From NCBI GenBank assembly GCA_028281065.1, contig JANQKN010000171.1, positions 1-64,000 of the forward strand: a DNA stretch of 64,000 bases. The letters are read 5' to 3'. Shown piece after piece: positions 1 to 64,000 of the stretch; positions within the stretch are counted from its first letter, which is position 1; every line of letters starts with the position of its first letter. Source of the stretch: Flavobacteriaceae bacterium. GTDB taxonomy: Bacteria; Bacteroidota; Bacteroidia; Flavobacteriales; Flavobacteriaceae. The position numbers and the translations under genes are program-made. The notes below the pieces were generated by a model. It was not told the origin of the DNA and did not search any database. It saw only the letters and a list, made by a program, of their open reading frames with translations.

Positions 1-162
1 TATGGTCAGAAAATGAAAAATGCCTTAAAAGGAGGATGGGATGGGATTTCCGCTTTCTTCTTGGGTCTTCTTTATTTGTGGCCATTATTCCTGCTTTTGG
101 CCATCCTTATCTTCTTTTTAAGAAGGTACTTGAGACGAAAGAAGAAAAAGGCCAAAAATTAA
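1..162 (+). CDS. C-terminal fragment of a membrane protein, possibly DUF4349 family
   Basis: The frame is open from the first base of the window to a TAA at 160-162, so only the last 53 residues are visible. They hold one hydrophobic helix (about residues 19-41, preceded by GGWDGISAFFLG) followed by a very basic tail rich in Arg and Lys. A helix with a short basic cytoplasmic tail resembles the C-terminus of Bacteroidota DUF4349 proteins, whose large N-terminal domain is extracytoplasmic. That family call is an inference from a short tail; the rest of the gene lies outside the window. Confidence 0.6.
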   Translation, partial: YGQKMKNALKGGWDGISAFFLGLLYLWPLFLLLAILIFFLRRYLRRKKKKAKN

Positions 163-226
163 CAGATACTTATTATACCAAACCCGAAAAGGTAATTATC
201 TTGGGTCATAAATCTAATTGGAAACT

Positions 227-784
227 ATGAAAAACCCTTGGGTACTGCTTTTTGCGTTTGTTTTTTTGGTGGCTTGTAACAATAGTGACGACAATTCAAA
301 TGAAAATGCTACGGATGACGGCCCCACCATTACCGATGTAGAAGATCTCAACTTGGTAACGGGTTTGCTGGCGCGTGAAACACCAGACCAGAATCCGTTT
401 GTCTTAGGAAACCCAAATGTTTTTGTGCCAAACAATTCTGTTAGAATTTATCCTACAATAGCTGCTGGCATAATCAACATTGGTGCAAATGGATTGACTA
501 TCTCAGATATCTGGGTAGTTCCTGCCGAAGCAGAAAAAATACATCAAGAAGAAGACTTCAGTGTACTTTACACAGAAAACACCTATACACAATCGGACAT
601 CGACAATAGTGCATCCTTATCCATAGGAGAGCTAAGCTCCAGTGAGGTTGCTGTAAACTTGGAGGCTTTGGCTCCTGGTTATTATCGGGTATTTGTTTTG
701 GTAGAAGGTGTTCTTCAGTGGGAAAACTTGTACATACGAGAAGGTTCTGAAGATATAGACGACCTCATAGAGTTTTGGAATTAA
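227..784 (+). CDS. Predicted lipoprotein of unknown function
   Basis: This is a 185-residue protein. An in-frame TTG lies at 218, but the ATG at 227 begins an ideal signal sequence (MKNPW, a hydrophobic stretch, then a lipobox ending LVAC), so I start it there. After the lipidated Cys comes an Asp/Asn-rich linker (NNSDDNSNENATDDG), typical of exported Bacteroidota lipoproteins, then a probable beta-sandwich domain. I do not recognise the family. It lies 13 bases upstream of the S41 protease and may share its transcript. Lipoprotein export is well supported; function is unknown. Confidence 0.8.
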   Translation: MKNPWVLLFAFVFLVACNNSDDNSNENATDDGPTITDVEDLNLVTGLLARETPDQNPFVLGNPNVFVPNNSVRIYPTIAAGIINIGANGLTISDIWVVPAEAEKIHQEEDFSVLYTENTYTQSDIDNSASLSIGELSSSEVAVNLEALAPGYYRVFVLVEGVLQWENLYIREGSEDIDDLIEFWN

Positions 785-791
785 AAAGTAA

Positions 792-2420
792 ATGATCATG
801 AAGAGAAGAATTTTTATACCACTCCTTGCCATAGGATTATTAATCACTTCCTCGAGTTTTAAAAACGATTTTTTTGAAATCGCCAAGCAGGTGGAGATTT
901 TTACGACGCTCTTTAAGGAGCTCAACATGAATTATGTAGACGAGAATACTCCTGCCACCCTAATGGACAATGCTATTAAGGGAATGCTCGAAGATCTTGA
1001 TCCCTACACGGTTTACTGGAACGAACAAGCGGTGGAAGATGCCCGTATTAAAAATTCCGGGACTTATACAGGGATCGGCGCATCGGTACGCACCCTTAAT
1101 GACAAAATTATAATCACAGAGCCATTTAAAGATTATCCTGCCGATAAAGCGGGGTTAAAAGCGGGGGACGAAATTATAAAAATAGGCGATGTCCGCCTCT
1201 CCGACTTTGAGGATGATGCAGGGGAATTGTTAAAAGGAGCTGCAGGTAGCACCGTAGAGCTTACCTATAGAAGACAAGGAAAAACCCTAAACACAACCCT
1301 TACCCGCGAAAAAGTGGATGTAAAGGCCGTACCTTATTACAAGCTTATTGAAGGTGATATAGGTTATATCGTTTTGCAAAAGTTCAATCGCAGAACAACT
1401 GTAGAAACCAAAGCAGCATTGGAAGACTTAAAAGGACAAGGTGCAAAAAAGATCATTTTGGACGTTAGGGGAAATCCCGGTGGTTTGTTAAACGAAGCGA
1501 TTAACGTAGTTAATCTTTTTGTTCCAAAAGGAGAGATAATCACGACCACCAAATCCGTGATAGAAAAATACAACAAAACCTATAAAACCCGGAACCCACC
1601 CATTGATACAGAAATCCCATTGGTGGTCTTGGTAAACGGGCGTTCGGCTTCGGCCAGTGAGATCGTTTCCGGGGGATTGCAAGATTTGGATCGAGCCGTA
1701 ATTGTAGGCGCCAGGAGTTTCGGAAAAGGGTTGGTACAACGCCCAAAGAAGTTGGCTTATGGAACCCAATTAAAAGTAACCATCTCTAGGTATTATACCC
1801 CAAGCGGCCGATGTATACAAGCATTAGATTACTGGAACCGTGATGAAAACGGGGATCCGATCCGATTGGATCCTAAAGAGTACAATAAGTTTAAAACCAA
1901 AGGCGGGCGTACTGTGTATGATGGCGGAGGAATTTTACCCGATATAGAATTGGAATCGGCCAAATTCAGCCCCATTACCACAGCCCTTTTAAAAGACAAT
2001 TCCATTTTCGATTTTGCAACCGAATACTACTACAAAAACCCCATGACCGATTGGAACGGATTTTCGGTAGACGATGCTTTGTTTCAGGATTTCATCAAAT
2101 ACCTAAAAAAGAACGGATTTGAGTACGAAACGGAAACGGAAAAGAAATTCGAGGAAGCCTTACGCAGATCCGATGACGATGAGTTGATGGAAGAAATACA
2201 ATCCAGTTACAATGCCCTTATGGCATCTATAGACAAGGCCAAGGAAAAAGACCTTGTTTCCAAAAAAGCGGAAATTAAATCCTTACTTTCTGATGAGATT
2301 TTAAAGCGCTATTTCTATCGCGAAGGATTGTATGACTATCAGGTAACTCACAATCCCGAAATTTTGGAGGCGGTTGCGGTGCTGAACAATGAAAGCCGTT
2401 ACCAAAAAATCCTTAAGTAA
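792..2420 (+). CDS. S41 family C-terminal processing peptidase
   Basis: This 542-residue serine protease of the CtpA/Prc type cuts envelope proteins near their C-termini. A hydrophobic N-terminal segment (about residues 8-22) should export or anchor it. A PDZ domain follows (about residues 90-165, beginning near TGIGASVR), then the S41 catalytic domain. The nucleophile should be Ser287 in NGRSASASE and the general base Lys312 in SFGKG; their 25-residue spacing matches the Ser-Lys dyad of this family. A C-terminal helical region of about 120 residues completes it. Translation could start at the ATG at 792 or at 798. Confidence 0.93.
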   Translation: MIMKRRIFIPLLAIGLLITSSSFKNDFFEIAKQVEIFTTLFKELNMNYVDENTPATLMDNAIKGMLEDLDPYTVYWNEQAVEDARIKNSGTYTGIGASVRTLNDKIIITEPFKDYPADKAGLKAGDEIIKIGDVRLSDFEDDAGELLKGAAGSTVELTYRRQGKTLNTTLTREKVDVKAVPYYKLIEGDIGYIVLQKFNRRTTVETKAALEDLKGQGAKKIILDVRGNPGGLLNEAINVVNLFVPKGEIITTTKSVIEKYNKTYKTRNPPIDTEIPLVVLVNGRSASASEIVSGGLQDLDRAVIVGARSFGKGLVQRPKKLAYGTQLKVTISRYYTPSGRCIQALDYWNRDENGDPIRLDPKEYNKFKTKGGRTVYDGGGILPDIELESAKFSPITTALLKDNSIFDFATEYYYKNPMTDWNGFSVDDALFQDFIKYLKKNGFEYETETEKKFEEALRRSDDDELMEEIQSSYNALMASIDKAKEKDLVSKKAEIKSLLSDEILKRYFYREGLYDYQVTHNPEILEAVAVLNNESRYQKILK

Positions 2421-2516
2421 TATTCACTTGCGAAGGAATGGTTAGGGGTCTTGCTGAATTTTAGTAACTTTAGGCAAAACCAACACGAAATTTAACCCGC
2501 GCCAAGCGCGAAACAA

Positions 2517-3344
2517 ATGCAGGAATTCCTTCATTTTTTTGAAAACATGCCCATCTGGATGAAAGCCGGGTGGGTGTTTTTGGTTTTAGGTTTCTTCTGG
2601 ATATTGGAAGGCTACTATTCCCTCTTTCATTTGCGCTACAAAAAGTGGAAACACGCCAAGGTAAACCTCATCCTGTTGTTGTTTGTTATGATTATAAACG
2701 CTGTTTTTGGTATCGCAACGGCAGGGGTTTTTACATGGCTTCAAACTTCGGAGTTTGGATTGCTCCACTTGTTCGAAGCCCCCGTTTGGGTAGAACTCCT
2801 TATCGCTATTTTGGTTCTGGATCTTATTGCACAGTACGGCGTGCATTTCTTCCTTCATAAAATTCCCACTTTGTGGCGACTTCATATCGTACATCACAGT
2901 GACAAGCATGTAGATGCTACTACGGGAACCCGACACCACCCTATTGATTTTATCGTTAGGGAAACCTTTGCGCTTATTGCCGTAGTGATCACGGGAATGC
3001 CCATTGCATTTTATTTTTTCTACCGCATTTTAAGCGTTCTGTTCACTTATTGGACACACGCAAACATTGCCCTGCCATTGTCTTTGGACAAAGGGTTGAG
3101 TTACCTCATTGTTACCCCCAACATGCACAAATTCCACCACCATTTCGAGTTGCCGTGGACAGACAGCAATTACGGCAATATGTTCTCCATTTGGGATCGT
3201 TTGTTTGGCACCTTTGTATACGAAGATCCCAAGCAAATACAGTATGGAGTGGATTTGGCAGACCATACCGACGACGAAAGTATTTCGATCCAATTGGGGA
3301 TTCCTTTCAATAAAAATGTGAAATCGAAGAGTCGTTCACGCTAG
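2517..3344 (+). CDS. Fatty acid hydroxylase / sterol desaturase family membrane protein
   Basis: This 275-residue integral membrane di-iron enzyme contains the histidine clusters of the FA_hydroxylase superfamily. They are HFFLH (residues 110-114), HIVHH (123-127), HH at 140-141 and a C-terminal HKFHHH near residue 210. Hydrophobic segments lie before and between the clusters. The family hydroxylates or desaturates lipids using oxygen; the substrate here cannot be read from the sequence, and candidates include fatty acyl chains and carotenoid- or sterol-like lipids. It is preceded by a degenerate promoter motif (TAACTTTA near 2466) and seems to be transcribed alone. Confidence 0.88.
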   Translation: MQEFLHFFENMPIWMKAGWVFLVLGFFWILEGYYSLFHLRYKKWKHAKVNLILLLFVMIINAVFGIATAGVFTWLQTSEFGLLHLFEAPVWVELLIAILVLDLIAQYGVHFFLHKIPTLWRLHIVHHSDKHVDATTGTRHHPIDFIVRETFALIAVVITGMPIAFYFFYRILSVLFTYWTHANIALPLSLDKGLSYLIVTPNMHKFHHHFELPWTDSNYGNMFSIWDRLFGTFVYEDPKQIQYGVDLADHTDDESISIQLGIPFNKNVKSKSRSR

Positions 3345-3442
3345 AAGTTGCCATAAGTAATTAGCCTGCTTTTTCAAGTTTCTAGACATTGTTCCCATCC
3401 AAATCTTATCTATTTGGTTACATTTGGTGTAAAACGTTTGTT

Positions 3443-4387
3443 ATGGGTAAGTTATTGATCTTCGGCTTTGTTTTGGCTTTTCTACCTCTTCAGGCTCAAA
3501 TTGTGAACATCCCCGACCCTAACTTTAAACACGCCCTTGTCAATACAGAATGTGTAGATATTAATGGAGACGGAATAGGTGATGTCGATGCAGATACCAA
3601 CGATGATGGTGAAATCCAAGTGGATGAAGCTGAGGCGGTTTACGCATTGGCGGTCTCATATAGGGATATTTCGAGTTTGGTAGGGATTGAATATTTTATC
3701 AATCTTGAGGTTCTGTTGTGTTCTTCCAACCTCATTGCCGAGTTGGATCTAACTCAAAACCTAAAAATTAGAAGCTTGGTTTGCTGGAGTAATTCACTAA
3801 CAAGCCTAAATCTTTTTGAAAATATAGACCTAGAGATGTTGAATTGTTTTAACAATCCTATTATCTCATTAGACTTAAGCAATAATCCTGACTTAACGTT
3901 TTTGAATTGTTCTTCTAATTTGTTGACCGAACTGGACCTAACCCAAAACCCAAACTTAAATTATATTAATTGTTTAGACAATAGTCTTACTTTCTTGAAC
4001 ATTCAAAACGGAAACAATCAGATTATTAATCCCCTAATTGCCATAGACAACCCAGATTTGTTTTGTATTCAGGTGGATGATGTTGAATTTGCCAATTCCG
4101 CAAATTGGTTTATCGATGAACAATCGTTTTATAGTGAAGACTGTAGTTTGGGCACAGACACTTTCAGCGTAAATAAACCCGTAATCTTCCCAAATCCTGC
4201 AAAAGACATACTAAGAATAGACTTTAATGATCCTTTTCTAGATTCCAAAATATTCAATCTGCAGGGGGGGTTGTTGATCCAGACAAAAAATACCAGTATA
4301 GATGTGTCGGCACTATCAAGTGGAATTTATTTCATTTCGTTTTCTGTAAACGACCAAATTCTAACTAAGAAGTTTGTAAAATCCTAA
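3443..4387 (+). CDS. Secreted leucine-rich-repeat-like protein with T9SS sorting domain
   Basis: The start is placed at the ATG at 3443, where a signal peptide begins (MGKLLIFGFVLAFLPLQAQ); an in-frame TTG at 3389 would add an unlikely leader. After a conserved opening (IPDPNFKHALV) comes an acidic Asp/Asn-rich stretch resembling a calcium loop (DINGDGIGDVDADTNDDGE). Short degenerate repeats built on LxxLxCxxNxLxxLDLxxNxxL follow, giving a solenoid. The last ~75 residues are a type A T9SS C-terminal domain (FPNPAKD ... SSGIYFISF ... TKKFVKS), which routes the protein through the gliding-associated secretion system to the cell surface. The role, probably binding or adhesion, is inference. Confidence 0.88.
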   Translation: MGKLLIFGFVLAFLPLQAQIVNIPDPNFKHALVNTECVDINGDGIGDVDADTNDDGEIQVDEAEAVYALAVSYRDISSLVGIEYFINLEVLLCSSNLIAELDLTQNLKIRSLVCWSNSLTSLNLFENIDLEMLNCFNNPIISLDLSNNPDLTFLNCSSNLLTELDLTQNPNLNYINCLDNSLTFLNIQNGNNQIINPLIAIDNPDLFCIQVDDVEFANSANWFIDEQSFYSEDCSLGTDTFSVNKPVIFPNPAKDILRIDFNDPFLDSKIFNLQGGLLIQTKNTSIDVSALSSGIYFISFSVNDQILTKKFVKS

Positions 4388-4408
4388 TTTAAGTGTCTAG
4401 GGTTTTAT

Positions 4409-4498
4409 CATTTGTGTCTGCGGAATTTCATCTTCCAGGCACTCCTACCCTTTTTTTGGAACCCTAGATTTTCATAGAAGTGGGTTGGGTGCAGTCGA
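4409..4498 (-). pseudogene. Frameshifted duplicate of the 3' end of the downstream acetyltransferase gene
   Basis: These ~90 bases align by eye with 5130-5219, the last ~27 codons of the ElaA-like acetyltransferase, at about 80 % identity. Shared blocks include CATCTTCCAGG and ACCCTAGATTTTCATAGAA. The copy has lost one base in the poly-T stretch near 4458, so the reading frame is broken and no acetyltransferase tail is encoded. It ends within two bases of the stop codon of the secreted-protein gene at 4500-5018. That gene is therefore bracketed by the intact gene and this remnant. Confidence 0.8.
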
Positions 4499-4499
4499 A

Positions 4500-5018
4500 T
4501 TATTTTGACAATGCCTCCAATGCACGATTAACAATGGGTTCATAGTCGAAATTAGAACAGTTGCCTTCGCTCATAACCCTCTTGCCTTCTGTTTTTATCT
4601 CGCTAATGTCCTTTTCCCAATCAAAAAAATACACCGTGGCCTTAAAAACCTCGTTTAATTTTTTAAAATCCATGCCACCTTCGGTCTGCTCAAAATTTTC
4701 TTCAGATTCTACGATTTTTATGGGGATTCCATTGTTTAGGTAAAGGGTTGTTCTTAACCGGCCATAGGAAAGGCCTATTTCTTGAAAAACCTTGTAAATC
4801 TGTTCTCCATCGTGCGTGATTTCCAACACCCCTCCTCCATCGGTAGCAATTCCCGTAAGTTCTACCCAATCATGTTTTGTTAGAGTAAGGCCCGAATTTC
4901 CCTCTATAAAAGAAACCTCTTTGTTAATTTGTTCCTCTCTTTTCTCTTGTCCAAACAAGGAATATCCAATCACAGGAGATGAGACTATCATCAAAATTAC
5001 TAAAAGGAGTTTTTTCAT
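4500..5018 (-). CDS. Secreted protein of unknown function
   Basis: This 172-residue protein begins with a clear signal peptide (MKKLLLVILMIVSSPVIGYSLFG). The mature part is acidic and mixed alpha/beta, with no domain I recognise; two Cys-free thirds end in a region with one Cys (GNCSNFDYEP). The gene lies on the same strand as, and downstream of, the acetyltransferase. A broken copy of the acetyltransferase 3' end lies immediately beyond its stop codon, which suggests the gene was inserted there. Function unknown. Confidence 0.78.
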   Translation of the reverse strand: MKKLLLVILMIVSSPVIGYSLFGQEKREEQINKEVSFIEGNSGLTLTKHDWVELTGIATDGGGVLEITHDGEQIYKVFQEIGLSYGRLRTTLYLNNGIPIKIVESEENFEQTEGGMDFKKLNEVFKATVYFFDWEKDISEIKTEGKRVMSEGNCSNFDYEPIVNRALEALSK

Positions 5019-5114
5019 TTTTAGTTCATTTTCAAAACTAAATTATGAAACTCTGCTCCTTTTTAAAACAGCTAATGAGTAAACGAACGTTTTGAATTAG
5101 TAAAAGCCGGAGGC

Positions 5115-5558
5115 TTAGTCCGAAATAAACATCTGTATATGCGGAATCCCATCTTCCAGGTATTCCTCCCCTATTTTTTCGAACCCTAGATTTTCATAGA
5201 AACGGGTTAGGTACATTTGAGCAGACAGTTTTATAGTCGTAGTGTTGTAGTGGTCTTTTATGGCTTGAATAGAAGCATTCATGATATCGTACCCATAACC
5301 GTATTTCCGTTCGGAAGCTGCAACAGCCACCCGACCAATGGAGGCTTCTTCGAAATAATCGCCCGGCGCAAAGCATCTTGTGTAGGCCGCTATGCGGCCC
5401 GATTTTTTTCCGAAGACATGTAGCGCTTTTGGGTCCTTACCATCTACGTCCTGATAGATGCATTCTTGTTCTACCACAAAAACTTCGGATCGTAACTGAA
5501 GGATGCCATGCAACTCTTCAAGGGAAAGTGCATCGAATTTTTTTACCACGATCTCCAT
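5115..5558 (-). CDS. GNAT family N-acetyltransferase, ElaA-like
   Basis: This 147-residue protein is colinear with the ElaA group of GNAT acetyltransferases. An N-terminal substrate strand (LRSEVFVVEQECIYQDVDGKD) is followed by the acetyl-CoA-binding turn (GRVAVAASERKYGYG, about residues 75-90) and the terminal YENLGF strand. I start it at the ATG at 5558 (MEIVVKKF) rather than the upstream TTG at 5567. The acceptor molecule is unknown. It lies 31 bases downstream of rpiB on the same strand and is probably cotranscribed. The final ~27 codons are repeated in degraded form at 4409-4498. Confidence 0.88.
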   Translation of the reverse strand: MEIVVKKFDALSLEELHGILQLRSEVFVVEQECIYQDVDGKDPKALHVFGKKSGRIAAYTRCFAPGDYFEEASIGRVAVAASERKYGYGYDIMNASIQAIKDHYNTTTIKLSAQMYLTRFYENLGFEKIGEEYLEDGIPHIQMFISD

Positions 5559-5589
5559 AGAGCGCAATCTGCTATTTAAAAATATTGGA

Positions 5590-6021
5590 TTAAGAACAGG
5601 CTATTTTGTCTACCCTTCTTTGGTGGCGGCCACCTTCAAAATCGGTTGCCAAGAACGTTTTTACCATTTCCACCGCTTGGGGAATGGCTGTAAACCGGGC
5701 AGGAATACATAAAATATTGGCGTTGTTATGCTGGCGAATCAATTCTACGATTTCTTTGGTCCAACACAAACCAGCTCTTACTTTTTGGTATTTATTGGCG
5801 GTCATAGCTACACCATTAGCGCTTCCACAAATAAGGATGCCCCAATCTACATCGTCTTGTTCCACTGCTTTTGCTACTGGGTGAACAAAATCCGGATAGT
5901 CTACACTATCAAAACTGTCGGTTCCGTGGTTTTCTACCGCTATACCTTGAGAGTCCAAATACTTGGCGATGGCAAATTTATAATCGGTTCCTGCGTGGTC
6001 GTTTCCTATGGCGATTTTCAT
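5590..6021 (-). CDS. rpiB: Ribose-5-phosphate isomerase B
   Basis: This enzyme interconverts ribose 5-phosphate and ribulose 5-phosphate in the non-oxidative pentose phosphate pathway. The 143-residue length is normal for the RpiB/LacAB family. Visible motifs are GNDHAG near the N-terminus (His9), the active-site Cys65 in ICGSANG, and a closing HQRRVDKI segment. The ATG at 6019-6021 is well supported by the conserved start MKIAIGNDHAG. A TAnnTTTG element 53 bases upstream (6074-6081) fits its promoter. The 570-bp candidate origin region lies immediately upstream. Confidence 0.95.
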   Translation of the reverse strand: MKIAIGNDHAGTDYKFAIAKYLDSQGIAVENHGTDSFDSVDYPDFVHPVAKAVEQDDVDWGILICGSANGVAMTANKYQKVRAGLCWTKEIVELIRQHNNANILCIPARFTAIPQAVEMVKTFLATDFEGGRHQRRVDKIACS

Positions 6022-6073
6022 GATTCGAATTTTATTGTCTGCCTTCCTTAATCACTTCGGCAGATATTCTGTA

Positions 6074-6081
6074 CAAAGATA
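6074..6081 (-). promoter_or_regulatory. Predicted -7 promoter element of rpiB
   Basis: The plus strand reads CAAAGATA, i.e. TATCTTTG on the coding strand, an exact match to the Bacteroidota primary sigma-factor -7 consensus TAnnTTTG. It lies 53 bases before the rpiB start. No convincing -33 TTG box was seen. Confidence 0.6.
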
Positions 6082-6164
6082 CTTTATGCAGTTTTATTTA
6101 CTCGATTTTTATAATACCAATATTATCAATTCTTTACCTTTTCTTAAAACTACGGTGATAATTT

Positions 6165-6178
6165 AGTTAACAACATTG
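6165..6178 (+). repeat. 14-bp direct repeat, copy 1
   Basis: AGTTAACAACATTG occurs here and, identically, at 6310-6323 within the candidate origin. It contains the palindrome GTTAAC, and this copy runs directly into a TGTTCATAT nonamer. Confidence 0.75.
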
Positions 6179-6309
6179 TTCATATTTGTTGATGTAAAAT
6201 GCATAAAAATATTTGGAGATTCGTTCAGGATTTTCAGATGTAAAAAATAATGGATTTCAACAAAAAAGTTAGCCTTGATTTATTGTTGATTTTTCCGCAG
6301 CGTTCCTTC

Positions 6310-6323
6310 AGTTAACAACATTG
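6310..6323 (+). repeat. 14-bp direct repeat, copy 2
   Basis: This is an exact copy of the 14-mer at 6165-6178, 145 bases away, and lies in the same non-coding region. Confidence 0.75.
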
Positions 6324-6590
6324 GTTCTCCCGCTTTTTTATCAAAAATAGGATGTTCATATCCCTTGTTCACAACTGTGAATGAAAACGAAAATTCATTT
6401 AAATTCAGCGTCTTATCCTTGGGGTATTTTGTTCATAACCTATTCGAAAAAAAACATAAATAGAAATCAAAACAATCTCCAAAAAAGTTATACCCCTTTT
6501 CAACAACACATCATCATCATTATTTTTAATTAAAATTTCAAAAAAAAGAAAAGAGATGTTTTAATAAATGTTGAAAAAGCGGAAAAACTG

Positions 6591-6833
6591 TTAAACGATA
6601 CGTAAGTGGGAAGGTCTGTTGTTTAAATCGTTGATGATTTCCTTTGCATTGGGAATATCGTCTTCGTGAACTTTAAGTTGAATACCTCCAATAGCGTTGG
6701 AATGGAAAGGAAGGATCCCAATAGTGGTTTCGTTCTGGAACACAAAGCGGATTCCACTTTGCTGCAGCAAATGCCTGAGTACCGTATACTCGCTGGGATA
6801 GGTGAAGATAGCTATGGTTCTATACTGTTCCAT
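6591..6833 (-). CDS. DUF2007 family putative signal-transducing protein
   Basis: This 80-residue protein is started at the ATG at 6833 (MEQYRTIAIF) rather than an upstream in-frame codon. It has the ferredoxin-like shape of DUF2007: an opening strand (TIAIFTYPSEY), a helix (VLRHLLQQSGI), a strand (FVFQNETT), and a final strand-helix (GGIQLKVHEDDIPNAKEIIND). DUF2007 domains are small ACT-like or GlnB-like folds without a firmly assigned function. It diverges from rnr across an 82-bp gap containing a perfect palindrome, and its 3' end borders the candidate origin. Confidence 0.82.
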   Translation of the reverse strand: MEQYRTIAIFTYPSEYTVLRHLLQQSGIRFVFQNETTIGILPFHSNAIGGIQLKVHEDDIPNAKEIINDLNNRPSHLRIV

Positions 6834-6864
6834 ACGTACTAAAATACTAAATTTTAACATCTAT

Positions 6865-6878
6865 TGAATGTACATTCA
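6865..6878. promoter_or_regulatory. 14-bp perfect palindrome in the DUF2007/rnr divergent promoter gap
   Basis: TGAATGTACATTCA is exactly palindromic and sits midway between two divergent start codons, where a dimeric regulator could act on both. A degenerate promoter element, TACTTTTA, follows at 6890-6897 in the rnr direction. No regulator can be named. Confidence 0.4.
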
Positions 6879-6915
6879 TTGAATAAACGTACTTTTAAAA
6901 ATTATTACACAAAAC

Positions 6916-9120
6916 ATGCCGAAACGGAAAAAGAGAAGTAAGAAGAAATATACCGAAGGACTTTCACAACCCATTTTAGAAATATTCCGTAAAAACCGAT
7001 CCACGGGACTTAACTACAAACAGATCGCAGCCAAACTAGGTGTAAGCGATGCCAGTGGAAGGAATCATATTATAAAAACACTAAAAAAACTTCAGGGTAA
7101 AGGAACCCTTCAAGAAATAGAAAGAGGAAAATACATCCTAACCCCATCTATGAATTACCATACCGGAACCCTCGATTTAACCAGTCGGGGACAAGGCTAC
7201 GTGATCGTAGAAGGAATGGAAGATGACATATTTGTAAAAAGTAAAAACATAAACCGTGCTTTGCATGGCGATGTGGTAGAAGTTTATGTCTTTAAACGAA
7301 GAAGAAGTGGAAAAGTTGAAGGCGAAATTACCCAAGTATTACAGCGAAAAAGAAAGGAATTTGTGGGAACCATTACGGTATCCGATCGTTTTGCTTTTGT
7401 GGAGTGTACTGGATACAATATGTACACCGATATTTTTATTCCTAAAAGCAAGATAAACAAAGCCAAGGACGGGGAAAAAGTGTTGGTTCGTATGGACGGA
7501 TGGGAAGAGAACAGCGAATCTCCTATTGGAACCGTGATGAAAGTGTTGGGAAAACCTGGGGACCACCATACAGAGATCCATGCCATTTTAGCCCAATACG
7601 GATTGCCGTACGAATTTCCTGCAGAAGTAGAAGCCTATGCCAATGAATTGGATACTTCTATTCAAGAACAGGAAATAAAAAAACGAAGGGACATGCGGGA
7701 GGTACTCACCTTTACCATAGATCCTAAGGATGCTAAGGATTTTGATGATGCCCTTTCGTTTGAACGTCTGGAAAATGGAAACTACGAAATAGGAATCCAC
7801 ATTGCGGATGTTTCCCATTATCTAAAACCAGGAACTGTGTTGGATGATGAAGCCTACGAACGGGCTACTTCCGTATATCTGGTAGATCGGGTAGTGCCTA
7901 TGTTGCCTGAAATTTTAAGTAATGGTGCTTGTTCGTTACGACCCCATGAAGAAAAATATACCTTTTCGGCTGTCTTCGAAATGAACGATAAAGGAAAGGT
8001 CGTGAACCAATGGTTTGGACGAACCGTTACCTATAGCGATGCCCGTTTTGCTTACGAAGAAGCACAACACATTATTGAATCCACTGTCTCCTCGAGTGCA
8101 GTCGAGAGGTCCATTCCTGCAGATATTTCGCTCACGGGAAAAACTTACGAAGTAGATTCCAACATAGCCGAAGCCGTATTGGAATTGGATCGTTTGGCAA
8201 AGATCCTTCGAAAAGAACGCATGCATGAAGGTGCCATTTCGTTCGATAAAGTAGAAGTAAAATTCCATTTGGACGAACATAACGAACCCGAAGGAGTATA
8301 TTTTAAAGAAAGCAAGGATGCAAATAAATTGATTGAAGAATTTATGTTATTGGCTAACCGAAGTGTAGCTGCCTTTATTGGAAAACAAAGTCCGAAAAAA
8401 ACCTTTGTGTATCGGGTTCATGATGAGCCAGATGATGAAAAGATTGCAGCTCTGGAAAATATGATCAAGCGGTTTGGATATAAACTCAATACCCAAAACA
8501 GACAAAGTACCGCAGCTTCCCTTAACAAACTACTGAAAGATGTACAGGGACGAAAAGAACAAAACATGATCGATACCTTGGCCATACGAAGTATGAGCAA
8601 AGCAGTGTATACCACCAATAATATTGGGCATTACGGTTTGGCGTTCGATTATTATACTCACTTCACCTCTCCTATCCGAAGGTATCCCGATGTCATGGTA
8701 CATCGTTTACTACAGTACTATTTAGACGGAGGTAAAAGTGCCAAGGAAGAGGAGTATGAAGATAAATGCCAACATTCCAGCGATATGGAACAATTAGCAG
8801 CCAATGCAGAACGCGATAGTATTAAGTACATGCAGGTAAAATACATGCAGGACCATCAGGACGAAGAATTTTTGGGTGTAATTTCCGGGGTGACCGAATG
8901 GGGGATCTATGTAGAAATTATTTCCAATAAATGTGAAGGAATGGTTCGCTTGGGTGATTTACAAGACGATCATTATACCTTCCATAAAGACGAATTTGCG
9001 GTAATTGGCGACCGAACCAAAAATGCGTATACCTTAGGTGATGAAGTATATGTAAAAGTGAAGAATGCCGATTTGGTCAAAAAACATTTAGATTTCAAGA
9101 TGTTAGGGCATCGTGAATGA
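6916..9120 (+). CDS. rnr: Ribonuclease R
   Basis: This 734-residue 3'-5' exoribonuclease degrades structured RNA. The N-terminal basic tail and winged helix (about residues 25-70, LNYKQIAAKLGVSD) precede cold-shock/OB domains. The RNB catalytic domain shows the metal-binding acidic cluster in DPKDAKDFDDALS (about residues 272-284) and the TSPIRRYPD motif near residue 588. An S1 domain ends the protein (about 650-725, GVISGVTEWGIYVE). Residues 391-399 (VSSSAVERS) are encoded by a REP-like palindrome also found in intergenic DNA at 11.1 and 14.6 kb. This is a poorly conserved loop, so activity is probably unaffected. Confidence 0.95.
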   Translation: MPKRKKRSKKKYTEGLSQPILEIFRKNRSTGLNYKQIAAKLGVSDASGRNHIIKTLKKLQGKGTLQEIERGKYILTPSMNYHTGTLDLTSRGQGYVIVEGMEDDIFVKSKNINRALHGDVVEVYVFKRRRSGKVEGEITQVLQRKRKEFVGTITVSDRFAFVECTGYNMYTDIFIPKSKINKAKDGEKVLVRMDGWEENSESPIGTVMKVLGKPGDHHTEIHAILAQYGLPYEFPAEVEAYANELDTSIQEQEIKKRRDMREVLTFTIDPKDAKDFDDALSFERLENGNYEIGIHIADVSHYLKPGTVLDDEAYERATSVYLVDRVVPMLPEILSNGACSLRPHEEKYTFSAVFEMNDKGKVVNQWFGRTVTYSDARFAYEEAQHIIESTVSSSAVERSIPADISLTGKTYEVDSNIAEAVLELDRLAKILRKERMHEGAISFDKVEVKFHLDEHNEPEGVYFKESKDANKLIEEFMLLANRSVAAFIGKQSPKKTFVYRVHDEPDDEKIAALENMIKRFGYKLNTQNRQSTAASLNKLLKDVQGRKEQNMIDTLAIRSMSKAVYTTNNIGHYGLAFDYYTHFTSPIRRYPDVMVHRLLQYYLDGGKSAKEEEYEDKCQHSSDMEQLAANAERDSIKYMQVKYMQDHQDEEFLGVISGVTEWGIYVEIISNKCEGMVRLGDLQDDHYTFHKDEFAVIGDRTKNAYTLGDEVYVKVKNADLVKKHLDFKMLGHRE
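8086..8110 (+). repeat. REP-like palindrome inside rnr
   Basis: This stretch contains CTCGAGTGCAGTCGAG and aligns without gaps with the intergenic elements at 11111-11135 and 14563-14587. The shared pattern is GTCnCnnYGAGYGYAGTCGARnnGt. It is read in frame as residues 391-399 of RNase R and keeps the reading frame open. Confidence 0.65.
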
Positions 9121-9158
9121 TTTTTTTCGGAGATTAGCTTTTTAAAATAGTAATAGAT

Positions 9159-9632
9159 ATGAAAAAAATAATTTTCTTTTTTGCATTGTGCTTGATGGTT
9201 TTTTCAAGTTCTTATGCGCAGAATTTTAATGAAATAGCAGAGTATCAGTTTACAACTCCAGAAAGTTACAAGACTGAAGAACCCAAGGTACTTTTATGTG
9301 CTAATTACTTGTTCAATCAACCCTCTAATGTTGGTGAATTGTATCGTCAGGTCTCTTTGGGTTATATATTGAAATGGATGGAAGGAACTCCAGATTATAC
9401 ATTCGATCTTGATTCGAAAGCCCTCGAATTAACCAAAGGAAACCAAGATCTTTTTGGTTTGTACCTAGCAGCAATGACAAAAGCAGTTCTGGAAAACAAA
9501 GGGGAAGCCTTATCCGGTGATCAGGTATATGATAAAGCAGTAGACATTCTGGTGGATTATTGTAGTGATTCCAATAATAAAATGAAGCCTTCTAAAAAAT
9601 TGAAAAAGATTATAAAAAGTAGGAAATCCTAG
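9159..9632 (+). CDS. Secreted protein of unknown function
   Basis: This 157-residue protein has a signal peptide (MKKIIFFFALCLMVFSSSYAQ) cleaved after SYAQ. The mature part seems all-helical, with a LYRQVSLGYILKWMEGTPDYTFDL segment and a Lys-rich tail. Helical proteins of this size with a lone WM motif recur in Flavobacteriaceae, but I cannot name the family. The next gene starts four bases after its stop, so the two probably form an operon of periplasmic proteins downstream of rnr. Confidence 0.78.
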   Translation: MKKIIFFFALCLMVFSSSYAQNFNEIAEYQFTTPESYKTEEPKVLLCANYLFNQPSNVGELYRQVSLGYILKWMEGTPDYTFDLDSKALELTKGNQDLFGLYLAAMTKAVLENKGEALSGDQVYDKAVDILVDYCSDSNNKMKPSKKLKKIIKSRKS

Positions 9633-9636
9633 TACC

Positions 9637-10299
9637 ATGAGAGTATTCTCATTTTTAATAATTCTCTCTCTTTTTTCAATTGTACATGCGTATGGTCAAG
9701 AATATTTTGAGGGTGAAATACAATTCAAAATAACGTACGATTCCAAAAGCATTCCTGTAGAGTATTTTGTAAAAGAACTTGGAGATTCTTTTACTGCGTA
9801 TGTTAAGGAAGATAGGTATGTAATGCAGTATCATGGGACAGGCGAATTGGGTTGGACCAAGATTATTGTTAGGTTAGACGAAGGATATACCTATACAGAA
9901 TTCGAAAAGAATGATACGATACGTAAATCTAAATTTGGAAGTGAAAAAAATAATTTACTAACGATAAGGCGCAATACTGAAACGAAGAAAGTTTTAGGGG
10001 AAAATTGTGAATCTGTAACTATTTACTATCAAATACTAGATAAAACTTCTCCATTTAAGAGCGTAAAAGGAACCTATTATTTTAACCCTAAGTATAAGTT
10101 GAATCCTGAACAGTATAAAAACTATACAGATGGGTTTTGGAATCTTTATGCAAAAGAAGCTGAATCTTTAAGCCTACGAAATGAAACGGAGTTTTATCCG
10201 TTATTTAAATTTGTACAAGAAGCAGTTTTTGTAGAGGAAAAAGAAATACCTCTAAAAGTATTTGAGCTAAACAAAAGGAAGGTCATTGTTGAAAAATGA
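9637..10299 (+). CDS. Secreted protein of unknown function
   Basis: This 220-residue protein has a signal peptide ending near HAYGQ (about residue 21). The opening EYFEGEIQFKITYDSK followed by alternating strands resembles the beta-rich, LolA-like periplasmic proteins common in Bacteroidota (DUF4412- or GLPGLI-type), but the match is only a general one. A central GENCESVTIYYQ strand and a C-terminal FELNKRKV strand are visible. It follows the previous gene with a four-base gap. The role may be lipoprotein or lipid handling by analogy; this is weakly supported. Confidence 0.72.
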   Translation: MRVFSFLIILSLFSIVHAYGQEYFEGEIQFKITYDSKSIPVEYFVKELGDSFTAYVKEDRYVMQYHGTGELGWTKIIVRLDEGYTYTEFEKNDTIRKSKFGSEKNNLLTIRRNTETKKVLGENCESVTIYYQILDKTSPFKSVKGTYYFNPKYKLNPEQYKNYTDGFWNLYAKEAESLSLRNETEFYPLFKFVQEAVFVEEKEIPLKVFELNKRKVIVEK

Positions 10300-10416
10300 T
10301 TTGATTTTGTAAAAGACTGTAACATTCACTTCAAAAAACACTCTTTAGGGTGTTAAAAACGTAAAAAATACTCGCCTTTGCTGGTTAGCTTTGGCGGATT
10401 ATAAGAAAGACACATC

Positions 10417-11091
10417 ATGAAAAAAATAGTAACATTCTGCCTAGCCCTAACCACTTTTTCCTTAGTTGCCCAACGCCAAGTTGTTAAAGAAGTAGGCGAT
10501 TTCCACGAGTTGAAAGTTTTCGATCTTATAGAAGTGAATCTCATTCAGTCCGATGAAAACAAAGTAGTTATCAAAGGAGAAAACACCTACGATGTAAAAG
10601 TGATTAACCAAAACGGAAAACTAAAACTCCGTATGGAATTGGATACCCGTTTTCATGGAGAAGACACGTACATAGAGGTATATTTCAAGGAAATAGAAAC
10701 CATAGACGCCAACGAAGGGGCACAGATTGTAGCCAGCGAAATGATAGAACAGGACGAGATCGAACTAAAAGCCCAGGAAGGGGGTCGTATTAAAGTAGGC
10801 CTACAAGTAGATAGGACCAAGGTTCGAGCTGTCACGGGCGGTATTGTACAAGCATCTGGTTTATCCAAAAGCCAGGAAATAAAGATCAATACAGGAGGTG
10901 TTTTCGAAGGTCGTGAATTACTTACCAAAAAAACCAAAGTGGGAATCACTGCAGCTGGTGAAGCCGATATCAATGCCAGTGACAAAGCGGAGATTCGTGT
11001 AACTGCTGGAGGTGATGTTTACGTATACGGAAACCCAAAGGAAATAGACGAAAAAAGATTAGCTGGTGGCCGCATCTTTATAAAAGACTGA
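10417..11091 (+). CDS. Head GIN domain-containing protein (DUF2807)
   Basis: This 224-residue exported protein has a signal peptide (MKKIVTFCLALTTFSLVAQ). The opening RQVVKEVGDFHELKVFDLIEVNLIQSDENK is the hallmark of the head-GIN/DUF2807 family. After it comes a right-handed beta-helix of short repeats with recurrent G-x-I/V steps (GGRIKVGLQVDRTKVRAVTGG, KAEIRVTAGGDVYVYG). Proteins of this family are abundant in Bacteroidota and have been suggested to be adhesin-like, but a defined function is lacking. A weak hairpin in the 117-bp gap upstream (AACACTCTTTAGGGTGTT near 10338) separates it from the preceding operon. Confidence 0.85.
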   Translation: MKKIVTFCLALTTFSLVAQRQVVKEVGDFHELKVFDLIEVNLIQSDENKVVIKGENTYDVKVINQNGKLKLRMELDTRFHGEDTYIEVYFKEIETIDANEGAQIVASEMIEQDEIELKAQEGGRIKVGLQVDRTKVRAVTGGIVQASGLSKSQEIKINTGGVFEGRELLTKKTKVGITAAGEADINASDKAEIRVTAGGDVYVYGNPKEIDEKRLAGGRIFIKD

Positions 11092-11102
11092 TATTTTTTA
11101 AA

Positions 11103-11152
11103 TTTATCTTGTCGCCCTGAGCGTAGTCGAAGGGTTTTACAGACAAGATAAA
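11103..11152. repeat. REP-like element inside a perfect 11-bp inverted repeat
   Basis: TTTATCTTGTC at 11103-11113 and GACAAGATAAA at 11142-11152 are exact reverse complements. Between them lies the REP-like core CCCTGAGCGTAGTCGAAGGG, whose own ends (CCCT/AGGG) also pair. The element sits between the head-GIN gene and the LysE-family gene, where it could act as an intergenic hairpin. Confidence 0.7.
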
Positions 11153-11205
11153 TGAATAACAAATAAACCCTCAAGCAACCCAAAAGTAATTTGTACTTTT
11201 ACAGG

Positions 11206-11892
11206 ATGCTTGAGGGTTTACCATATGCAGCTCTATACGGATTCCTATTGGCCTTTGCCATAGGCCCTGTTTTTTTTACTCTTATAGAGACCAGTATCAC
11301 CAAAGGTTTTAGGGCTGGTCTTTTCTTTGATCTTGGGGCGATCTTTGCTGATATCATTTTCATCATCATTGCCTATTTCAGTACCAATAAAATCCTGGAA
11401 CGCGTTAAAGACGATCCTGCATTGTTGGTTTTTGGAGGGGCTATTCTCATCGCGTATGGAATTATTTCCTACATCCGCACCGTTAAATCCTTTATAAAAA
11501 TCGTTCGCGAGCACTATGCGGTGAACGTAAAGAAAAATCTATGGGGATTGTTCCTAAAAGGTTTCCTGTTAAACTTTGTAAACTTTGGGGTATTGGCAGG
11601 TTGGATAGGCACCTTGATTATGGCCAATGCATTAACCCATTCCGAAAACGGGGTGTTTTTGTTTTTGCTTACCGTTTTGGTCACCTTTTTCTTAACCGAT
11701 TTGGCTAAGATTTCTCTGGCTAAAAAGCTGAAAAGTAAAATGACTCCACGATTTATCTTTAAAACCAAAAAGTGGGTGAGTATCCTTATCATCATCTTTG
11801 GTGTATTCCTTTTGGTTGAAGGTATCTTCCCGGACCAGGTACAAAAAGGACTGGATAGAATTCCAAAAACCAAGCTTCCCCTTAAGAAATAA
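11206..11892 (+). CDS. LysE family translocator
   Basis: This 228-residue membrane protein belongs to the LysE/RhtB superfamily of amino acid exporters. I start it at the ATG at 11206 (MLEGLPYAALYGF) rather than the TTG at 11191. It has the conserved first helix with A-x-G-PV/F (LLAFAIGPVFFTLIETSITKG) and the DLGAIFADIIFI segment, then four further hydrophobic segments and a basic cytoplasmic tail. The exported compound cannot be assigned. It is followed by a symmetrical hairpin terminator and then the convergent tRNA-Cys gene. Confidence 0.87.
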   Translation: MLEGLPYAALYGFLLAFAIGPVFFTLIETSITKGFRAGLFFDLGAIFADIIFIIIAYFSTNKILERVKDDPALLVFGGAILIAYGIISYIRTVKSFIKIVREHYAVNVKKNLWGLFLKGFLLNFVNFGVLAGWIGTLIMANALTHSENGVFLFLLTVLVTFFLTDLAKISLAKKLKSKMTPRFIFKTKKWVSILIIIFGVFLLVEGIFPDQVQKGLDRIPKTKLPLKK

Positions 11893-11910
11893 CCAAGTTT
11901 TATAAAACAA

Positions 11911-11936
11911 AAAATCCAGCCGTACAGCTGGATTTT
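11911..11936. terminator. Bidirectional intrinsic terminator between LysE-like gene and tRNA-Cys
   Basis: AAAATCCAGC and GCTGGATTTT pair perfectly around the loop CGTACA. Flanking A and T runs make it usable from both directions, serving the convergent plus-strand transporter and minus-strand tRNA. Confidence 0.82.
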
Positions 11937-11941
11937 GTTGA

Positions 11942-12011
11942 GGCGTCTAGCGGATTCGAACCGCTGTACAAGCTTTTGCAGAGCTCTGCCTAGCCACTCG
12001 GCCAAGACGCC
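11942..12011 (-). tRNA. tRNA-Cys (anticodon GCA)
   Basis: The reverse complement folds as a complete 70-base tRNA. The acceptor stem is GGCGTCT/AGACGCC, the D-stem GCC/GGC, the anticodon stem GAGCT/AGCTT with loop CTGCAAA giving anticodon GCA, and the T-stem AGCGG/CCGCT with loop TTCGAAT. The variable region is only four bases. The 3' CCA is not encoded. GCA decodes UGU and UGC cysteine codons. Confidence 0.95.
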
Positions 12012-12068
12012 ATTAATTAGGAAGGCAAATATAAAAAGAATAGGTTTAATAAACCTAATAAATCCCGA

Positions 12069-12425
12069 TTAACGTTGGGACTTCATGGTTACACTCACCT
12101 CCTCCACATCACCACCAATAGGTGGATTGAGTTTTGAAATAGTGACTTTGGCTTTATCCACCAAATCGATTTCCTTAAAAATACGATCAATAATACGCTG
12201 TCCAACATGTTCCAACAACTTGGACCGAACCGCCATTTCGTCCTTTACAATATGCTGTAAATGCACATAATCCACGGTATCCTTTAAATGATCGGACGTA
12301 GCAGCTTCCGATAGGTTTGCTTTTACCTTTAGGTTTACCAAGTAATCGCTCCCTATTTTTTCCTCTTCGATCAAGCATCCGTGGTTGGTAAAAATCCGAA
12401 TGTTTTTTAGCGTAATCGTACTCAT
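12069..12425 (-). CDS. folB: Dihydroneopterin aldolase
   Basis: This 118-residue enzyme cleaves 7,8-dihydroneopterin to 6-hydroxymethyl-dihydropterin in folate synthesis. The family pattern is clear: ITLKNIRIFTNHGCLIEEEKIG at the N-terminus, DTVDYVHLQHIV in the middle, LLEHVGQRIIDRIF with the substrate-binding Glu, and the closing VTISKLNPPIGGDVEEVSV. The catalytic Lys is probably that of SKLNPP. It diverges from glnS across an 87-bp gap with promoter motifs on both strands. Confidence 0.95.
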   Translation of the reverse strand: MSTITLKNIRIFTNHGCLIEEEKIGSDYLVNLKVKANLSEAATSDHLKDTVDYVHLQHIVKDEMAVRSKLLEHVGQRIIDRIFKEIDLVDKAKVTISKLNPPIGGDVEEVSVTMKSQR

Positions 12426-12439
12426 GTAAAAAGTTTTGG

Positions 12440-12447
12440 CAAAGATA
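12440..12447 (-). promoter_or_regulatory. Predicted -7 promoter element of folB
   Basis: CAAAGATA on the plus strand reads TATCTTTG toward folB, 15 bases upstream of its ATG, which implies a very short leader. Confidence 0.6.
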
Positions 12448-12466
12448 CTTTTTTCAAGTTATTGGT

Positions 12467-12474
12467 TAACTTTG
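12467..12474 (+). promoter_or_regulatory. Predicted -7 promoter element of glnS
   Basis: TAACTTTG matches TAnnTTTG and lies 39 bases upstream of the chosen glnS start, back to back with the folB element. Confidence 0.6.
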
Positions 12475-12512
12475 CAGCTGCTATTCAGGGCTTATCCTGA
12501 ATGTTTTTTATT

Positions 12513-14549
12513 ATGTCAGAAGAAAACAAGCCGCTCAATTTCATAGAGCAGATCATAGAAGAAGACTTAAAGAACGGATTGGATCCCAAAAAGCTCCGTT
12601 TCCGTTTTCCACCCGAACCCAATGGCTATTTACATATTGGACATACCAAGGCTATTGGGATTAGCTTCGGTTTGGGCGAAAAGTACAATGCCCCTGTTAA
12701 CCTTCGTTTCGACGATACCAACCCTGCCAAGGAAGAACAGGAATATGTAGATGCCATAAAAAGGGACATCGCTTGGTTGGGATACCAATGGGCCAACGAA
12801 TTGTATTCTTCAGACTACTTTCATCAATTGTATGAATGGGCAGTGCAAATGATCAAAGAAGGCAAAGCCTATGTAGATTCCCAATCCAGTGAAGCGATGG
12901 CAGAGCAGAAGGGAACCCCTACACAAGTTGGGACCAACAGCCCGTACAGGGATCGTTCCGTAGAAGAAAACCTGGATATTTTTGAGCGGATGAAAAATGG
13001 AGAATTCGAAGAAGGCACCCATGTTTTGCGCGCCAAGATCGATATGGAAGATCCCAACATGCTTATGCGGGATCCACTTATGTACCGCATCCTCAAAAAA
13101 TCGCACCACCGCACAGGTGATGAATGGTGCATTTATCCTATGTACGATTGGACCCACGGCGAAAGTGATTATATAGAACAGATTACCCATTCGTTGTGTT
13201 CGTTGGAGTTTAAACCCCACCGAAAACTATACGATTGGTTCAAGAACCAAGTGTTTGCATACAGTAAGGACGAATATCCAAGACTACCCAACCAGACCGA
13301 GTTTGCGAGGCTTAACCTAAGCTATACTATCATGAGCAAACGTAAATTGCTGAAATTGGTAGAGGAGGGCATTGTAAACGGATGGGATGACCCACGTATG
13401 CCTACCATTTCGGGATTACGCAGAAGGGGGTATACTCCACAAGCCATTAGAAAGTTTGTGGAAACCGCTGGTGTGGCCAAAAGAGATAATGTTATTGACG
13501 TTTCCCTATTGGAGTTTTGCATACGCGAAGACCTGAACAAAAAAGCCAATCGGGTGATGGCGGTACTGGATCCTGTAAAGTTGGTCATTACTAATTATCC
13601 CGATGGAAAGGAAGAAATGCTTACTGCGGAGAACAACCCCGAGGATCTTACAGCAGGAAGCCATGAAGTACCTTTTTCAGGCGAACTGTACATAGAGAAA
13701 GAGGACTTTAAGGAAGAGGCAAGCAGCAAGTTTTTCCGTTTAACCCTTGGAAAGGAAGTACGGCTCAAGAACGCCTACATCATAAAAGGGGAAAGCGTAG
13801 TGAAGGATGCAGAAGGTAACATTACCGAGATTCACTGCACCTACGATCCAGATAGTTTGAGTGGTTCCGGTACCGAAGCCAGCTTACGAAAGGTGAAAGG
13901 AACCCTACACTGGGTTTCGGTTGCCCACGCTAAGACCGCCGAAGTACGTGTGTATGATCGATTGTTTAATGACGAAGCACCCGATGGACACAAGGACAAA
14001 ACATTTATGGATTTCATCAATCCCGATTCCCTTACGGTTTCTGAAGCCTACATAGAACCGTTTTTGGCCAACGCACAATCTGGGGATCGTTTTCAGTTTC
14101 AGCGATTGGGATACTTTAGTGTGGATGATGATAGTACCCCAGAGCGCTTGGTATTTAACAAAACAGTTGGTTTAAGGGATTCCTGGGCGAAGAAGAAGCC
14201 TGTGGAAAACAAACCACAGCCGCAACCCAAGCCTCAGGCCCAACATCAGCGACCTGCCATAGAAGAAATTAAAAAGCTGGGTAAAAAGTACACCAACTTA
14301 CCTACTGAGAAGCAGGCAGCCACTAAAACCAAAATACAGGAATTAGCAGCCAACGTTCCTTATGAAGATTTGGAACCGTTATTTGCTACAGCTGCCAAGA
14401 AAGCTGGTACCCGGATAGCAGCCATGATTACATTGGGTGTGCTGTTGGAGAACGGGCAGGAAAAAACTGCCTCAGCTTCAGAGTTTATAGAAAAAGCGTT
14501 GGAAGATAAAAACGATTTGTTGGTAGCCGAGGCGCAAAACTTATCATAA
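12513..14549 (+). CDS. glnS: Glutamine-tRNA ligase with C-terminal extension
   Basis: This enzyme charges tRNA-Gln with glutamine. I prefer the ATG at 12513 (MSEENKPLNF) to that at 12501, giving 678 residues. The class I signatures are HIGH at residues 41-44 (GYLHIGHTKAI) and the KMSKS-like MSKRK in SYTIMSKRKLL. The anticodon-binding beta-barrels follow, to about residue 555. Beyond them is a Pro/Gln-rich linker (QPQPKPQAQHQ) and an extra helical domain of ~100 residues ending in AMITLGVLLENGQEKT. The extension is absent from E. coli GlnRS, which is about 550 residues long, and may be an added RNA-binding module. Confidence 0.95.
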   Translation: MSEENKPLNFIEQIIEEDLKNGLDPKKLRFRFPPEPNGYLHIGHTKAIGISFGLGEKYNAPVNLRFDDTNPAKEEQEYVDAIKRDIAWLGYQWANELYSSDYFHQLYEWAVQMIKEGKAYVDSQSSEAMAEQKGTPTQVGTNSPYRDRSVEENLDIFERMKNGEFEEGTHVLRAKIDMEDPNMLMRDPLMYRILKKSHHRTGDEWCIYPMYDWTHGESDYIEQITHSLCSLEFKPHRKLYDWFKNQVFAYSKDEYPRLPNQTEFARLNLSYTIMSKRKLLKLVEEGIVNGWDDPRMPTISGLRRRGYTPQAIRKFVETAGVAKRDNVIDVSLLEFCIREDLNKKANRVMAVLDPVKLVITNYPDGKEEMLTAENNPEDLTAGSHEVPFSGELYIEKEDFKEEASSKFFRLTLGKEVRLKNAYIIKGESVVKDAEGNITEIHCTYDPDSLSGSGTEASLRKVKGTLHWVSVAHAKTAEVRVYDRLFNDEAPDGHKDKTFMDFINPDSLTVSEAYIEPFLANAQSGDRFQFQRLGYFSVDDDSTPERLVFNKTVGLRDSWAKKKPVENKPQPQPKPQAQHQRPAIEEIKKLGKKYTNLPTEKQAATKTKIQELAANVPYEDLEPLFATAAKKAGTRIAAMITLGVLLENGQEKTASASEFIEKALEDKNDLLVAEAQNLS

Positions 14550-14668
14550 AAAAAGCCGCTATGTCACGTTGAGCGTAGTCGAAACGTCTCACACTAAGCT
14601 GCTTTTTTATTCTCAGAAAAATTTACAGATTTAGATATCTGATGGAGGATTCTTTCGACCAATACCTT
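14548..14668 (-). repeat. Duplicate of the slipin 3' end and its terminator, with a REP-like insertion
   Basis: Bases 14601-14668 match the end of the slipin gene and its 3' flank (~15590-15658) at about 94 % identity (4 differences in 69 by eye). The copy still encodes the last 11 residues of slipin (GIGRKNPPSDI) and its TAA at 14631-14633. The terminator arms are also present (AAAAAAAGCCGCT at 14548-14560 and AGCTGCTTTTTT at ~14598-14609). Here the short loop has been replaced by a ~35-base REP-like element. Confidence 0.85.
14563..14587. repeat. REP-like palindrome in the loop of the duplicated terminator
   Basis: The core is CGTTGAGCGTAGTCGAAACG, with ACGTT/AACGT pairing outside the 12-base GAGCGTAGTCGA that is identical in the element at 11111-11135. 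The intact terminator at 15563-15600 lacks it, so it is an insertion relative to that copy. Confidence 0.75.
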
Positions 14669-14721
14669 ATAACAGGCTTTAGGGTAAAACTCTAAGAGAT
14701 TGTGTTTAACCACCTCTACAG

Positions 14722-15300
14722 TTATTTTACAATCTTTATGTGCTCACCGCTTATTCTTTCGAACTCAAGCGGCACATCATTAATGTTTTTGGGACTATAA
14801 GTAGTGCCGCCATCAGTAGAATAATGAAAGGATATATTGGCAGTATACACTTGCCCTGAATTACCTCGAGGGATCCAAGATGTTGTTCTACCACTAAAAT
14901 CTGATAAGGTACTTGTAATTATATTATTATCCGGAACCACCAGAATATTACCAGGATTATCAGGATCACCATTACTAGGTGGACGGCAGGATGCAATTTT
15001 TCTGCCTCGATGATCAAAAATTGATACCTCCAAATCTTGTATATGCGTGGCATCATCATGACCCAGTAAGTCTTCGAGATCAAGAAAAAATATAATGGGT
15101 GCACTATTAGGCCCCTCATAAGAAAAACCATTATGGTGAAATTTTATGTCGATAGGATCGCCTAGCATCCTATTCCCATTGGGATCTTCTTTATCGATGT
15201 TCTCGGTTACATTAACCGTAGTTTCGTTGGGTTCGACGGAACCCTCTGGTGCGCATGCGAAAAAAAGCGCGATTAAGGTTAATACGAATAGTTTTTTCAT
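14722..15300 (-). CDS. Predicted lipoprotein of unknown function
   Basis: This 192-residue protein has a lipoprotein signal (MKKLFVLTLIALFFAC), with Cys16 as the likely lipidation site. A Glu/Thr/Asn-rich linker follows (APEGSVEPNETTVNVTEN). The mature domain contains strand-like segments and a STDGGTTYSPKNI motif of the kind seen in beta-sandwich surface proteins. I do not recognise the family. The gene lies between the intact slipin gene and a second copy of the slipin 3' end, so it was probably acquired by insertion. It has the same layout as the secreted-protein gene at 4500-5018 but no visible sequence similarity to it. Confidence 0.8.
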   Translation of the reverse strand: MKKLFVLTLIALFFACAPEGSVEPNETTVNVTENIDKEDPNGNRMLGDPIDIKFHHNGFSYEGPNSAPIIFFLDLEDLLGHDDATHIQDLEVSIFDHRGRKIASCRPPSNGDPDNPGNILVVPDNNIITSTLSDFSGRTTSWIPRGNSGQVYTANISFHYSTDGGTTYSPKNINDVPLEFERISGEHIKIVK

Positions 15301-15562
15301 TTTAGTTTGGGTTTTTAAGAGCCCATTTTATCGGGCTTAAGGTTAATAATACAAAATAACATGTTTTTATGGTATACCATTCATTAATCCACTGTTTACT
15401 TACTTAATAATCATTATATTATAAGCAATAAACCATGAGAAGATTGAATTCGAAAGTAATAGGGAAATACCAAAAGAAGTATTCTATACTAGGACATTGT
15501 CACCCAGTTTTTTTTCAGACATTATGCAAAGAAGGCATGATTTTAAAAGAACCTACATGTAT
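15301..15562. other. Non-coding gap upstream of the inserted lipoprotein gene
   Basis: This AT-rich stretch contains no convincing gene. A 48-codon plus-strand frame (15435-15581) runs into the slipin terminator and lacks coding character. The promoter for the minus-strand lipoprotein gene should lie near 15310-15370, but no good TAnnTTTG element was seen. Confidence 0.5.
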
Positions 15563-15600
15563 AAAAAAAGCCGCTAAGTGAAAACCAAGCGGCTTTTTTA
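15563..15600. terminator. Intrinsic terminator of the slipin gene
   Basis: AAAAAAAGCCGCT pairs with AGCGGCTTTTTT around a 12-base loop, followed on the minus strand by a run of T. It lies 22 bases after the slipin stop codon. A second copy, with a longer loop, is at 14548-14610. Confidence 0.85.
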
Positions 15601-15621
15601 TTCTCAGAAAAAATTACAGAT

Positions 15622-16575
15622 TTAGATATCTGATGGAGGATTCTTTCGGCCAATCCCTTTGGCGGCATTGGTCTTCTTCATTTCCTCCCCAATTTTATTG
15701 CTCGCCACGAAGGAGGCAATCATATCGTTTAGCATATTGCTTCCCGCTTGTGGGGAATTGGGCAATAGGATAAGGTTGGAGTTGGTTTCCTCCCCAATGC
15801 TTTGCAGTGTATCGTAGTGTTGGGTAACCACAATAAGCGCAGAAGCTTCTTGAGAATTAATCCCCACATTGTTCAACACCTCTACCGATTCTTCCAGACC
15901 GCGGGCTATTTCCCTACGCTGGTCCGCAATACCCTGTCCCTGTAAACGCTTACTTTCAGCTTCTGCACGGGCTTTGGCAACAATCTTGATTCGTTCTGCC
16001 TCAGCTTCGTATTCTGCAGCTACCTTTTCACGCTCAGCAGCATTAATTCGGTTCATGGCCGCTTTTACCTGCATATCGGGATCGATGTCGGTTACCAGGG
16101 TTTTAATAATGTCGAACCCGTAATTGATCATCGCTTCATTCAATTCCTTTTTTACCGCGATAGCAATATCATCTTTACGCTCGAATACATCGTCCAATTT
16201 CATTTTTGGAACTTCGGCCCGAACCACATCGAATACATAAGAAGTAATCTGGTCGTGTGGATTTTCCAACTTGTAGAATGCGTCGTAAACTTTGTCTTTT
16301 ATTACCTGATATTGTACCGAAATCTTTAATCGTACAAAAACATCGTCTTTTGTTTTGGTTTCTACGATAACATCTAACTGCTGGATTTTCAGGTTAATAC
16401 GACCAGCAATTCGATCCACAATAGGAATTTTAAATCGAAGACCTGAAGATCGTATACTTTGATATCTTCCGAAGCGTTCTATTACAGCTGCTGTTTGTTG
16501 TTTTACGATAAAAATAAACATCAACAAGATGAAGAAACCAAATACGAGAAATGGAATTATTAAGTAACTGCCCAT
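15622..16575 (-). CDS. SPFH domain protein, slipin/stomatin-like
   Basis: This 317-residue membrane-scaffold protein has an N-terminal hydrophobic helix (residues 4-24). The SPFH/Band 7 domain follows (about 26-200, including VIERFGRYQSIRSSGLRFKIP and the LDVIVETKTKDDVFV strand). A long charged coiled coil (about 190-235, EREKVAAEYEAEAERIKIVAKARAEAESKRLQ) and a C-terminal oligomerisation region complete it. Such proteins form rings in the cytoplasmic membrane and are linked to protease regulation and membrane microdomains; no partner gene such as NfeD lies beside it. Its last 11 codons and its terminator are duplicated at 14548-14668. Confidence 0.93.
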   Translation of the reverse strand: MGSYLIIPFLVFGFFILLMFIFIVKQQTAAVIERFGRYQSIRSSGLRFKIPIVDRIAGRINLKIQQLDVIVETKTKDDVFVRLKISVQYQVIKDKVYDAFYKLENPHDQITSYVFDVVRAEVPKMKLDDVFERKDDIAIAVKKELNEAMINYGFDIIKTLVTDIDPDMQVKAAMNRINAAEREKVAAEYEAEAERIKIVAKARAEAESKRLQGQGIADQRREIARGLEESVEVLNNVGINSQEASALIVVTQHYDTLQSIGEETNSNLILLPNSPQAGSNMLNDMIASFVASNKIGEEMKKTNAAKGIGRKNPPSDI

Positions 16576-16625
16576 AGATTTAAATTTTAATTGATTAGAA
16601 CATTTTGAAGGTACAAAAATTACGC

Positions 16626-16633
16626 TACTTTTG
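16626..16633 (+). promoter_or_regulatory. Predicted -7 promoter element of the outer membrane barrel gene
   Basis: TACTTTTG matches TAnnTTTG and lies 23 bases before the ATG at 16657. Confidence 0.6.
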
Positions 16634-16656
16634 CGCCTTTCGCAACCCCAGTATTT

Positions 16657-17334
16657 ATGAGTCTAAAAAAATTGCTTTTCGTTACCGCACTGTTCATTGG
16701 CCTACAAGCTTTTGCCCAACGTAATTTTGATGAAAATAACCACATAGGCCTCCAGGGAGGGTTTAGTTTTTTCAATATAGATACCGACAACTTTACCACC
16801 GAACAGGGAACAGGATATATGATGGGTTTCACTACCCGCGGGGCTTTTTACAACAATTTCGATCTTATATACGGAATCAATTTCATACAAAACGAAATTG
16901 GTATTTTAGGTCGTGACCTTAACAACACCCAGCAAGGTTTTTTCGAACAAAGCATCGATTATACCATACAATCTGTACAGCTTAATCTGTTGGGAAGTTA
17001 CAACATTGTTCGCAAGCACCTGAGCTTGGAGTTTGGTCCTATCTTGAATGTAAACGGAAAGATGAAATTGAAGCAGGACGATTTTCAAGCCTTTATTTTA
17101 GATGGTTATGAAAATCTAGAGGCTCAGGACATCGAAAACATTTCCCGGGTACACTTTCATGTAGCAGGCGGAATCACCGCAGGGCTCGAAAACTTTAGGG
17201 TAAGTGCCCAATACCAGTATGGGGTAACCAATATGTTTGCGCGTCTCAACGATTCGGAATCCATCAACGAACCGGGGACCAATTTCGAAGGGAACTCCCA
17301 CTCCATTATAGCAATGGCTATTTTCTATTTTTAA
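16657..17334 (+). CDS. Outer membrane beta-barrel protein (PorT-like superfamily)
   Basis: This 225-residue protein has a signal peptide (MSLKKLLFVTALFIGLQAFAQ). Amphipathic strands of about ten residues alternate through the mature part, with a terminal aromatic residue (AIFYF), the outer-membrane barrel signature. Features such as NNHIGLQGGFSFF and QLNLLGSYNIVRKHLSLEFGP fit the small eight-stranded barrels annotated as PorT- or OmpA-like in Bacteroidota. Transport or structural role unknown. It diverges from the slipin gene. Confidence 0.82.
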   Translation: MSLKKLLFVTALFIGLQAFAQRNFDENNHIGLQGGFSFFNIDTDNFTTEQGTGYMMGFTTRGAFYNNFDLIYGINFIQNEIGILGRDLNNTQQGFFEQSIDYTIQSVQLNLLGSYNIVRKHLSLEFGPILNVNGKMKLKQDDFQAFILDGYENLEAQDIENISRVHFHVAGGITAGLENFRVSAQYQYGVTNMFARLNDSESINEPGTNFEGNSHSIIAMAIFYF

Positions 17335-17496
17335 ATTTTTGGGACAAGGCTTAATCTTTTAAGACCACAAGTGTATTTTGTTTGTTTATATTTGGGTGAA
17401 ATACCAACCCAATGATAAAAACACGCGTGCTGTTTTTTACATATTCCTCACATATCTAGGCATCCTTATCATTTAATTATTTAGTGAACTAAGACA

Positions 17497-18945
17497 ATGA
17501 AACAACTATTTACTCTACTGCTTTTTATTTCGTTTTACAGCCATGCGCAAGAAGAAGTGACCGACCTTGGAATCAACGGAAAAGATCTCATTGAACTTAA
17601 GTGGGGCGAAAACACGCTAACCTTAAATACAAGTACGGGTGCAGGAGCCTATTCTCCAAGAGGCAATGATGGTTTTATTCGTACCATAAACATTGAAAAT
17701 GGGGATGTGCTCAATGAGTTTTTGGATAAAAAGGGAATCAATTTGGCTCACGCGAACAAAGAAGGATATTATCTTATTACGGGTGCTCAAGGAGCTATTA
17801 TCAACCCTTTTGGAAGCAGTACGCCCAAATATACTGTTATAAAACCAGGGGGGAAGGAAGTAGGGCAAGTTAAATACAATGACAAACCCATAGAGAGTGA
17901 TCTAAATGAAGATACCTTTTTGGTGAATAATTATGCCTACACGATTGGGCCCAAAGCTAAAGGGTATAAGCTTTCAAAAAAACTGAACAAAAGCAAACCC
18001 ATTGTTTGGCACATCTACAGGGTGAACCTTGAAACTTTGGAGGATAAGCTTTTAACCTTTACCCCCAAACCCATGGAGGGGAAGGAATATAGAAATGGAT
18101 ATACACTTCTTAAGGTAGAAGAAGATCGCTTCTATCTTTTGGGAAAAAACTATTTGCCCAGTAATGATGAGAAAAAACCAACACAGCAGGAATTTATCTT
18201 GCTTTCTTACGGTTTTGATGGAAAATTAATAGAAGAGAAAACATTTGTAGTAGATATAGACAACGAAAATTTCTATTTCGCTTTTGCGGGACTTCCCAAT
18301 GGATATACTTCGGGTACGGCGGGTTCCGTATCGGTACGTGTAATGAAATCTGCCGCGACAGGAACCATTTTTATAAACCCCGACGATAAAGGCGCATACT
18401 ACGTAGTATCATTATTTGGAGCTCGTAGCAAAAAGGAAGGAGTACACCTCTATGTTGCAAAGTATCTACCTACCGGGGAAAAGCTATGGGAAACCCAACA
18501 ACCATTTATGGAAAAGAACCCAGGGGAAAAGGAATTGAAATACATATCCGCCACACCTACTTTTATAGATGGTAAGGTCAATTTTTCCAAGTTTAATGCT
18601 GCGAGCCCCAAGCAAAAGAAAGTCGAAATCATTTCGATAAACTCAGAAGATGGAACATTGGGGGAAACAAAAGAAATTACCAATTTGGGAAGCTATTTTG
18701 AACGCGCTCCCACATGGCACCAAACACTGTACGGAAATACGATAAAAGACGAACTGTCCGACAAAGTTATATTGGACGGAGCCACCCTTATATCGTATTA
18801 CTTTAATCCACAAATGAAGGAATTCCTCAAAGGGTCCCAGCCCGAAGAAGACACGTTTTACTATACAAACATAGTACCTGGTGGCGACACCTATGTCCTA
18901 GAGGCTTGCTATAAAAACCGAACCTATCGATTGCTCAAGTTATAG
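17497..18945 (+). CDS. Large secreted protein of unknown function
   Basis: This 482-residue protein has a cleavable signal (MKQLFTLLLFISFYSHAQ). The mature part contains repeated four-strand patterns with aromatic-Gly turns, such as NKEGYYLITG, GFDGKLIEEK and LPTGEKLWETQ, suggesting a beta-propeller. Lines like IYRVNLETLEDKLL and INSEDGTLGETKEI fit PQQ- or Kelch-like blades, but no defining motif is complete. It has its own promoter region and converges on gltX with a two-base gap. Periplasmic or surface localisation is likely, function unknown. Confidence 0.78.
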   Translation: MKQLFTLLLFISFYSHAQEEVTDLGINGKDLIELKWGENTLTLNTSTGAGAYSPRGNDGFIRTINIENGDVLNEFLDKKGINLAHANKEGYYLITGAQGAIINPFGSSTPKYTVIKPGGKEVGQVKYNDKPIESDLNEDTFLVNNYAYTIGPKAKGYKLSKKLNKSKPIVWHIYRVNLETLEDKLLTFTPKPMEGKEYRNGYTLLKVEEDRFYLLGKNYLPSNDEKKPTQQEFILLSYGFDGKLIEEKTFVVDIDNENFYFAFAGLPNGYTSGTAGSVSVRVMKSAATGTIFINPDDKGAYYVVSLFGARSKKEGVHLYVAKYLPTGEKLWETQQPFMEKNPGEKELKYISATPTFIDGKVNFSKFNAASPKQKKVEIISINSEDGTLGETKEITNLGSYFERAPTWHQTLYGNTIKDELSDKVILDGATLISYYFNPQMKEFLKGSQPEEDTFYYTNIVPGGDTYVLEACYKNRTYRLLKL

Positions 18946-18947
18946 GG

Positions 18948-20456
18948 CTATATGGATTGAATTGCTTTCTGCACCCTTTTCATAGCCTCTTCCTTTCCAA
19001 GGATAGCAGCAATGTCGAACACATCGGGACCTTTCATGGCGCCTACCAAGGCCAAACGCAAAGGCATCATTACTTTTCCGAAGCCCATTTCCTGAGAAGT
19101 AATCCACCCCTTAATGGTTTTGGACAGCGCTTCTGCGGTAAATTCTGAGGTGGTTTCCATGAGCTCCAGCACATGGGTTAGGATCTGCGGCGTATCTTCC
19201 TTAAATGCTTTCTTGGCGGCTTTCTCATCATACGTTGTGGGGGCTTCAAAGAAGAAAGAAGCCTGATCCCAAAGATCATTCAGGAAAGTGGCCCGCTCCT
19301 TCACCAAAGAAACAATTTTAGCAACAGGCAAGGAGGTTTCCACCCCTTTTGATTTTAGCAAAGCACTAAAATCTTCAGCAAGTTTTGCTTCGTCCAATTG
19401 TTGGAAGTATTGTTGTTGAAACCACTTGGCTTTTTCGGGATCGAATTTAGCCCCCGCCTTATTTACTTTTTCCAAACTGAAAGCCTGTACCAATTCATCC
19501 AAACTAAAGAGCTCTTGTTCGGTACCCGGGTTCCAACCCAAGAAGGCCAACATATTTACCACGGCTTCTGGCAAGTAGCCATCTTCACGGTATCCCGAAG
19601 CCGTACTTCCATCGGGCGCGTTCCATTGTAAAGGGAATACAGGGAAACCTCCCGCTTCACCATCACGTTTGCTCAGCTTCCCTTTCCCGTTGGGTTTTAG
19701 GATAAGCGATAGATGAGCAAATTGTGGAGCCTCCCATCCAAAGGCATCGTATAGCTGTTGATGCAATGCCAAGGAAGGCAACCATTCCTCCCCACGGATC
19801 ACGTGAGTAATTTCCATAAGATGGTCATCTACAATATTTGCTAAGTGGTAGGTAGGCATCCCATCACTCTTAAACAGCACTTTATCGTCCAAGGTGTTGG
19901 TGTCTATGTTAATATCACCACGAATGATGTCTTTTAGGTGCAGGGTTTGGTTTTCGGGTGACTTAAACCGTATAACATACTTGTCATCACGGTCCAGCCG
20001 GAGTTGGGTTTCTTCTTCAGAAAGTGCCAACGAATTATTCAGTTTTTCGCGGTTATGCCAATTGTAGATAAAGGTCTCTTTTTTGGCTTCGTATTCACTT
20101 CGTAATGCAGCGAGCTCTTCAGGGGTGTCGAAAGCATAATAGGCTTTGCCTTCAGCAATAAGCTCATCTGCATACTGCTTATACAAATGCTTTCGTTCAC
20201 TTTGGCGATAGGGGCCAAATCCACCGTCTTTTCCCGGGGCTTCATCGTAAGGAATGTTGAGCCACTCCAACGATTCTTTAATGTAGTCTTCGGCACCTTC
20301 CACATAACGGGTTTGATCGGTATCCTCGATACGCAAAACAAAATCGCCCCCTTGCTTTTTGGCAAAGAGATAATTGAACAACGCCGTACGAACCCCACCA
20401 ATATGGAGCGGTCCTGTGGGACTGGGAGCAAAACGAACACGAACTTTTTGAGCCAT
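18948..20456 (-). CDS. gltX: Glutamate-tRNA ligase
   Basis: This enzyme charges tRNA-Glu. The ATG at 20456 begins the conserved MAQKVRVRFAPSPTGPLHIG, so I prefer it to the upstream ATG at 20486; the protein is then 502 residues, normal for the family. The HIGH motif reads HIGG (about residues 18-21), a common GluRS variant, and the KMSKS motif reads KLSKR near residue 262. The C-terminal half is the helical anticodon-binding cage. A glnS gene is present, as expected where Gln-tRNA is charged directly. Confidence 0.95.
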   Translation of the reverse strand: MAQKVRVRFAPSPTGPLHIGGVRTALFNYLFAKKQGGDFVLRIEDTDQTRYVEGAEDYIKESLEWLNIPYDEAPGKDGGFGPYRQSERKHLYKQYADELIAEGKAYYAFDTPEELAALRSEYEAKKETFIYNWHNREKLNNSLALSEEETQLRLDRDDKYVIRFKSPENQTLHLKDIIRGDINIDTNTLDDKVLFKSDGMPTYHLANIVDDHLMEITHVIRGEEWLPSLALHQQLYDAFGWEAPQFAHLSLILKPNGKGKLSKRDGEAGGFPVFPLQWNAPDGSTASGYREDGYLPEAVVNMLAFLGWNPGTEQELFSLDELVQAFSLEKVNKAGAKFDPEKAKWFQQQYFQQLDEAKLAEDFSALLKSKGVETSLPVAKIVSLVKERATFLNDLWDQASFFFEAPTTYDEKAAKKAFKEDTPQILTHVLELMETTSEFTAEALSKTIKGWITSQEMGFGKVMMPLRLALVGAMKGPDVFDIAAILGKEEAMKRVQKAIQSI

Positions 20457-20483
20457 GAATTGTGTATTCAAAAATTGAGTGGG

Positions 20484-20491
20484 CAAAGATA
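20484..20491 (-). promoter_or_regulatory. Predicted -7 promoter element of gltX
   Basis: CAAAGATA reads TATCTTTG toward gltX. It lies 27 bases before the ATG at 20456 but only upstream of, and almost touching, the ATG at 20486, which supports the shorter start. Confidence 0.6.
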
Positions 20492-20640
20492 CGATTCTAG
20501 GTTTTCATTTCCACAGGATTGGGGAAGCAAACCATAGGGATGGGGCCCGTATGGGTAGAAAAGGCTGTTAAATGTTTTAAAACTTTCATAATATCCTACT
20601 TTGGAGTCATTTTTGTGCTATTTTAGGAGTTCGTTTTGTT

Positions 20641-23600
20641 ATGAGCACATTTAATATCATCCAGCAAAAGCTGGAACAGTTTATAAAGAAATTCTACACC
20701 AATGAGCTGATCAAGGGGGCAATCCTCTTTTTTGCTACAGGATTGCTATGGCTTATAATTACCTTGCTGGTAGAACACTTCCTTTGGTTGGAACCCACAG
20801 GACGAACCATTTTGTTTTGGACTTTTGTGCTTGTAGAGGTGGCTTTGTTTGCCCGTTTTATTGCCTTTCCGTTGGCAAGGCTTTTTAAGCTGCAACAGGG
20901 GATAGGGTATGAAGAAGCTTCCCGTATTATTGGGAATCACTTTCCACAGGTAAACGATAAATTGCTCAATGTAATTCAGCTAAACCAAAACCAACGGGAG
21001 AGTGAATTGCTGGCAGCCAGTATCGACCAGAAGGCTTCCGAACTGCAACCCGTTCCTTTTAAGCATGCGATCAATTTCAAGAAGAACGCCAAGTACCTCA
21101 AGTATGCCGCCATTCCTGTAATCGTAGTGGTTTTGGTGAGTCTGCTTTGGGACAAAAACATATTTTCCGACAGCTACGAACGTGTGGTAAATTACGATAC
21201 CGCCTATGAGCCGCCGGCTCCTTTCTCCTTTGTGCTGGTTAATGAGGATCTTACCGCAGTAGAGAATAAAAACTTTACCGTAAAAGTACTTACACAAGGG
21301 GACGTAGTTCCCGAAAATGCTACCATCAGCTTTAACAACGAAAGTTATTATTTAGAGCAAACTGCCCCCGGACGATTTGAGTATACGTTTGCTCAACCCA
21401 CCGAGCCCATTTCATTTAGACTGCACGGCAACAAGGTGACCTCCCAAGAGTATTCTTTGGACGTGTTGCGAACACCGTCTTTGTTAGGTTTCGAGATGGT
21501 TTTGGATTACCCGGGTTATACAGGCAAAAAAGATGAGGTTTTAAAGAGCAGCGGAAATGCTACCGTGCCCGAGGGAACACAGATACGCTGGGAAGTAACC
21601 GCCAAGAATACCGATAAAGTAGAGCTCAAGACTAGGGACACCTCCTATGTTTTTGCTGAAAAAGACCAAGCGTTTAGCCTTCAGAAAGGAATCTATAGAA
21701 AATGGGATTATGCCATCACCACATCCAACGAACACCTTAAGGAATATGAAAACCTTTCCTTTTCTATTGGGGTTATAAAAGACGAATACCCCGAAATAGA
21801 TGTACAGTCCAAAGTAGATAGTACAGATAGCCAAATTAACTATTTCTTGGGTCAGGTGTCGGACGATTATGGCCTTACCAAGCTCCAATTGGTGTATTAT
21901 CCTGTGGGAGAGGATGAAAACAAAAAGACACAGAGCATCCCTATTGGAACCAACAATGTGGATCAGTTTGTATTTACATTCCCTGGGAATATCCAACTAA
22001 CAGATGGTGTTTCCTATGAATACTATTTTGAAGTGTTCGACAACGACCGCATCCATAACTTCAAGTCTTCCAAAAGCAGGCTTTATAGTTTCAGGAAGCT
22101 AACCAAGGACGAAGAAGAAAACCAGCAGCTGGATGAACAGCAGGAGAACATTCAGGACATGAACAAATCGTTGCAGGATTTGAAGGATCAGGAAAAACGC
22201 TTGGAAGAATTGAATAAGATACACAAGGAAAAGAACGAACTGAACTGGAACGATAAAAAGAAGCTGGAAAACTTCATCAAAAGACAAAAGCAGCAAGAGG
22301 AAATGATGAAGAATTTTTCAAAGGAAATGAAGGAGAATTTGGAGAAGTTTCAGCCTGAAGAAGAGGAAGATCCATTCAAAGAGCAGCTTAAAGATCGATT
22401 GGATGAGAACGAAGAACGCTTGGAAGAAAACGAAAAGTTGCTGGATGAGTTGGAGCGCCTTCAAGACAAGATAGATAAGGAAGAGCTAAGGGAAAAGCTC
22501 GAAAAGCTTGGAAAGGAAAACAAGAACCAAGAGAAGAATCTGGAGCAATTGGTGGAATTAACCAAGCGCTATTACGTGACTAAAAAAGCTGAAAAGCTGG
22601 CTGATGAGTTGTTCAAATTAGGTGAAGAACAAGAAAAGTTGGCCGACGCTCCTAAAGAAGAAAATACCGAGGAAAAACAAAAGGAATTGAACGAGAAATT
22701 CGAGCAGTATCAAGAAGAAATGAAGGAACTGCAAGAAGAAAACAAGGGTCTTAAAGAACCTATGGACATTCCTCAGGACCAAGAAGGAGAGCAGGAAGTA
22801 CAGGACGAACAACAAAAGGCTACCGATCAATTACAACAGCAGAACCAACAGCAAGCAACTCCCAGTCAGAAAAAGGCAGGAAAGAAGATGAAGCAAATGG
22901 GGCAACAGATGCAGATGCAGATGCAAGCCGGCCAAATGGAAACCATAGAAGAAGATGTAGAGATGTTGCGCCAAATATTGGACAACCTTGTGGTGTTCTC
23001 TTTCGAGCAGGAAGATGTCATGGAGGACTTTAAGGCTATAGATTATGGTAGTGCAGCTTTTGGTAAAAAGTTGAACATCCAGAATGATCTTAAGCTTAAC
23101 TTCCAACACATAGATGACAGTTTGTTTGCACTTTCGTTGCGCCAACCTTTGTTGGGAGATAAGATCAATGAATCATTAACCGAAATAGAGTTTAATATTG
23201 ATAAGTCGTTGGAGCGGTTGGCCGAAAATCAAATGCGCCAAGGAATTTCCAGTCAGCAGTACACGATAACCGGAGCCAATGAATTGGCGATCCTTTTAAG
23301 TGAGTTGTTGGGGAACATGCAACAACAAATGATGAACATGCCTGGAATGGGCCAAGGCGAAGGCGAAGGCAAGGGTCAGGGCCAAGGCAAAGGGTTTCAG
23401 CTGCCGGATATTATACAACAACAGGAGAGTTTGTCGCAGCAGATGCAACAAGGAATGAGTAAAGGTCAAGGAGAAAGTGGCAAAGAAGGAGAAGAAGGTA
23501 AAGATGGCGAAGGCCAACAAGGGAATGAGGGTCAACAGGGCAGTGAAGGCCAATCTGGAGATGGAAATTCTGGAGATGGAGGTAATGGTAATGGTGACGG

Positions 23601-24063
23601 GAAAGGAAACCAGGAGGGCGATGGAAACTCTGGCGATGGTTATAATGAAGACCTTAATGGAGAGTTGTATGAAATCTACAAGCAACAACAGCAACTTCGT
23701 AACCAGTTGGAGGATCGCCTAAGCAAAGAAGGTTTAAAAGGTGCAGGAGGAAAACTTATTAAGGAGATGGAAGGCATAGAGCAGCAATTGCTAGACAAGG
23801 GCTTTAACCAACGAACCTTAGAACGAATGCTTAACCTTCAATATGAATTATTGAAGTTGGATGAAGCTGATTTTAAACAAGGTCAAGACAACAAACGGGA
23901 GTCTATTACCAACCGCGATAATTATACTAACGAACTACGTCTCAGTCCAGAAGACGTAAAGAAATATTTCAATTCTACTGAAATTCTGAATAGAGAAGCC
24001 TTACCTTTGCAGCAGAAATACAAAAATGAAGTAAAGAAGTATTTCGACGGCACGAATGATTGA
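20641..24063 (+). CDS. Large coiled-coil membrane protein, DUF4175-like
   Basis: This 1140-residue protein carries two N-terminal membrane helices (about residues 24-45 and 55-75) and a third near 160-176. An extracytoplasmic beta-rich region (about 180-490) follows. A very long charged coiled coil (about 490-780) is dominated by Glu, Lys and Gln. After a Met/Gln-rich segment comes a Gly-Gln-Glu-Asp low-complexity run (about 900-1000) and a helical tail. This layout is that of the DUF4175-like proteins of Flavobacteriia, whose role is unknown. It overlaps ybeY by eight bases, implying translational coupling. Confidence 0.85.
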   Translation: MSTFNIIQQKLEQFIKKFYTNELIKGAILFFATGLLWLIITLLVEHFLWLEPTGRTILFWTFVLVEVALFARFIAFPLARLFKLQQGIGYEEASRIIGNHFPQVNDKLLNVIQLNQNQRESELLAASIDQKASELQPVPFKHAINFKKNAKYLKYAAIPVIVVVLVSLLWDKNIFSDSYERVVNYDTAYEPPAPFSFVLVNEDLTAVENKNFTVKVLTQGDVVPENATISFNNESYYLEQTAPGRFEYTFAQPTEPISFRLHGNKVTSQEYSLDVLRTPSLLGFEMVLDYPGYTGKKDEVLKSSGNATVPEGTQIRWEVTAKNTDKVELKTRDTSYVFAEKDQAFSLQKGIYRKWDYAITTSNEHLKEYENLSFSIGVIKDEYPEIDVQSKVDSTDSQINYFLGQVSDDYGLTKLQLVYYPVGEDENKKTQSIPIGTNNVDQFVFTFPGNIQLTDGVSYEYYFEVFDNDRIHNFKSSKSRLYSFRKLTKDEEENQQLDEQQENIQDMNKSLQDLKDQEKRLEELNKIHKEKNELNWNDKKKLENFIKRQKQQEEMMKNFSKEMKENLEKFQPEEEEDPFKEQLKDRLDENEERLEENEKLLDELERLQDKIDKEELREKLEKLGKENKNQEKNLEQLVELTKRYYVTKKAEKLADELFKLGEEQEKLADAPKEENTEEKQKELNEKFEQYQEEMKELQEENKGLKEPMDIPQDQEGEQEVQDEQQKATDQLQQQNQQQATPSQKKAGKKMKQMGQQMQMQMQAGQMETIEEDVEMLRQILDNLVVFSFEQEDVMEDFKAIDYGSAAFGKKLNIQNDLKLNFQHIDDSLFALSLRQPLLGDKINESLTEIEFNIDKSLERLAENQMRQGISSQQYTITGANELAILLSELLGNMQQQMMNMPGMGQGEGEGKGQGQGKGFQLPDIIQQQESLSQQMQQGMSKGQGESGKEGEEGKDGEGQQGNEGQQGSEGQSGDGNSGDGGNGNGDGKGNQEGDGNSGDGYNEDLNGELYEIYKQQQQLRNQLEDRLSKEGLKGAGGKLIKEMEGIEQQLLDKGFNQRTLERMLNLQYELLKLDEADFKQGQDNKRESITNRDNYTNELRLSPEDVKKYFNSTEILNREALPLQQKYKNEVKKYFDGTND

Positions 24064-24472
24064 ATTCCACAGTCAAAATGATTTTACCCTTACTAATGAA
24101 GTGGAGATCCAAAACTGGATTTCCAAAGTTGTTATGGATGAAGGTTACGAGCTAGGGGATGTAAGTTATGTGTTTTGTAGTGATGAATACCTGCATGATA
24201 TAAATGTTCAGTTTTTAAATCATGACACATATACAGATATCATTAGTTTCGATTATACAATGGGTAAATTGATAGGTGGAGAAATTTATGTTTCTACCGA
24301 TCGAGTTGCGGAAAATGCAGCTGCGTATAATACCGAATTTGACAAAGAATTGCATCGTGTTTTAATTCATGGAATACTACATTTTTGCGGATATAAGGAT
24401 AAATCTGAAGAAGAAGCTGACAAAATGCGCGAAATGGAAGAATTATCACTTAAAAAACTTATATTAATCTGA
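24056..24472 (+). CDS. ybeY: Endoribonuclease YbeY (16S rRNA maturation / ribosome quality control)
   Basis: This 138-residue protein resembles the metal-dependent RNase that matures the 3' end of 16S rRNA. It has the family core DIISFDYTMGKLIGGEIYVS and the zinc-site region HGILHFCGYKDKS. In the classical pattern HxxxHxxxxxH the third ligand is His; here that position is Asp, while the first two His are kept. Asp can bind zinc, so activity may be retained. The ATG overlaps the end of the preceding gene by eight bases. Confidence 0.92.
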   Translation: MIEFHSQNDFTLTNEVEIQNWISKVVMDEGYELGDVSYVFCSDEYLHDINVQFLNHDTYTDIISFDYTMGKLIGGEIYVSTDRVAENAAAYNTEFDKELHRVLIHGILHFCGYKDKSEEEADKMREMEELSLKKLILI

Positions 24473-24495
24473 AAATCAGATAGTTAAACTTTAAT

Positions 24496-24511
24496 TGTTC
24501 CACGTGGAACA
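24496..24511. promoter_or_regulatory. parS: parS-like ParB-binding site 1
   Basis: TGTTCCACGTGGAACA is a perfect 16-bp palindrome. It differs by one base from the B. subtilis parS consensus TGTTnCACGTGAAACA. It lies 10 bases upstream of mnmG, between ybeY and mnmG, so it could also influence that gene. Confidence 0.8.
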
Positions 24512-24520
24512 TTTAGATTT

Positions 24521-26392
24521 ATGTTTGGTAAAGAATATGATGTTATTGTAGTAGGAGCTGGTCATGCCGGATCGGAAGCTGCGGCTGCGGCTGCCAATAT
24601 GGGATCGTCAACATTGCTCATTACAATGAATCTTCAGAACATTGCTCAAATGTCCTGCAATCCTGCCATGGGTGGAATTGCAAAAGGACAAATAGTAAGA
24701 GAGATTGATGCCCTAGGCGGATATAGCGGCATCGTTTCAGACAAAACTGCTATTCAATTTAAGATGTTGAATAAGTCTAAGGGACCTGCTATGTGGAGCC
24801 CAAGGGTGCAGAGTGATCGCATGCGCTTTGCAGAGACTTGGCGTTTAATGCTAGAATCTACTCCTAATCTTGATTTTTATCAGGAAATGGTTTCTGGTAT
24901 TTTAGTCGAACAAGATCGTGTTGTTGGAGTAAAAACCTCTCTTGGTTTAGAGGTAAGGGCCAAAACGGTAATTCTAACCAATGGCACTTTTTTGAATGGC
25001 TTGATCCATATTGGTGAGAAGCAATTTGGAGGAGGGAGAGCGGGTGAAAGAGCAGCCACAGGAATCACAAAAGACTTGGTCGATTTAGGTTTCGATTCGG
25101 GAAGGATGAAGACAGGAACACCCCCTCGAGTGGATGGTCGCTCTTTGGATTTTTCGAAGATGATTGTTCAGCCAGGTGATGAAGATCCACAAAAGTTTTC
25201 ATATTCAGGCGAAACAAAACCATTAACAGAACAGCGGGATTGTCATATGACCTATACCAGCTCCTTGGTTCATGATTTACTTAAGGAAGGTTTCGATCGT
25301 TCCCCAATGTTCAATGGAGCTATTAAAAGTATTGGCCCAAGGTATTGCCCTTCTATAGAAGACAAGATCAACCGTTTTGCTGACAAGGAAAGACACCAGC
25401 TTTTTGTTGAACCAGAAGGTTGGGATACTGTGGAATATTATATCAATGGATTCTCTACATCGCTCCCAGAGGATGTTCAATACAAAGCTTTGAAAGAGTG
25501 CGCTGGTTTCGAAAATGTGAAGTTCTTTAGACCAGGCTATGCGATAGAATACGACTACTTTCCACCCACACAGTTAAAGCATACTTTGGAAACCAAACTG
25601 GTTTCTGGGTTGTTTTTTGCAGGACAGATTAATGGAACCACGGGATACGAAGAAGCGGCTTCTCAAGGAATGATGGCAGGGATCAATGCACACCTAAAAG
25701 TACAGGAAAAAGATCCGTTTATCCTGAAAAGGGATGAAGCCTACATTGGGGTGTTGATAGATGATTTAATTACGAAGGGAACCGAAGAGCCTTATCGCAT
25801 GTTTACCTCACGTGCAGAATATCGAACCTTGCTCCGTCAAGATAATGCCGATTTTAGACTTACCCAAAAGTCTTTCGAAATGGGATTGGCCAGTGAAGCG
25901 CGCATGAAGAAGATGGAGAAGAAAAGGGAAGAAAGCGATGCATTTATAAAGTTTTTTAAAGACACCAGTGTAAAGCCAGAGGAAATCAACCCTATTTTGG
26001 AACACAAAAACTCTGCTGTAGTAAAACAAAGCGATAAGATGTTCAAGCTTTTTTCGCGCCCCAACATAACCATGGAGGATATGCGCAAAGTGGAAAGTGT
26101 GGATCAATATGTGGCAGAACATGATTTGGATACGGAGGTGCTTCAGCAAACCGAAATACAAGTAAAATATTCTGGATACATTGCAAAAGAAAAGTTGAAT
26201 GCAGACAAATTACATCGACTGGAAGGGATTAGAATCCCAGACAATTTCGATTACACAAAACTAAAGTCGTTGTCTTTTGAGGCCATGGAGAAATTGTCCT
26301 CCATACGCCCCGTTACCATTTCACAAGCTTCTCGAATAAGTGGGGTTTCCCCCAATGATATTTCAGTACTTTTGGTATACATGGGAAGATAG
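24521..26392 (+). CDS. mnmG: tRNA uridine-5-carboxymethylaminomethyl modification enzyme MnmG (GidA)
   Basis: This 623-residue FAD-dependent enzyme works with MnmE to modify wobble U34 of several tRNAs. The dinucleotide-binding motif VGAGHAGSEAA is at residues 11-21, and the active-site NPAMGGIAKGQ near residue 47. GTFLNGLIHIG, GRMKTGTPPRVDGRS and the C-terminal ISQASRISGVSPNDISVLL are all family hallmarks. Length is normal. Its flanks carry two near-identical parS-like sites, and in many bacteria mnmG lies close to oriC and the par genes. Confidence 0.96.
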   Translation: MFGKEYDVIVVGAGHAGSEAAAAAANMGSSTLLITMNLQNIAQMSCNPAMGGIAKGQIVREIDALGGYSGIVSDKTAIQFKMLNKSKGPAMWSPRVQSDRMRFAETWRLMLESTPNLDFYQEMVSGILVEQDRVVGVKTSLGLEVRAKTVILTNGTFLNGLIHIGEKQFGGGRAGERAATGITKDLVDLGFDSGRMKTGTPPRVDGRSLDFSKMIVQPGDEDPQKFSYSGETKPLTEQRDCHMTYTSSLVHDLLKEGFDRSPMFNGAIKSIGPRYCPSIEDKINRFADKERHQLFVEPEGWDTVEYYINGFSTSLPEDVQYKALKECAGFENVKFFRPGYAIEYDYFPPTQLKHTLETKLVSGLFFAGQINGTTGYEEAASQGMMAGINAHLKVQEKDPFILKRDEAYIGVLIDDLITKGTEEPYRMFTSRAEYRTLLRQDNADFRLTQKSFEMGLASEARMKKMEKKREESDAFIKFFKDTSVKPEEINPILEHKNSAVVKQSDKMFKLFSRPNITMEDMRKVESVDQYVAEHDLDTEVLQQTEIQVKYSGYIAKEKLNADKLHRLEGIRIPDNFDYTKLKSLSFEAMEKLSSIRPVTISQASRISGVSPNDISVLLVYMGR

Positions 26393-26401
26393 TTTTACAA
26401 A

Positions 26402-26417
26402 TGTTCCACGTGAAACA
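26402..26417. promoter_or_regulatory. parS: parS-like ParB-binding site 2
   Basis: TGTTCCACGTGAAACA matches the B. subtilis parS consensus exactly and lies 9 bases after the mnmG stop, 1.9 kb from site 1. Confidence 0.85.
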
Positions 26418-26429
26418 AATTGAAAAGAA

Positions 26430-27278
26430 TTGACTTCTAAAACAGAAAACACACATATTACAACCAAAGATTTCCTCGTTTCTGGCGAGGAATTTTCTTT
26501 GACAGTGAACTCCAAATTTGGCTTTCTAGAAACACACCCTATGCCCAAACAAGAAGATTTGGGCAAATACTATGAAAGCGACGAATACATTTCGCATACG
26601 GATTCCAAAAAAGGATTGTTTTCCTTTTTGTATCAAAACGTAAAAAAGTATTCACTATCCAAAAAAGCAAAACTTGTTTTTAAGTTAAATCAAGGAATAG
26701 GATCCCTGTTGGATATCGGAGCCGGTACTGGTGAGTTTTTGAAAGTGGCCCAGGAAAAAGGGTGGGACGTTTATGGGGTAGAAGTAAACGAAAAAGCTAG
26801 GCAAATTGCTTTGGATAAAAATGTGACACTGGAAGAAAACCTAGAAACTTTTACTGGTCAACAATTCGATGTGGTTTCCCTTTGGCATGTTTTGGAACAT
26901 TTGCCAGAGCTCGAAGACACGGTTCAAAAAATAGAAGCATTGGTAAAACCAGGAGGGACCCTTTTAATTGCCGTACCCAATTTCAATTCCTGGGATGCCA
27001 AACACTACAAAGCATTTTGGGCTGCTTACGATGTGCCAAGACACCTTTGGCATTTTTCGCGAAGCTCTATGCGAAAACTGATTTCTCAAAATCTACAATT
27101 AATTGCAACCAAACCCATGCGGTTTGATTCCTATTATGTAAGTCTACTTTCGGAAAAATACAAAACCGGAAATCGCTTTTCGTTGAAAGCATTTTGGGTT
27201 GGTTGGCGATCCAATATGGCTGCAAACAGAACAAAAGAGTATTCGTCGCTGTTATACTGCTTTAAAAAAGATAAATAG
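26430..27278 (+). CDS. Class I SAM-dependent methyltransferase
   Basis: This 282-residue protein starts at a TTG (26430); no ATG occurs in frame before residue 38, which would remove conserved sequence. The Rossmann-type methyltransferase motif I is LLDIGAGTGEFL (about residue 92), motif II YGVEVNEKA, and the post-motif WHVLEHLPE near residue 150. The closing half (PRHLWHFSRSSM) matches Ubi-like methyltransferases often associated with glycan or small-molecule modification in Bacteroidota. The substrate is unknown. It directly follows parS site 2. Confidence 0.87.
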   Translation: MTSKTENTHITTKDFLVSGEEFSLTVNSKFGFLETHPMPKQEDLGKYYESDEYISHTDSKKGLFSFLYQNVKKYSLSKKAKLVFKLNQGIGSLLDIGAGTGEFLKVAQEKGWDVYGVEVNEKARQIALDKNVTLEENLETFTGQQFDVVSLWHVLEHLPELEDTVQKIEALVKPGGTLLIAVPNFNSWDAKHYKAFWAAYDVPRHLWHFSRSSMRKLISQNLQLIATKPMRFDSYYVSLLSEKYKTGNRFSLKAFWVGWRSNMAANRTKEYSSLLYCFKKDK

Positions 27279-27352
27279 GCCCAAAAGAAAGCAATAGGGC
27301 TCGGATTACGCCAGAGCCGGGCATTTAGGCGTCTTTCTGGGAAAAGGCGCTT

Positions 27353-27378
27353 AAAACGGCTTATTTGAAGCCTGTTTT
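27353..27378. terminator. Possible terminator hairpin downstream of the methyltransferase gene
   Basis: AAAACGGCTT and AAGCCTGTTTT pair with one bulge around ATTTG in the 144-bp convergent gap. Other weaker inverted repeats (ACGCC/GGCGT) lie upstream of it. Confidence 0.45.
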
Positions 27379-27422
27379 GATCGAAGGTGCTTATCGAACC
27401 GAAGCTTCGTGATAAAAATTAT

Positions 27423-28577
27423 TTATACCACTTCCTTTTTGTGAATCAGCCGTGTTAATTGTATGGAAAGATCGGTGAAAATAATTTTGGCATTTCCATT
27501 TCGTTCCACATGGTAAAGGGCATCTTCCAATCCCTTCAAAATTTCATAAATATTATTTTGGTGTACAAATGGAGCAAATTTTTCCAGTGAAAATTTTGGG
27601 TCTTGGGTTTCAAAATACACCAAAGAATCTAAGCCGTAATTTTTCAATAAGGCCTGTCGGAACAATTCAATACAATAACGAAGGAAATTCTTCTGCGTTT
27701 CCCGACCCTTTCCAGCAATGGTATCACTCCAACTAAGCAACTCCTGGATGGCCTTCTTGTTTCCTTTGGCCTTAAAGGCAGATCGTACCCAGGAAACAAA
27801 CCAAGTTTCGAACACCAAATCGTCATTATCCTTAGAAAGAATGTGGATGGCTTTGTTGTAATCACCATTAGCTTGTCTACTGATTTTCAGAGCTTCACGT
27901 TCTGGAACGCTCATTTTAGAAACCAGTGCATTGGCAATTTCCTTTTCAGGCAACAAGGGGATTTGCAGCATTTGGCAACGGGACCGAATGGTATTTATAA
28001 TATGCTCTGGCTGTTCGCTAAGTAAGAGTAAAACCGTTTTCTTGGGTGGTTCTTCTACCAACTTCAGGATCTTGTTGGAGCATTCGGTATTCATCCGATT
28101 GGCCATCCAAATGATCATGATTTTGTATCCGCCTTCGTAGGATTTCAACGCCAACTTTTTCGAAATGTCCTCAGCCTCCAACACACTAATGTTCCCTTGC
28201 TTGTTTTCAATACCCAGCCGCTGAAACCAATCGAATAGCGATCCATAAGGACTTTCGTTCAAAAATCCGCGCCAGTCTTCCAAAAAGAGGGAGGAAATAG
28301 CATTCTTTTTTACCGAATCGTTGGTGTTTACGGGATACACAAAGTGAAGATCGGGATGCGAAAAGGAGGCTACATTTCGGGCACAGCGCTCATAGGCTTC
28401 CGAACCAGGCTCATGTGCACTGCAAAGCAATTCTTTGGCATAGGCAATGGCCAGGGGAAGAAGACCACTGCCCGAAGGACCGTGGAAGAGCTGAGCGTGT
28501 GCAACCCTACCTTGGGCAAGTGTTGTCTTTAAATGATTTTTTATGTGGTTGTGGCCAATGATTTCAGAAAAATCCAT
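27423..28577 (-). CDS. holB: DNA polymerase III subunit delta'
   Basis: This clamp-loader subunit is started at the ATG at 28577 (MDFSEIIGHNHIKNHL), giving 384 residues. The N-terminal AAA+ module is visible: a P-loop-like but degenerate GPSGSGLLPLA, as expected because delta' does not hydrolyse ATP, then a Cys-containing insertion, NTECSNKILKLVEEPP, and the sensor-like TIRSRCQML. The C-terminal collar domain follows. HolB sequences diverge widely, but the order of motifs is clear. A TAGTTTTG element at 28581-28588 lies only three bases before the ATG, hinting at a nearly leaderless transcript. Confidence 0.9.
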   Translation of the reverse strand: MDFSEIIGHNHIKNHLKTTLAQGRVAHAQLFHGPSGSGLLPLAIAYAKELLCSAHEPGSEAYERCARNVASFSHPDLHFVYPVNTNDSVKKNAISSLFLEDWRGFLNESPYGSLFDWFQRLGIENKQGNISVLEAEDISKKLALKSYEGGYKIMIIWMANRMNTECSNKILKLVEEPPKKTVLLLLSEQPEHIINTIRSRCQMLQIPLLPEKEIANALVSKMSVPEREALKISRQANGDYNKAIHILSKDNDDLVFETWFVSWVRSAFKAKGNKKAIQELLSWSDTIAGKGRETQKNFLRYCIELFRQALLKNYGLDSLVYFETQDPKFSLEKFAPFVHQNNIYEILKGLEDALYHVERNGNAKIIFTDLSIQLTRLIHKKEVV

Positions 28578-28740
28578 AAGCAAAACTACGCATTTTTTCA
28601 CTCTCTAAATGAAGGTTGAGTCCTCCATGGTTTGCTTCGAAATTAAACTTGGTTTTAACGAACGCCCCATGGGTTTGCCTCAAGGTAGTTTCCTAAAATT
28701 TCTATGGTATTTCCTTAATAGACCGACTAAGAAAATGAAT

Positions 28741-28748
28741 TATATTTG
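28741..28748 (+). promoter_or_regulatory. Predicted -7 promoter element of pgk
   Basis: TATATTTG matches TAnnTTTG 18 bases before the ATG at 28767; it also excludes the in-frame TTG within the motif as a start. Confidence 0.65.
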
Positions 28749-28766
28749 CGGGATAAAAATTCACCT

Positions 28767-29954
28767 ATGAAGACGATTAACGATTTCGATTTTAAAGATA
28801 AAAAAGCATTGATCCGGGTCGATTTTAACGTACCACTTAATGACGCGTTGGAAGTAACAGACACAACACGGATCGAAGCCGCAAAGCCCACCATTATTAA
28901 AGTATTGGAAGATGGGGGAAGCTGTGTCCTCATGTCGCATTTGGGGCGTCCGAAAGCCCGTGAAGATGAGTTTTCTTTACAACACATCGTTATGAGCGCC
29001 TCAGAAATCCTGGGTGTTCAGGTAAAGTTCGTGAACGATTGTATAGGCGATGCCGTACAGGAAGCTGTAAATGCTTTGCAACCCGGTGAGATCCTGTTGT
29101 TGGAAAACCTTAGGTACCATCCAGAGGAAAAGGCAGGCGATGTTGCCTTTGCAGAACAATTGGCAGCTTTGGGCGATGTTTATGTAAACGATGCTTTTGG
29201 AACCGCACACCGAGCCCATGCTTCTACAGCGGTTATTGCTCAATTTTTTCCCGAAAACAAATGCTTTGGGAACCTTTTGGCTTCAGAAATAGTAAACGTA
29301 AACAAGGTACTTAGCGATGGTGAAAAGCCTGTAACTGCTATTATTGGTGGCGCAAAAGTATCTTCAAAGATCACCATTATAGAGAACATTCTGGACAAAA
29401 TCGATCATCTTATTATTGGTGGCGGAATGGCATTTACCTTTGTGAAAGCACAAGGAGGAAGTATTGGAAGTTCTTTGGTGGAAGACGATAAGCAAGCTTT
29501 GGCCTTGGAGATTTTGGATAAAGCCAAACAGAAAAACGTGGAAGTTCATTTGCCCTTAGACTGTGTGATAGCCGATGCTTTTTCCAATGACGCGAATGTG
29601 GATGTAGCAGATATTGGAGCTATTCCTGATGGTTGGATGGGACTGGACGGCGGCACCCAAACACGCGAGCTGTTTGCCAGTGTTATATTAGCTTCAAAAA
29701 CCATTCTGTTTAATGGTCCCATTGGTGTATTCGAAATGCCCAACTTTGCTCAAGGAACCATAGATACTTGTACCGCCATAGCTGAAGCTACTGCCAATGG
29801 AGCATTCTCACTGGTAGGAGGGGGCGATTCGGTGGCTGCCGTGAAACAATTCGATTTTGGCGACAAGGTGAGTTATGTCTCTACGGGCGGTGGTGCCATG
29901 CTAGAAATGTTGGAAGGAAAGACCCTTCCAGGGATTAAGGCGATATTGGATTAA
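28767..29954 (+). CDS. pgk: Phosphoglycerate kinase
   Basis: This enzyme transfers phosphate from 1,3-bisphosphoglycerate to ADP in glycolysis. The 395-residue length is typical. Motifs seen are LIRVDFNVPL (about residues 15-24), SHLGRPK with the triose-binding Arg, LLENLRYHPEEK, the VNDAFGTAHRAHAS segment, KVSSKITIIENIL, and the nucleotide-binding GGGDSVAAVKQF near the C-terminus. The start at 28767 (MKTINDFDF) follows the promoter motif closely. It seems to be transcribed alone. Confidence 0.97.
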   Translation: MKTINDFDFKDKKALIRVDFNVPLNDALEVTDTTRIEAAKPTIIKVLEDGGSCVLMSHLGRPKAREDEFSLQHIVMSASEILGVQVKFVNDCIGDAVQEAVNALQPGEILLLENLRYHPEEKAGDVAFAEQLAALGDVYVNDAFGTAHRAHASTAVIAQFFPENKCFGNLLASEIVNVNKVLSDGEKPVTAIIGGAKVSSKITIIENILDKIDHLIIGGGMAFTFVKAQGGSIGSSLVEDDKQALALEILDKAKQKNVEVHLPLDCVIADAFSNDANVDVADIGAIPDGWMGLDGGTQTRELFASVILASKTILFNGPIGVFEMPNFAQGTIDTCTAIAEATANGAFSLVGGGDSVAAVKQFDFGDKVSYVSTGGGAMLEMLEGKTLPGIKAILD

Positions 29955-30042
29955 ATGCCAAAAGGGTATTAAATAGTTTGCCTCAAAGGGGTAAATCCTT
30001 ACATTTATCAAAATTTACTGGCTTACTGTGCGTTATTCCTCT

Positions 30043-31611
30043 ATGAAATCACCTTTTTTGCTCCTCACATTCAGTTTTTTAATGAATGGTTTGTGGGCCC
30101 AGGAAATCGATCCCCAAAAAGTAGATTCCCTGCCTACCAAGACCATTCAAGTTGTAGACTCTATTACTGTACAACGTATAGACAACGATCTGCCGTCCAC
30201 CGTGGTTGCTACCCAAACCAAGGATTCGGTGGTTTACGACCTAAAAGACAATGCTTTGGCCCGTAAGGTAGATTCCCTTTGGCTGGACCAGTTGTATAAC
30301 AACCAGATGTTCGAAGAAATTTATGGCTCCATTACACAGCAAAACTACGAACCTGTAGAATATGAGGAATTACCCACCGAAGTACTTAAAGAACGACTAA
30401 AAGAACTGGATGCGCGTACGCCTTTTAATGTAGAATATAACCCTTCGCTGGAAAGTGTCATAAAAAGATACTTAAAGCATCGAAGGAAGACCATGGCCAA
30501 CCTTATGGCCTTGAGCGACTACTATTTTCCTATGTTCGAGGAAGAACTTGATAGACAGGGACTGCCTTTGGAACTGAAATACCTAGCCATTGTAGAATCG
30601 GCATTAAAACCCAATGCTACCTCAAGGGTGGGAGCACAAGGGCTGTGGCAGTTCATGTTTAGTACAGGGAAACTATTTGGCTTGGAAGTAAATAGCTACG
30701 TGGATGAAAGATCCGACCCTTTAATGGCAACCGAAGCTGCAGCAAAATATCTTAACAGTCTCTACGACAGTTTGGACGATTGGGATCTGGCCCTGGCAGC
30801 TTATAACAGTGGTCCCGGAAATGTATCCAAGGCAATCCGGCGTTCGGGTGGACACAGGAATTACTGGAATATACGCCATCACCTTCCACGTGAAACGGCA
30901 GGCTATGTACCAGCATTCTTGGCCACCATGTACATTTTTGAATATGCCAAAGAACATGGGTTCGAAAGTAATGGTCCCACCTATCCCTATATAGCAACAG
31001 ATACCATTAAGGTGAAGAAAATGATTTCTTTGGAGCAGGTTTCTAAGGTAACAGAACTGGATTTGGCCGAATTGGAGTTCCTAAATCCGTCCTACAAACT
31101 GGGCATAATCCCCGTAATAAAAGATGAAAACTATGTGTTGAGGCTTCCCATGGAGGCTGTTGGAAAGTTTGTAAACAACGAAGATGCCATTTATGCTTTG
31201 GCCGAGAAGGAGTTCAATGACCGCGAAAAACCCCTACCTAAGTTTTTTGAACAGAACGATCGCATACGCTATCGCGTGCGAAGTGGGGATTACCTAGGTA
31301 AAATTGCAAACCGGTACGGTGTTTCAGTAAGTAAAATAAAACGATGGAATGGCCTTAGAAGTGATCGGTTGCGCATAGGGCAACGCCTTACTATTTATCC
31401 AAGAAAACTGGCCTCAGCCCCATCCAATAAAGGGGTTGCCAGTACCGCAGCTTCCAAATCCGCCAAGACCTACACGGTAAAAAACGGAGACTCCTTGTGG
31501 AGTATCGCACAAAAATTTCCAGGTGTAAGTGTAGAGCAATTGAAAAAGTGGAACGATATTAGCGGTACAAAATTGAAACCCGGAATGACATTAAGGGTTT
31601 CAAAAGGATAA
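30043..31611 (+). CDS. MltD-like membrane-bound lytic murein transglycosylase with two LysM domains
   Basis: This 522-residue exported enzyme cleaves peptidoglycan glycan strands. I use the ATG at 30043, which opens a signal peptide (MKSPFLLLTFSFLMNGLWAQ). The SLT domain has the catalytic Glu in LAIVESALKPNATSRVGAQG and the conserved AAYNSGPGNV segment. Two LysM repeats at the C-terminus (YRVRSGDYLGKIANRYGVS and YTVKNGDSLWSIAQKFPGVS) bind glycan. A third parS-like site lies within the coding sequence. It is followed after three bases by the DUF4837 gene frame, suggesting an operon. Confidence 0.94.
   Translation: MKSPFLLLTFSFLMNGLWAQEIDPQKVDSLPTKTIQVVDSITVQRIDNDLPSTVVATQTKDSVVYDLKDNALARKVDSLWLDQLYNNQMFEEIYGSITQQNYEPVEYEELPTEVLKERLKELDARTPFNVEYNPSLESVIKRYLKHRRKTMANLMALSDYYFPMFEEELDRQGLPLELKYLAIVESALKPNATSRVGAQGLWQFMFSTGKLFGLEVNSYVDERSDPLMATEAAAKYLNSLYDSLDDWDLALAAYNSGPGNVSKAIRRSGGHRNYWNIRHHLPRETAGYVPAFLATMYIFEYAKEHGFESNGPTYPYIATDTIKVKKMISLEQVSKVTELDLAELEFLNPSYKLGIIPVIKDENYVLRLPMEAVGKFVNNEDAIYALAEKEFNDREKPLPKFFEQNDRIRYRVRSGDYLGKIANRYGVSVSKIKRWNGLRSDRLRIGQRLTIYPRKLASAPSNKGVASTAASKSAKTYTVKNGDSLWSIAQKFPGVSVEQLKKWNDISGTKLKPGMTLRVSKG
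30882..30897. promoter_or_regulatory. Weak parS-like site 3, inside the MltD-like gene
   Basis: CCTTCCACGTGAAACG shares 13 of 16 bases with TGTTCCACGTGAAACA, including an uninterrupted 13-base core from TTCC to AAAC. The divergence at the ends may reflect coding constraint; binding is uncertain. Confidence 0.5.
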
Positions 31612-31629
31612 TTATTGAAATACTTCTTC

Positions 31630-32610
31630 ATGAAAAATATTTATTACTTCCTTATGGCAGGGTTCCTTCTGTTGGTTTCCTGTCAAGATGCACCAACTAA
31701 AAGGGATACAGCATATTTAAAGGACTCCGTAGGTAGGATCAATGGCTTACAGGTGGTAATTCCCAACGATCTTTGGAACGGTCCCGTGGGGGAAAAGATC
31801 CGGGAGCATTTTGCTGCCTTGGTGGACGGATTGCCCCAGCAAGAGCCCTTGTTTACCATCAATCAGTTAAACCCCAACGCTTTTGAGGATTTTGCCAGAA
31901 CCTACCGTACTTTCTTGTACATACAGCTAGGGGACAAGGATACTGTGTCGCTTAAAAAAAACTCCTATGCAAGACCCCAAATAGGCGCTTTTATTACGGG
32001 AACTTCGGAAGAAGAACTCATTAAGCTTATAGACACAGAGCAGGCACGTATTATTGCAGCATTCAAAAATGCGGAACTGAAGGAACGGCAACGACGCACG
32101 GAAATATCGATCAAGAAAATCGATTCGTTAAAAGAACGGTTTGGATTAAGCCTTCGTGTCCCCAGTGCTTATCGTATTGCGGCAGCCAATGATGACTTTT
32201 ATTGGATCCGAAAAGACCTAAAAGACGGAACTACGAACATCCTTATTTATGAGGTTCCACTTTCGTTTATATCGGAGGATTCTACGATCGTTGGTGATAT
32301 AATAAAAATGAGGGATTCTATAGGGTCTGGATATCTTCCTGTGGAAGATGACGCCCTATTCATCACTGAAGAAGCCTATGCGCCCTATCTATTTACCACA
32401 GAGATCGATGGTAAATTTGCCTACGAAACAAAGGGAACCTGGGAGGTAAAGGATGAATTCATGGCAGGACCATTTCTCAACTATGCCGTTAAGGACGAAG
32501 CAAACGACCGTTATCTTGTCCTGGAGGGGTTTACATATGCCCCATCTACAGAGAAAAGGGATTTGCAGTTTGAGCTGGAGTCTATCCTAAAGTCTGCTAA
32601 GATCGAATAA
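31630..32610 (+). CDS. DUF4837 family lipoprotein
   Basis: This 326-residue protein is started at the ATG at 31630 (MKNIYYFLMAGFLLLVSC), with a lipobox Cys at residue 18; an upstream TTG at 31615 is less likely. The INGLQVVIPNDLWNGPVGEKIREHF opening, the FARTYRTFLYIQLG segment and the later TAFEV-like SFISEDSTIVGDIIKMRDSI region match the DUF4837 family of Bacteroidota. Its function is not established. It lies directly downstream of the MltD-like gene, so a role in envelope maintenance is plausible. Confidence 0.85.
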   Translation: MKNIYYFLMAGFLLLVSCQDAPTKRDTAYLKDSVGRINGLQVVIPNDLWNGPVGEKIREHFAALVDGLPQQEPLFTINQLNPNAFEDFARTYRTFLYIQLGDKDTVSLKKNSYARPQIGAFITGTSEEELIKLIDTEQARIIAAFKNAELKERQRRTEISIKKIDSLKERFGLSLRVPSAYRIAAANDDFYWIRKDLKDGTTNILIYEVPLSFISEDSTIVGDIIKMRDSIGSGYLPVEDDALFITEEAYAPYLFTTEIDGKFAYETKGTWEVKDEFMAGPFLNYAVKDEANDRYLVLEGFTYAPSTEKRDLQFELESILKSAKIE

Positions 32611-32631
32611 AACAATAGACATATATAACAC

Positions 32632-32660
32632 AAAAACCCGTGGGATCCCACGGGTTTTTT
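32632..32660. terminator. Bidirectional intrinsic terminator
   Basis: AAAAACCCGTGGGATCCCACGGGTTTTTT forms a perfect GC-rich hairpin with A and T flanks between the convergent DUF4837 and tatA genes. Confidence 0.92.
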
Positions 32661-32683
32661 ATTTCGGAAAGCTTATGAAAAGC

Positions 32684-32869
32684 TTATTTTTTGTCTTCTA
32701 TTTTATCGCTGGTATCTTCTTTGGAAGCATCCTTGAATTCTTTAATCCCACTTCCTAACCCACGCATTAATTCGGGTATTTTTCTTCCACCAAAAAGCAA
32801 CAATACGATAACGACGATCAATACGATTTGCCAAGGGCCTATGGCTAGAGGTAACACTAATGATTCCAT
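32684..32869 (-). CDS. tatA: Twin-arginine translocase subunit TatA/E
   Basis: This 61-residue membrane protein forms the pore of the Tat system that exports folded proteins. A short N-terminal transmembrane helix ([14 protein letters not shown]) is followed by the hinge and amphipathic helix ([20 protein letters not shown]) and a charged tail. I use the ATG at 32869; the ATG at 32875 would add two residues. TatA genes often lie apart from tatC in Bacteroidota, and no tatC is in this window. Confidence 0.93.
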
Positions 32870-32887
32870 TTGCATAAATTTATGAGG

Positions 32888-32895
32888 CAAAGGTA
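32888..32895 (-). promoter_or_regulatory. Predicted -7 promoter element of tatA
   Basis: CAAAGGTA reads TACCTTTG toward tatA, 19 bases before its start. Confidence 0.6.
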
Positions 32896-32947
32896 ACAAG
32901 AATTTCGTAGATAGAACGTTTTCACCATAAGTTTAACGGCAAAGCCT

Positions 32948-32955
32948 TACATTTG
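32948..32955 (+). promoter_or_regulatory. Predicted -7 promoter element of the M23 peptidase gene
   Basis: TACATTTG matches TAnnTTTG, 20 bases before the ATG at 32975. Confidence 0.6.
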
Positions 32956-32974
32956 CACCGAAGCACTTTCGTAA

Positions 32975-33841
32975 ATGGCACAAAAGGAAAAAAGAGGGAA
33001 GAAGATCAGAAAAAAACTGCTGCACAAGTACCGTTTGGTCGTACTTAATGAGGCAACTTTTGAAGAACGCTTTTCCTTTAAGCTGAACCGCCTAAATGTC
33101 TTTGTATTCAGCTCCCTTTCGGCCTTGGTTCTCATTGTTTTAACCATTTTACTTATTGCCTTTACTCCATTGAGGGAATACATTCCGGGCTATTCTTCTA
33201 CCTCACTGAAAAAACAAGCAGTGACCTTGGCTTTTAAAACAGATTCTTTACAACAGGCATTGGATGTAAATGAACAATACATTACATCGATCAAAAAAGT
33301 ACTTACTGGCGATGTGAAAACAGTGGATTTTAATAGGGATTCCATTATAGAAGCGGCGCAAAGAGATAGCGAAGGGGTCGATTTATCACCTTCCAGACAG
33401 GATTCTCTACTTCGTGAGGTGGTTTCCCAAGAAGACAAATACAACCCGTTGATTGATACCGAACAGCCCAATTTTGTCTTATTTGCACCTGTTAAAGGAC
33501 CAATTTCCGAAAGTTATGATCCCGAAAACAAACATTTTGCAGTTGATATTGTGACCACAAAAGACAGTCCCATCAAAGCAACGGCAGACGGCACCGTTAT
33601 TTTTGCCGAGTGGACGGCAGAAACAGGCAATGTGATCATTATTAGACATAACAACAATTTAATTTCCGTATATAAACACAATGCTTCCCTGAACAAGGAA
33701 CAGGGAGATCTGGTTAAAGCTGGAGAGGTGATAGCCAGGGCTGGAAATACAGGGGAACTCACTACAGGCCCCCATTTGCATTTCGAGCTATGGAGTGACG
33801 GATACCCTATAGACCCAACCAATTTCATTGATTTCGATTAA
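32975..33841 (+). CDS. M23 family metallopeptidase (LytM-like peptidoglycan endopeptidase)
   Basis: This 288-residue protein has a basic cytoplasmic start, a single membrane anchor (about residues 48-68), a short coiled-coil linker (about 75-110) and a C-terminal M23 domain. The zinc ligands are present: the HxxxD pair in KHFAVDI and the HLH of GPHLHFELW. A further His is in VYKHNAS. The domain therefore looks catalytically competent rather than a degenerate activator. It probably cuts peptide cross-links during growth or division. The next gene follows by two bases. Confidence 0.93.
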   Translation: MAQKEKRGKKIRKKLLHKYRLVVLNEATFEERFSFKLNRLNVFVFSSLSALVLIVLTILLIAFTPLREYIPGYSSTSLKKQAVTLAFKTDSLQQALDVNEQYITSIKKVLTGDVKTVDFNRDSIIEAAQRDSEGVDLSPSRQDSLLREVVSQEDKYNPLIDTEQPNFVLFAPVKGPISESYDPENKHFAVDIVTTKDSPIKATADGTVIFAEWTAETGNVIIIRHNNNLISVYKHNASLNKEQGDLVKAGEVIARAGNTGELTTGPHLHFELWSDGYPIDPTNFIDFD

Positions 33842-33843
33842 AC

Positions 33844-35337
33844 ATGTCCCTAAAATCTTTCGGAGCCAAAATCTTTGCCAATAAGGTTGTAAAAAAAATG
33901 AACCGCTGGATTTCCAAACCCGAGGAAACCCAACAAAAAGTATTTCAGCAGCTTATAGCAAGTGCCAAGACCACAGCTTTTGGTAACGACCATGATTTTT
34001 CAAGTATTAATTCCCATAGCGATTTCATTAATAGGGTTCCCATTAGGGATTATGAACAGCTAAGGCCCTACGCAGACCGTGTGGTGGCTGGGGAAGCAGA
34101 TATCCTTTGGCCGGGACAGCCCCTATATTTTGCCAAAACTTCTGGGACTACCTCGGGGGCCAAATACATTCCGTTAACCAAGGAATCCATGCCTTCGCAT
34201 ATAGAAGCAGCACGAAATGCGATCCTTTGTTACATACACGAAACAGGCAACACCAAGTTTGTGGATGGAAAGATGATCTTTCTACAGGGAAGCCCTGTTT
34301 TGGGCGAGGAAAACGGTATTAAACTGGGACGCTTATCTGGTATTGTAGCGCATTATGTGCCGAGTTACCTTCAGAAAAACAGATTGCCCAGTTGGGAAAC
34401 CAACTGCATAGAAGATTGGGAAACCAAAGTGGATGCCATTGTGGAAGAAACCAAGGACGAAGACATGACTGTAATAAGCGGGATTCCTTCGTGGGTACAG
34501 ATGTATTTTGAGCGATTGCAGGCTGTTAGTAACAAAAAGGTGGGTGATCTTTTCAAAAACTTCAACCTGTTCATCTATGGAGGGGTAAACTACGAACCCT
34601 ATCGTAAAAAGTTCGAAAGCCTCATAGGCCGTAAGGTAGACAGCATTGAGCTCTTCCCAGCTTCAGAAGGCTTTTTTGCTTTTCAGAACCAACAAAATGA
34701 CCCAGGGCTACTATTGTTGCTTAATTCGGGGATCTTCTACGAATTTGTGCCTGCCGATCAGTTTTTCGAAGAAAACCCTCCAAGGCTTACCATAGGCGAA
34801 GTGGAAAAAGGGGTAAACTATGTATTGATTATCTCTACCAACGCAGGCTTATGGGCATATAACATAGGAGATACTGTTATGTTTACTTCCCTAAAACCCT
34901 ACAAATTGGTAGTTACCGGGCGGATTAAACACTTTATCTCTGCTTTTGGCGAGCATGTTATCGGCAAAGAAGTAGAGCAGGCCATGCAAGAAGCTATGAC
35001 GCAATTTGGCTTTTCTATTACCGAGTTTACCGTAGGCCCGCAAACCCAAGTGGAGGAAGGACTTCCTTATCACGAATGGTTTGTTGAGTTTGATGGTGAA
35101 CCCCAAAATCTGGAACAGATTGCAAAGGTTATAGATCAATCCATGCAGACCCAAAACAGCTATTATTTCGATCTTATCGATGGAAAAGTGCTTCAGCCCC
35201 TAAAGATTACAAGTCTTCGCAGGGACAGTTTTAAGGACTATATGAAGTCCCAAGGAAAGCTTGGGGGACAGAACAAAATACCCCGACTCTCCAACGATCG
35301 TAAAATTGCAAATGGCCTTCTGGAACTACAAGGATAA
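33844..35337 (+). CDS. GH3 family acyl-acid-amide synthetase-like protein
   Basis: This 497-residue protein belongs to the GH3 branch of the adenylate-forming superfamily, known in plants for joining auxin or jasmonate to amino acids and also widespread in Bacteroidota. Motifs include the nucleotide-binding FAKTSGTTSGAKYIP (about residues 96-110), FIYGGVNYEPY, ELFPASEGFFAF, and WAYNIGDTVMF with the adenylate-binding Asp. The bacterial substrate is unknown. It starts two bases after the M23 peptidase gene and is probably cotranscribed. No transfer-like base composition was noticed. Confidence 0.9.
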   Translation: MSLKSFGAKIFANKVVKKMNRWISKPEETQQKVFQQLIASAKTTAFGNDHDFSSINSHSDFINRVPIRDYEQLRPYADRVVAGEADILWPGQPLYFAKTSGTTSGAKYIPLTKESMPSHIEAARNAILCYIHETGNTKFVDGKMIFLQGSPVLGEENGIKLGRLSGIVAHYVPSYLQKNRLPSWETNCIEDWETKVDAIVEETKDEDMTVISGIPSWVQMYFERLQAVSNKKVGDLFKNFNLFIYGGVNYEPYRKKFESLIGRKVDSIELFPASEGFFAFQNQQNDPGLLLLLNSGIFYEFVPADQFFEENPPRLTIGEVEKGVNYVLIISTNAGLWAYNIGDTVMFTSLKPYKLVVTGRIKHFISAFGEHVIGKEVEQAMQEAMTQFGFSITEFTVGPQTQVEEGLPYHEWFVEFDGEPQNLEQIAKVIDQSMQTQNSYYFDLIDGKVLQPLKITSLRRDSFKDYMKSQGKLGGQNKIPRLSNDRKIANGLLELQG

Positions 35338-35345
35338 AATAGTGT

Positions 35346-35353
35346 TATCTTTG
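35346..35353 (+). promoter_or_regulatory. Predicted -7 promoter element within the short gap after the GH3 gene
   Basis: TATCTTTG matches TAnnTTTG and lies 13 bases before the ATG at 35366, suggesting independent transcription of that gene. Confidence 0.6.
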
Positions 35354-35365
35354 TCGCGAAAAAGA

Positions 35366-37039
35366 ATGAGTCAATTTCCAATCCATACCAGAACAAGAGC
35401 ACAAGAAAGCTCCAGCGCCATTGAGCGCCTTTACATTACAATGCGCCACCTTTTTAACCGTGGGTTTTACAAACCCATGGGTGTGAGTGGAGAAACCCTA
35501 AGGGAAGCCTTGCTAACCTTACGCCCGGAAATATACGGGTCCATAGCAGAGGATAAGATAGAACTACAAGGGTTGATCTATGTGATTGACCGCCTTCCCT
35601 ATGGAATAGAAGAGTGTAGGTACATTAACCTCACCAGCGACGAAGGCTACAAAAACTCTCATTTCGAACCCATTATTCCTTTAAAAAGGAGAAGACAGTG
35701 TTACCGTATCGATGAGGAACAAATGAACATCGAGGTAACCCGTGGAAGAAGTGAGATTTATGATATCCTTACCCACCTCACCTTTTTGTACATAGAGTCG
35801 CACAAAATCATGCGCCAAGTATTGATCAATGACGAAGGAGGTGTTATTAGGGATTGGGAGAAGCTGGAAGAAGCCGTTCAAAAGAAAGGGAAACTTTCGC
35901 AAGAACAGAAAGAAATAGCCCTTACGCATACAGCTAATTTTCTAGGACGGACATTCGAGGAAGTATCTGAGGTATACCCACAGTTCTCTTGTAAAGAAGA
36001 TCCGGACCGTTTCCTAAAGATCATTTACTTTTTAGGAAAAGGAGCCATTGCCGAATTCCTGGAGGACGAAAAGAGGCTCATTACCTTTAGCCCTGTACTT
36101 AGGGAACGATTGGGACACCATATTCACGGTGAGCGCTGGGCCTATAGGATAAAGAAGGCTTTGTTTGAAGAAAACCTCTTAGAACGCCCTATTCACATTA
36201 TTAGCGCCAACATGCACAGTGTAATGAACACATTGTTTGCAGAAGTGGCCCTTACCACAGAGAAAAAGGGCAAGAGTACGCTGGATTTGTATGAAATGTT
36301 GAGCAAATCCGAAAATCAGAAGCTTAGGGACAAAGTCTCCAAAAAGGCTGCTGACAGCGGAATGATCTATTTAAAAGATGAGAGTGGGACCAATATCGAT
36401 GTTCAGATATTCGATGCCGGTAAACTTCCCGATGTCCTTTATACCCAAAAAGAAGGTGAAGATGCACCCGTTATCATTGTAATGGATTATGCTTTCGGTG
36501 AACAGGCCTATGAAACCATGGATGAGCTGTTAAAGCCTCACAAATCCCAAGGAAAACACGCCTTCTTACATGTAGATTCTGTATCCATCATGGGTAAAGC
36601 GGGTATTCTTGAAGGAGGCAAAGGGGACATTATGATTCCATCTTCCCATATTTTCGAAGGTACAGCCGATAATTACCCCTTTACGAATGAATTAGACAAG
36701 AAAGATTTTGAAGATGAAGGTCTCAATGTCTGTTTGGGGTCCATGATTACCGTGTTGGGTACATCCCTTCAAAATAGGGACATTCTAAGGTTTTTCCACG
36801 AATCTACTTGGAACGTAATTGGTCTGGAAATGGAAGGAGCACACTACCAAAAAGCCATACAATCGGCTTCCAAGATACGGGGAAGTATCAATCCAAACGT
36901 AAAGGTACGTTATGCCTACTATGCCAGTGATAATCCTTTAGAAACAGGAAGCACTTTGGCGTCGGGCGGACTGGGCACTACAGGGGTGAAACCCACCTAT
37001 GCCATCACCGAAAAAATGTTAAAGCAAATTTTAGAGTAA
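35366..37039 (+). CDS. Conserved Bacteroidota protein with nucleoside-phosphorylase-like C-terminal half (DUF6909-like)
   Basis: This 557-residue cytoplasmic protein has no signal peptide or membrane helix. The start at the ATG at 35366 (MSQFPIHTRTRAQESS) follows a promoter motif. The N-terminal ~270 residues are helical and contain basic patches (PIIPLKRRRQCYRI). The C-terminal ~260 residues contain VIIVMDYAFGEQAYE, GKAGILEGGKGDIMIPSSH and NVIGLEMEGAHYQKA. The last resembles the phosphate/nucleoside-binding EMEGA signature of the PNP/UDP family and AMP nucleosidase. Substrate and reaction are unproven; a nucleoside or nucleotide is a reasonable guess. Confidence 0.75.
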   Translation: MSQFPIHTRTRAQESSSAIERLYITMRHLFNRGFYKPMGVSGETLREALLTLRPEIYGSIAEDKIELQGLIYVIDRLPYGIEECRYINLTSDEGYKNSHFEPIIPLKRRRQCYRIDEEQMNIEVTRGRSEIYDILTHLTFLYIESHKIMRQVLINDEGGVIRDWEKLEEAVQKKGKLSQEQKEIALTHTANFLGRTFEEVSEVYPQFSCKEDPDRFLKIIYFLGKGAIAEFLEDEKRLITFSPVLRERLGHHIHGERWAYRIKKALFEENLLERPIHIISANMHSVMNTLFAEVALTTEKKGKSTLDLYEMLSKSENQKLRDKVSKKAADSGMIYLKDESGTNIDVQIFDAGKLPDVLYTQKEGEDAPVIIVMDYAFGEQAYETMDELLKPHKSQGKHAFLHVDSVSIMGKAGILEGGKGDIMIPSSHIFEGTADNYPFTNELDKKDFEDEGLNVCLGSMITVLGTSLQNRDILRFFHESTWNVIGLEMEGAHYQKAIQSASKIRGSINPNVKVRYAYYASDNPLETGSTLASGGLGTTGVKPTYAITEKMLKQILE

Positions 37040-37053
37040 ACTAAAAAAATATT

Positions 37054-38073
37054 TTGAAGAACAATAAAGTCTTAATTACAGGGGGCGCAGGGTTTATAGG
37101 ATCGAATTATGTGGGGTATGTTTTAGGGGCTACAGAGGACGAAATCTACGTCTTGGACAAGCTCACTTATGCCGGTGATGTGAGAAACCTAGGAGATTTT
37201 TCGGATCATGCCCGTTACCATTTCATACAAGGGGATATTTGCGACGAAAATCTGGTAAATAATTTATTTTCAGAACATAAGTTCAATAAAGTGGTCCATT
37301 TTGCTGCCGAATCGCATGTAGACAACTCTATTTCGGGTCCTGGTGCCTTTATCCATACCAATATCGTAGGAACTTTTAACCTGTTGCATGCTGCTTATAA
37401 GACTTGGATGAACGGCCCCAACGATTACAAAGAGGATTTTAAGGATGCCCGATTCCTCCATGTATCTACCGATGAGGTATATGGTACGCTTGGTGAGACC
37501 GGATTGTTTACCGAAACAACGGCTTATGCACCCAATAGCCCGTATAGTGCATCCAAGGCTTCTTCAGACTTTATTGTGAGAAGCTATTTCCATACCTATG
37601 GAATGCAGGTGGTTACTACCAACTGTTCTAATAATTATGGGCCCAATCAGCACAAGGAGAAACTAATTCCCACTATTATACGAAAAGCTATTTCTGGTGA
37701 GCCCATACCCATTTATGGAGACGGACAGAATGTACGCGATTGGTTGTATGTCCTGGATCACTGTGTGGGGATTAAGTTGGCACTGGATAAGGGTGAATTG
37801 GGGGAAACCTATAACATTGGAGGCCGTAACGAGCGTAAAAACCTATACATTGCCCACACCATTTGCGATTTGTTGGATTCCTTAAAACCCAAAGAAGGAT
37901 CCTATAGAGATCAGATAAACTTCGTAACCGATCGACCGGGGCATGATTTCCGCTATGCTATTGATGCAAACAAAATAGAAAACGAATTGGGCTGGAAAGC
38001 CGAAGAAAACTTTGAAAGCGGTATTCTCAAGACCGTAGAATGGTACCTAAACAACGAAGATAGATTGCTATGA
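37054..38073 (+). CDS. rfbB: dTDP-glucose 4,6-dehydratase
   Basis: This is the second step of dTDP-L-rhamnose synthesis and opens the surface polysaccharide cluster. The 339-residue SDR enzyme shows the NAD-binding [12 protein letters not shown] (about residues 8-19), [11 protein letters not shown] with the active-site Asp-Glu, and YSASKASSD with the catalytic Tyr-Lys. The start is a TTG at 37054 (MKNNKVLIT); no ATG fits. It overlaps rfbA by four bases (ATGA). Confidence 0.95.
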
Positions 38074-38927
38074 AGGGAATCATACTAGCCGGTGGATCCG
38101 GAACACGACTACACCCACTAACGTTAGCCGTGAGCAAACAGCTCATGCCTGTGTACGACAAACCCATGATTTATTATCCCTTGTCTACCCTTATGTACTC
38201 TGGGATTCGTGAAATTTTGATCATTTCCACCCCGCAGGACCTTCCGCTGTTCGAAAAACTACTGGGCGATGGTAAAAAGTTTGGGTGCGAATTCACCTAT
38301 GCGGTTCAGGAACATCCCAACGGGCTGGCTGAAGCCTTCATTATTGGAAAAGACTTTATTGGCGATGATAAAGTAGCCTTAATCTTAGGCGATAATATTT
38401 TCTACGGAAGTGGCCTTAAGGAACTATTGCAAAGCAACAATGATCCAGACGGAGGGGTTATCTATGCTTACCATGTACACGACCCGGAACGTTATGGAGT
38501 GGTAGAGTTCGATGCTGAGGGAAAAGCCTTATCTATTGAAGAAAAGCCCCAAAACCCCAAATCCAATTTCGCAGTACCGGGAATTTATTTTTTCGACAAC
38601 AGTGTAGTGGATATAGCTGCCAACATAGCGCCCAGCGCTAGGGGCGAACTGGAAATTACCGATGTAAACAACGTGTATTTGCAACAAGGAAAACTAAGCG
38701 TAAGCATCCTAGACAAAGGGACCGCTTGGTTGGATACGGGGACTTTCGCATCCCTCATGCAAGCTTCCCAGTTTGTACAGGTAATCGAAGAAAGGCAAGG
38801 GCTTAAAATAGGAGCCATAGAAGAAGCGGCTTATCGTATGGGATATATCACCAAAGAACAACTTATAAAATTGGCCGAACCGTTGCTTAAAAGCGGTTAT
38901 GGCAAGCATTTAATTCAATTGGATTAG
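38070..38927 (+). CDS. rfbA: Glucose-1-phosphate thymidylyltransferase
   Basis: This first enzyme of the dTDP-rhamnose pathway joins glucose 1-phosphate and dTTP. The 285-residue protein has the nucleotidyltransferase signature [18 protein letters not shown], the sugar-binding [11 protein letters not shown], the metal-binding ILGDN and the EEKPQNPKS motif. Length and motifs are normal. The four-base overlap with rfbB indicates coupled translation. Confidence 0.96.
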
Positions 38928-38929
38928 TT

Positions 38930-39475
38930 TTGGAAGTAACTCAAACACCATTAAAAGATTGCTTTGTAGTAAAACCAAGGGTATTTTACGATGATCGTGG
39001 CTTTTTTTGTGAAACCTTCAACGAGCGTGTTTTTAAGGAACAAACCGGTTTAAATGTAGACTTTGTTCAAGACAACCAATCGGTTTCCTCTAAAGGGGTG
39101 TTACGGGGACTTCACTTTCAAAAAGGGGAAATGGCCCAAGCAAAGCTCGTTCGTGTTATTAAGGGTCGGGTGATGGATGTGGTTGTGGACATGCGAAAAG
39201 AATCGGAAACCTTCGGAAAACACTATTCTATCATATTGGACGACGAGAACCATCTTCAGTTGTTTGTGCCACGTGGTTTTGCTCATGGATTTATAACCCT
39301 TTCCGACAAGTCCATCTTTTCTTATAAATGCGATAATTTCTATCACAAAGAAAGTGAGGGCGGTATTATCTACAATGACGCAACCCTGTCCATAGATTGG
39401 CATCTTGCCAAGGAAGATTTACTAATTTCAGAAAAAGACCTAGAACTTCCCACTTTTGAGGAAGCGATTCGATGA
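38930..39475 (+). CDS. rfbC: dTDP-4-dehydrorhamnose 3,5-epimerase
   Basis: This third step of dTDP-rhamnose synthesis is encoded by a 181-residue cupin protein. Family landmarks are FYDDRGFFCETFNE, FVQDNQSVSSKGVLRGLHFQ with the catalytic His in RGLHFQ, and the YK-containing SIFSYKCDNFYHKESEGGI. The start is a TTG at 38930, two bases after the rfbA stop; it overlaps rfbD by four bases. Confidence 0.95.
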   Translation: MEVTQTPLKDCFVVKPRVFYDDRGFFCETFNERVFKEQTGLNVDFVQDNQSVSSKGVLRGLHFQKGEMAQAKLVRVIKGRVMDVVVDMRKESETFGKHYSIILDDENHLQLFVPRGFAHGFITLSDKSIFSYKCDNFYHKESEGGIIYNDATLSIDWHLAKEDLLISEKDLELPTFEEAIR

Positions 39476-40323
39476 GTAGAGTACTGGTAACAGGTGCAGA
39501 TGGACAATTGGGAAAGTGCCTTCGGGATGCCTCCAAATCCTACAATGAACATACTTTTGTTTTTGTTAACAGAACACAATTGGACATTACCGATGCGGAA
39601 TCTGTTAAAAGGTATTTTAGCGAAAGTTCTTTTCAATACTGTATCAATGCAGCGGCTTATACCAATGTTGAGAAAGCTGAAAGCGACGAAGCCAACGCTT
39701 ATCTTATCAATGCTGAAGCCGCAGGAAACTTGGCTGAGGTTTGTAAAGAACACGGAACAAAGCTCATTCATGTTTCTACCGATTATGTGTTCGATGGGGA
39801 AAAAGGATCACCTTATCTAGAAGAGGACAAGACAAATCCAATTAGTGTATATGGTGCTTCCAAGCTAAAAGGGGAAGCATATATACAGGAAAAGTGTGAG
39901 CAGCATTTTATTGTGCGAACTTCTTGGCTCTGGTCGCAATACGGGCATAATTTTTACAACTCCATGTTGCGCTTTGCTGAAGAAGGAAGGGATTTAAAGA
40001 TTACGACCGATCAGTTGGGAACCCCTACCAATGCTAATGATTTGGCAGAAGCACTATTGGGTATCGTAGCAGCGGACAACGATAGTTATGGGGTATATCA
40101 CTACAGCAATGAAGGAGAAGCCACTTGGTTCGACTTTGCTGAGGCAATATTTACCCATTCGGGAAAATTAGAAGCGGTAACCCTTGAAAAAACCGACCAT
40201 TACCGTACTTTTGCAGCCAGACCAGGGTACAGTGTGTTGAGCAAGGAGAAGTTCTTTCGGCATTTCGAAGCCCCCAGGTTGGATTGGCAGGAGTCATTAA
40301 AAAAGTTAATTAACAACCAATAA
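39472..40323 (+). CDS. rfbD: dTDP-4-dehydrorhamnose reductase
   Basis: This fourth step yields dTDP-L-rhamnose. The 283-residue SDR protein has VTGADGQLGKCLRD at the N-terminus, NAAAYTNVEKAESDE, HVSTDYVFDGEKG and the YGASKLKGE catalytic Tyr-Lys pair. It completes the rfbBACD set in strict series with four-base overlaps or tiny gaps, so the whole dTDP-rhamnose pathway is one transcriptional unit here. Confidence 0.95.
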   Translation: MSRVLVTGADGQLGKCLRDASKSYNEHTFVFVNRTQLDITDAESVKRYFSESSFQYCINAAAYTNVEKAESDEANAYLINAEAAGNLAEVCKEHGTKLIHVSTDYVFDGEKGSPYLEEDKTNPISVYGASKLKGEAYIQEKCEQHFIVRTSWLWSQYGHNFYNSMLRFAEEGRDLKITTDQLGTPTNANDLAEALLGIVAADNDSYGVYHYSNEGEATWFDFAEAIFTHSGKLEAVTLEKTDHYRTFAARPGYSVLSKEKFFRHFEAPRLDWQESLKKLINNQ

Positions 40324-40336
40324 ACGTTATTGACCC

Positions 40337-41335
40337 ATGGATAACAACAAGGAAGAAGTTGATATTTTTTATGTATACAAAGCTTTCCTAAACAGGCTTA
40401 AGGGTCTTTTTAGGGAGTGTTTCAAGGCCTTTGATTTTATAGTTGGTAAATGGGTCCTGTTACTTATACTCATCGCAGTAGGAGTTGGTTCTGGATACTT
40501 CCTCAACTCACTTAAGAATGATGTGAAGGAAGCCAAGATATTATTGAAGACCAATTTTAAGTCTGCCGACTATGTCTATAGCGTGGTAGAGTCCCTTAAT
40601 GCTAAAATTACCGAGAAAAGGGAAACCAAAAAGAGGTTTTATAAGCAAGAAGGTATTCCTACCGTATTTGCCGAAATGGGGGAAATGACCCTAGAACCTG
40701 TAATCAATCTACGGGATTTGGTAGAAGGCTATGAGCCCAACTCTCCTAATTTTGATGGGATATTGCGCTATGTGGAGTTTGAATTCGAAGAAGATGGTGA
40801 GATTACGCAGATTGCCGAGACCTTTACAGGACAATACAAGTATCACAAGCTTAAGATTGTTGTAACCGATTCCACCAAAAACAGTGTGATCGATACCCTG
40901 GTTTCATACATCAATAGCAGTGAATACCTTACTAACTATAAAGATATCTATCAAAAGACATTGGAAGATGGTATTAAGAACAACAAAGAGACCATTAAAC
41001 AAATCAATGAAGTAATTGCTACATACAACAAGCACGAATCCTACCCTACCAGATCGAGCGAGCTTTATATTGTAGATAAAAACTTTAGTGTAGCCCAACT
41101 TTTAGCCACCAAATTGGAGCTGGAGAAGGAAATAGAGACTTTTAGAAGGGAAATGGCAGAGCTGGATCAGGTTGTAGTAAACATGAACCACCCCACGTTG
41201 TACAAAAAGGAGCGATCCCTCACCGAAAACAATATGTTGCTTATTCCACTTCTTTTGGTATTTGGTTTCTTGGGTATTGCATTTGCCGTATATGTCTTCA
41301 AGTCTTTGAGAAACTTCTCGAACAACCAAGAGTAA
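40337..41335 (+). CDS. Wzz-like chain length determinant protein
   Basis: This 332-residue protein has the layout of polysaccharide co-polymerases: a short cytoplasmic start, a membrane helix (about residues 36-54, WVLLLILIAVGVGSGYFL), a large helical extracytoplasmic part (to about 295) and a second helix (about 299-318, LLIPLLLVFGFLGIAFAVYV). The C-terminal tail is short and has no tyrosine-kinase domain, so it is of the Wzz rather than Wzc type. Position directly before a flippase supports control of glycan chain length. Confidence 0.82.
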   Translation: MDNNKEEVDIFYVYKAFLNRLKGLFRECFKAFDFIVGKWVLLLILIAVGVGSGYFLNSLKNDVKEAKILLKTNFKSADYVYSVVESLNAKITEKRETKKRFYKQEGIPTVFAEMGEMTLEPVINLRDLVEGYEPNSPNFDGILRYVEFEFEEDGEITQIAETFTGQYKYHKLKIVVTDSTKNSVIDTLVSYINSSEYLTNYKDIYQKTLEDGIKNNKETIKQINEVIATYNKHESYPTRSSELYIVDKNFSVAQLLATKLELEKEIETFRREMAELDQVVVNMNHPTLYKKERSLTENNMLLIPLLLVFGFLGIAFAVYVFKSLRNFSNNQE

Positions 41336-41377
41336 TAAAGCCATTTTTACTGGCTCGCCGCCGCATTGCATTGAGGT

Positions 41378-42688
41378 ATGGATATTCAGAACAAGTTGCT
41401 CGGGTTTTTTAAGTCTGCAGTTGTAGGCAGGAGCATTAATGTGCTGTTACTCCGCGTACTTGGTGTAGTGCTTTTTTTTTTAGTAACCACCCTTATTACC
41501 CAGAACTTCCCAGCTTCCTTGGTTGGGGAATACGATTTTAGCCGCTCCCTTTTACTGGTCTTGGGCACGCTGGCTATTTTTGGGATGCAATCTTCGGTTA
41601 TCTATTATTCTGGCTTTTTGGCTTCCATGCAACGCCTTTCGTACATAAAGAGGGTATACCTGCAGATGATCGTGATTGTACTGGCACTGTCGGTACTTAT
41701 CCTTTTGGGAAGCCAGTTGTTTCGTATTGATGCCATAACCGAGATGACGGGTTTTCAGCTTTCCTCCAATGTAACAAAGACTATCCTAACGGTTTTCTTT
41801 TATGGCGTAACCATGCTTAATATCGACACCTTTCGAGGCATGGATAAAATATACGTTTCGGAAACCTTCAGGAACATTTTGCGGTACATTTTCTTTTTGG
41901 GTGCTGTATGGTATTTGTTCCAAACCTCGCAAGCAGAGCGATTGGTAGATGTGTTTCTCCTCAACTTTGTATTATTAGCTCTGTTGTCATCTATAGGGGT
42001 TCTTTGGCATTTTTCTAAAATTCGTTTTAAGGACTCCGGGAAGGACGTTTCCATCAATTATAAAGACATCCTAAAACGCTCTGCACCTATGGCGGTTAGC
42101 GCTGCTTCTTTTTTGTTGATGCAAAGTTTGGATGTACTTATGCTCACCTATTTCACCAATTTCGAAACCGTTGCCTATTACAGCGTTGCCGTAAAACTAA
42201 CGTTGCTTATTTCCATTGTTTTGTCTTCGGTCAATGCCGTAATAGCTCCTAAAATTGCAGAATTCTATGCTTCGCAAAGCATGCAACGGCTAAAGAAAAC
42301 CATAAAAAGGGGGACCCAACTCATTTTTATAATGACAGCTCCTGTCATTTTGCTTTTAGCCTTGTTTTCCACCTATGTTTTGGAATTTTTCGGCGAAGGG
42401 TATTCTGCAGCCAAATATGCACTCATCATCTTGTTGATAGGGCAGATTGTTAATACTTTCTGCGGATCTATTGGAGTGTACTTGAATATGACGGGGAAGC
42501 AAAAGAAGTTCCAGATCATTCTTATTTCGGCACTTCTCATCAATATTGTACTCAACTATATTCTAATCCCTTTACACGGGATGGTTGGAGCGGCTATTGC
42601 CACTTCAGTCAGCATGGTTTTATGGAATGCCGTAGCAGTGATATATGTTTACAGAACCGATAATGTAAAAACCTTTTTAAGCCTGTGA
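41378..42688 (+). CDS. Wzx-type polysaccharide flippase (MATE/MOP superfamily)
   Basis: This 436-residue integral membrane protein has about twelve to fourteen hydrophobic segments and the arrangement of oligosaccharide-unit flippases. The LLRVLGVVLFFLVTTLITQNF start and a repeated bundle architecture support this, and GMVGAAIATSVSMVLWN near the C-terminus is characteristic. It should move undecaprenyl-linked repeat units across the inner membrane. Its stop overlaps the sulfotransferase start (TGATG). Confidence 0.92.
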   Translation: MDIQNKLLGFFKSAVVGRSINVLLLRVLGVVLFFLVTTLITQNFPASLVGEYDFSRSLLLVLGTLAIFGMQSSVIYYSGFLASMQRLSYIKRVYLQMIVIVLALSVLILLGSQLFRIDAITEMTGFQLSSNVTKTILTVFFYGVTMLNIDTFRGMDKIYVSETFRNILRYIFFLGAVWYLFQTSQAERLVDVFLLNFVLLALLSSIGVLWHFSKIRFKDSGKDVSINYKDILKRSAPMAVSAASFLLMQSLDVLMLTYFTNFETVAYYSVAVKLTLLISIVLSSVNAVIAPKIAEFYASQSMQRLKKTIKRGTQLIFIMTAPVILLLALFSTYVLEFFGEGYSAAKYALIILLIGQIVNTFCGSIGVYLNMTGKQKKFQIILISALLINIVLNYILIPLHGMVGAAIATSVSMVLWNAVAVIYVYRTDNVKTFLSL

Positions 42689-43608
42689 TGGAGTCTTTTG
42701 CTGTGGATTTTTTTGTTGTAGGCGCCGCCAGGAGCGGCACAACGTCGTTATATAACTATTTGAAGCAGCACCCCGAGGTTTTTTTGTCTGACGTAAAGGA
42801 ACTCAATCATTTTTCACAGGTAGAATCCAACGACCACTCTGACTATAAAACCCCTAAAAAGGGCGAAAGCTACCACACAAAGATCATAAAGTCGTACGAA
42901 GTTTATGAGTCCCTTTTTTCTGAAGCTGGCGATCATCAAAAAACTGGGGACGTTAGTCCTTCCTACCTATGGGGAACGGATACGGCAAAACGAATTCAGA
43001 AGCACAATCCTAATGCAAAAATCATCATTACGTTACGAAACCCTGTGGAAAGGGCTTTTAGCCATTATGTGATGAATTACGGTGTGGGATATGATAAGAT
43101 TTCCAATTTTGGAGATGCCTTAAATGCAAAGCAAGACCGTGTTTGGGGAGGGGGCAATCTCTATGTAGCATGGAGCACCTATTTCGATGCTGTAAAAAGC
43201 TATTACGATGCCTTTCCAAAAGATTCAATTAAGTTGCTCATTTTCGAAGATTGGACCCAGGAAAAAGATGAAACCCTAAAGGATTTGTTCGAATTAGTGG
43301 GTGTAGCCCCGCATTTTAAAATAGATCATACCATTCGGCATAACAAAAAAGTAGCCTACAAGCACATTGGGCTATTAAACTTTATTCGTGGACGCTTTAT
43401 AAAAGGAGCCATAAAGACGATACTCCCAGAAAACCTAAGGGAACGGATAAAAAATCGTTTTTTTGCCGGTGGCGATCTGGATTTGAATTTGGAGGTGTCT
43501 ACAAGGAAAAAACTGGAAGATCATTTTAGGCAAGATGTAATGCAGCTGCAACAATTAACAGGAATTCCACTGCTTGAAAAGTGGGGATTTATAAACAGTA
43601 AGACATAA
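42688..43608 (+). CDS. PAPS-dependent sulfotransferase, likely glycan-modifying
   Basis: This 306-residue cytosolic-type sulfotransferase starts at the ATG at 42688, overlapping the preceding stop codon. The 5'-phosphosulfate-binding loop is VVGAARSGTTSLYNYL (about residues 8-23). The 3'-phosphate-binding region is IIITLRNPVERAFSHYVMNY (about 109-128), with the conserved Arg-Asn-Pro and the downstream Ser-His. Inside this cluster it presumably sulfates the repeat unit or the lipid-linked glycan. The acceptor sugar is unknown. Confidence 0.93.
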   Translation: MESFAVDFFVVGAARSGTTSLYNYLKQHPEVFLSDVKELNHFSQVESNDHSDYKTPKKGESYHTKIIKSYEVYESLFSEAGDHQKTGDVSPSYLWGTDTAKRIQKHNPNAKIIITLRNPVERAFSHYVMNYGVGYDKISNFGDALNAKQDRVWGGGNLYVAWSTYFDAVKSYYDAFPKDSIKLLIFEDWTQEKDETLKDLFELVGVAPHFKIDHTIRHNKKVAYKHIGLLNFIRGRFIKGAIKTILPENLRERIKNRFFAGGDLDLNLEVSTRKKLEDHFRQDVMQLQQLTGIPLLEKWGFINSKT

Positions 43609-43609
43609 T

Positions 43610-44341
43610 ATGATAAGCAAACAACATAAAACCATATTTGTTCATGTACCCAAAGTAGCGGGGCAAAGCATAGAAACTATGTTCCTAAACGAATTGGGAC
43701 TGGATTGGGAAAACCGATCTGGCTTGTTGTTGCGAAAGAAAAAACACTCGGAGGAAGGGCCTTCGCGATTGGCACACCTAACAGCTTCGGAGTACGTAGA
43801 CTTAGGCTACATAAACGAAGATTTGTTTAACGAATATTTCAAATTTTCGTTTGTACGGGACCCCTATAAAAGGGCTTTCTCTTTTTATAACTTTTTGGGC
43901 TATTCCAAAATAATAAGCTTTAAGAACTTCGTTAACCATGTGTTGCCCGTAAAGCTGAACCAGAAAGGACAGAACTCCCAATCAGAGGACGCCTATCTAT
44001 ATGGTCAGGATTTCTTTTTTAAGTCGCAATATGACTATTTATACAGCAAAGACGGCAAATTATTGGTCGATTTTGTGGGGAGACTGGAAAACATAAAAGA
44101 AGATATTGAAAAAGTAAAGGAAATTTCTGGACTTCAGGGCGCAACCCTACCCCATGTAAACAAATCTAAAGGAGAGTGGAGCCGTGCAAGGGCACATTTA
44201 ATAAAAACCCCATATTTGCTGAAATATTTAAAGATAAACAGTAAAAAGCAGGATTTCGATACAGAATTCACTCAGGAAATAAAGGACAAAGTATACCAGT
44301 TATATCAAAAGGATTTCGAAGCTTTCGGATATAAAAGATAA
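43610..44341 (+). CDS. Sulfotransferase family 2-like protein
   Basis: This 243-residue protein opens with KTIFVHVPKVAGQSIETMFL, corresponding to the 5'-PSB loop of family 2 sulfotransferases related to chondroitin and HNK-1 enzymes. The 3'-PB motif is FSFVRDPYKRAFSFYNF. The sequence differs strongly from the preceding sulfotransferase, so the two belong to separate subfamilies and probably modify different positions. It starts one base after the previous stop, so the pair is translated from one message. Confidence 0.88.
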   Translation: MISKQHKTIFVHVPKVAGQSIETMFLNELGLDWENRSGLLLRKKKHSEEGPSRLAHLTASEYVDLGYINEDLFNEYFKFSFVRDPYKRAFSFYNFLGYSKIISFKNFVNHVLPVKLNQKGQNSQSEDAYLYGQDFFFKSQYDYLYSKDGKLLVDFVGRLENIKEDIEKVKEISGLQGATLPHVNKSKGEWSRARAHLIKTPYLLKYLKINSKKQDFDTEFTQEIKDKVYQLYQKDFEAFGYKR

Positions 44342-44349
44342 ATAAATTG

Positions 44350-45615
44350 ATGAGTCAAAACCTCATACGGACAGGAATTGCACTGCTTATAGTATCGCTC
44401 TGGACCCAGAATCTGGAAATATCCTTTTTGGTTTCGGTTGGGGTACTGTTGCTAAATATTGGTAGCAAGTACTCCCGTGAGGTTTTTACTGTAGCTTCCG
44501 TTCTTTTTGGCCTTTTGTGTATCGGGATGCTTAGCTTGTTCACCTTTGATGGGGGTGCGTACGACTTCCTGAAAGACGTGGTTTATTTCCTGCGGCCTAT
44601 CACCATATTGTTGGCGACCTATTTTTCGGTTAAAAACCTTAAAAAGAAAACGGACTTTTTCAACATCCTTGTTATTGTGGGGTTTGCTTTTGCCTTTATC
44701 CACGTGGTCCATATTTCGGTAGAGATTATTGGTATGAAACCCAATGTAGCAAAATTTAGGAATAAGTTTGGTCGGTTTAACCATGTGGAAATGCTAGCCC
44801 TTTTTTCCATTATTTGTGTGAAGGGGATCCCAGTTAAGAAAACGCGCTTTAAAGTATTGTACCAGTTTTTTGTGGTTTGTTTGGCGGTGTCCTTCTTATT
44901 GTACTTTTCGCGAACCATGATGATCGTTCTGTTCTTAATGGTGTTGGCATACTATGGCTACCTAAAGCTAAACGCTAGGGGTGCCGTAGCATTGGTAGGA
45001 ATGTTGATAGGCGGAGGCCTTTTCATTCTTTTCCTAAGCCAGTACGAACCTGCAGAGACTAAGGATCCAGGTGTTATAAGTACGTTCTTAACCAAAATGA
45101 AGAACTCCTATACCGAAACCTTGGAGCCCATTAAGTTTGATAAGAACAAGCTAGACCGAAGGGAACTCTGGCCCCGATGGCGTGCCTATGAGGCCATTTT
45201 GGTATGGAACGAAGTAAGCGAAGAAAAATCCTGGCTAACAGGGAAAGGATTTGGGTCTACAGTAGATGTTGGGTTCGATATTACCCTGCAAGGGGAGAAA
45301 ATAAGGCACCTTCCTACAGTTCACAACGGAATAGCCTATGTGTATATGAAAACCGGGCTCATTGGACTATTGGTTTATTTATCCATTATAGGGATGCTGT
45401 ACATGCAGTATTACAAAAAACAGAGTATACGGGATAAAGTGTCCTTTAACCGAATACTGGTCGCATGTGGCTTTTATATCTTTGCCTCGAGTTTGGTGGT
45501 GACAGGAATATTTAAACCACACGATATGGCAACATTTTTAATTGGGGGTGTTTTGGCCCTTAAACAATTTAATGATTTTGAAAATAGGAATACTAGGAAC
45601 GAGGGGGATTCCTAA
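44350..45615 (+). CDS. Wzy/WaaL-like polysaccharide polymerase or ligase 1
   Basis: This 421-residue membrane protein has about eleven hydrophobic helices and a large loop (about residues 225-320) containing KDPGVISTFLTKMKNSY and the VHNGIAYVYMKTGLIG motif. The latter aligns with the O-antigen ligase/polymerase (Wzy_C) signature. I start it at the ATG at 44350, three bases after an in-frame TTG. It is one of three such proteins in the cluster. Its position next to the flippase suits repeat-unit polymerisation, but polymerase and ligase cannot be told apart by sequence. Confidence 0.85.
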   Translation: MSQNLIRTGIALLIVSLWTQNLEISFLVSVGVLLLNIGSKYSREVFTVASVLFGLLCIGMLSLFTFDGGAYDFLKDVVYFLRPITILLATYFSVKNLKKKTDFFNILVIVGFAFAFIHVVHISVEIIGMKPNVAKFRNKFGRFNHVEMLALFSIICVKGIPVKKTRFKVLYQFFVVCLAVSFLLYFSRTMMIVLFLMVLAYYGYLKLNARGAVALVGMLIGGGLFILFLSQYEPAETKDPGVISTFLTKMKNSYTETLEPIKFDKNKLDRRELWPRWRAYEAILVWNEVSEEKSWLTGKGFGSTVDVGFDITLQGEKIRHLPTVHNGIAYVYMKTGLIGLLVYLSIIGMLYMQYYKKQSIRDKVSFNRILVACGFYIFASSLVVTGIFKPHDMATFLIGGVLALKQFNDFENRNTRNEGDS

Positions 45616-46678
45616 TTATCATGGTGGTTTCGAGCAGTTTGCCGAATTTTTCGCAGCCTTTCTAGCAGAGAAAGGGCATGAGGTCTATGTCTATTCTTCG
45701 CATTCGCATCCCTATCAGGAAAAAACATTTGCGGGAGCACATATCATTCATTGTAAAGACCCAGAAGAAAAGATAGGTACTGCGGGTCAATTTATTTACG
45801 ATCTCAATTGCATATTGGACGCGAAGAAACGCAACTTCGATATTTTGTTGCAATTGGGCTATACCAGTAATTCGGTATGGTACAAATTGTTGCCCAAAAA
45901 GCCACTTATTATTACCAACATGGATGGCATGGAGTGGAAGCGCTCCAAATACAGTAAATCGGTTCGCTATTTTTTGAAACATGCTGAAAAATGGGCTGTA
46001 AAGAGTAGCGATTACCTTATTGCAGATTCCATTGGGATTCAAAATTATCTTAAAGGCGCTTATAAAAGAGAATCGGAATATATTGCTTATGGAGCTGAGA
46101 GATTTACAGAGCCTTCCGAAACCGTTCTTGCCGAATATGGGTTAGAATCATATAAATATAATATGCTCATAGCTCGAATGGAACCAGAGAACAACATAGA
46201 AACCATTTTGGACGGAGTTGCCAAAGCAAAAACCAAAACCCCTTTTCTGGTCATAGGAAAACACGATACCAATGCTTTCGGGAAGCATCTTACCGAAAAG
46301 TTCAAGGATGTAAAACATATCCAATTCCTAGGCGGAATTTATAATTTCGATCACCTCAATAACCTCAGGTATTTTTCCAACCTGTATTTTCATGGCCATA
46401 GTGTTGGGGGAACCAACCCTTCCCTATTGGAAGCTATGGCGAGCAGGGCATTGATTGTCGCCCACGAAAATGAATTTAATGGGAAGATCCTCGAAAAAGA
46501 CGCGTTTTATTTTTCGAATTCAGATCAGGTAAGTCAATATGTCGATTCCATACAGGACAAAATGGAGTACGAAGCGTATCTATTGAATAACTGCAATAAA
46601 ATCACTAATCTTTACGCTTGGGATATTATCAATAATAAGTATTTAAAATTTTTTGAAGAAGTATATGCAAAGGATTAG
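45572..46678 (+). CDS. Glycosyltransferase family 4 protein with DUF1972 domain
   Basis: This 368-residue GT-B enzyme starts inside the end of the preceding gene: the ATG at 45572 gives MILKIGILGTRGIPNYHGGFEQFAEFF..., and a TTG at 45578 gives MKIGILG. Both overlap the upstream gene by about 40 bases. The DUF1972 opening is that of rhamnosyltransferase-like enzymes, which fits a dTDP-rhamnose pathway in the same cluster. The Rossmann-type C-terminal half includes GTNPSLLEAMA with the nucleotide-binding Glu. Sugar specificity is inferred only from context. Confidence 0.88.
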   Translation: MILKIGILGTRGIPNYHGGFEQFAEFFAAFLAEKGHEVYVYSSHSHPYQEKTFAGAHIIHCKDPEEKIGTAGQFIYDLNCILDAKKRNFDILLQLGYTSNSVWYKLLPKKPLIITNMDGMEWKRSKYSKSVRYFLKHAEKWAVKSSDYLIADSIGIQNYLKGAYKRESEYIAYGAERFTEPSETVLAEYGLESYKYNMLIARMEPENNIETILDGVAKAKTKTPFLVIGKHDTNAFGKHLTEKFKDVKHIQFLGGIYNFDHLNNLRYFSNLYFHGHSVGGTNPSLLEAMASRALIVAHENEFNGKILEKDAFYFSNSDQVSQYVDSIQDKMEYEAYLLNNCNKITNLYAWDIINNKYLKFFEEVYAKD

Positions 46679-47894
46679 GGAACTACTTCTTGCCGAAGAC
46701 ACCTATGGGTATTTGATAGCTGCGCTGCTATGGACCCTTCCTTTGCCTTATGCATTTAGTTCTATTGCCACCATAGTGTTGGTTTCTATAGCATTCTTTT
46801 CTTTTCTCATCCACAAAAAAGTAAGCTGGAAAAAGGCTTATTGGGTTCCTATGGGAATGTACCTGCTTATGGCGGCATCAGTACTTTGGAGTGTTAATCC
46901 CGACAAATCCCTCCGGGGATTGGAGCGCCAACTTCCCTTTTTAATCATTCCATTAGCTTTTCTCTTTATGCCAACCCTTTCTAGGGAAATCTGGAAAAAA
47001 GTACTTTATCGATTTGCCGTTGGCATGGCCGTTTTTGCATTGTTTTTTATAGGGCTTGCTACAGTTAAGTTTTTAAGGGGAGGAGATTCTGAAGTGTTTT
47101 TTTACCATGAATTAGTTTCTGTGTTTGACTTAAATGCTATTTATGTTTCCTGCATGGCAGCGTTGAGTTTTCTTTTTGTTGCGTTTTATTCCAAAAGAAA
47201 ATGGTGGAATATTGTTATAGCTGTGGTGTTGTTTGTGTTACTATTACTGCTCTCCTCCAAAAACATCATGGTAATTACCCTTTTGTGTGTTTTTATAGGA
47301 TTTTGGATTAGCAAGAGGTTTTTTTCGAAGAAGCGACTTTTGGCCCTCTCAGGAATAGCAGTTGTATCCATCGCTGCTTTTCTGTTTAGTCCTCTTAAGG
47401 AGCGGATGGAAGAAGAGCTTACTTCTAACGTAAATGAAGTGCTTACTTCCGAGAAGTTCAATCGCATCTATCCTTGGACAGGGACCACCATTCGGCTTTT
47501 TCAGGCTCGGGTCTTTTATGAAATGGCCGACGAAAACGATACTTTTTTAACAGGCTTCGGAATTAATGCTTCCCAGGGCAAAATCGTAGAGAAACAAAAC
47601 CATTACAATCTCTATTGGGGATACAACGTATATAATTTTCACAACCAATACATTCAGGCCTTCTCCGAATTAGGGATCCTTGGGCTTATAGGCATCTTCC
47701 TTTTGTTGTTTTTTATTTTGAGGGCATATCTTAAAACCAAAGAACTTTTCCTCTTGTTCTTTTTACTTATAATGGCTTCTGTTTTTGTCACCGAGTCCTA
47801 CATTTGGAGGCAACGGGGCATGCTGCATTTTTTGGTGTTATTTGGGTTGATGATTAAGCTATCTGTGGACCCAATCAAAAAGAAAACCTACTGA
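46665..47894 (+). CDS. Wzy/WaaL-like polysaccharide polymerase or ligase 2
   Basis: This 409-residue membrane protein is started at the ATG at 46665, overlapping the previous gene by 14 bases. It has about eleven hydrophobic segments, a conserved RGLERQLPFLIIPLAF region and a periplasmic loop ending in HNQYIQAFSELGILGLIG, the characteristic Wzy_C/O-antigen ligase motif. It is only distantly similar to the other two ligase-like proteins here. It ends just before the first IS-like repeat and is the last gene of the first half of the cluster. Confidence 0.86.
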   Translation: MQRIRELLLAEDTYGYLIAALLWTLPLPYAFSSIATIVLVSIAFFSFLIHKKVSWKKAYWVPMGMYLLMAASVLWSVNPDKSLRGLERQLPFLIIPLAFLFMPTLSREIWKKVLYRFAVGMAVFALFFIGLATVKFLRGGDSEVFFYHELVSVFDLNAIYVSCMAALSFLFVAFYSKRKWWNIVIAVVLFVLLLLLSSKNIMVITLLCVFIGFWISKRFFSKKRLLALSGIAVVSIAAFLFSPLKERMEEELTSNVNEVLTSEKFNRIYPWTGTTIRLFQARVFYEMADENDTFLTGFGINASQGKIVEKQNHYNLYWGYNVYNFHNQYIQAFSELGILGLIGIFLLLFFILRAYLKTKELFLLFFLLIMASVFVTESYIWRQRGMLHFLVLFGLMIKLSVDPIKKKTY

Positions 47895-47907
47895 TAAAAG
47901 GTGCCAT

Positions 47908-48048
47908 TCAACCCCTGTCTTTGAATTTTCGGGGTATTGTATTTATGATCTCAGAAACGGGAACCGCGGGAGGAAAAACCCGTCCAGTTGTTGGTATGTA
48001 GCGGACAATTTTCATTTCTACTGTATCTTTGTCTAATATCAAATACAT
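47908..48048 (-). pseudogene. Truncated transposase-like reading frame (46 codons)
   Basis: The frame starts at the ATG at 48046-48048 and ends at a TGA at 47908-47910. It reads MYLILDKDTVEMKIVRYIPT, then TGRVFPPAVPVSEIINTI. The IVRYIPTT...FPPAVPVSEIIN pattern resembles the N-terminus of IS5-family transposases (I.P.LP....RGF.P.VP..EIVNAILYKLKTG). It stops where the transposase should continue, so it is a relic. The family assignment is from memory of the motif, not from a search. Confidence 0.55.
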
Positions 48049-48105
48049 AAAGGGATGTCTTAAAATTATTTGCGATCCAAAACGAAATACCTACAACCCT
48101 TTTTA

Positions 48106-48113
48106 TATCTTTG
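48106..48113 (+). promoter_or_regulatory. Predicted -7 promoter element carried by the left IS remnant
   Basis: TATCTTTG matches TAnnTTTG and lies 20 bases before the ATG of the glycosyltransferase gene at 48134. The same element is in the right-hand copy at 51175. Confidence 0.6.
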
Positions 48114-48133
48114 AACAAGATTAGATCATTTTT

Positions 48134-49111
48134 ATGGGAAAAAGTGAAATTATTTGCCTCATTCCAGTTTTCAATGATTGGGACAGCTTAATTATACTAT
48201 TATCGGACATTGAAAAACAGGCAAAAGAGCATAATGAATTTCACTTTCAGGCTGTCGTAATTAATGACGGTTCCAGCGAAGCTTTTGATGAGCAATATGA
48301 AGATAAACTGAAGAATTCCAGTATTCGTGTGACACAGGTGGATATTGAACTCAATGTTGGACACCAACGAGCCATAGCCATTGGGCTTCAATATATATCC
48401 AATGAAATAGTGAGTAGAAAACTAAAGGAAGGAGCTACTGGTCATGTAGTGGTACTGGATGGTGATGGGGAAGACAAACCGTCCGATATCGTTCCCATGG
48501 TAAAAAAAGCTGACGGAATCCTTGTGTTTGCAAAACGAATGAAAAGAAGTGAGGGAATCGGATTTAGAATGGGTTATTTGGCCTATAAATCCTTGTTTAA
48601 AATTCTCACAGGTAAATCAATAGATTATGGTAATTTCAGTGCTATACCCTATTCATTAATGGGAAAAGTAGTAGTGCTGCCTAATCTTTGGAATCATTAC
48701 GCGAGTAGTATCACGGAGTCGCGTATTAAATTTACCTCTTACCCCACAGAAAGAGGAACTAGGTATGCAGGGAAATCCAAAATGAATACAATGAATCTTG
48801 TTATTCATGGATTTAGTGCTATATCGGTTTATTTTGACAAACTTTGCTTTCGAGTTTTGAAATTTTCGTTCCTATCGGTTCTGGTTTGTGCCTGTCTTAT
48901 CCTATTTGTTCTTTACAAAAAGATATTTACCGACCAAGCCATTCCGGGATGGGCCTCCAACCTTATATTAATTGCACTATCTATAGTTGTGCAACTATTC
49001 GCGGTAACATTTATCATCTTATTGTTCCAATTAAGTACTCGCAAAATCATTAATCCGCCGAATAAAGAACTTTATTTGGATTTTATAAGTAAAGAGAACC
49101 ATGTTCAATAA
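48134..49111 (+). CDS. Glycosyltransferase family 2 membrane protein
   Basis: This 325-residue protein has an N-terminal GT-A domain with IPVFNDWDSLIILLSDIEKQ, the metal-binding VVLDGDGEDKPSDIV (about residues 107-122) and no obvious missing catalytic residue. Two C-terminal membrane helices (about 238-258 and 274-300) resemble polyprenyl-phosphate sugar transferases of the DPM/GtrB type. These make the lipid-linked donors used by GT39-type enzymes. The next gene is such an enzyme, overlapping by 11 bases, so the two probably act together. The pair lies between two IS remnants. Confidence 0.9.
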   Translation: MGKSEIICLIPVFNDWDSLIILLSDIEKQAKEHNEFHFQAVVINDGSSEAFDEQYEDKLKNSSIRVTQVDIELNVGHQRAIAIGLQYISNEIVSRKLKEGATGHVVVLDGDGEDKPSDIVPMVKKADGILVFAKRMKRSEGIGFRMGYLAYKSLFKILTGKSIDYGNFSAIPYSLMGKVVVLPNLWNHYASSITESRIKFTSYPTERGTRYAGKSKMNTMNLVIHGFSAISVYFDKLCFRVLKFSFLSVLVCACLILFVLYKKIFTDQAIPGWASNLILIALSIVVQLFAVTFIILLFQLSTRKIINPPNKELYLDFISKENHVQ

Positions 49112-50951
49112 ATTGGTGAAATGGCTTACTAACCATAGAATTCAACTGCTGCTTATTTTAATAGTGACTGCAGTTCTTCGGTTCTATGGGCTGGACTTTC
49201 AAAGTCCTTGGCTAGATGAAATCCATACACTAAACGAATCGAACCCAAATTATTCTTTGTTAGAGGTATACGATAGGGTGATCCGGGCAGAGCAGTTACC
49301 ACCGCTTTACTTTTATATCATTCACTTTCTTTTTAAGGTATTTGGGTATACCATTTTCGTGGCAAGAGCTTTTTCGGCATTGATAGGTGTCGCTTCCGCC
49401 TATGCTTTATACTTATTGGCTCGGGAACTAATTAATCGTAAAACCGCACTTATTGCAACCCTGTTATTTGCAGTGAATTATTATATGATATTTTATTCAC
49501 AAGAGGCGCGACCTTACATGATGTTTGTCTTTTTTGGGACCTTATCCTATTATTGGATGGTCCGTTTCTTGAAAAAAAGCTCTATCAAAAATGCAATCTG
49601 GTATGGTGTTGCTGCAGGATTTCTTATTCACTCCCATATCGTAGGTTTTTTTCTTTTGTTACCTCAATTTGCAACGGTACTTCTTTATTCGGTAACTCGC
49701 GAAAAAACAGAAAGGCGGCAGCTTATCATTAATGGGCTTATAACAGCAGGTGTTACCGTTGTTCTTTACTTACCTGCGGTTGGATCCTTACTCAATGTTT
49801 TTGAGATCAAAAGCTTTTGGATAAAACCCCCAGCCGACGACGCTTTAACCATGATCTATAAGGGCTTTTTCGGCCATTCCGAAATATTGGTTTTCTTAAA
49901 TCTCATATTTTTTATAGGTTTCCTTATTTGGTTCTACCGCGGCAATCATAATCGAAATAAAGCGCCTTTTTCTAAAGACTGGATTTTGATAATTCTAATT
50001 TTTTGGATCGCTTTATATATTCTAATACCCTTGATAAGGACCTATACCTCTGTACCTATGATCATTGGGAGGTATTTCATAGTATTGGTTCCCGCTATTA
50101 TTTTAATGCTGGCAATAGGAATTACTAGAATTAAAGGCAATCTAGTCATGGTCGCGGCCTTGGGAGTGTACGTGATGTATTCCATGATTCATCTTGTTCT
50201 TAAGAAGGACTATTATACAGGTGTTAAAAAATCACAATTTCGGGAGGCAACTGAGTACATCATGATTAGAAACAAAGAAAACGATAGGGTTGTTACCAGC
50301 TTGGCGCCCTATGTAAACTATTTCTTTGAACATGGGGGCAAGGATTATGAAGTGGTTCACTCGTCTTTGGATGATTACCTGAAAAAACAGAAAAACGAGG
50401 AGCAACCCAAAAAGTCGTTCTGGTACTTCGATGCCCACAATAGAAAATTCAATGTCTCAGAACAGACAAAAAAATACTTGAATAAATATTATATAACCGA
50501 TGAAAGTTTTAAAGGATTCGATGCTTGGGCGCGACATTTTATGGTAAGGGATACAAATACTGTTAAGATCGATTTTGCGCGGGAAGAGTATGAAAAAATT
50601 ACCCAACCAAACCGAGCAAAAATGAATATTGACTTTTTCAAATTGGATGAGAACCATTTAAAAACCACCGGATGGGCTATTCTGGAATCGGTCGACTCGA
50701 AGAATACAACAATAACAACCATGCTTGTGAAAGATTCTACTGCTTACGCGATAGCATCGGTCAAAAAGAAGCGGCCAGATGTTACGAAGTATTTCAAAAC
50801 GGGTTATAACGCTGATTTTTCGGGATTTGAAATAGAGGCCGTACTGGATTTCGTTCCCAAAGGCATTTATAGGTTCGGGGTTTTACTGGAAAACGATCAG
50901 GAAGGTTTGAAACGATTGCTTTTTTCTAACAAAGAAGTGGAGGTTCAGTAA
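49101..50951 (+). CDS. Glycosyltransferase family 39/ArnT-like membrane protein
   Basis: This 616-residue protein has about eleven membrane helices in its first 380 residues and a globular periplasmic tail of ~230 residues. The conserved first-loop motif is SPWLDEIHTLNES, with the DE pair that in GT-C enzymes binds the polyprenyl-phosphate sugar donor. Later features are IFYSQEARPYMMFVFF and IPLIRTYTSVPMIIGRYF. It should add a sugar to a periplasmic acceptor such as the polysaccharide, lipid A or a glycoprotein. It probably uses the product of the upstream GT2. The unusual C-terminal tail may select the acceptor. Confidence 0.88.
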   Translation: MFNKLVKWLTNHRIQLLLILIVTAVLRFYGLDFQSPWLDEIHTLNESNPNYSLLEVYDRVIRAEQLPPLYFYIIHFLFKVFGYTIFVARAFSALIGVASAYALYLLARELINRKTALIATLLFAVNYYMIFYSQEARPYMMFVFFGTLSYYWMVRFLKKSSIKNAIWYGVAAGFLIHSHIVGFFLLLPQFATVLLYSVTREKTERRQLIINGLITAGVTVVLYLPAVGSLLNVFEIKSFWIKPPADDALTMIYKGFFGHSEILVFLNLIFFIGFLIWFYRGNHNRNKAPFSKDWILIILIFWIALYILIPLIRTYTSVPMIIGRYFIVLVPAIILMLAIGITRIKGNLVMVAALGVYVMYSMIHLVLKKDYYTGVKKSQFREATEYIMIRNKENDRVVTSLAPYVNYFFEHGGKDYEVVHSSLDDYLKKQKNEEQPKKSFWYFDAHNRKFNVSEQTKKYLNKYYITDESFKGFDAWARHFMVRDTNTVKIDFAREEYEKITQPNRAKMNIDFFKLDENHLKTTGWAILESVDSKNTTITTMLVKDSTAYAIASVKKKRPDVTKYFKTGYNADFSGFEIEAVLDFVPKGIYRFGVLLENDQEGLKRLLFSNKEVEVQ

Positions 50952-50969
50952 TTCATCACAGGGTTGAGC

Positions 50970-51116
50970 TTAAATTGAATCCCTGTCTTTAAACTTTAGG
51001 AGTATTGTATTTATGATCTCAGAAGCGGGAACCGCGGGAGGAAAAACCCCTTCGGTTGTTGGTATGTGGCGGACAATTTCCATTTCTACTGCATCTTTGT
51101 CTAATATCAAGCACAT
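50970..51116 (-). pseudogene. Truncated transposase-like reading frame (48 codons)
   Basis: This is the second copy of the frame at 47908-48048, running from ATG 51114-51116 to TAA 50970-50972. It begins MCLILDKDAVEMEIVRHIPT and contains VFPPAVPASEIINTILLKFK. The ending EIINTILLKFKDRD is closer to the IS5-type EIVNAILYKLKTG pattern than in the left copy, strengthening the transposase interpretation. It is truncated in the same place. Confidence 0.55.
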
Positions 51117-51189
51117 AAAGGGGTGTCTTAAAATTATTTGCGATCCAAAATAAAAATACCCGTAACCCTTTTTATATCTTTGGAAAAGG
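50975..51189 (-). mobile_element. IS remnant, right member of a direct-repeat pair
   Basis: This matches 47907-48120 in the same orientation. It fills most of the 300-bp gap between the ArnT-like and sulfatase genes, and carries the same outward TATCTTTG element, here 70 bases before the sulfatase start. The remaining part of the gap (51190-51251) shows nothing else. Confidence 0.72.
51175..51182 (+). promoter_or_regulatory. Predicted -7 promoter element carried by the right IS remnant
   Basis: TATCTTTG matches TAnnTTTG and is directed at the sulfatase gene (ATG at 51252). Confidence 0.5.
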
Positions 51190-51251
51190 TTTAATCATCC
51201 CTATTTTAAAAGGAGTTTTAATAGCCCGATTCTTACATAAAATTTGAGAAT

Positions 51252-52940
51252 ATGACTAAAAAGTTATCTTTCTATGTTTGGTGTCTGCTTTTATTTGGAG
51301 CCTTTATCTCTTGTAGTGAGGGTAAAACAGAGCAGAAAACAGGTCCAAACTTCATTTTTTTTATTACCGATGATATGTATCCTTACATGTTTAACAACCT
51401 TTTGGATACAAATGCTATTAGAAACTTAACCCCTACTCTCGATACACTAATTGCGGAAGGGGTATGGCTAAAAAACATGAAGGTGATTTCTCCAGTATGC
51501 ACACCCAGCAGGTATAATTGCTTAACAGGTAATTATGCGAGTAGGGCTTCTAATGAGGCGATGTTGAACACAAGGTTAATAAATGGCGGCCAAACAGTTA
51601 TACAATGGAACAGCCTTATTACACCTGGGGAAGAAAAAACCATGGGGCATTATTTTCAGGAAATAGGGTATCGAACGGGCTTTGTAGGTAAGAACCATAT
51701 TATTGAAAGTATAGCCTCCGATACCGTAAGACCTAACTTAGATGCCGACCCAAGAAATCCAGAAATCAAGAAAGGGTTGGTATTTCGGGATTCCATTCTA
51801 AAAGAGCATGTAAAAAATAGTGGTTTCGATTATGCAGATGGACTGTATCACAACAACCCAGATTGGTTAGGTATTCGTGAGTTAGCGGTACACAATATGG
51901 ATTGGGTTACCGAAAAGGCTTTGGATTTTCTAAACGAAAACCCGGATAACCCCTTTATGTTGTACATGGCAACTACGCTTCAACATGGTCCAATTCGTGG
52001 AGATCGTGCCTGGAAAGCAGATAGAAGAGTCACCCCTATTGGCATTTTAGAAAAATCCCCAGAAGTATTGCCTTCTGTAAAAGGGCCCATTTCCAACGTT
52101 TATGACTCAATTATAGCCAGCGACCCAGGCAGAGAAGCATCTATCCGAAATTTTATCTCCATTAACAGGAGAATTGTAAAAGACAGTATGCGAGGTCAAC
52201 AGAAGGAGAACCTGCTTTGGATGGATGATGCATTAGGGGCCTTATTACAAAAATTGGATACAATAGGACAATTAGACAATACGATTATTGTGTTTTTCAA
52301 TGACCATGGGCAAAATCAGAAGGGGACTCTTTATGAAGGAGGGATAAACGCAGAAGCCTTTATTTGGAAAAAAGGAGGCTTTAAAGTTGGCAATGTGTTG
52401 GAAACCCCAGTAACCAATGTAGATTTCCTGCCTACTTTATTAAGCTTAGCTGGGAAAACCGATGTCGAAGATCATTTTGATGGTTCCAGTTTTAAGGAAG
52501 CCTTGGAGGGAGACAAGTACAGGGGAAAACCCTATAGCTATCATGAGTTGGGTTATACACGGGCTATTGTAAAAGACGGCTTTAAATACTATACCGTTCG
52601 CTATCCTGAATGGGCAACAAACCTAGACTATGAAGGCAGAAAAAAACTGCTTGAAGAATATAACGCCTACAAAGCAAAACATGGTCGCCCTATTATGACA
52701 ACCGATCCCAATGCTCCATTCGGGCAACTGGTAATGGTACCTGGAGGGGAATCTGCCGAACAACCATCGTATCATTCCATGCCGCATTTCCACGATCCCG
52801 ATCAACTTTACGATTTAACCAATGATCCAGGAGAAACTCGAAACTTGATAAACGACCCCGCCTATGCCAAAAAAATAGAAGAGTTGAGGAGTTATCTCCA
52901 AAAGGAACTCAGTACACTTCCAGGAAACTATCCCCTTTAG
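51252..52940 (+). CDS. Lipoprotein sulfatase of the formylglycine-dependent type I (S1) family
   Basis: This 562-residue protein has a lipoprotein signal ending at Cys21 (FGAFISC). The sulfatase fold begins with the calcium-binding FFITDDMYP (Asp40-Asp41). The maturation signature CTPSR has Cys83 as the residue converted to formylglycine. The metal-site FFNDHGQNQKG is near residue 353. It should remove sulfate from a sugar outside the cytoplasm. Its presence beside two sulfotransferase genes suggests editing of the glycan made by this cluster, or feeding on sulfated algal polymers. No maturation enzyme gene is in the window. Confidence 0.92.
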   Translation: MTKKLSFYVWCLLLFGAFISCSEGKTEQKTGPNFIFFITDDMYPYMFNNLLDTNAIRNLTPTLDTLIAEGVWLKNMKVISPVCTPSRYNCLTGNYASRASNEAMLNTRLINGGQTVIQWNSLITPGEEKTMGHYFQEIGYRTGFVGKNHIIESIASDTVRPNLDADPRNPEIKKGLVFRDSILKEHVKNSGFDYADGLYHNNPDWLGIRELAVHNMDWVTEKALDFLNENPDNPFMLYMATTLQHGPIRGDRAWKADRRVTPIGILEKSPEVLPSVKGPISNVYDSIIASDPGREASIRNFISINRRIVKDSMRGQQKENLLWMDDALGALLQKLDTIGQLDNTIIVFFNDHGQNQKGTLYEGGINAEAFIWKKGGFKVGNVLETPVTNVDFLPTLLSLAGKTDVEDHFDGSSFKEALEGDKYRGKPYSYHELGYTRAIVKDGFKYYTVRYPEWATNLDYEGRKKLLEEYNAYKAKHGRPIMTTDPNAPFGQLVMVPGGESAEQPSYHSMPHFHDPDQLYDLTNDPGETRNLINDPAYAKKIEELRSYLQKELSTLPGNYPL

Positions 52941-53010
52941 TATTTTTGCTGATAGCTGATGGTGTTTTAAAAAGTACGGATGGAGACGTCAAAAACCGAA
53001 ATTAATACTC

Positions 53011-54135
53011 CTGAAAAGTAAAAGCATACATATATTAATCGACTCCCACGTTTTCGATGGGAAATTCCAAGGTTCGCGAACCTATATTTTGGGGCTTTAT
53101 AACGCAATGCTAAGAGAGAGGCCCAATTGGAAATTCTTCTTTACGGCGCAAAACACAGAGACGCTCAAGGAAGTATTTGGTTCTTATCCTAATGCACAAT
53201 TCGTAACCCTTTCTACTGAGAACAAATACAAACGCTTGCTCTTCGAGTTTCCGAAACTCATTAAAAAACACCGGATAGATTATACGCACTTTCAGTACAT
53301 CACCCCACTCATAAAAAAGGGAAAATATATTGTTACAACACACGATATCCTTTTCGAGGAAAAACGATTTGCCAAATACTTTCCAGTGAAGTATCGATTT
53401 CTGAATGGGATGTTGTTCAAAAGATCAGCAAAAAAAGCAGATGTTTTGGCAACGGTTTCTACGTATTCCAAAGAAAAAATACACGAACATTACGGGATCC
53501 CGAAAGAAGGAATACACGTTACACCCAATGCTGTGACTATAAAAGATGATACCGAAGATGCCGTTGCCTATATACAACGTACGTTCAATTGTAAAAAATA
53601 CCTCTTGTATGTAAGCCGTGTAGAACCCAGAAAGAACCATCTTTCCCTGCTAAAGGCTTTTGTAAAGCTCAACCTTAAAGAGGAAGGATACAAACTGGTC
53701 TTTATTGGGAATAGGGATTTAGATTATCCAGAAATGGAGGCTTATATCGACAAGAACAAAGGGGTTTTCGAAAATTCCCTGCATTTCTATTCTGGGATAT
53801 CGGATACCGACCTCACGTACTTTTATGCAGCCTGCAAAATGGTTGTGTACCCTTCTTTTGCTGAGGGATTCGGGATCCCACCGTTAGAAGCTGCGGTATT
53901 TAAAAAACCGGTTGTTTGTTCCTCGGCCACCGCCATGTCCGAATTCGACTTCTTCCCCTACCACATAGATCCTAACAATCAAGAAGAATTGGAGGCAGCC
54001 ATTAAAGCAACCCTAGTGGACAAAGCGTATCCATTAGAAGAAATAAAGGATACCGTTCAAAAAAAATACAACTGGAACCAATCTGCAAAAACGTTGATTG
54101 CAGCTATTGAAGCACAAAATTTGAAACACCCCTAA
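53011..54135 (+). CDS. Glycosyltransferase family 4 protein with non-ATG start
   Basis: The frame contains an essential N-terminal strand upstream of the first usual start codon (TTG at 53089). Residues reading KSIHILIDSHVFDGKFQGSR and then TYILGLYNAML match the glycine-rich donor-side loop of GT4 enzymes. The frame is open back to 52960 but offers no ATG, GTG or TTG; the best candidate is CTG at 53011, giving a 374-residue protein. The GT-B C-terminal half is intact (LLYVSRVEPRKNHLSLLKAF, PSFAEGFGIPPLEAAVF). Sugar donor and acceptor are unknown. Confidence 0.83.
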   Translation: MKSKSIHILIDSHVFDGKFQGSRTYILGLYNAMLRERPNWKFFFTAQNTETLKEVFGSYPNAQFVTLSTENKYKRLLFEFPKLIKKHRIDYTHFQYITPLIKKGKYIVTTHDILFEEKRFAKYFPVKYRFLNGMLFKRSAKKADVLATVSTYSKEKIHEHYGIPKEGIHVTPNAVTIKDDTEDAVAYIQRTFNCKKYLLYVSRVEPRKNHLSLLKAFVKLNLKEEGYKLVFIGNRDLDYPEMEAYIDKNKGVFENSLHFYSGISDTDLTYFYAACKMVVYPSFAEGFGIPPLEAAVFKKPVVCSSATAMSEFDFFPYHIDPNNQEELEAAIKATLVDKAYPLEEIKDTVQKKYNWNQSAKTLIAAIEAQNLKHP

Positions 54136-54187
54136 AATAGGATGCTAAGGGATTCTTTGTTACTTTTAGTCACTCATATATGAGCCT

Positions 54188-55414
54188 GTGAGAATATTAT
54201 TTGCTTCCATATACCCATATGTCTTCTTGTTGTTGTTCTTCACAATTCCGTTCGACAATTACTTAAGGGCACTACCAAATATCCTTTTGGCCATTTTAGC
54301 CATACTGTTTCTTTTTGTAATTCGGAAAAAACATTTGCAGCGACTTAAGAAAATGCCTGTTCGGTTGCTCGGGGGATTTATAGTGTATTTATTGGTCAAT
54401 TCCCTTTTATTTGGCAGAATAGAGACAGATTGGGTGGTTTTAAAGAAGATATTGCTGTCTATGGGCTTGGTGTTGTTATATGTGCCTATAGATGGGTTCA
54501 AAAAAATATACAAGGCGCTCATTTTTTCTTCTTTGGCTGCCATTTTGTTCTCAACGATTAAACTGGTTATGGTAGTAAACCAGACCGAAAACTTTCAGTT
54601 TTTGGATTCTGCCATGATCATTGAGGCTGTGCTTATTGATCGAATCTATTTAGGGCTGTTGTGTGTACTGAGCATCTTGGCGTCCTATCAATCCATTCAG
54701 GGCACCTATCACCCCGACAATCGTTATTATGTAGCTAATATTATACTCAATGTCCTTTTTGTCCTTTTAATTGTTTCCAGGATTTCGATCATCGTCCTGA
54801 TCATCATATTCCTGCTTAGCTTTTTCTATAAAAAGAAGCGCTTACCTCAGTTGTTCTTTGTAACTGGGGGCTTTTTGTTGGTCATTGTTCTCATTTTTAT
54901 ACTGAATAATGATTTAAGGAAACAGATCTTCTATTCCAATGCTCAACAAAACAAAGGGCTCATCGAAAACACACTAGCAGCAGAACCTAGGGCTGTTATT
55001 TGGGACTGTGCCCATAAGGTTTCCAAGATGGAAGGCACCTTTTTGAAAGGACAAGGGTTTACACATACCAACACAGAGATGTTGCTGTGTTACGAGGCCA
55101 CACTAAAGGACGAACGCAAAAAGACATGGTTTCTTTCGCAGAAATACAATACACACAATCAGTTTATCGACTTTTATTTGGCAAGCGGTATTGTGGGAAT
55201 ACTTCTTTTTCTGGGAAGTATCATCATCCTTTTTATTAGGAACCGAAAAGAATACCTCCCTTCGGCTTTATTGGTTACCCTCATCTGTTTTGCTTTGGTC
55301 GAGAACTTATTTCATAGACAAATTGGGGCCTATTATGTAGGGGTTATTTTTATCGTGCTGTTAATTGCGGAAGCTACAAAAGAAACAAAGGAACAAATAG
55401 ACTTTAAAACCTAG
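54188..55414 (+). CDS. Wzy/WaaL-like polysaccharide polymerase or ligase 3
   Basis: This 408-residue membrane protein starts at a GTG (54188). It has about eleven hydrophobic segments, an early FTIPFDNYLRALPNIL and the conserved loop KYNTHNQFIDFYLASGIVGI near residue 325. This is the O-antigen ligase/polymerase signature with the functional His. It is the third such protein in the cluster. Adjacent sugar-nucleotide genes suggest that it serves a second glycan, or acts as the ligase that moves the finished polymer to lipid A core or another carrier. Confidence 0.85.
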   Translation: MRILFASIYPYVFLLLFFTIPFDNYLRALPNILLAILAILFLFVIRKKHLQRLKKMPVRLLGGFIVYLLVNSLLFGRIETDWVVLKKILLSMGLVLLYVPIDGFKKIYKALIFSSLAAILFSTIKLVMVVNQTENFQFLDSAMIIEAVLIDRIYLGLLCVLSILASYQSIQGTYHPDNRYYVANIILNVLFVLLIVSRISIIVLIIIFLLSFFYKKKRLPQLFFVTGGFLLVIVLIFILNNDLRKQIFYSNAQQNKGLIENTLAAEPRAVIWDCAHKVSKMEGTFLKGQGFTHTNTEMLLCYEATLKDERKKTWFLSQKYNTHNQFIDFYLASGIVGILLFLGSIIILFIRNRKEYLPSALLVTLICFALVENLFHRQIGAYYVGVIFIVLLIAEATKETKEQIDFKT

Positions 55415-55422
55415 GCAAGTTG

Positions 55423-55430
55423 TATTTTTG
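55423..55430 (+). promoter_or_regulatory. Predicted -7 promoter element of ugd
   Basis: TATTTTTG matches TAnnTTTG, 23 bases before the ATG at 55454. It may allow the sugar-nucleotide genes to be expressed separately from the preceding ones. Confidence 0.55.
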
Positions 55431-55453
55431 CCGAGTTTAAATAAAAGGAATAC

Positions 55454-56755
55454 ATGAAAATAGCAGTTATAGGAACAGGATACGTAGGACTGGTAACAGG
55501 AACTTGCTTGGCTGAAACGGGGAATGAGGTTATATGCGTGGATATAGATGCCAAAAAAGTAGAAAAAATGAGGAATGGTATAGTTCCCATTTATGAACCA
55601 CATCTGGATGTCCTTTTCGAAAGAAATATAAATGCCGGACGTTTACGCTTTACCACTTCCTTGGATGAAGGATTGGATCATGGGGATATAGTGTTTTTGG
55701 CGCTTCCCACCCCTGAAGATGAAGATGGCTCCGCAGACTTATCCTATGTGTTGAATGTAGCCAATGAGATAGGCAAAAAAATAAAAGACTACAAAGTAAT
55801 TGTGGACAAGAGTACGGTGCCTGTGGGTACAGCGGAAAAGGTAACCCAGACCATTTCCAAGAATGCTTCTTGCGAATTCGATGTGGTTTCAAACCCAGAA
55901 TTCTTGCGGGAAGGGTTTGCCGTAGACGATTTTTTGAAACCTGAGCGTATTGTGGTAGGTTCCAGTAGTGAAAGGGCGACAAAAATGATGCAGAAACTGT
56001 ATGCACCTTTCGTTCGTTCTGGAAACCCAGTAATCATCATGGATGAAAAATCGGCAGAACTTACAAAGTACGCTGCCAATTCCTTCTTGGCCACCAAGAT
56101 TACGTTCATGAACGAAATTGCCAACTACTGCGAGAAAGTTGGAGCCGATGTGGATAAGGTTCGTGTAGGAATGGGAACTGACTCCCGTATTGGAAAGCGT
56201 TTCTTATTCCCTGGGATTGGATATGGAGGATCCTGTTTCCCAAAAGATGTAAAAGCGCTACAGAAAGCAGGAAGCGATGCCGATTACGATTTCCAAATAT
56301 TGGATTCCGTAATAAATGTGAACCAAAAACAGAAAACGGCTTTGATTCCTAAAATTAAAAAACATTTTAACAATGACTTGAAAGGCAAGAAAATGGCTGT
56401 TTGGGGACTGGCGTTTAAGCCTGAGACCGATGATATCCGTGAAGCACCTTCCATATACATCATGAATGCACTTTTGGAAGAAGGGGTTGCCCTTAAGGTA
56501 TTCGATCCAGAAGCCATGCCCAACATCCAAAACCGATTTGGGGATAAACTTTCATATGCCTCTTCCATGTACGATACCCTTAACGATGCCGATGCATTGG
56601 TTATTTGTACCGAATGGAGCATTTTCCGAACCCCTAATCTCGATAAGGTAAAAGAATTACTAAAAGAGCCCACCATTTTCGATGGAAGGAATCTATATAA
56701 TGTAGAGGATATGCGAAGCGAAGGATTTACATATCAATCCATAGGCCGTAACTAA
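55454..56755 (+). CDS. ugd: UDP-glucose 6-dehydrogenase
   Basis: This enzyme oxidises UDP-glucose to UDP-glucuronate. The 433-residue protein carries the NAD-binding [15 protein letters not shown], the [11 protein letters not shown] active-site loop, the essential Cys in [12 protein letters not shown] (about residue 260), and a C-terminal [17 protein letters not shown]. Length is typical. The following gene decarboxylates its product, so the two supply UDP-GlcA and UDP-xylose. Confidence 0.96.
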
Positions 56756-56772
56756 ATAAACACAACAAGGAT

Positions 56773-57777
56773 TTGGAAACCAATTTAGAGAACAAAAGAG
56801 TTTTAATTACAGGAGCCGCAGGGTTTTTGGGCTCTCATTTATGCGATAAGTTTATCGAACAGGGCTGTGAAGTAATAGGAATGGACAATCTTATTACCGG
56901 AGAGCTTAAAAATATAGAGCACCTATTTGGATTGGAGAAATTTACATTTTATCACCACGATGTCACCAAATTTGTACACGTGCCAGGTAGAGTGGATTAT
57001 ATCCTACATTTTGCTTCCCCTGCAAGCCCTATTGATTATCTAAAAATCCCTATCCAAACCCTAAAAGTAGGCTCGTTAGGAACCCACAATCTCTTGGGGC
57101 TTGCCAAAGAAAAAAAGGCAAGAATACTCATTGCATCTACCTCTGAAGTATACGGGGATCCTTTAGTCCACCCTCAAAATGAATCATATTATGGAAATGT
57201 AAACACCATTGGCCCCCGCGGGGTATATGATGAGGCCAAGCGCTTTCAGGAATCCATAACAATGGCCTATCATCGTTTTCATGGACTGGAAACAAGAATC
57301 GTAAGAATATTTAATACTTATGGCCCTAGGATGCGCCTTAACGATGGAAGGGTAATTCCTGCTTTTATGGGTCAGGCATTGCGGGGCGAAGACCTTACGG
57401 TGTTCGGCGATGGGTTGCAGACACGCTCTTTTTGCTATGTGGACGACCAGATAGACGGAATTTTTAGATTGCTGCTTAGCGATTACTCCCTTCCCGTAAA
57501 CATAGGAAACCCTGATGAGATAAGCATTCTCGATTTTGCTGAAGAAATCATAAAATTAACAGGAACCGAACAGAAAATCGTATTTAAACCCTTACCAAAG
57601 GATGACCCGTTACAGCGGCAACCGGATATAACCAAAGCCAAGGAAATATTGGGCTGGGATGTGAAAACCCAAAGGGTAGAAGGAATGCGCAAAACATTCG
57701 AATATTTTAAGGGGCTTACCGAAGAAGAGCTCTTCAAAAAAGAACACAAGGATTTTTCCAAGCACAATAAGCGGTAA
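56773..57777 (+). CDS. UDP-glucuronate decarboxylase (UDP-xylose synthase)
   Basis: This 334-residue SDR enzyme converts UDP-glucuronate to UDP-xylose. NAD-binding [16 protein letters not shown] is near residue 12, [15 protein letters not shown] contains the active-site Ser-Glu, and YDEAKRFQE the catalytic Tyr-Lys. [17 protein letters not shown] and the closing TRSFCYVDD are typical of UXS rather than dTDP-glucose dehydratases. It starts at TTG 56773. Placement after ugd makes this specificity very likely. Confidence 0.92.
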
Positions 57778-59123
57778 TGATATTTAAAACAGGGAGATAT
57801 TCAGGATTTCTAAGGCCGATTACATACGGGATCGACCTTGTGCTTATCCATGCCCTAGCGTATTATTTCCTGGATGCAAACTTCCCCTTTCTTAACTATC
57901 TTATTTTTGTCTCCCTAGCTTGGATTATAGCTGCACTTCGCACCCATTTTTATGAAATATACCGTTTTACGCATGTAAGTAACCTGCTTGGCCTCATAGG
58001 GAAGCAAACCATTTACTTTTTACTCATAGTTTTCACCTTTTTCGGTATTTACAACAACCAGGAAATAAACCCTTGGCGGGTACTGTACTATGCCATCATT
58101 GTAATGGGGTGCATTTCGGCAGTAAAACTGGGTATTTTCTTCCTCCTTAAAAAGTACCGAAGATTTTGGGGTGGAAACATAAGACGCGTTGTTATTATTG
58201 GTCTTAATCAGAAAACAGATCAGTTGAGGACTTTTTTTGAAAACAGGACCGATTATGGGTATCAACTAAGAAAAACCTTCGATATACAAACAACGCCTTT
58301 GGAGGAATGCTTTAACTATATTTCTGAAAACAATATCGATGAAATCTATTCGTCCGTAGCAGAGCTAGACAACGAAAAGCTAGTGAAGCTTATCGATTAT
58401 GCCGATAACAACTTAAAGATCCTGAAGTTCCTCCCAGACAATAAGGAAATATATACCAAACGGTTGGATTTCACCTATTATGGGGTGCTTCCCATATTAT
58501 CCCTTCGTAAAATACCTATCGATGAGCCCTTCAATAAGTTTGTAAAGCGAAGTTTCGACATCATACTTTCGCTTATCATCATTGTAGGGATATTGTCTTG
58601 GCTCACGCCTATATTGGCCATCATCATTAAATTGGAGTCACGGGGTCCTGTGTTTTTCAAACAAAAGAGAAACGGGCTGGACTACAAGGAGTTTTATTGT
58701 TATAAATTCCGATCCATGCGCCCTAACCCCGAAGCTCACTTACACCAGATTAGAAAAGGAGATCCTAGGGTAACCCGCGTAGGAAGGATTATTAGAAAAA
58801 CCAGTATCGACGAGTTGCCCCAGTTTATTAATGTGCTGAAAGGGGAAATGTCTGTTGTGGGACCAAGGCCGCATATGGTAAGCCATACCCACATGTATGC
58901 AGAGCGGATCGATAAATTTATGGTACGCCATTTTATAAAGCCCGGAATTACAGGATTGGCACAGGTAAGTGGGTATCGAGGAGAAGTTGAGGATGACAAC
59001 CACATTATAAATCGGGTGAAGTACGATATATTCTATTTGGAAAACTGGTCTCTTTTTTTAGATATAAAAATTGTGGTCCAGACCATCTACAATGCGTTAA
59101 GAGGTGAAGAAAAAGCCTATTGA
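57777..59123 (+). CDS. Undecaprenyl-phosphate sugar phosphotransferase (WcaJ/PHPT family)
   Basis: This 448-residue protein should start repeat-unit synthesis by moving a sugar 1-phosphate to undecaprenyl phosphate. Four N-terminal helices and a CoA-binding-like central domain (about residues 115-245) precede the bacterial sugar transferase domain. That domain has the membrane helix in SLIIIVGILSWLTPILAIII, FKQKRNGLDYKEFYCYKFRS, KTSIDELPQFINVLKGEMS and VGPRPH. The sugar added, glucose or another, cannot be read. The stop overlaps the uxs end and this start in a TAATG arrangement. Confidence 0.93.
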   Translation: MIFKTGRYSGFLRPITYGIDLVLIHALAYYFLDANFPFLNYLIFVSLAWIIAALRTHFYEIYRFTHVSNLLGLIGKQTIYFLLIVFTFFGIYNNQEINPWRVLYYAIIVMGCISAVKLGIFFLLKKYRRFWGGNIRRVVIIGLNQKTDQLRTFFENRTDYGYQLRKTFDIQTTPLEECFNYISENNIDEIYSSVAELDNEKLVKLIDYADNNLKILKFLPDNKEIYTKRLDFTYYGVLPILSLRKIPIDEPFNKFVKRSFDIILSLIIIVGILSWLTPILAIIIKLESRGPVFFKQKRNGLDYKEFYCYKFRSMRPNPEAHLHQIRKGDPRVTRVGRIIRKTSIDELPQFINVLKGEMSVVGPRPHMVSHTHMYAERIDKFMVRHFIKPGITGLAQVSGYRGEVEDDNHIINRVKYDIFYLENWSLFLDIKIVVQTIYNALRGEEKAY

Positions 59124-59895
59124 TATTCAACCACTTATTTCCATTATCACTCCGCTGTATAATGCAGAGAATTTTATTGCCCAGCATATAGAGAGTGTGC
59201 AGGCGCAAACCTATCCACATTGGGAGCATATTATCGTGGACGATGCTTCTACAGATCGTAGTGCCGAGGTGGTAGCTTCTTACGCGAATGAAGACTCTAG
59301 GATTGTGCTGGTCAATAACCCAGAAAATAGAGGGGCTGCCTTTACCCGGAATCATGCTACAGAGCTGGCAAAGGGTGAATACATTGCTTTTTTGGATAGC
59401 GATGATCTATGGAGCCCTGAAAAACTGGAACGACAAATAGCCTTTATGCAAGCGAACGATTTGGCGGTTTCCTTTACCAGTTACCTTCATATTGACGAAG
59501 CTGGAAAGTCGCTAAATAAGCGGATTAAGGCCTTACCAGTTTTAACGTATAAAAAGCAACACTCCAATAACTACATAGGGAATCTAACAGGGATTTATAA
59601 ATGCTCTGAAATAGGGAAAATCATGGCACCGCCTATTCGAAAACGGCAAGATTGGGCTGTTTGGCTGGAGGCCATAAAAAAGAGTGGCCGTCCCGCAATG
59701 GGACTTCAGGAAGATTTGGCCAGTTATCGGGTTAGGAAAGGCTCTATAAGCTCCAATAAAGTTAAATTGGTAAAGTACAATTACAGTTTCTATAGGCATT
59801 ATTTAAAATACAATGCCCTTTCTTCGGGTTTTTATATGCTTCGCTTTTTTTGGGAGTATTTTTTGGTGCGACCGAAACAGATTGAAAAGTGGTAG
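59104..59895 (+). CDS. Glycosyltransferase family 2 protein
   Basis: This 263-residue cytoplasmic GT-A enzyme starts at a GTG 20 bases inside the previous gene. ISIITPLYNAENFIAQHIESV and the WEHIIVDDASTDRSAEVV segment with the nucleotide-binding Asp pair are visible. The metal-binding motif is FLDSDDLWSPEKLE (about residues 97-110). It is probably the enzyme that adds the second sugar after the initiating transferase just upstream. It is the last plus-strand gene of the cluster. Confidence 0.92.
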   Translation: MKKKPIDIQPLISIITPLYNAENFIAQHIESVQAQTYPHWEHIIVDDASTDRSAEVVASYANEDSRIVLVNNPENRGAAFTRNHATELAKGEYIAFLDSDDLWSPEKLERQIAFMQANDLAVSFTSYLHIDEAGKSLNKRIKALPVLTYKKQHSNNYIGNLTGIYKCSEIGKIMAPPIRKRQDWAVWLEAIKKSGRPAMGLQEDLASYRVRKGSISSNKVKLVKYNYSFYRHYLKYNALSSGFYMLRFFWEYFLVRPKQIEKW

Positions 59896-59897
59896 GT

Positions 59898-61205
59898 CTA
59901 TAATGTTGAAACGAATTGTTTTAGCTTCCCTCTTTTACTCCTATCCAAAGTTTCTACACGCTCCAGGGTTAATCTCAGACCAGGCTCCAGATAGGTGAAA
60001 AGGGCTTCTTCTATGAGCTTAATTTTGTCTTCGGTAAGCGCCTCTTCAGAAGAGTAGTAGATTTTAAATGAATCCAAGGCGGTTTGTTCCACGACAAACT
60101 CCTTTACGTTTCCATCGTCTTCAATCACACTTTTGGTAACATAATAAAAAGTGAGCCCTGGGACGGTTTTCCCACTGGGTAGTCGGGCAATATCGTTGGT
60201 TCTCCCTATAAGCTCCTGTAAGATGGGTTTTTTAGGGGTACTTGCTGGAGAAAGAATGCCCGTATCTCCAATGTCATAACGAATCATGGGATGCGCCTTG
60301 TTGTATAAGGAAGTGATCACAATTCTCCCAGGCTGTCCATTTGGAACGGACAGTCCAGAATCGTCTAAGACCTCTACCAGTAAGGCTTCGCTGTTAACAA
60401 CAAATTCATTTTTGGCATTTGTAAAACCGATCAATCCTAATTCACTGGCACCATATTCGTTCACTATAGGAATTTGGAATGCTTGTTCCAATATCTTTTT
60501 ATCGCTTTCAAAAAGCATTTCACTGGTCACCAAACAACTGGATAGTGTAGGACACACCTCTTTTAGGATAATTCCTTTTTCTCGAAGGAATTTTGCAAAC
60601 AAAACAATGGAACTTGTATACCCACTAATGTAGTTGAACTTCTTGGTGGAGAAGGCTTTTAGCACCCCTTCCAATTTTTTATGGGAAAGATCGAAAATGG
60701 GGAACCGGTAGCGCTTCCCTAACCGATCTTTTAAACGCTCTTTGTAATAGCCCAACGTATCCAAAGGGATTCCATAAAATCGTGCTTGGTAGCTTTTGTT
60801 GAGGTCTATATCAAACCATTGGTATCGATCCATGAATTCGGCCCAGGAAAGAGCATGCGAAAACTTGTCCTTTGCAAAAATAAAAGGATGGCCACTGGAA
60901 CCAGACGTTTTATTAATGTAGCTGTTCTTCTTAGAATATCCTTTGCTTAAACGTTGATTGAGAGGCTGCTGCAAATCTGATTTTTGCATGACGGGAACGT
61001 CTTCCCAACGGGAGGGAAGTTTTCCTTCCAGAAAACGGTGGTAAAAAGGATTTTGGTTATAGTGGAAATGCAGGATGTCTTTGCGTTGCTTATCGATGTA
61101 TTCCTGATAAGCTCCTTCAGGGATAGCTTTAATATCATCCAATCTCTTCTTTGCCTCCTTAATGGGGAACCCGTTTAACCGCAGCGTGATTTCGAATAAA
61201 TTCAA
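59898..61205 (-). CDS. Phenylacetate-CoA ligase/CapK-like adenylate-forming enzyme
   Basis: This 435-residue protein belongs to the PaaK/CapK branch of adenylate-forming enzymes, which occurs in many capsule and exopolysaccharide loci. Motifs include SYINKTSGSSGHPFIFAKD (about residues 92-110), IVNEYGASELGLIGF (about 250-264) and MIRYDIGDTGIL. It may activate an acyl group for attachment to the glycan, but that is inference. The start is a TTG at 61205; the next in-frame ATG is far inside. It converges with the cluster and diverges from purD. Confidence 0.85.
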   Translation of the reverse strand: MNLFEITLRLNGFPIKEAKKRLDDIKAIPEGAYQEYIDKQRKDILHFHYNQNPFYHRFLEGKLPSRWEDVPVMQKSDLQQPLNQRLSKGYSKKNSYINKTSGSSGHPFIFAKDKFSHALSWAEFMDRYQWFDIDLNKSYQARFYGIPLDTLGYYKERLKDRLGKRYRFPIFDLSHKKLEGVLKAFSTKKFNYISGYTSSIVLFAKFLREKGIILKEVCPTLSSCLVTSEMLFESDKKILEQAFQIPIVNEYGASELGLIGFTNAKNEFVVNSEALLVEVLDDSGLSVPNGQPGRIVITSLYNKAHPMIRYDIGDTGILSPASTPKKPILQELIGRTNDIARLPSGKTVPGLTFYYVTKSVIEDDGNVKEFVVEQTALDSFKIYYSSEEALTEDKIKLIEEALFTYLEPGLRLTLERVETLDRSKRGKLKQFVSTL

Positions 61206-61241
61206 AAGGAAAAAAGATTATGGGGTCAATTTACAAACAAT

Positions 61242-61249
61242 TACTTTTG
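61242..61249 (+). promoter_or_regulatory. Predicted -7 promoter element of purD
   Basis: TACTTTTG matches TAnnTTTG, 24 bases before the ATG at 61274; it excludes upstream in-frame starts. Confidence 0.62.
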
Positions 61250-61273
61250 CAGTCTAAATTTAAACCATCTATC

Positions 61274-62545
61274 ATGAACATTTTGGTATTAGGATCTGGA
61301 GGAAGAGAACATGCATTCGCTTATAAAATTGCGCAGAGTTCCCGTTGCGAAAAATTATTTGTTGCCCCGGGGAATGCAGGCACCGACACCATTGCCCAAA
61401 ATGTTCCCATTGGGGTGAACGATTTTCAAGCCATTAAGGAGTTTGTAAAAGGAAACGATATAAAAATGGTTGTGGTAGGTCCAGAAGACCCTTTGGTACG
61501 TGGTATCTACGACTATTTTTCTAACGATGAGGAACTAAAACATGTGTTAGTGGTGGGGCCTTCCCAAAGTGGAGCTAAATTGGAAGGAAGTAAAGAAAGA
61601 GCCAAAGAGTTTATGAGTAATCATGACATTCCTACTGCGGCTTATCAGAGCTTTACGGCTCAAACCCTTCAGGAAGGGAAGTCATTTTTGGAAACACTTG
61701 AAGCTCCTTATGTACTAAAAGCAGATGGTTTGGCAGCAGGGAAAGGGGTTCTTATCCTAAATGATCTGGATGAAGCCAAATCCGAACTGGAAAACATGCT
61801 TTCGCATTCCAAGTTTGGGGCTGCCAGTGAAAAAGTGGTGATCGAAGAGTTTTTGGACGGGATCGAATTGAGTGTTTTTGTCCTTACCGATGGAAAAAAC
61901 TACAAAGTCCTTCCCACTGCCAAAGATTACAAACGTATCGGCGAAGGCGATACAGGACTTAATACAGGAGGGATGGGAGCCATTTCCCCAGTACCTTTTG
62001 CAGATGCCGCTTTGATGCAAAAGATTGAAGACCGAATTGTAAAGCCTACCGTGGAAGGGATTCAAAAAGAAGGGATCGATTATAAGGGATTCATCTTTAT
62101 TGGTCTTATAAAAGTGAATGATGAACCCTACGTAATAGAATATAATGTACGCATGGGTGATCCCGAAACCGAAGTGGTATTGCCAAGAATACAAACCGAT
62201 TTGGTAGACTTGCTGGAAGCTGCGGCTACGCAAACACTGGATCGTGTTTCCCTACAAATTGATGAACGCTCTGCGACAACGGTAATGGCTGTTTCTGGAG
62301 GATATCCGGAAGCTTATGAAAAAGGCAAGGAAATAGTAGGTATTGAAAGGATTGGTAATTCCATCGTATTCCATGCAGGAACCTCGATGAAGGAAGGTAC
62401 CGTGGTAACCAATGGAGGAAGGGTCTTGGCTGTGACTTCGTTGGATTCAGACTTTAGGGAGGCACTAAAAAAATCGTACGAAAACCTAGAGGAGATCTTC
62501 TTCGATAAGATGTATTATAGAAAAGATATAGGATTCGATCTATAA
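61274..62545 (+). CDS. purD: Phosphoribosylamine-glycine ligase
   Basis: This is the second enzyme of purine synthesis. The 423-residue protein starts at the ATG at 61274 (MNILVLGSGGREHAFAYKI). The ATP-grasp fold is visible: YVLKADGLAAGKGVLI (about residues 149-164), EFLDGIELSVFVLTDG, PTAKDYKRIGEGDTGLNTGGMGA and the metal-binding EYNVRMGDPETEV. Length and motifs are normal for PurD. A strong terminator follows. Confidence 0.96.
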   Translation: MNILVLGSGGREHAFAYKIAQSSRCEKLFVAPGNAGTDTIAQNVPIGVNDFQAIKEFVKGNDIKMVVVGPEDPLVRGIYDYFSNDEELKHVLVVGPSQSGAKLEGSKERAKEFMSNHDIPTAAYQSFTAQTLQEGKSFLETLEAPYVLKADGLAAGKGVLILNDLDEAKSELENMLSHSKFGAASEKVVIEEFLDGIELSVFVLTDGKNYKVLPTAKDYKRIGEGDTGLNTGGMGAISPVPFADAALMQKIEDRIVKPTVEGIQKEGIDYKGFIFIGLIKVNDEPYVIEYNVRMGDPETEVVLPRIQTDLVDLLEAAATQTLDRVSLQIDERSATTVMAVSGGYPEAYEKGKEIVGIERIGNSIVFHAGTSMKEGTVVTNGGRVLAVTSLDSDFREALKKSYENLEEIFFDKMYYRKDIGFDL

Positions 62546-62550
62546 AAAAG

Positions 62551-62578
62551 AAAAGCCCCTCATCGAGGGGCTTTTTTT
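62551..62578. terminator. Bidirectional intrinsic terminator
   Basis: AAAAGCCCCTCATCGAGGGGCTTTTTTT forms a GC-rich hairpin with A and T flanks. Its T run overlaps the stop codon of the convergent small gene at 62577. Confidence 0.92.
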
Positions 62579-62837
62579 ATGATCGGCTTAAATCGGAGTC
62601 TTTTCCTAGGAAAGAGTGCGAAATCTGGGTTCGGTCCTCTTCATTGTTGTCATTGAATATTTTCAATTGTTTCATCCAGTACATAAAAGCAACAAACCCG
62701 ATAAGGGTAAATACCCAGCTCATGATATTGGCGCCCCACCAGCTTTCCAGTTCCAAAGTACGCAACCAGTTTAAGGGCGCAAACAATACGTTCTCAGTAA
62801 AATCCTGAATTCCGTAAAAAATTTCTTTTAAGGACAT
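62577..62837 (-). CDS. Small membrane protein, DUF6341-like
   Basis: This 86-residue protein begins MSLKEIFYGIQDFTENVLFAPLN, has a WWGANIMSWVFTLIGFVAFMYWMKQL membrane helix (about residues 33-58), and a short charged tail. It resembles the small Flavobacteriaceae proteins (DUF6341-like) that are often encoded beside the multi-helix gene found next to it here. Function unknown. The two genes diverge across a 40-bp gap. Confidence 0.72.
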   Translation of the reverse strand: MSLKEIFYGIQDFTENVLFAPLNWLRTLELESWWGANIMSWVFTLIGFVAFMYWMKQLKIFNDNNEEDRTQISHSFLGKDSDLSRS

Positions 62838-62856
62838 ATCTTTATCTTTAGAGGGA

Positions 62857-62864
62857 CAAAAATA
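62857..62864 (-). promoter_or_regulatory. Predicted -7 promoter element of the small membrane protein gene
   Basis: CAAAAATA reads TATTTTTG toward the gene, 20 bases before its start. Confidence 0.5.
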
Positions 62865-62877
62865 GAAATAAACTTAC

Positions 62878-63804
62878 ATGCTTACAAGCTTTTTTAAGAA
62901 ATCCGGACCATTAAATTTTTTAGTGGTTAGCCTTTATATATTGTTGTTTGCTGTAGTCTCCTTTTTTCTTGAAAATAATGAATCGTTCGACCTTTATGAA
63001 TTAGGCAAATCTGCCTTGTTGGTATTGTTATTGGTCTTTTCACTTTTCCTTCTGGATTTTATTGTGCGCAAAAACGGACTTGCGCAAATGAACGCCTATA
63101 CCATTCTGTTTTTTGCAACACTTGTCTGCTTTTTCCCGTTCATTTTTAAAGATATAGCCCTAGTAGGAGCCAGCGTTTGTGTATTGTTTGCTTTGCGAAG
63201 GATGTTTAGTCTACAATCCATAAAAAATACGGAACGTAAGATTTTAGACGCTTCTTTATGGCTGGCTGTTGCTACCTTTTTGTATTTCCCCAGCATTCTT
63301 ATGGTAATGGGCTTATTGTGGGCCATTTTTATTATGCCCATAAAAAAGCTGAGGTACTTTTTTATTCCCGTTGTGGGGTTTCTAGGGGCTTTTTTAATCG
63401 CAACAGCCTACTATTTGTGGGTGGATGATGATATTGAATGGTTCTTCAATCTCTTTGTGCAACCCTCTTGGGACTTTACGGCTTACGGAATACGGGCAAC
63501 CCTTATTGCTATAGCATTTGTTTCGGCATCCTTCCTTTGGGCGTTGTTTTTTAGATTGGGGGCTATCTCGAGACTCCAGAAAAAGGAAAGACCCAATTTC
63601 CTTTTGGTTGTGTATGTTGTATTCATTTCCTTGACGATGATTTTATTTTCACACAAAAAGGATACAACGGAGTTGCTTTTTGCTTTTGCGCCCATGGCCA
63701 TCATTCTTGCCAATTATGTAGAGCACGATTCCGATAAATGGTTTAAGGAACTCCTACTATGGTTGTTTATCCTCTTGCCTTTTCTTCGCTTTTTTGTGGG
63801 ATAG
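62878..63804 (+). CDS. Multi-helix membrane protein, DUF6427-like
   Basis: This 308-residue protein has about eight hydrophobic segments and the opening MLTSFFKKSGPLNFLVVSLY seen in a Flavobacteriaceae family annotated as DUF6427. A central YLWVDDDIEWFFNLF loop and a HKKDTTELLFAFAPMAIILANYVE segment near the end are recognisable but not tied to a known reaction. No signal peptide is present. It probably lies in the cytoplasmic membrane. Confidence 0.75.
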   Translation: MLTSFFKKSGPLNFLVVSLYILLFAVVSFFLENNESFDLYELGKSALLVLLLVFSLFLLDFIVRKNGLAQMNAYTILFFATLVCFFPFIFKDIALVGASVCVLFALRRMFSLQSIKNTERKILDASLWLAVATFLYFPSILMVMGLLWAIFIMPIKKLRYFFIPVVGFLGAFLIATAYYLWVDDDIEWFFNLFVQPSWDFTAYGIRATLIAIAFVSASFLWALFFRLGAISRLQKKERPNFLLVVYVVFISLTMILFSHKKDTTELLFAFAPMAIILANYVEHDSDKWFKELLLWLFILLPFLRFFVG

Positions 63805-63840
63805 CCTTTTTGGGTTGCTGTATCCTACCGTAAAATATGG

Positions 63841-63848
63841 TACCTTTG
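63841..63848 (+). promoter_or_regulatory. Predicted -7 promoter element of the DUF4254 gene
   Basis: TACCTTTG matches TAnnTTTG, 34 bases before the first ATG at 63883. Confidence 0.6.
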
Positions 63849-63882
63849 CCCCCTGAATAATCTTTAGTACTCTTAACAGGAA

Positions 63883-64000
63883 ATGATGACATTTACAGAA
63901 CTTGCCAATCGTATATTTAAGGAAGTAATCGATACGTATCACATCGTAGACGATCCCTACCAACCTTTTACCAACGCCTATGATAAAGACAATGCACTTT
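63883..64000 (+). CDS. DUF4254 family protein, N-terminal part
   Basis: The frame opens at two adjacent ATGs (63883 and 63886) and runs off the window. The visible residues, TFTELANRIFKEVIDTYHI then VDDPYQPFTNAYDKDNAL, match the start of DUF4254 proteins of Bacteroidota. These are often encoded next to heptosyltransferase-type glycosyltransferases. Function is unknown. The gene is truncated only by the window edge. Confidence 0.75.
   Translation, partial: MMTFTELANRIFKEVIDTYHIVDDPYQPFTNAYDKDNAL

Follow-up and report, generated by a model that had tools for sequence, protein, structure and literature searches.

Origins of replication have been placed in two genera of the Flavobacteriaceae by Ori-Finder, which located oriC at or adjacent to mnmG both in Mariniflexile litorale, where dnaA was rejected as a marker on account of its disagreement with GC skew (PMC11278836, in which ori and ter are labelled the opposite way round in a figure legend and in the text), and in Algorimicrobium (PMC12843772). 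Since these reports name mnmG in related genera, the chromosomal neighbourhood of oriC can be regarded as already known. Lineage-specific indicator genes contribute to the score that Ori-Finder gives an intergenic region, and for this reason "adjacent to mnmG" is perhaps in part a label supplied by the tool. We found no paper in the open-access literature that describes the gap between rpiB and rnr as oriC or gives its anatomy; a DoriC entry may exist. At the level of mechanism, the closest described counterpart is the basal unwinding system, defined by a DnaA box that has at least three DnaA-trios of the form 3'-NAN-5' no more than 16 bp away (PMC8287927).

The window, the 64,000-nucleotide stretch analysed here, spans positions 1-64000 of the 90.6-kb contig C80 in a 223-contig draft whose closest relative by rpiB is Aureisphaera galaxeae, of the same genus (94% RpiB identity). 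The original prediction had proposed a candidate replication origin between rpiB and the DUF2007/rnr pair, and GC skew and comparison with relatives both support it. Judged from sequence, we estimate a probability of roughly 93% that chromosome replication in this Aureisphaera-like flavobacterium starts in the gap at 6022-6593, a reading that draws on the skew switch, the enrichment of DnaA-type boxes, a core that is unique within genomes across the family, and the proximity of parS. The gap is bounded on the left by rpiB (5593-6021, minus strand, PF02502) and on the right by a gene for a DUF2007 protein (6594-6860, minus strand, PF09413), beyond which lies rnr, encoding RNase R (6916-9117, plus strand, PF00773). 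As proposed, the interval is gene-free and AT-rich (572 bp without an ORF, 72% AT), and most genes to its right lie on the plus strand. On the other side of rpiB, the interval to a GNAT gene is only 25 bp in the window (5568-5592), compared with about 0.9 kb in many relatives including A. galaxeae (L031:10437-11351), where it holds an ORF that by eye resembles a cation-efflux (CDF) transporter with a His-rich N-terminus; searching our genome with this CDF-like ORF, in a run made without a positive control, gave no match.

The exact nonamer TGTTNANAA occurs four times in the gap (at 6366, 6430 and 6569 on the plus strand and 6497 on the minus strand), short of the roughly ten TGTTnAnAA-like nonamers first claimed, but the enrichment itself stands: the shuffle mean is 0.55, and four or more copies arose in 2 of 1000 shuffles. 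The count comes to about nine once TGTTCATAT, TGTTGTTAAC and TGTGAATGA are taken as relatives of TGTTNANAA. A relaxed DnaA box, TGT[GT]NA[TC]A, is present five times against 0.49 in shuffles (0/1000 reaching this number), TGTTCATA three times against 0.04, and the densest 600-bp stretch of DnaA boxes in a scan of the whole window overlaps 6022-6593. The gap therefore carries a DnaA-box cluster beyond chance, as expected of an oriC. An exact search of the genome found no closely paired copies of exact TGTTNANAA. Starting from the rpiB side, TGTTGTTAAC (6166-6175, minus strand) stands beside TGTTCATAT (6177-6185, plus strand) in a pair conserved in the alignment and overlapped by the first copy (6165-6178) of a 14-bp direct repeat; this repeat, AGTTAACAACATTG, is exact as had been predicted, starts at 6165 and 6310, and has a length reached by only 2 of 300 dinucleotide shuffles. 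The alignment places a further TGTTGTTAAC (6311-6320, minus strand) inside the second repeat copy (6310-6323), and sequence search located another DnaA-type box, TGTTCATAT, at 6353-6361 on the plus strand. Next comes the box pair TGTTCACAA and TGTGAATGA (6366-6374 and 6376-6384), which forms the dyad TTCACA-AC-TGTGAA and at whose position relatives carry TATTAACA-ac-TGTTAATA-like pairs in the alignment, followed by the DnaA-type box TGTTCATAA (6430-6438, plus strand), which aligns with a conserved tAT.AACA box of relatives.

The part of the gap nearest DUF2007 is occupied by a conserved 97-bp core, a putative unwinding module (6482-6578, minus strand) made up of box 1, an AT-rich tract, a trinucleotide run, box 2 and GGTATAACTTTTT. 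Both boxes read TGTTGAAAA here; at box 1 (6569-6577, plus strand) most relatives have TTATCAACA on the opposite strand, and at box 2 (6497-6505, minus strand) relatives have TGTTAATA or TGTGGATA. A spacer of 4 nt separates box 2 from ATCATCATCATTATTTTT, after which comes the AT tract; the DnaA-trio-like run itself, (ATC)3(ATT)2TTT at 6510-6527 on the plus strand, reads 3'-NAN-5' on the other strand. Under a strict rule, this order of box, trinucleotide run and AT tract was found in 12 of 60 gaps, compared with 0.3 in shuffles. The tract (6519-6561) is likely the DNA unwinding element and appears in the alignment as a conserved T-run followed by AAATTT; the A/T block noted earlier was recovered at about 6522-6561 with 82-88% AT in 40-bp bins, so that an AT-rich element adjoining the boxes, another usual feature of oriC, is present by composition. 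Mean column identity of the core is 75% over 48 aligned loci, and it recurs in 58 orthologous gaps at nearly fixed length, most loci differing by no more than a few bases.

A cumulative GC-skew minimum had been predicted at 6-6.6 kb, and in the window's contig, where the reading is limited by only 6 kb of sequence to the left of the site, it was found at 6539, inside the core. In a same-genus contig (G133:C17, of which 400 kb was read), the minimum at 104110 again falls inside the core (104081-104176), and the 100-kb flanks to its left and right differ in skew (p=8e-9). Relatives were sampled in stretches of chromosome rather than as whole chromosomes, and of these the complete genome G037 is the clearest: skew lies between -0.11 and -0.18 as far as 218 kb and is +0.03 and then +0.16 beyond, it stays positive in the sampled stretches to 1.9 Mb, and it is negative from 2.3 Mb. 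This two-arm pattern over the sampled chromosome, with a switch from -0.16 to +0.16 at the core (218109), is the one expected if replication starts at the core and ends near 2.1 Mb, roughly half the chromosome further on. Local minima lie 10 kb past the core in G037 and 9 and 10 kb from it in G161 and G069, respectively; skew is noisy in G124 and G054, whose minima in the stretches read are 28 and 43 kb from the core, the latter on a plateau. Genes that run towards the origin on the rpiB side may account for the slight displacement of the minimum to that side. Overall, the core lies at the cumulative skew minimum, where an oriC is expected, in our contig and in G133, with a clear switch in G037.

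Three parS-like sites had been proposed within 25 kb; allowing up to two mismatches we found two, both of them perfect and conserved in relatives, namely TGTTCCACGTGGAACA (24496-24511, plus strand) and TGTTCCACGTGAAACA (26402-26417, plus strand). They lie 18-20 kb from the gap and about 1.9 kb apart, and in the window, where this arrangement was checked, mnmG (gidA; 24521-26389, plus strand, PF01134) sits between them. The locus thus shows the proximity of parS to oriC that marks a ParABS origin region. Most of the complete Flavobacteriaceae examined likewise have two parS approximately 1.9 kb apart, often with no other parS in the genome, and a few relatives have a single parS at the mismatch level used; among complete relatives with sites listed, parS lies about 8-55 kb from rpiB. 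An origin beside mnmG itself (about 24.5-26.4 kb), with the rpiB gap merely a DnaA-regulated region, would agree with the Ori-Finder reports cited above, and skew alone does not reliably separate points approximately 18 kb apart in most genomes. However, the gaps flanking mnmG measure 51 and 40 bp, each holding a 16-bp parS and neither a DnaA-box cluster, and were rejected as origins for being too short, while the skew minimum lies within the rpiB gap in two Aureisphaera genomes; given also the indicator genes on which the tool relies, we consider an origin at mnmG very unlikely.

The absence of dnaA from the vicinity was correctly anticipated: the gene sits on another contig (C205), and in the complete genomes used for comparison (G161, G188 and G037) at least about 1.1 Mb separates it from rpiB; in G037 it lies at 2.50 Mb within the negative skew arm. 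An adjoining dnaA, common for oriC and not required, is therefore missing here. The dnaA locus was also considered as an origin and rejected because it is far from the skew switch; two sampled dnaA loci had zero or two boxes.

The gap was compared with relatives, which are named loci fetched by RpiB; 59 of them keep rnr or DUF2007 no more than 1.5 kb upstream of rpiB. The predicted nonamer cluster is shared by about 59 orthologous gaps, where it takes the form of TGTTRATAA/TGTGGATAA-type boxes with conserved spacing, often fixed at about 72, 67 and 55 bp. Strong enrichment was seen in these gaps for TGTTAATA, TGTTGATA and TGTGGATA, and observed versus expected counts in 60 gaps were 33 versus 0.7 for TGTTAATAAC, 24 versus 0.3 for TGTTGATAAC, and 21 versus 1.3 for TGTGGATA. 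From the rnr/DUF2007 side, the order shared in the alignment is box 1 (TTATCAACA), AT tract, ATGATGNTTATTATAG, box 2 (TGTTAATA), GGTATAACTTTTT and box 3, past which follow a dyad-form box pair, further boxes, and a box beside GTTGTTAAC near rpiB. In the window's genus several boxes depart from the family consensus while keeping their positions; exact TGTKRATAA is no longer found in the gap of this genus, where the remaining boxes are of the forms TGTTCATA and TGTTGAAAA.

We then used R1, a model built on the sequence of the core alone, in unconstrained genome-wide searches that could return matches anywhere. In our own genome the core was the only strong match (E 3.6e-13), and a single strong match (E < 1e-6) was obtained in each of 35 of the 37 family genomes searched, or in 36 counting a weak match at the same place beside rpiB in G123; the training loci were picked by rpiB, and they may share species with some of these 37 genomes. 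Relative to rpiB, the matches lie 0.4-0.7 kb upstream, except in G134 and G142, where the distance is about 2 kb (0.4-2.1 kb overall). The core is in this sense single per chromosome and conserved in relatives, as an oriC should be. Among 149 genomes drawn from the class, those outside the family yielded only chance-level R1 matches, and the model is consequently uninformative on other Bacteroidota. The genome-wide search of G020 gave no convincing core match; the rpiB match in this genome (C1:954217-954639) has an internal stop, although its parS sites are 43 kb from rpiB. The G020 origin may have diverged or moved.

Conservation of this kind might also be sought in a promoter or regulatory region for rpiB, DUF2007 or rnr, the boxes being sites for a transcription factor or for DnaA as regulator; the gap is intergenic, promoters are AT-rich, and in many relatives without a detected DUF2007 the gap lies between divergent rnr and rpiB. 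Yet the length and identity of the core are the same whether the neighbour is the co-directional DUF2007 or the divergent rnr, the core is retained at about 2 kb from rpiB in G134 and G142, and a promoter leaves the skew switch and the proximity of parS unexplained, all of which makes this explanation highly improbable. Weakest of all, and hardly credible, is a DnaA-titration or timing site, since datA and DARS likewise contain DnaA boxes but a site of that type is expected neither at a skew minimum nor with an unwinding tract, both present here, and the core is unique per genome.

For the gap as origin, how initiation might proceed can be inferred from known DnaA and ParB biology. DnaA made from the distant dnaA gene would bind the cluster of TGTTNATA-type boxes, and a filament would grow from box 2 over the ATC/ATT trinucleotides and open the adjoining AT-rich tract, where the helicase would be loaded and forks would depart in both directions; ParB on the parS pair flanking mnmG, at a distance of 18-20 kb, would mark the origin region for segregation. 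The helix-turn-helix of DnaA reads RDHATV in our genome (L263) and in two relatives (L171 and L172), compared with RDHTTV in Escherichia coli, and this may relate to the TGTTNATA box. More tentatively, and less likely than not, the Flavobacteriaceae could have a family-specific origin code, consisting of the 97-bp module, TGTTNATA boxes and a shifted trinucleotide register, with a matching change in the DnaA helix-turn-helix (RDHATV).

A precise oriC would be of use for this large, mostly marine family, since position 1 of its genomes is often set at dnaA, which is not the origin by skew. The core model locates the predicted origin even in draft genomes and would aid growth-rate estimates from coverage, and the core could help in building oriC plasmids and in studying how DnaA boxes evolve in Bacteroidota.

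Compared with the oriC of Bacillus subtilis, with its DnaA-boxes #6/#7 and DnaA-trios (PMC8287927), the core has the same succession of box, short spacer, 3'-NAN-5' trinucleotides and AT-rich tract, whereas the gap is not beside dnaA, the trinucleotides are 3'-TAG/TAA-5' instead of the usual 3'-GAT-5', the spacer is 4 nt where the usual peak is 10-13, and the box is TGTTNATA rather than TGTGGATAA. Six trios begin 4 nt from box 2, a box that is degenerate in this genome, and because this exceeds the three required by the rule, the core probably works like the basal unwinding system; the preferred 3'-GAT-5' trio is absent beside box 2, where the register in the window is 3'-TAG-5', so that in the strict sense the core is only a possible member. 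The Ori-Finder predictions (PMC11278836, PMC12843772) concern the same family and the same chromosomal neighbourhood, but those papers name mnmG only, while the site described here is the rpiB gap, approximately 18 kb from mnmG, and comes with its anatomy. The E. coli-type oriC between gidA (mnmG) and mioC resembles the gap in being apart from dnaA and in the general region of mnmG; the present gap differs in not adjoining mnmG, in its box sequence, and in having a parS pair nearby. Thus, within a neighbourhood that was already known, the exact site and its predicted anatomy provide a well-supported further example of a bacterial oriC far from dnaA.
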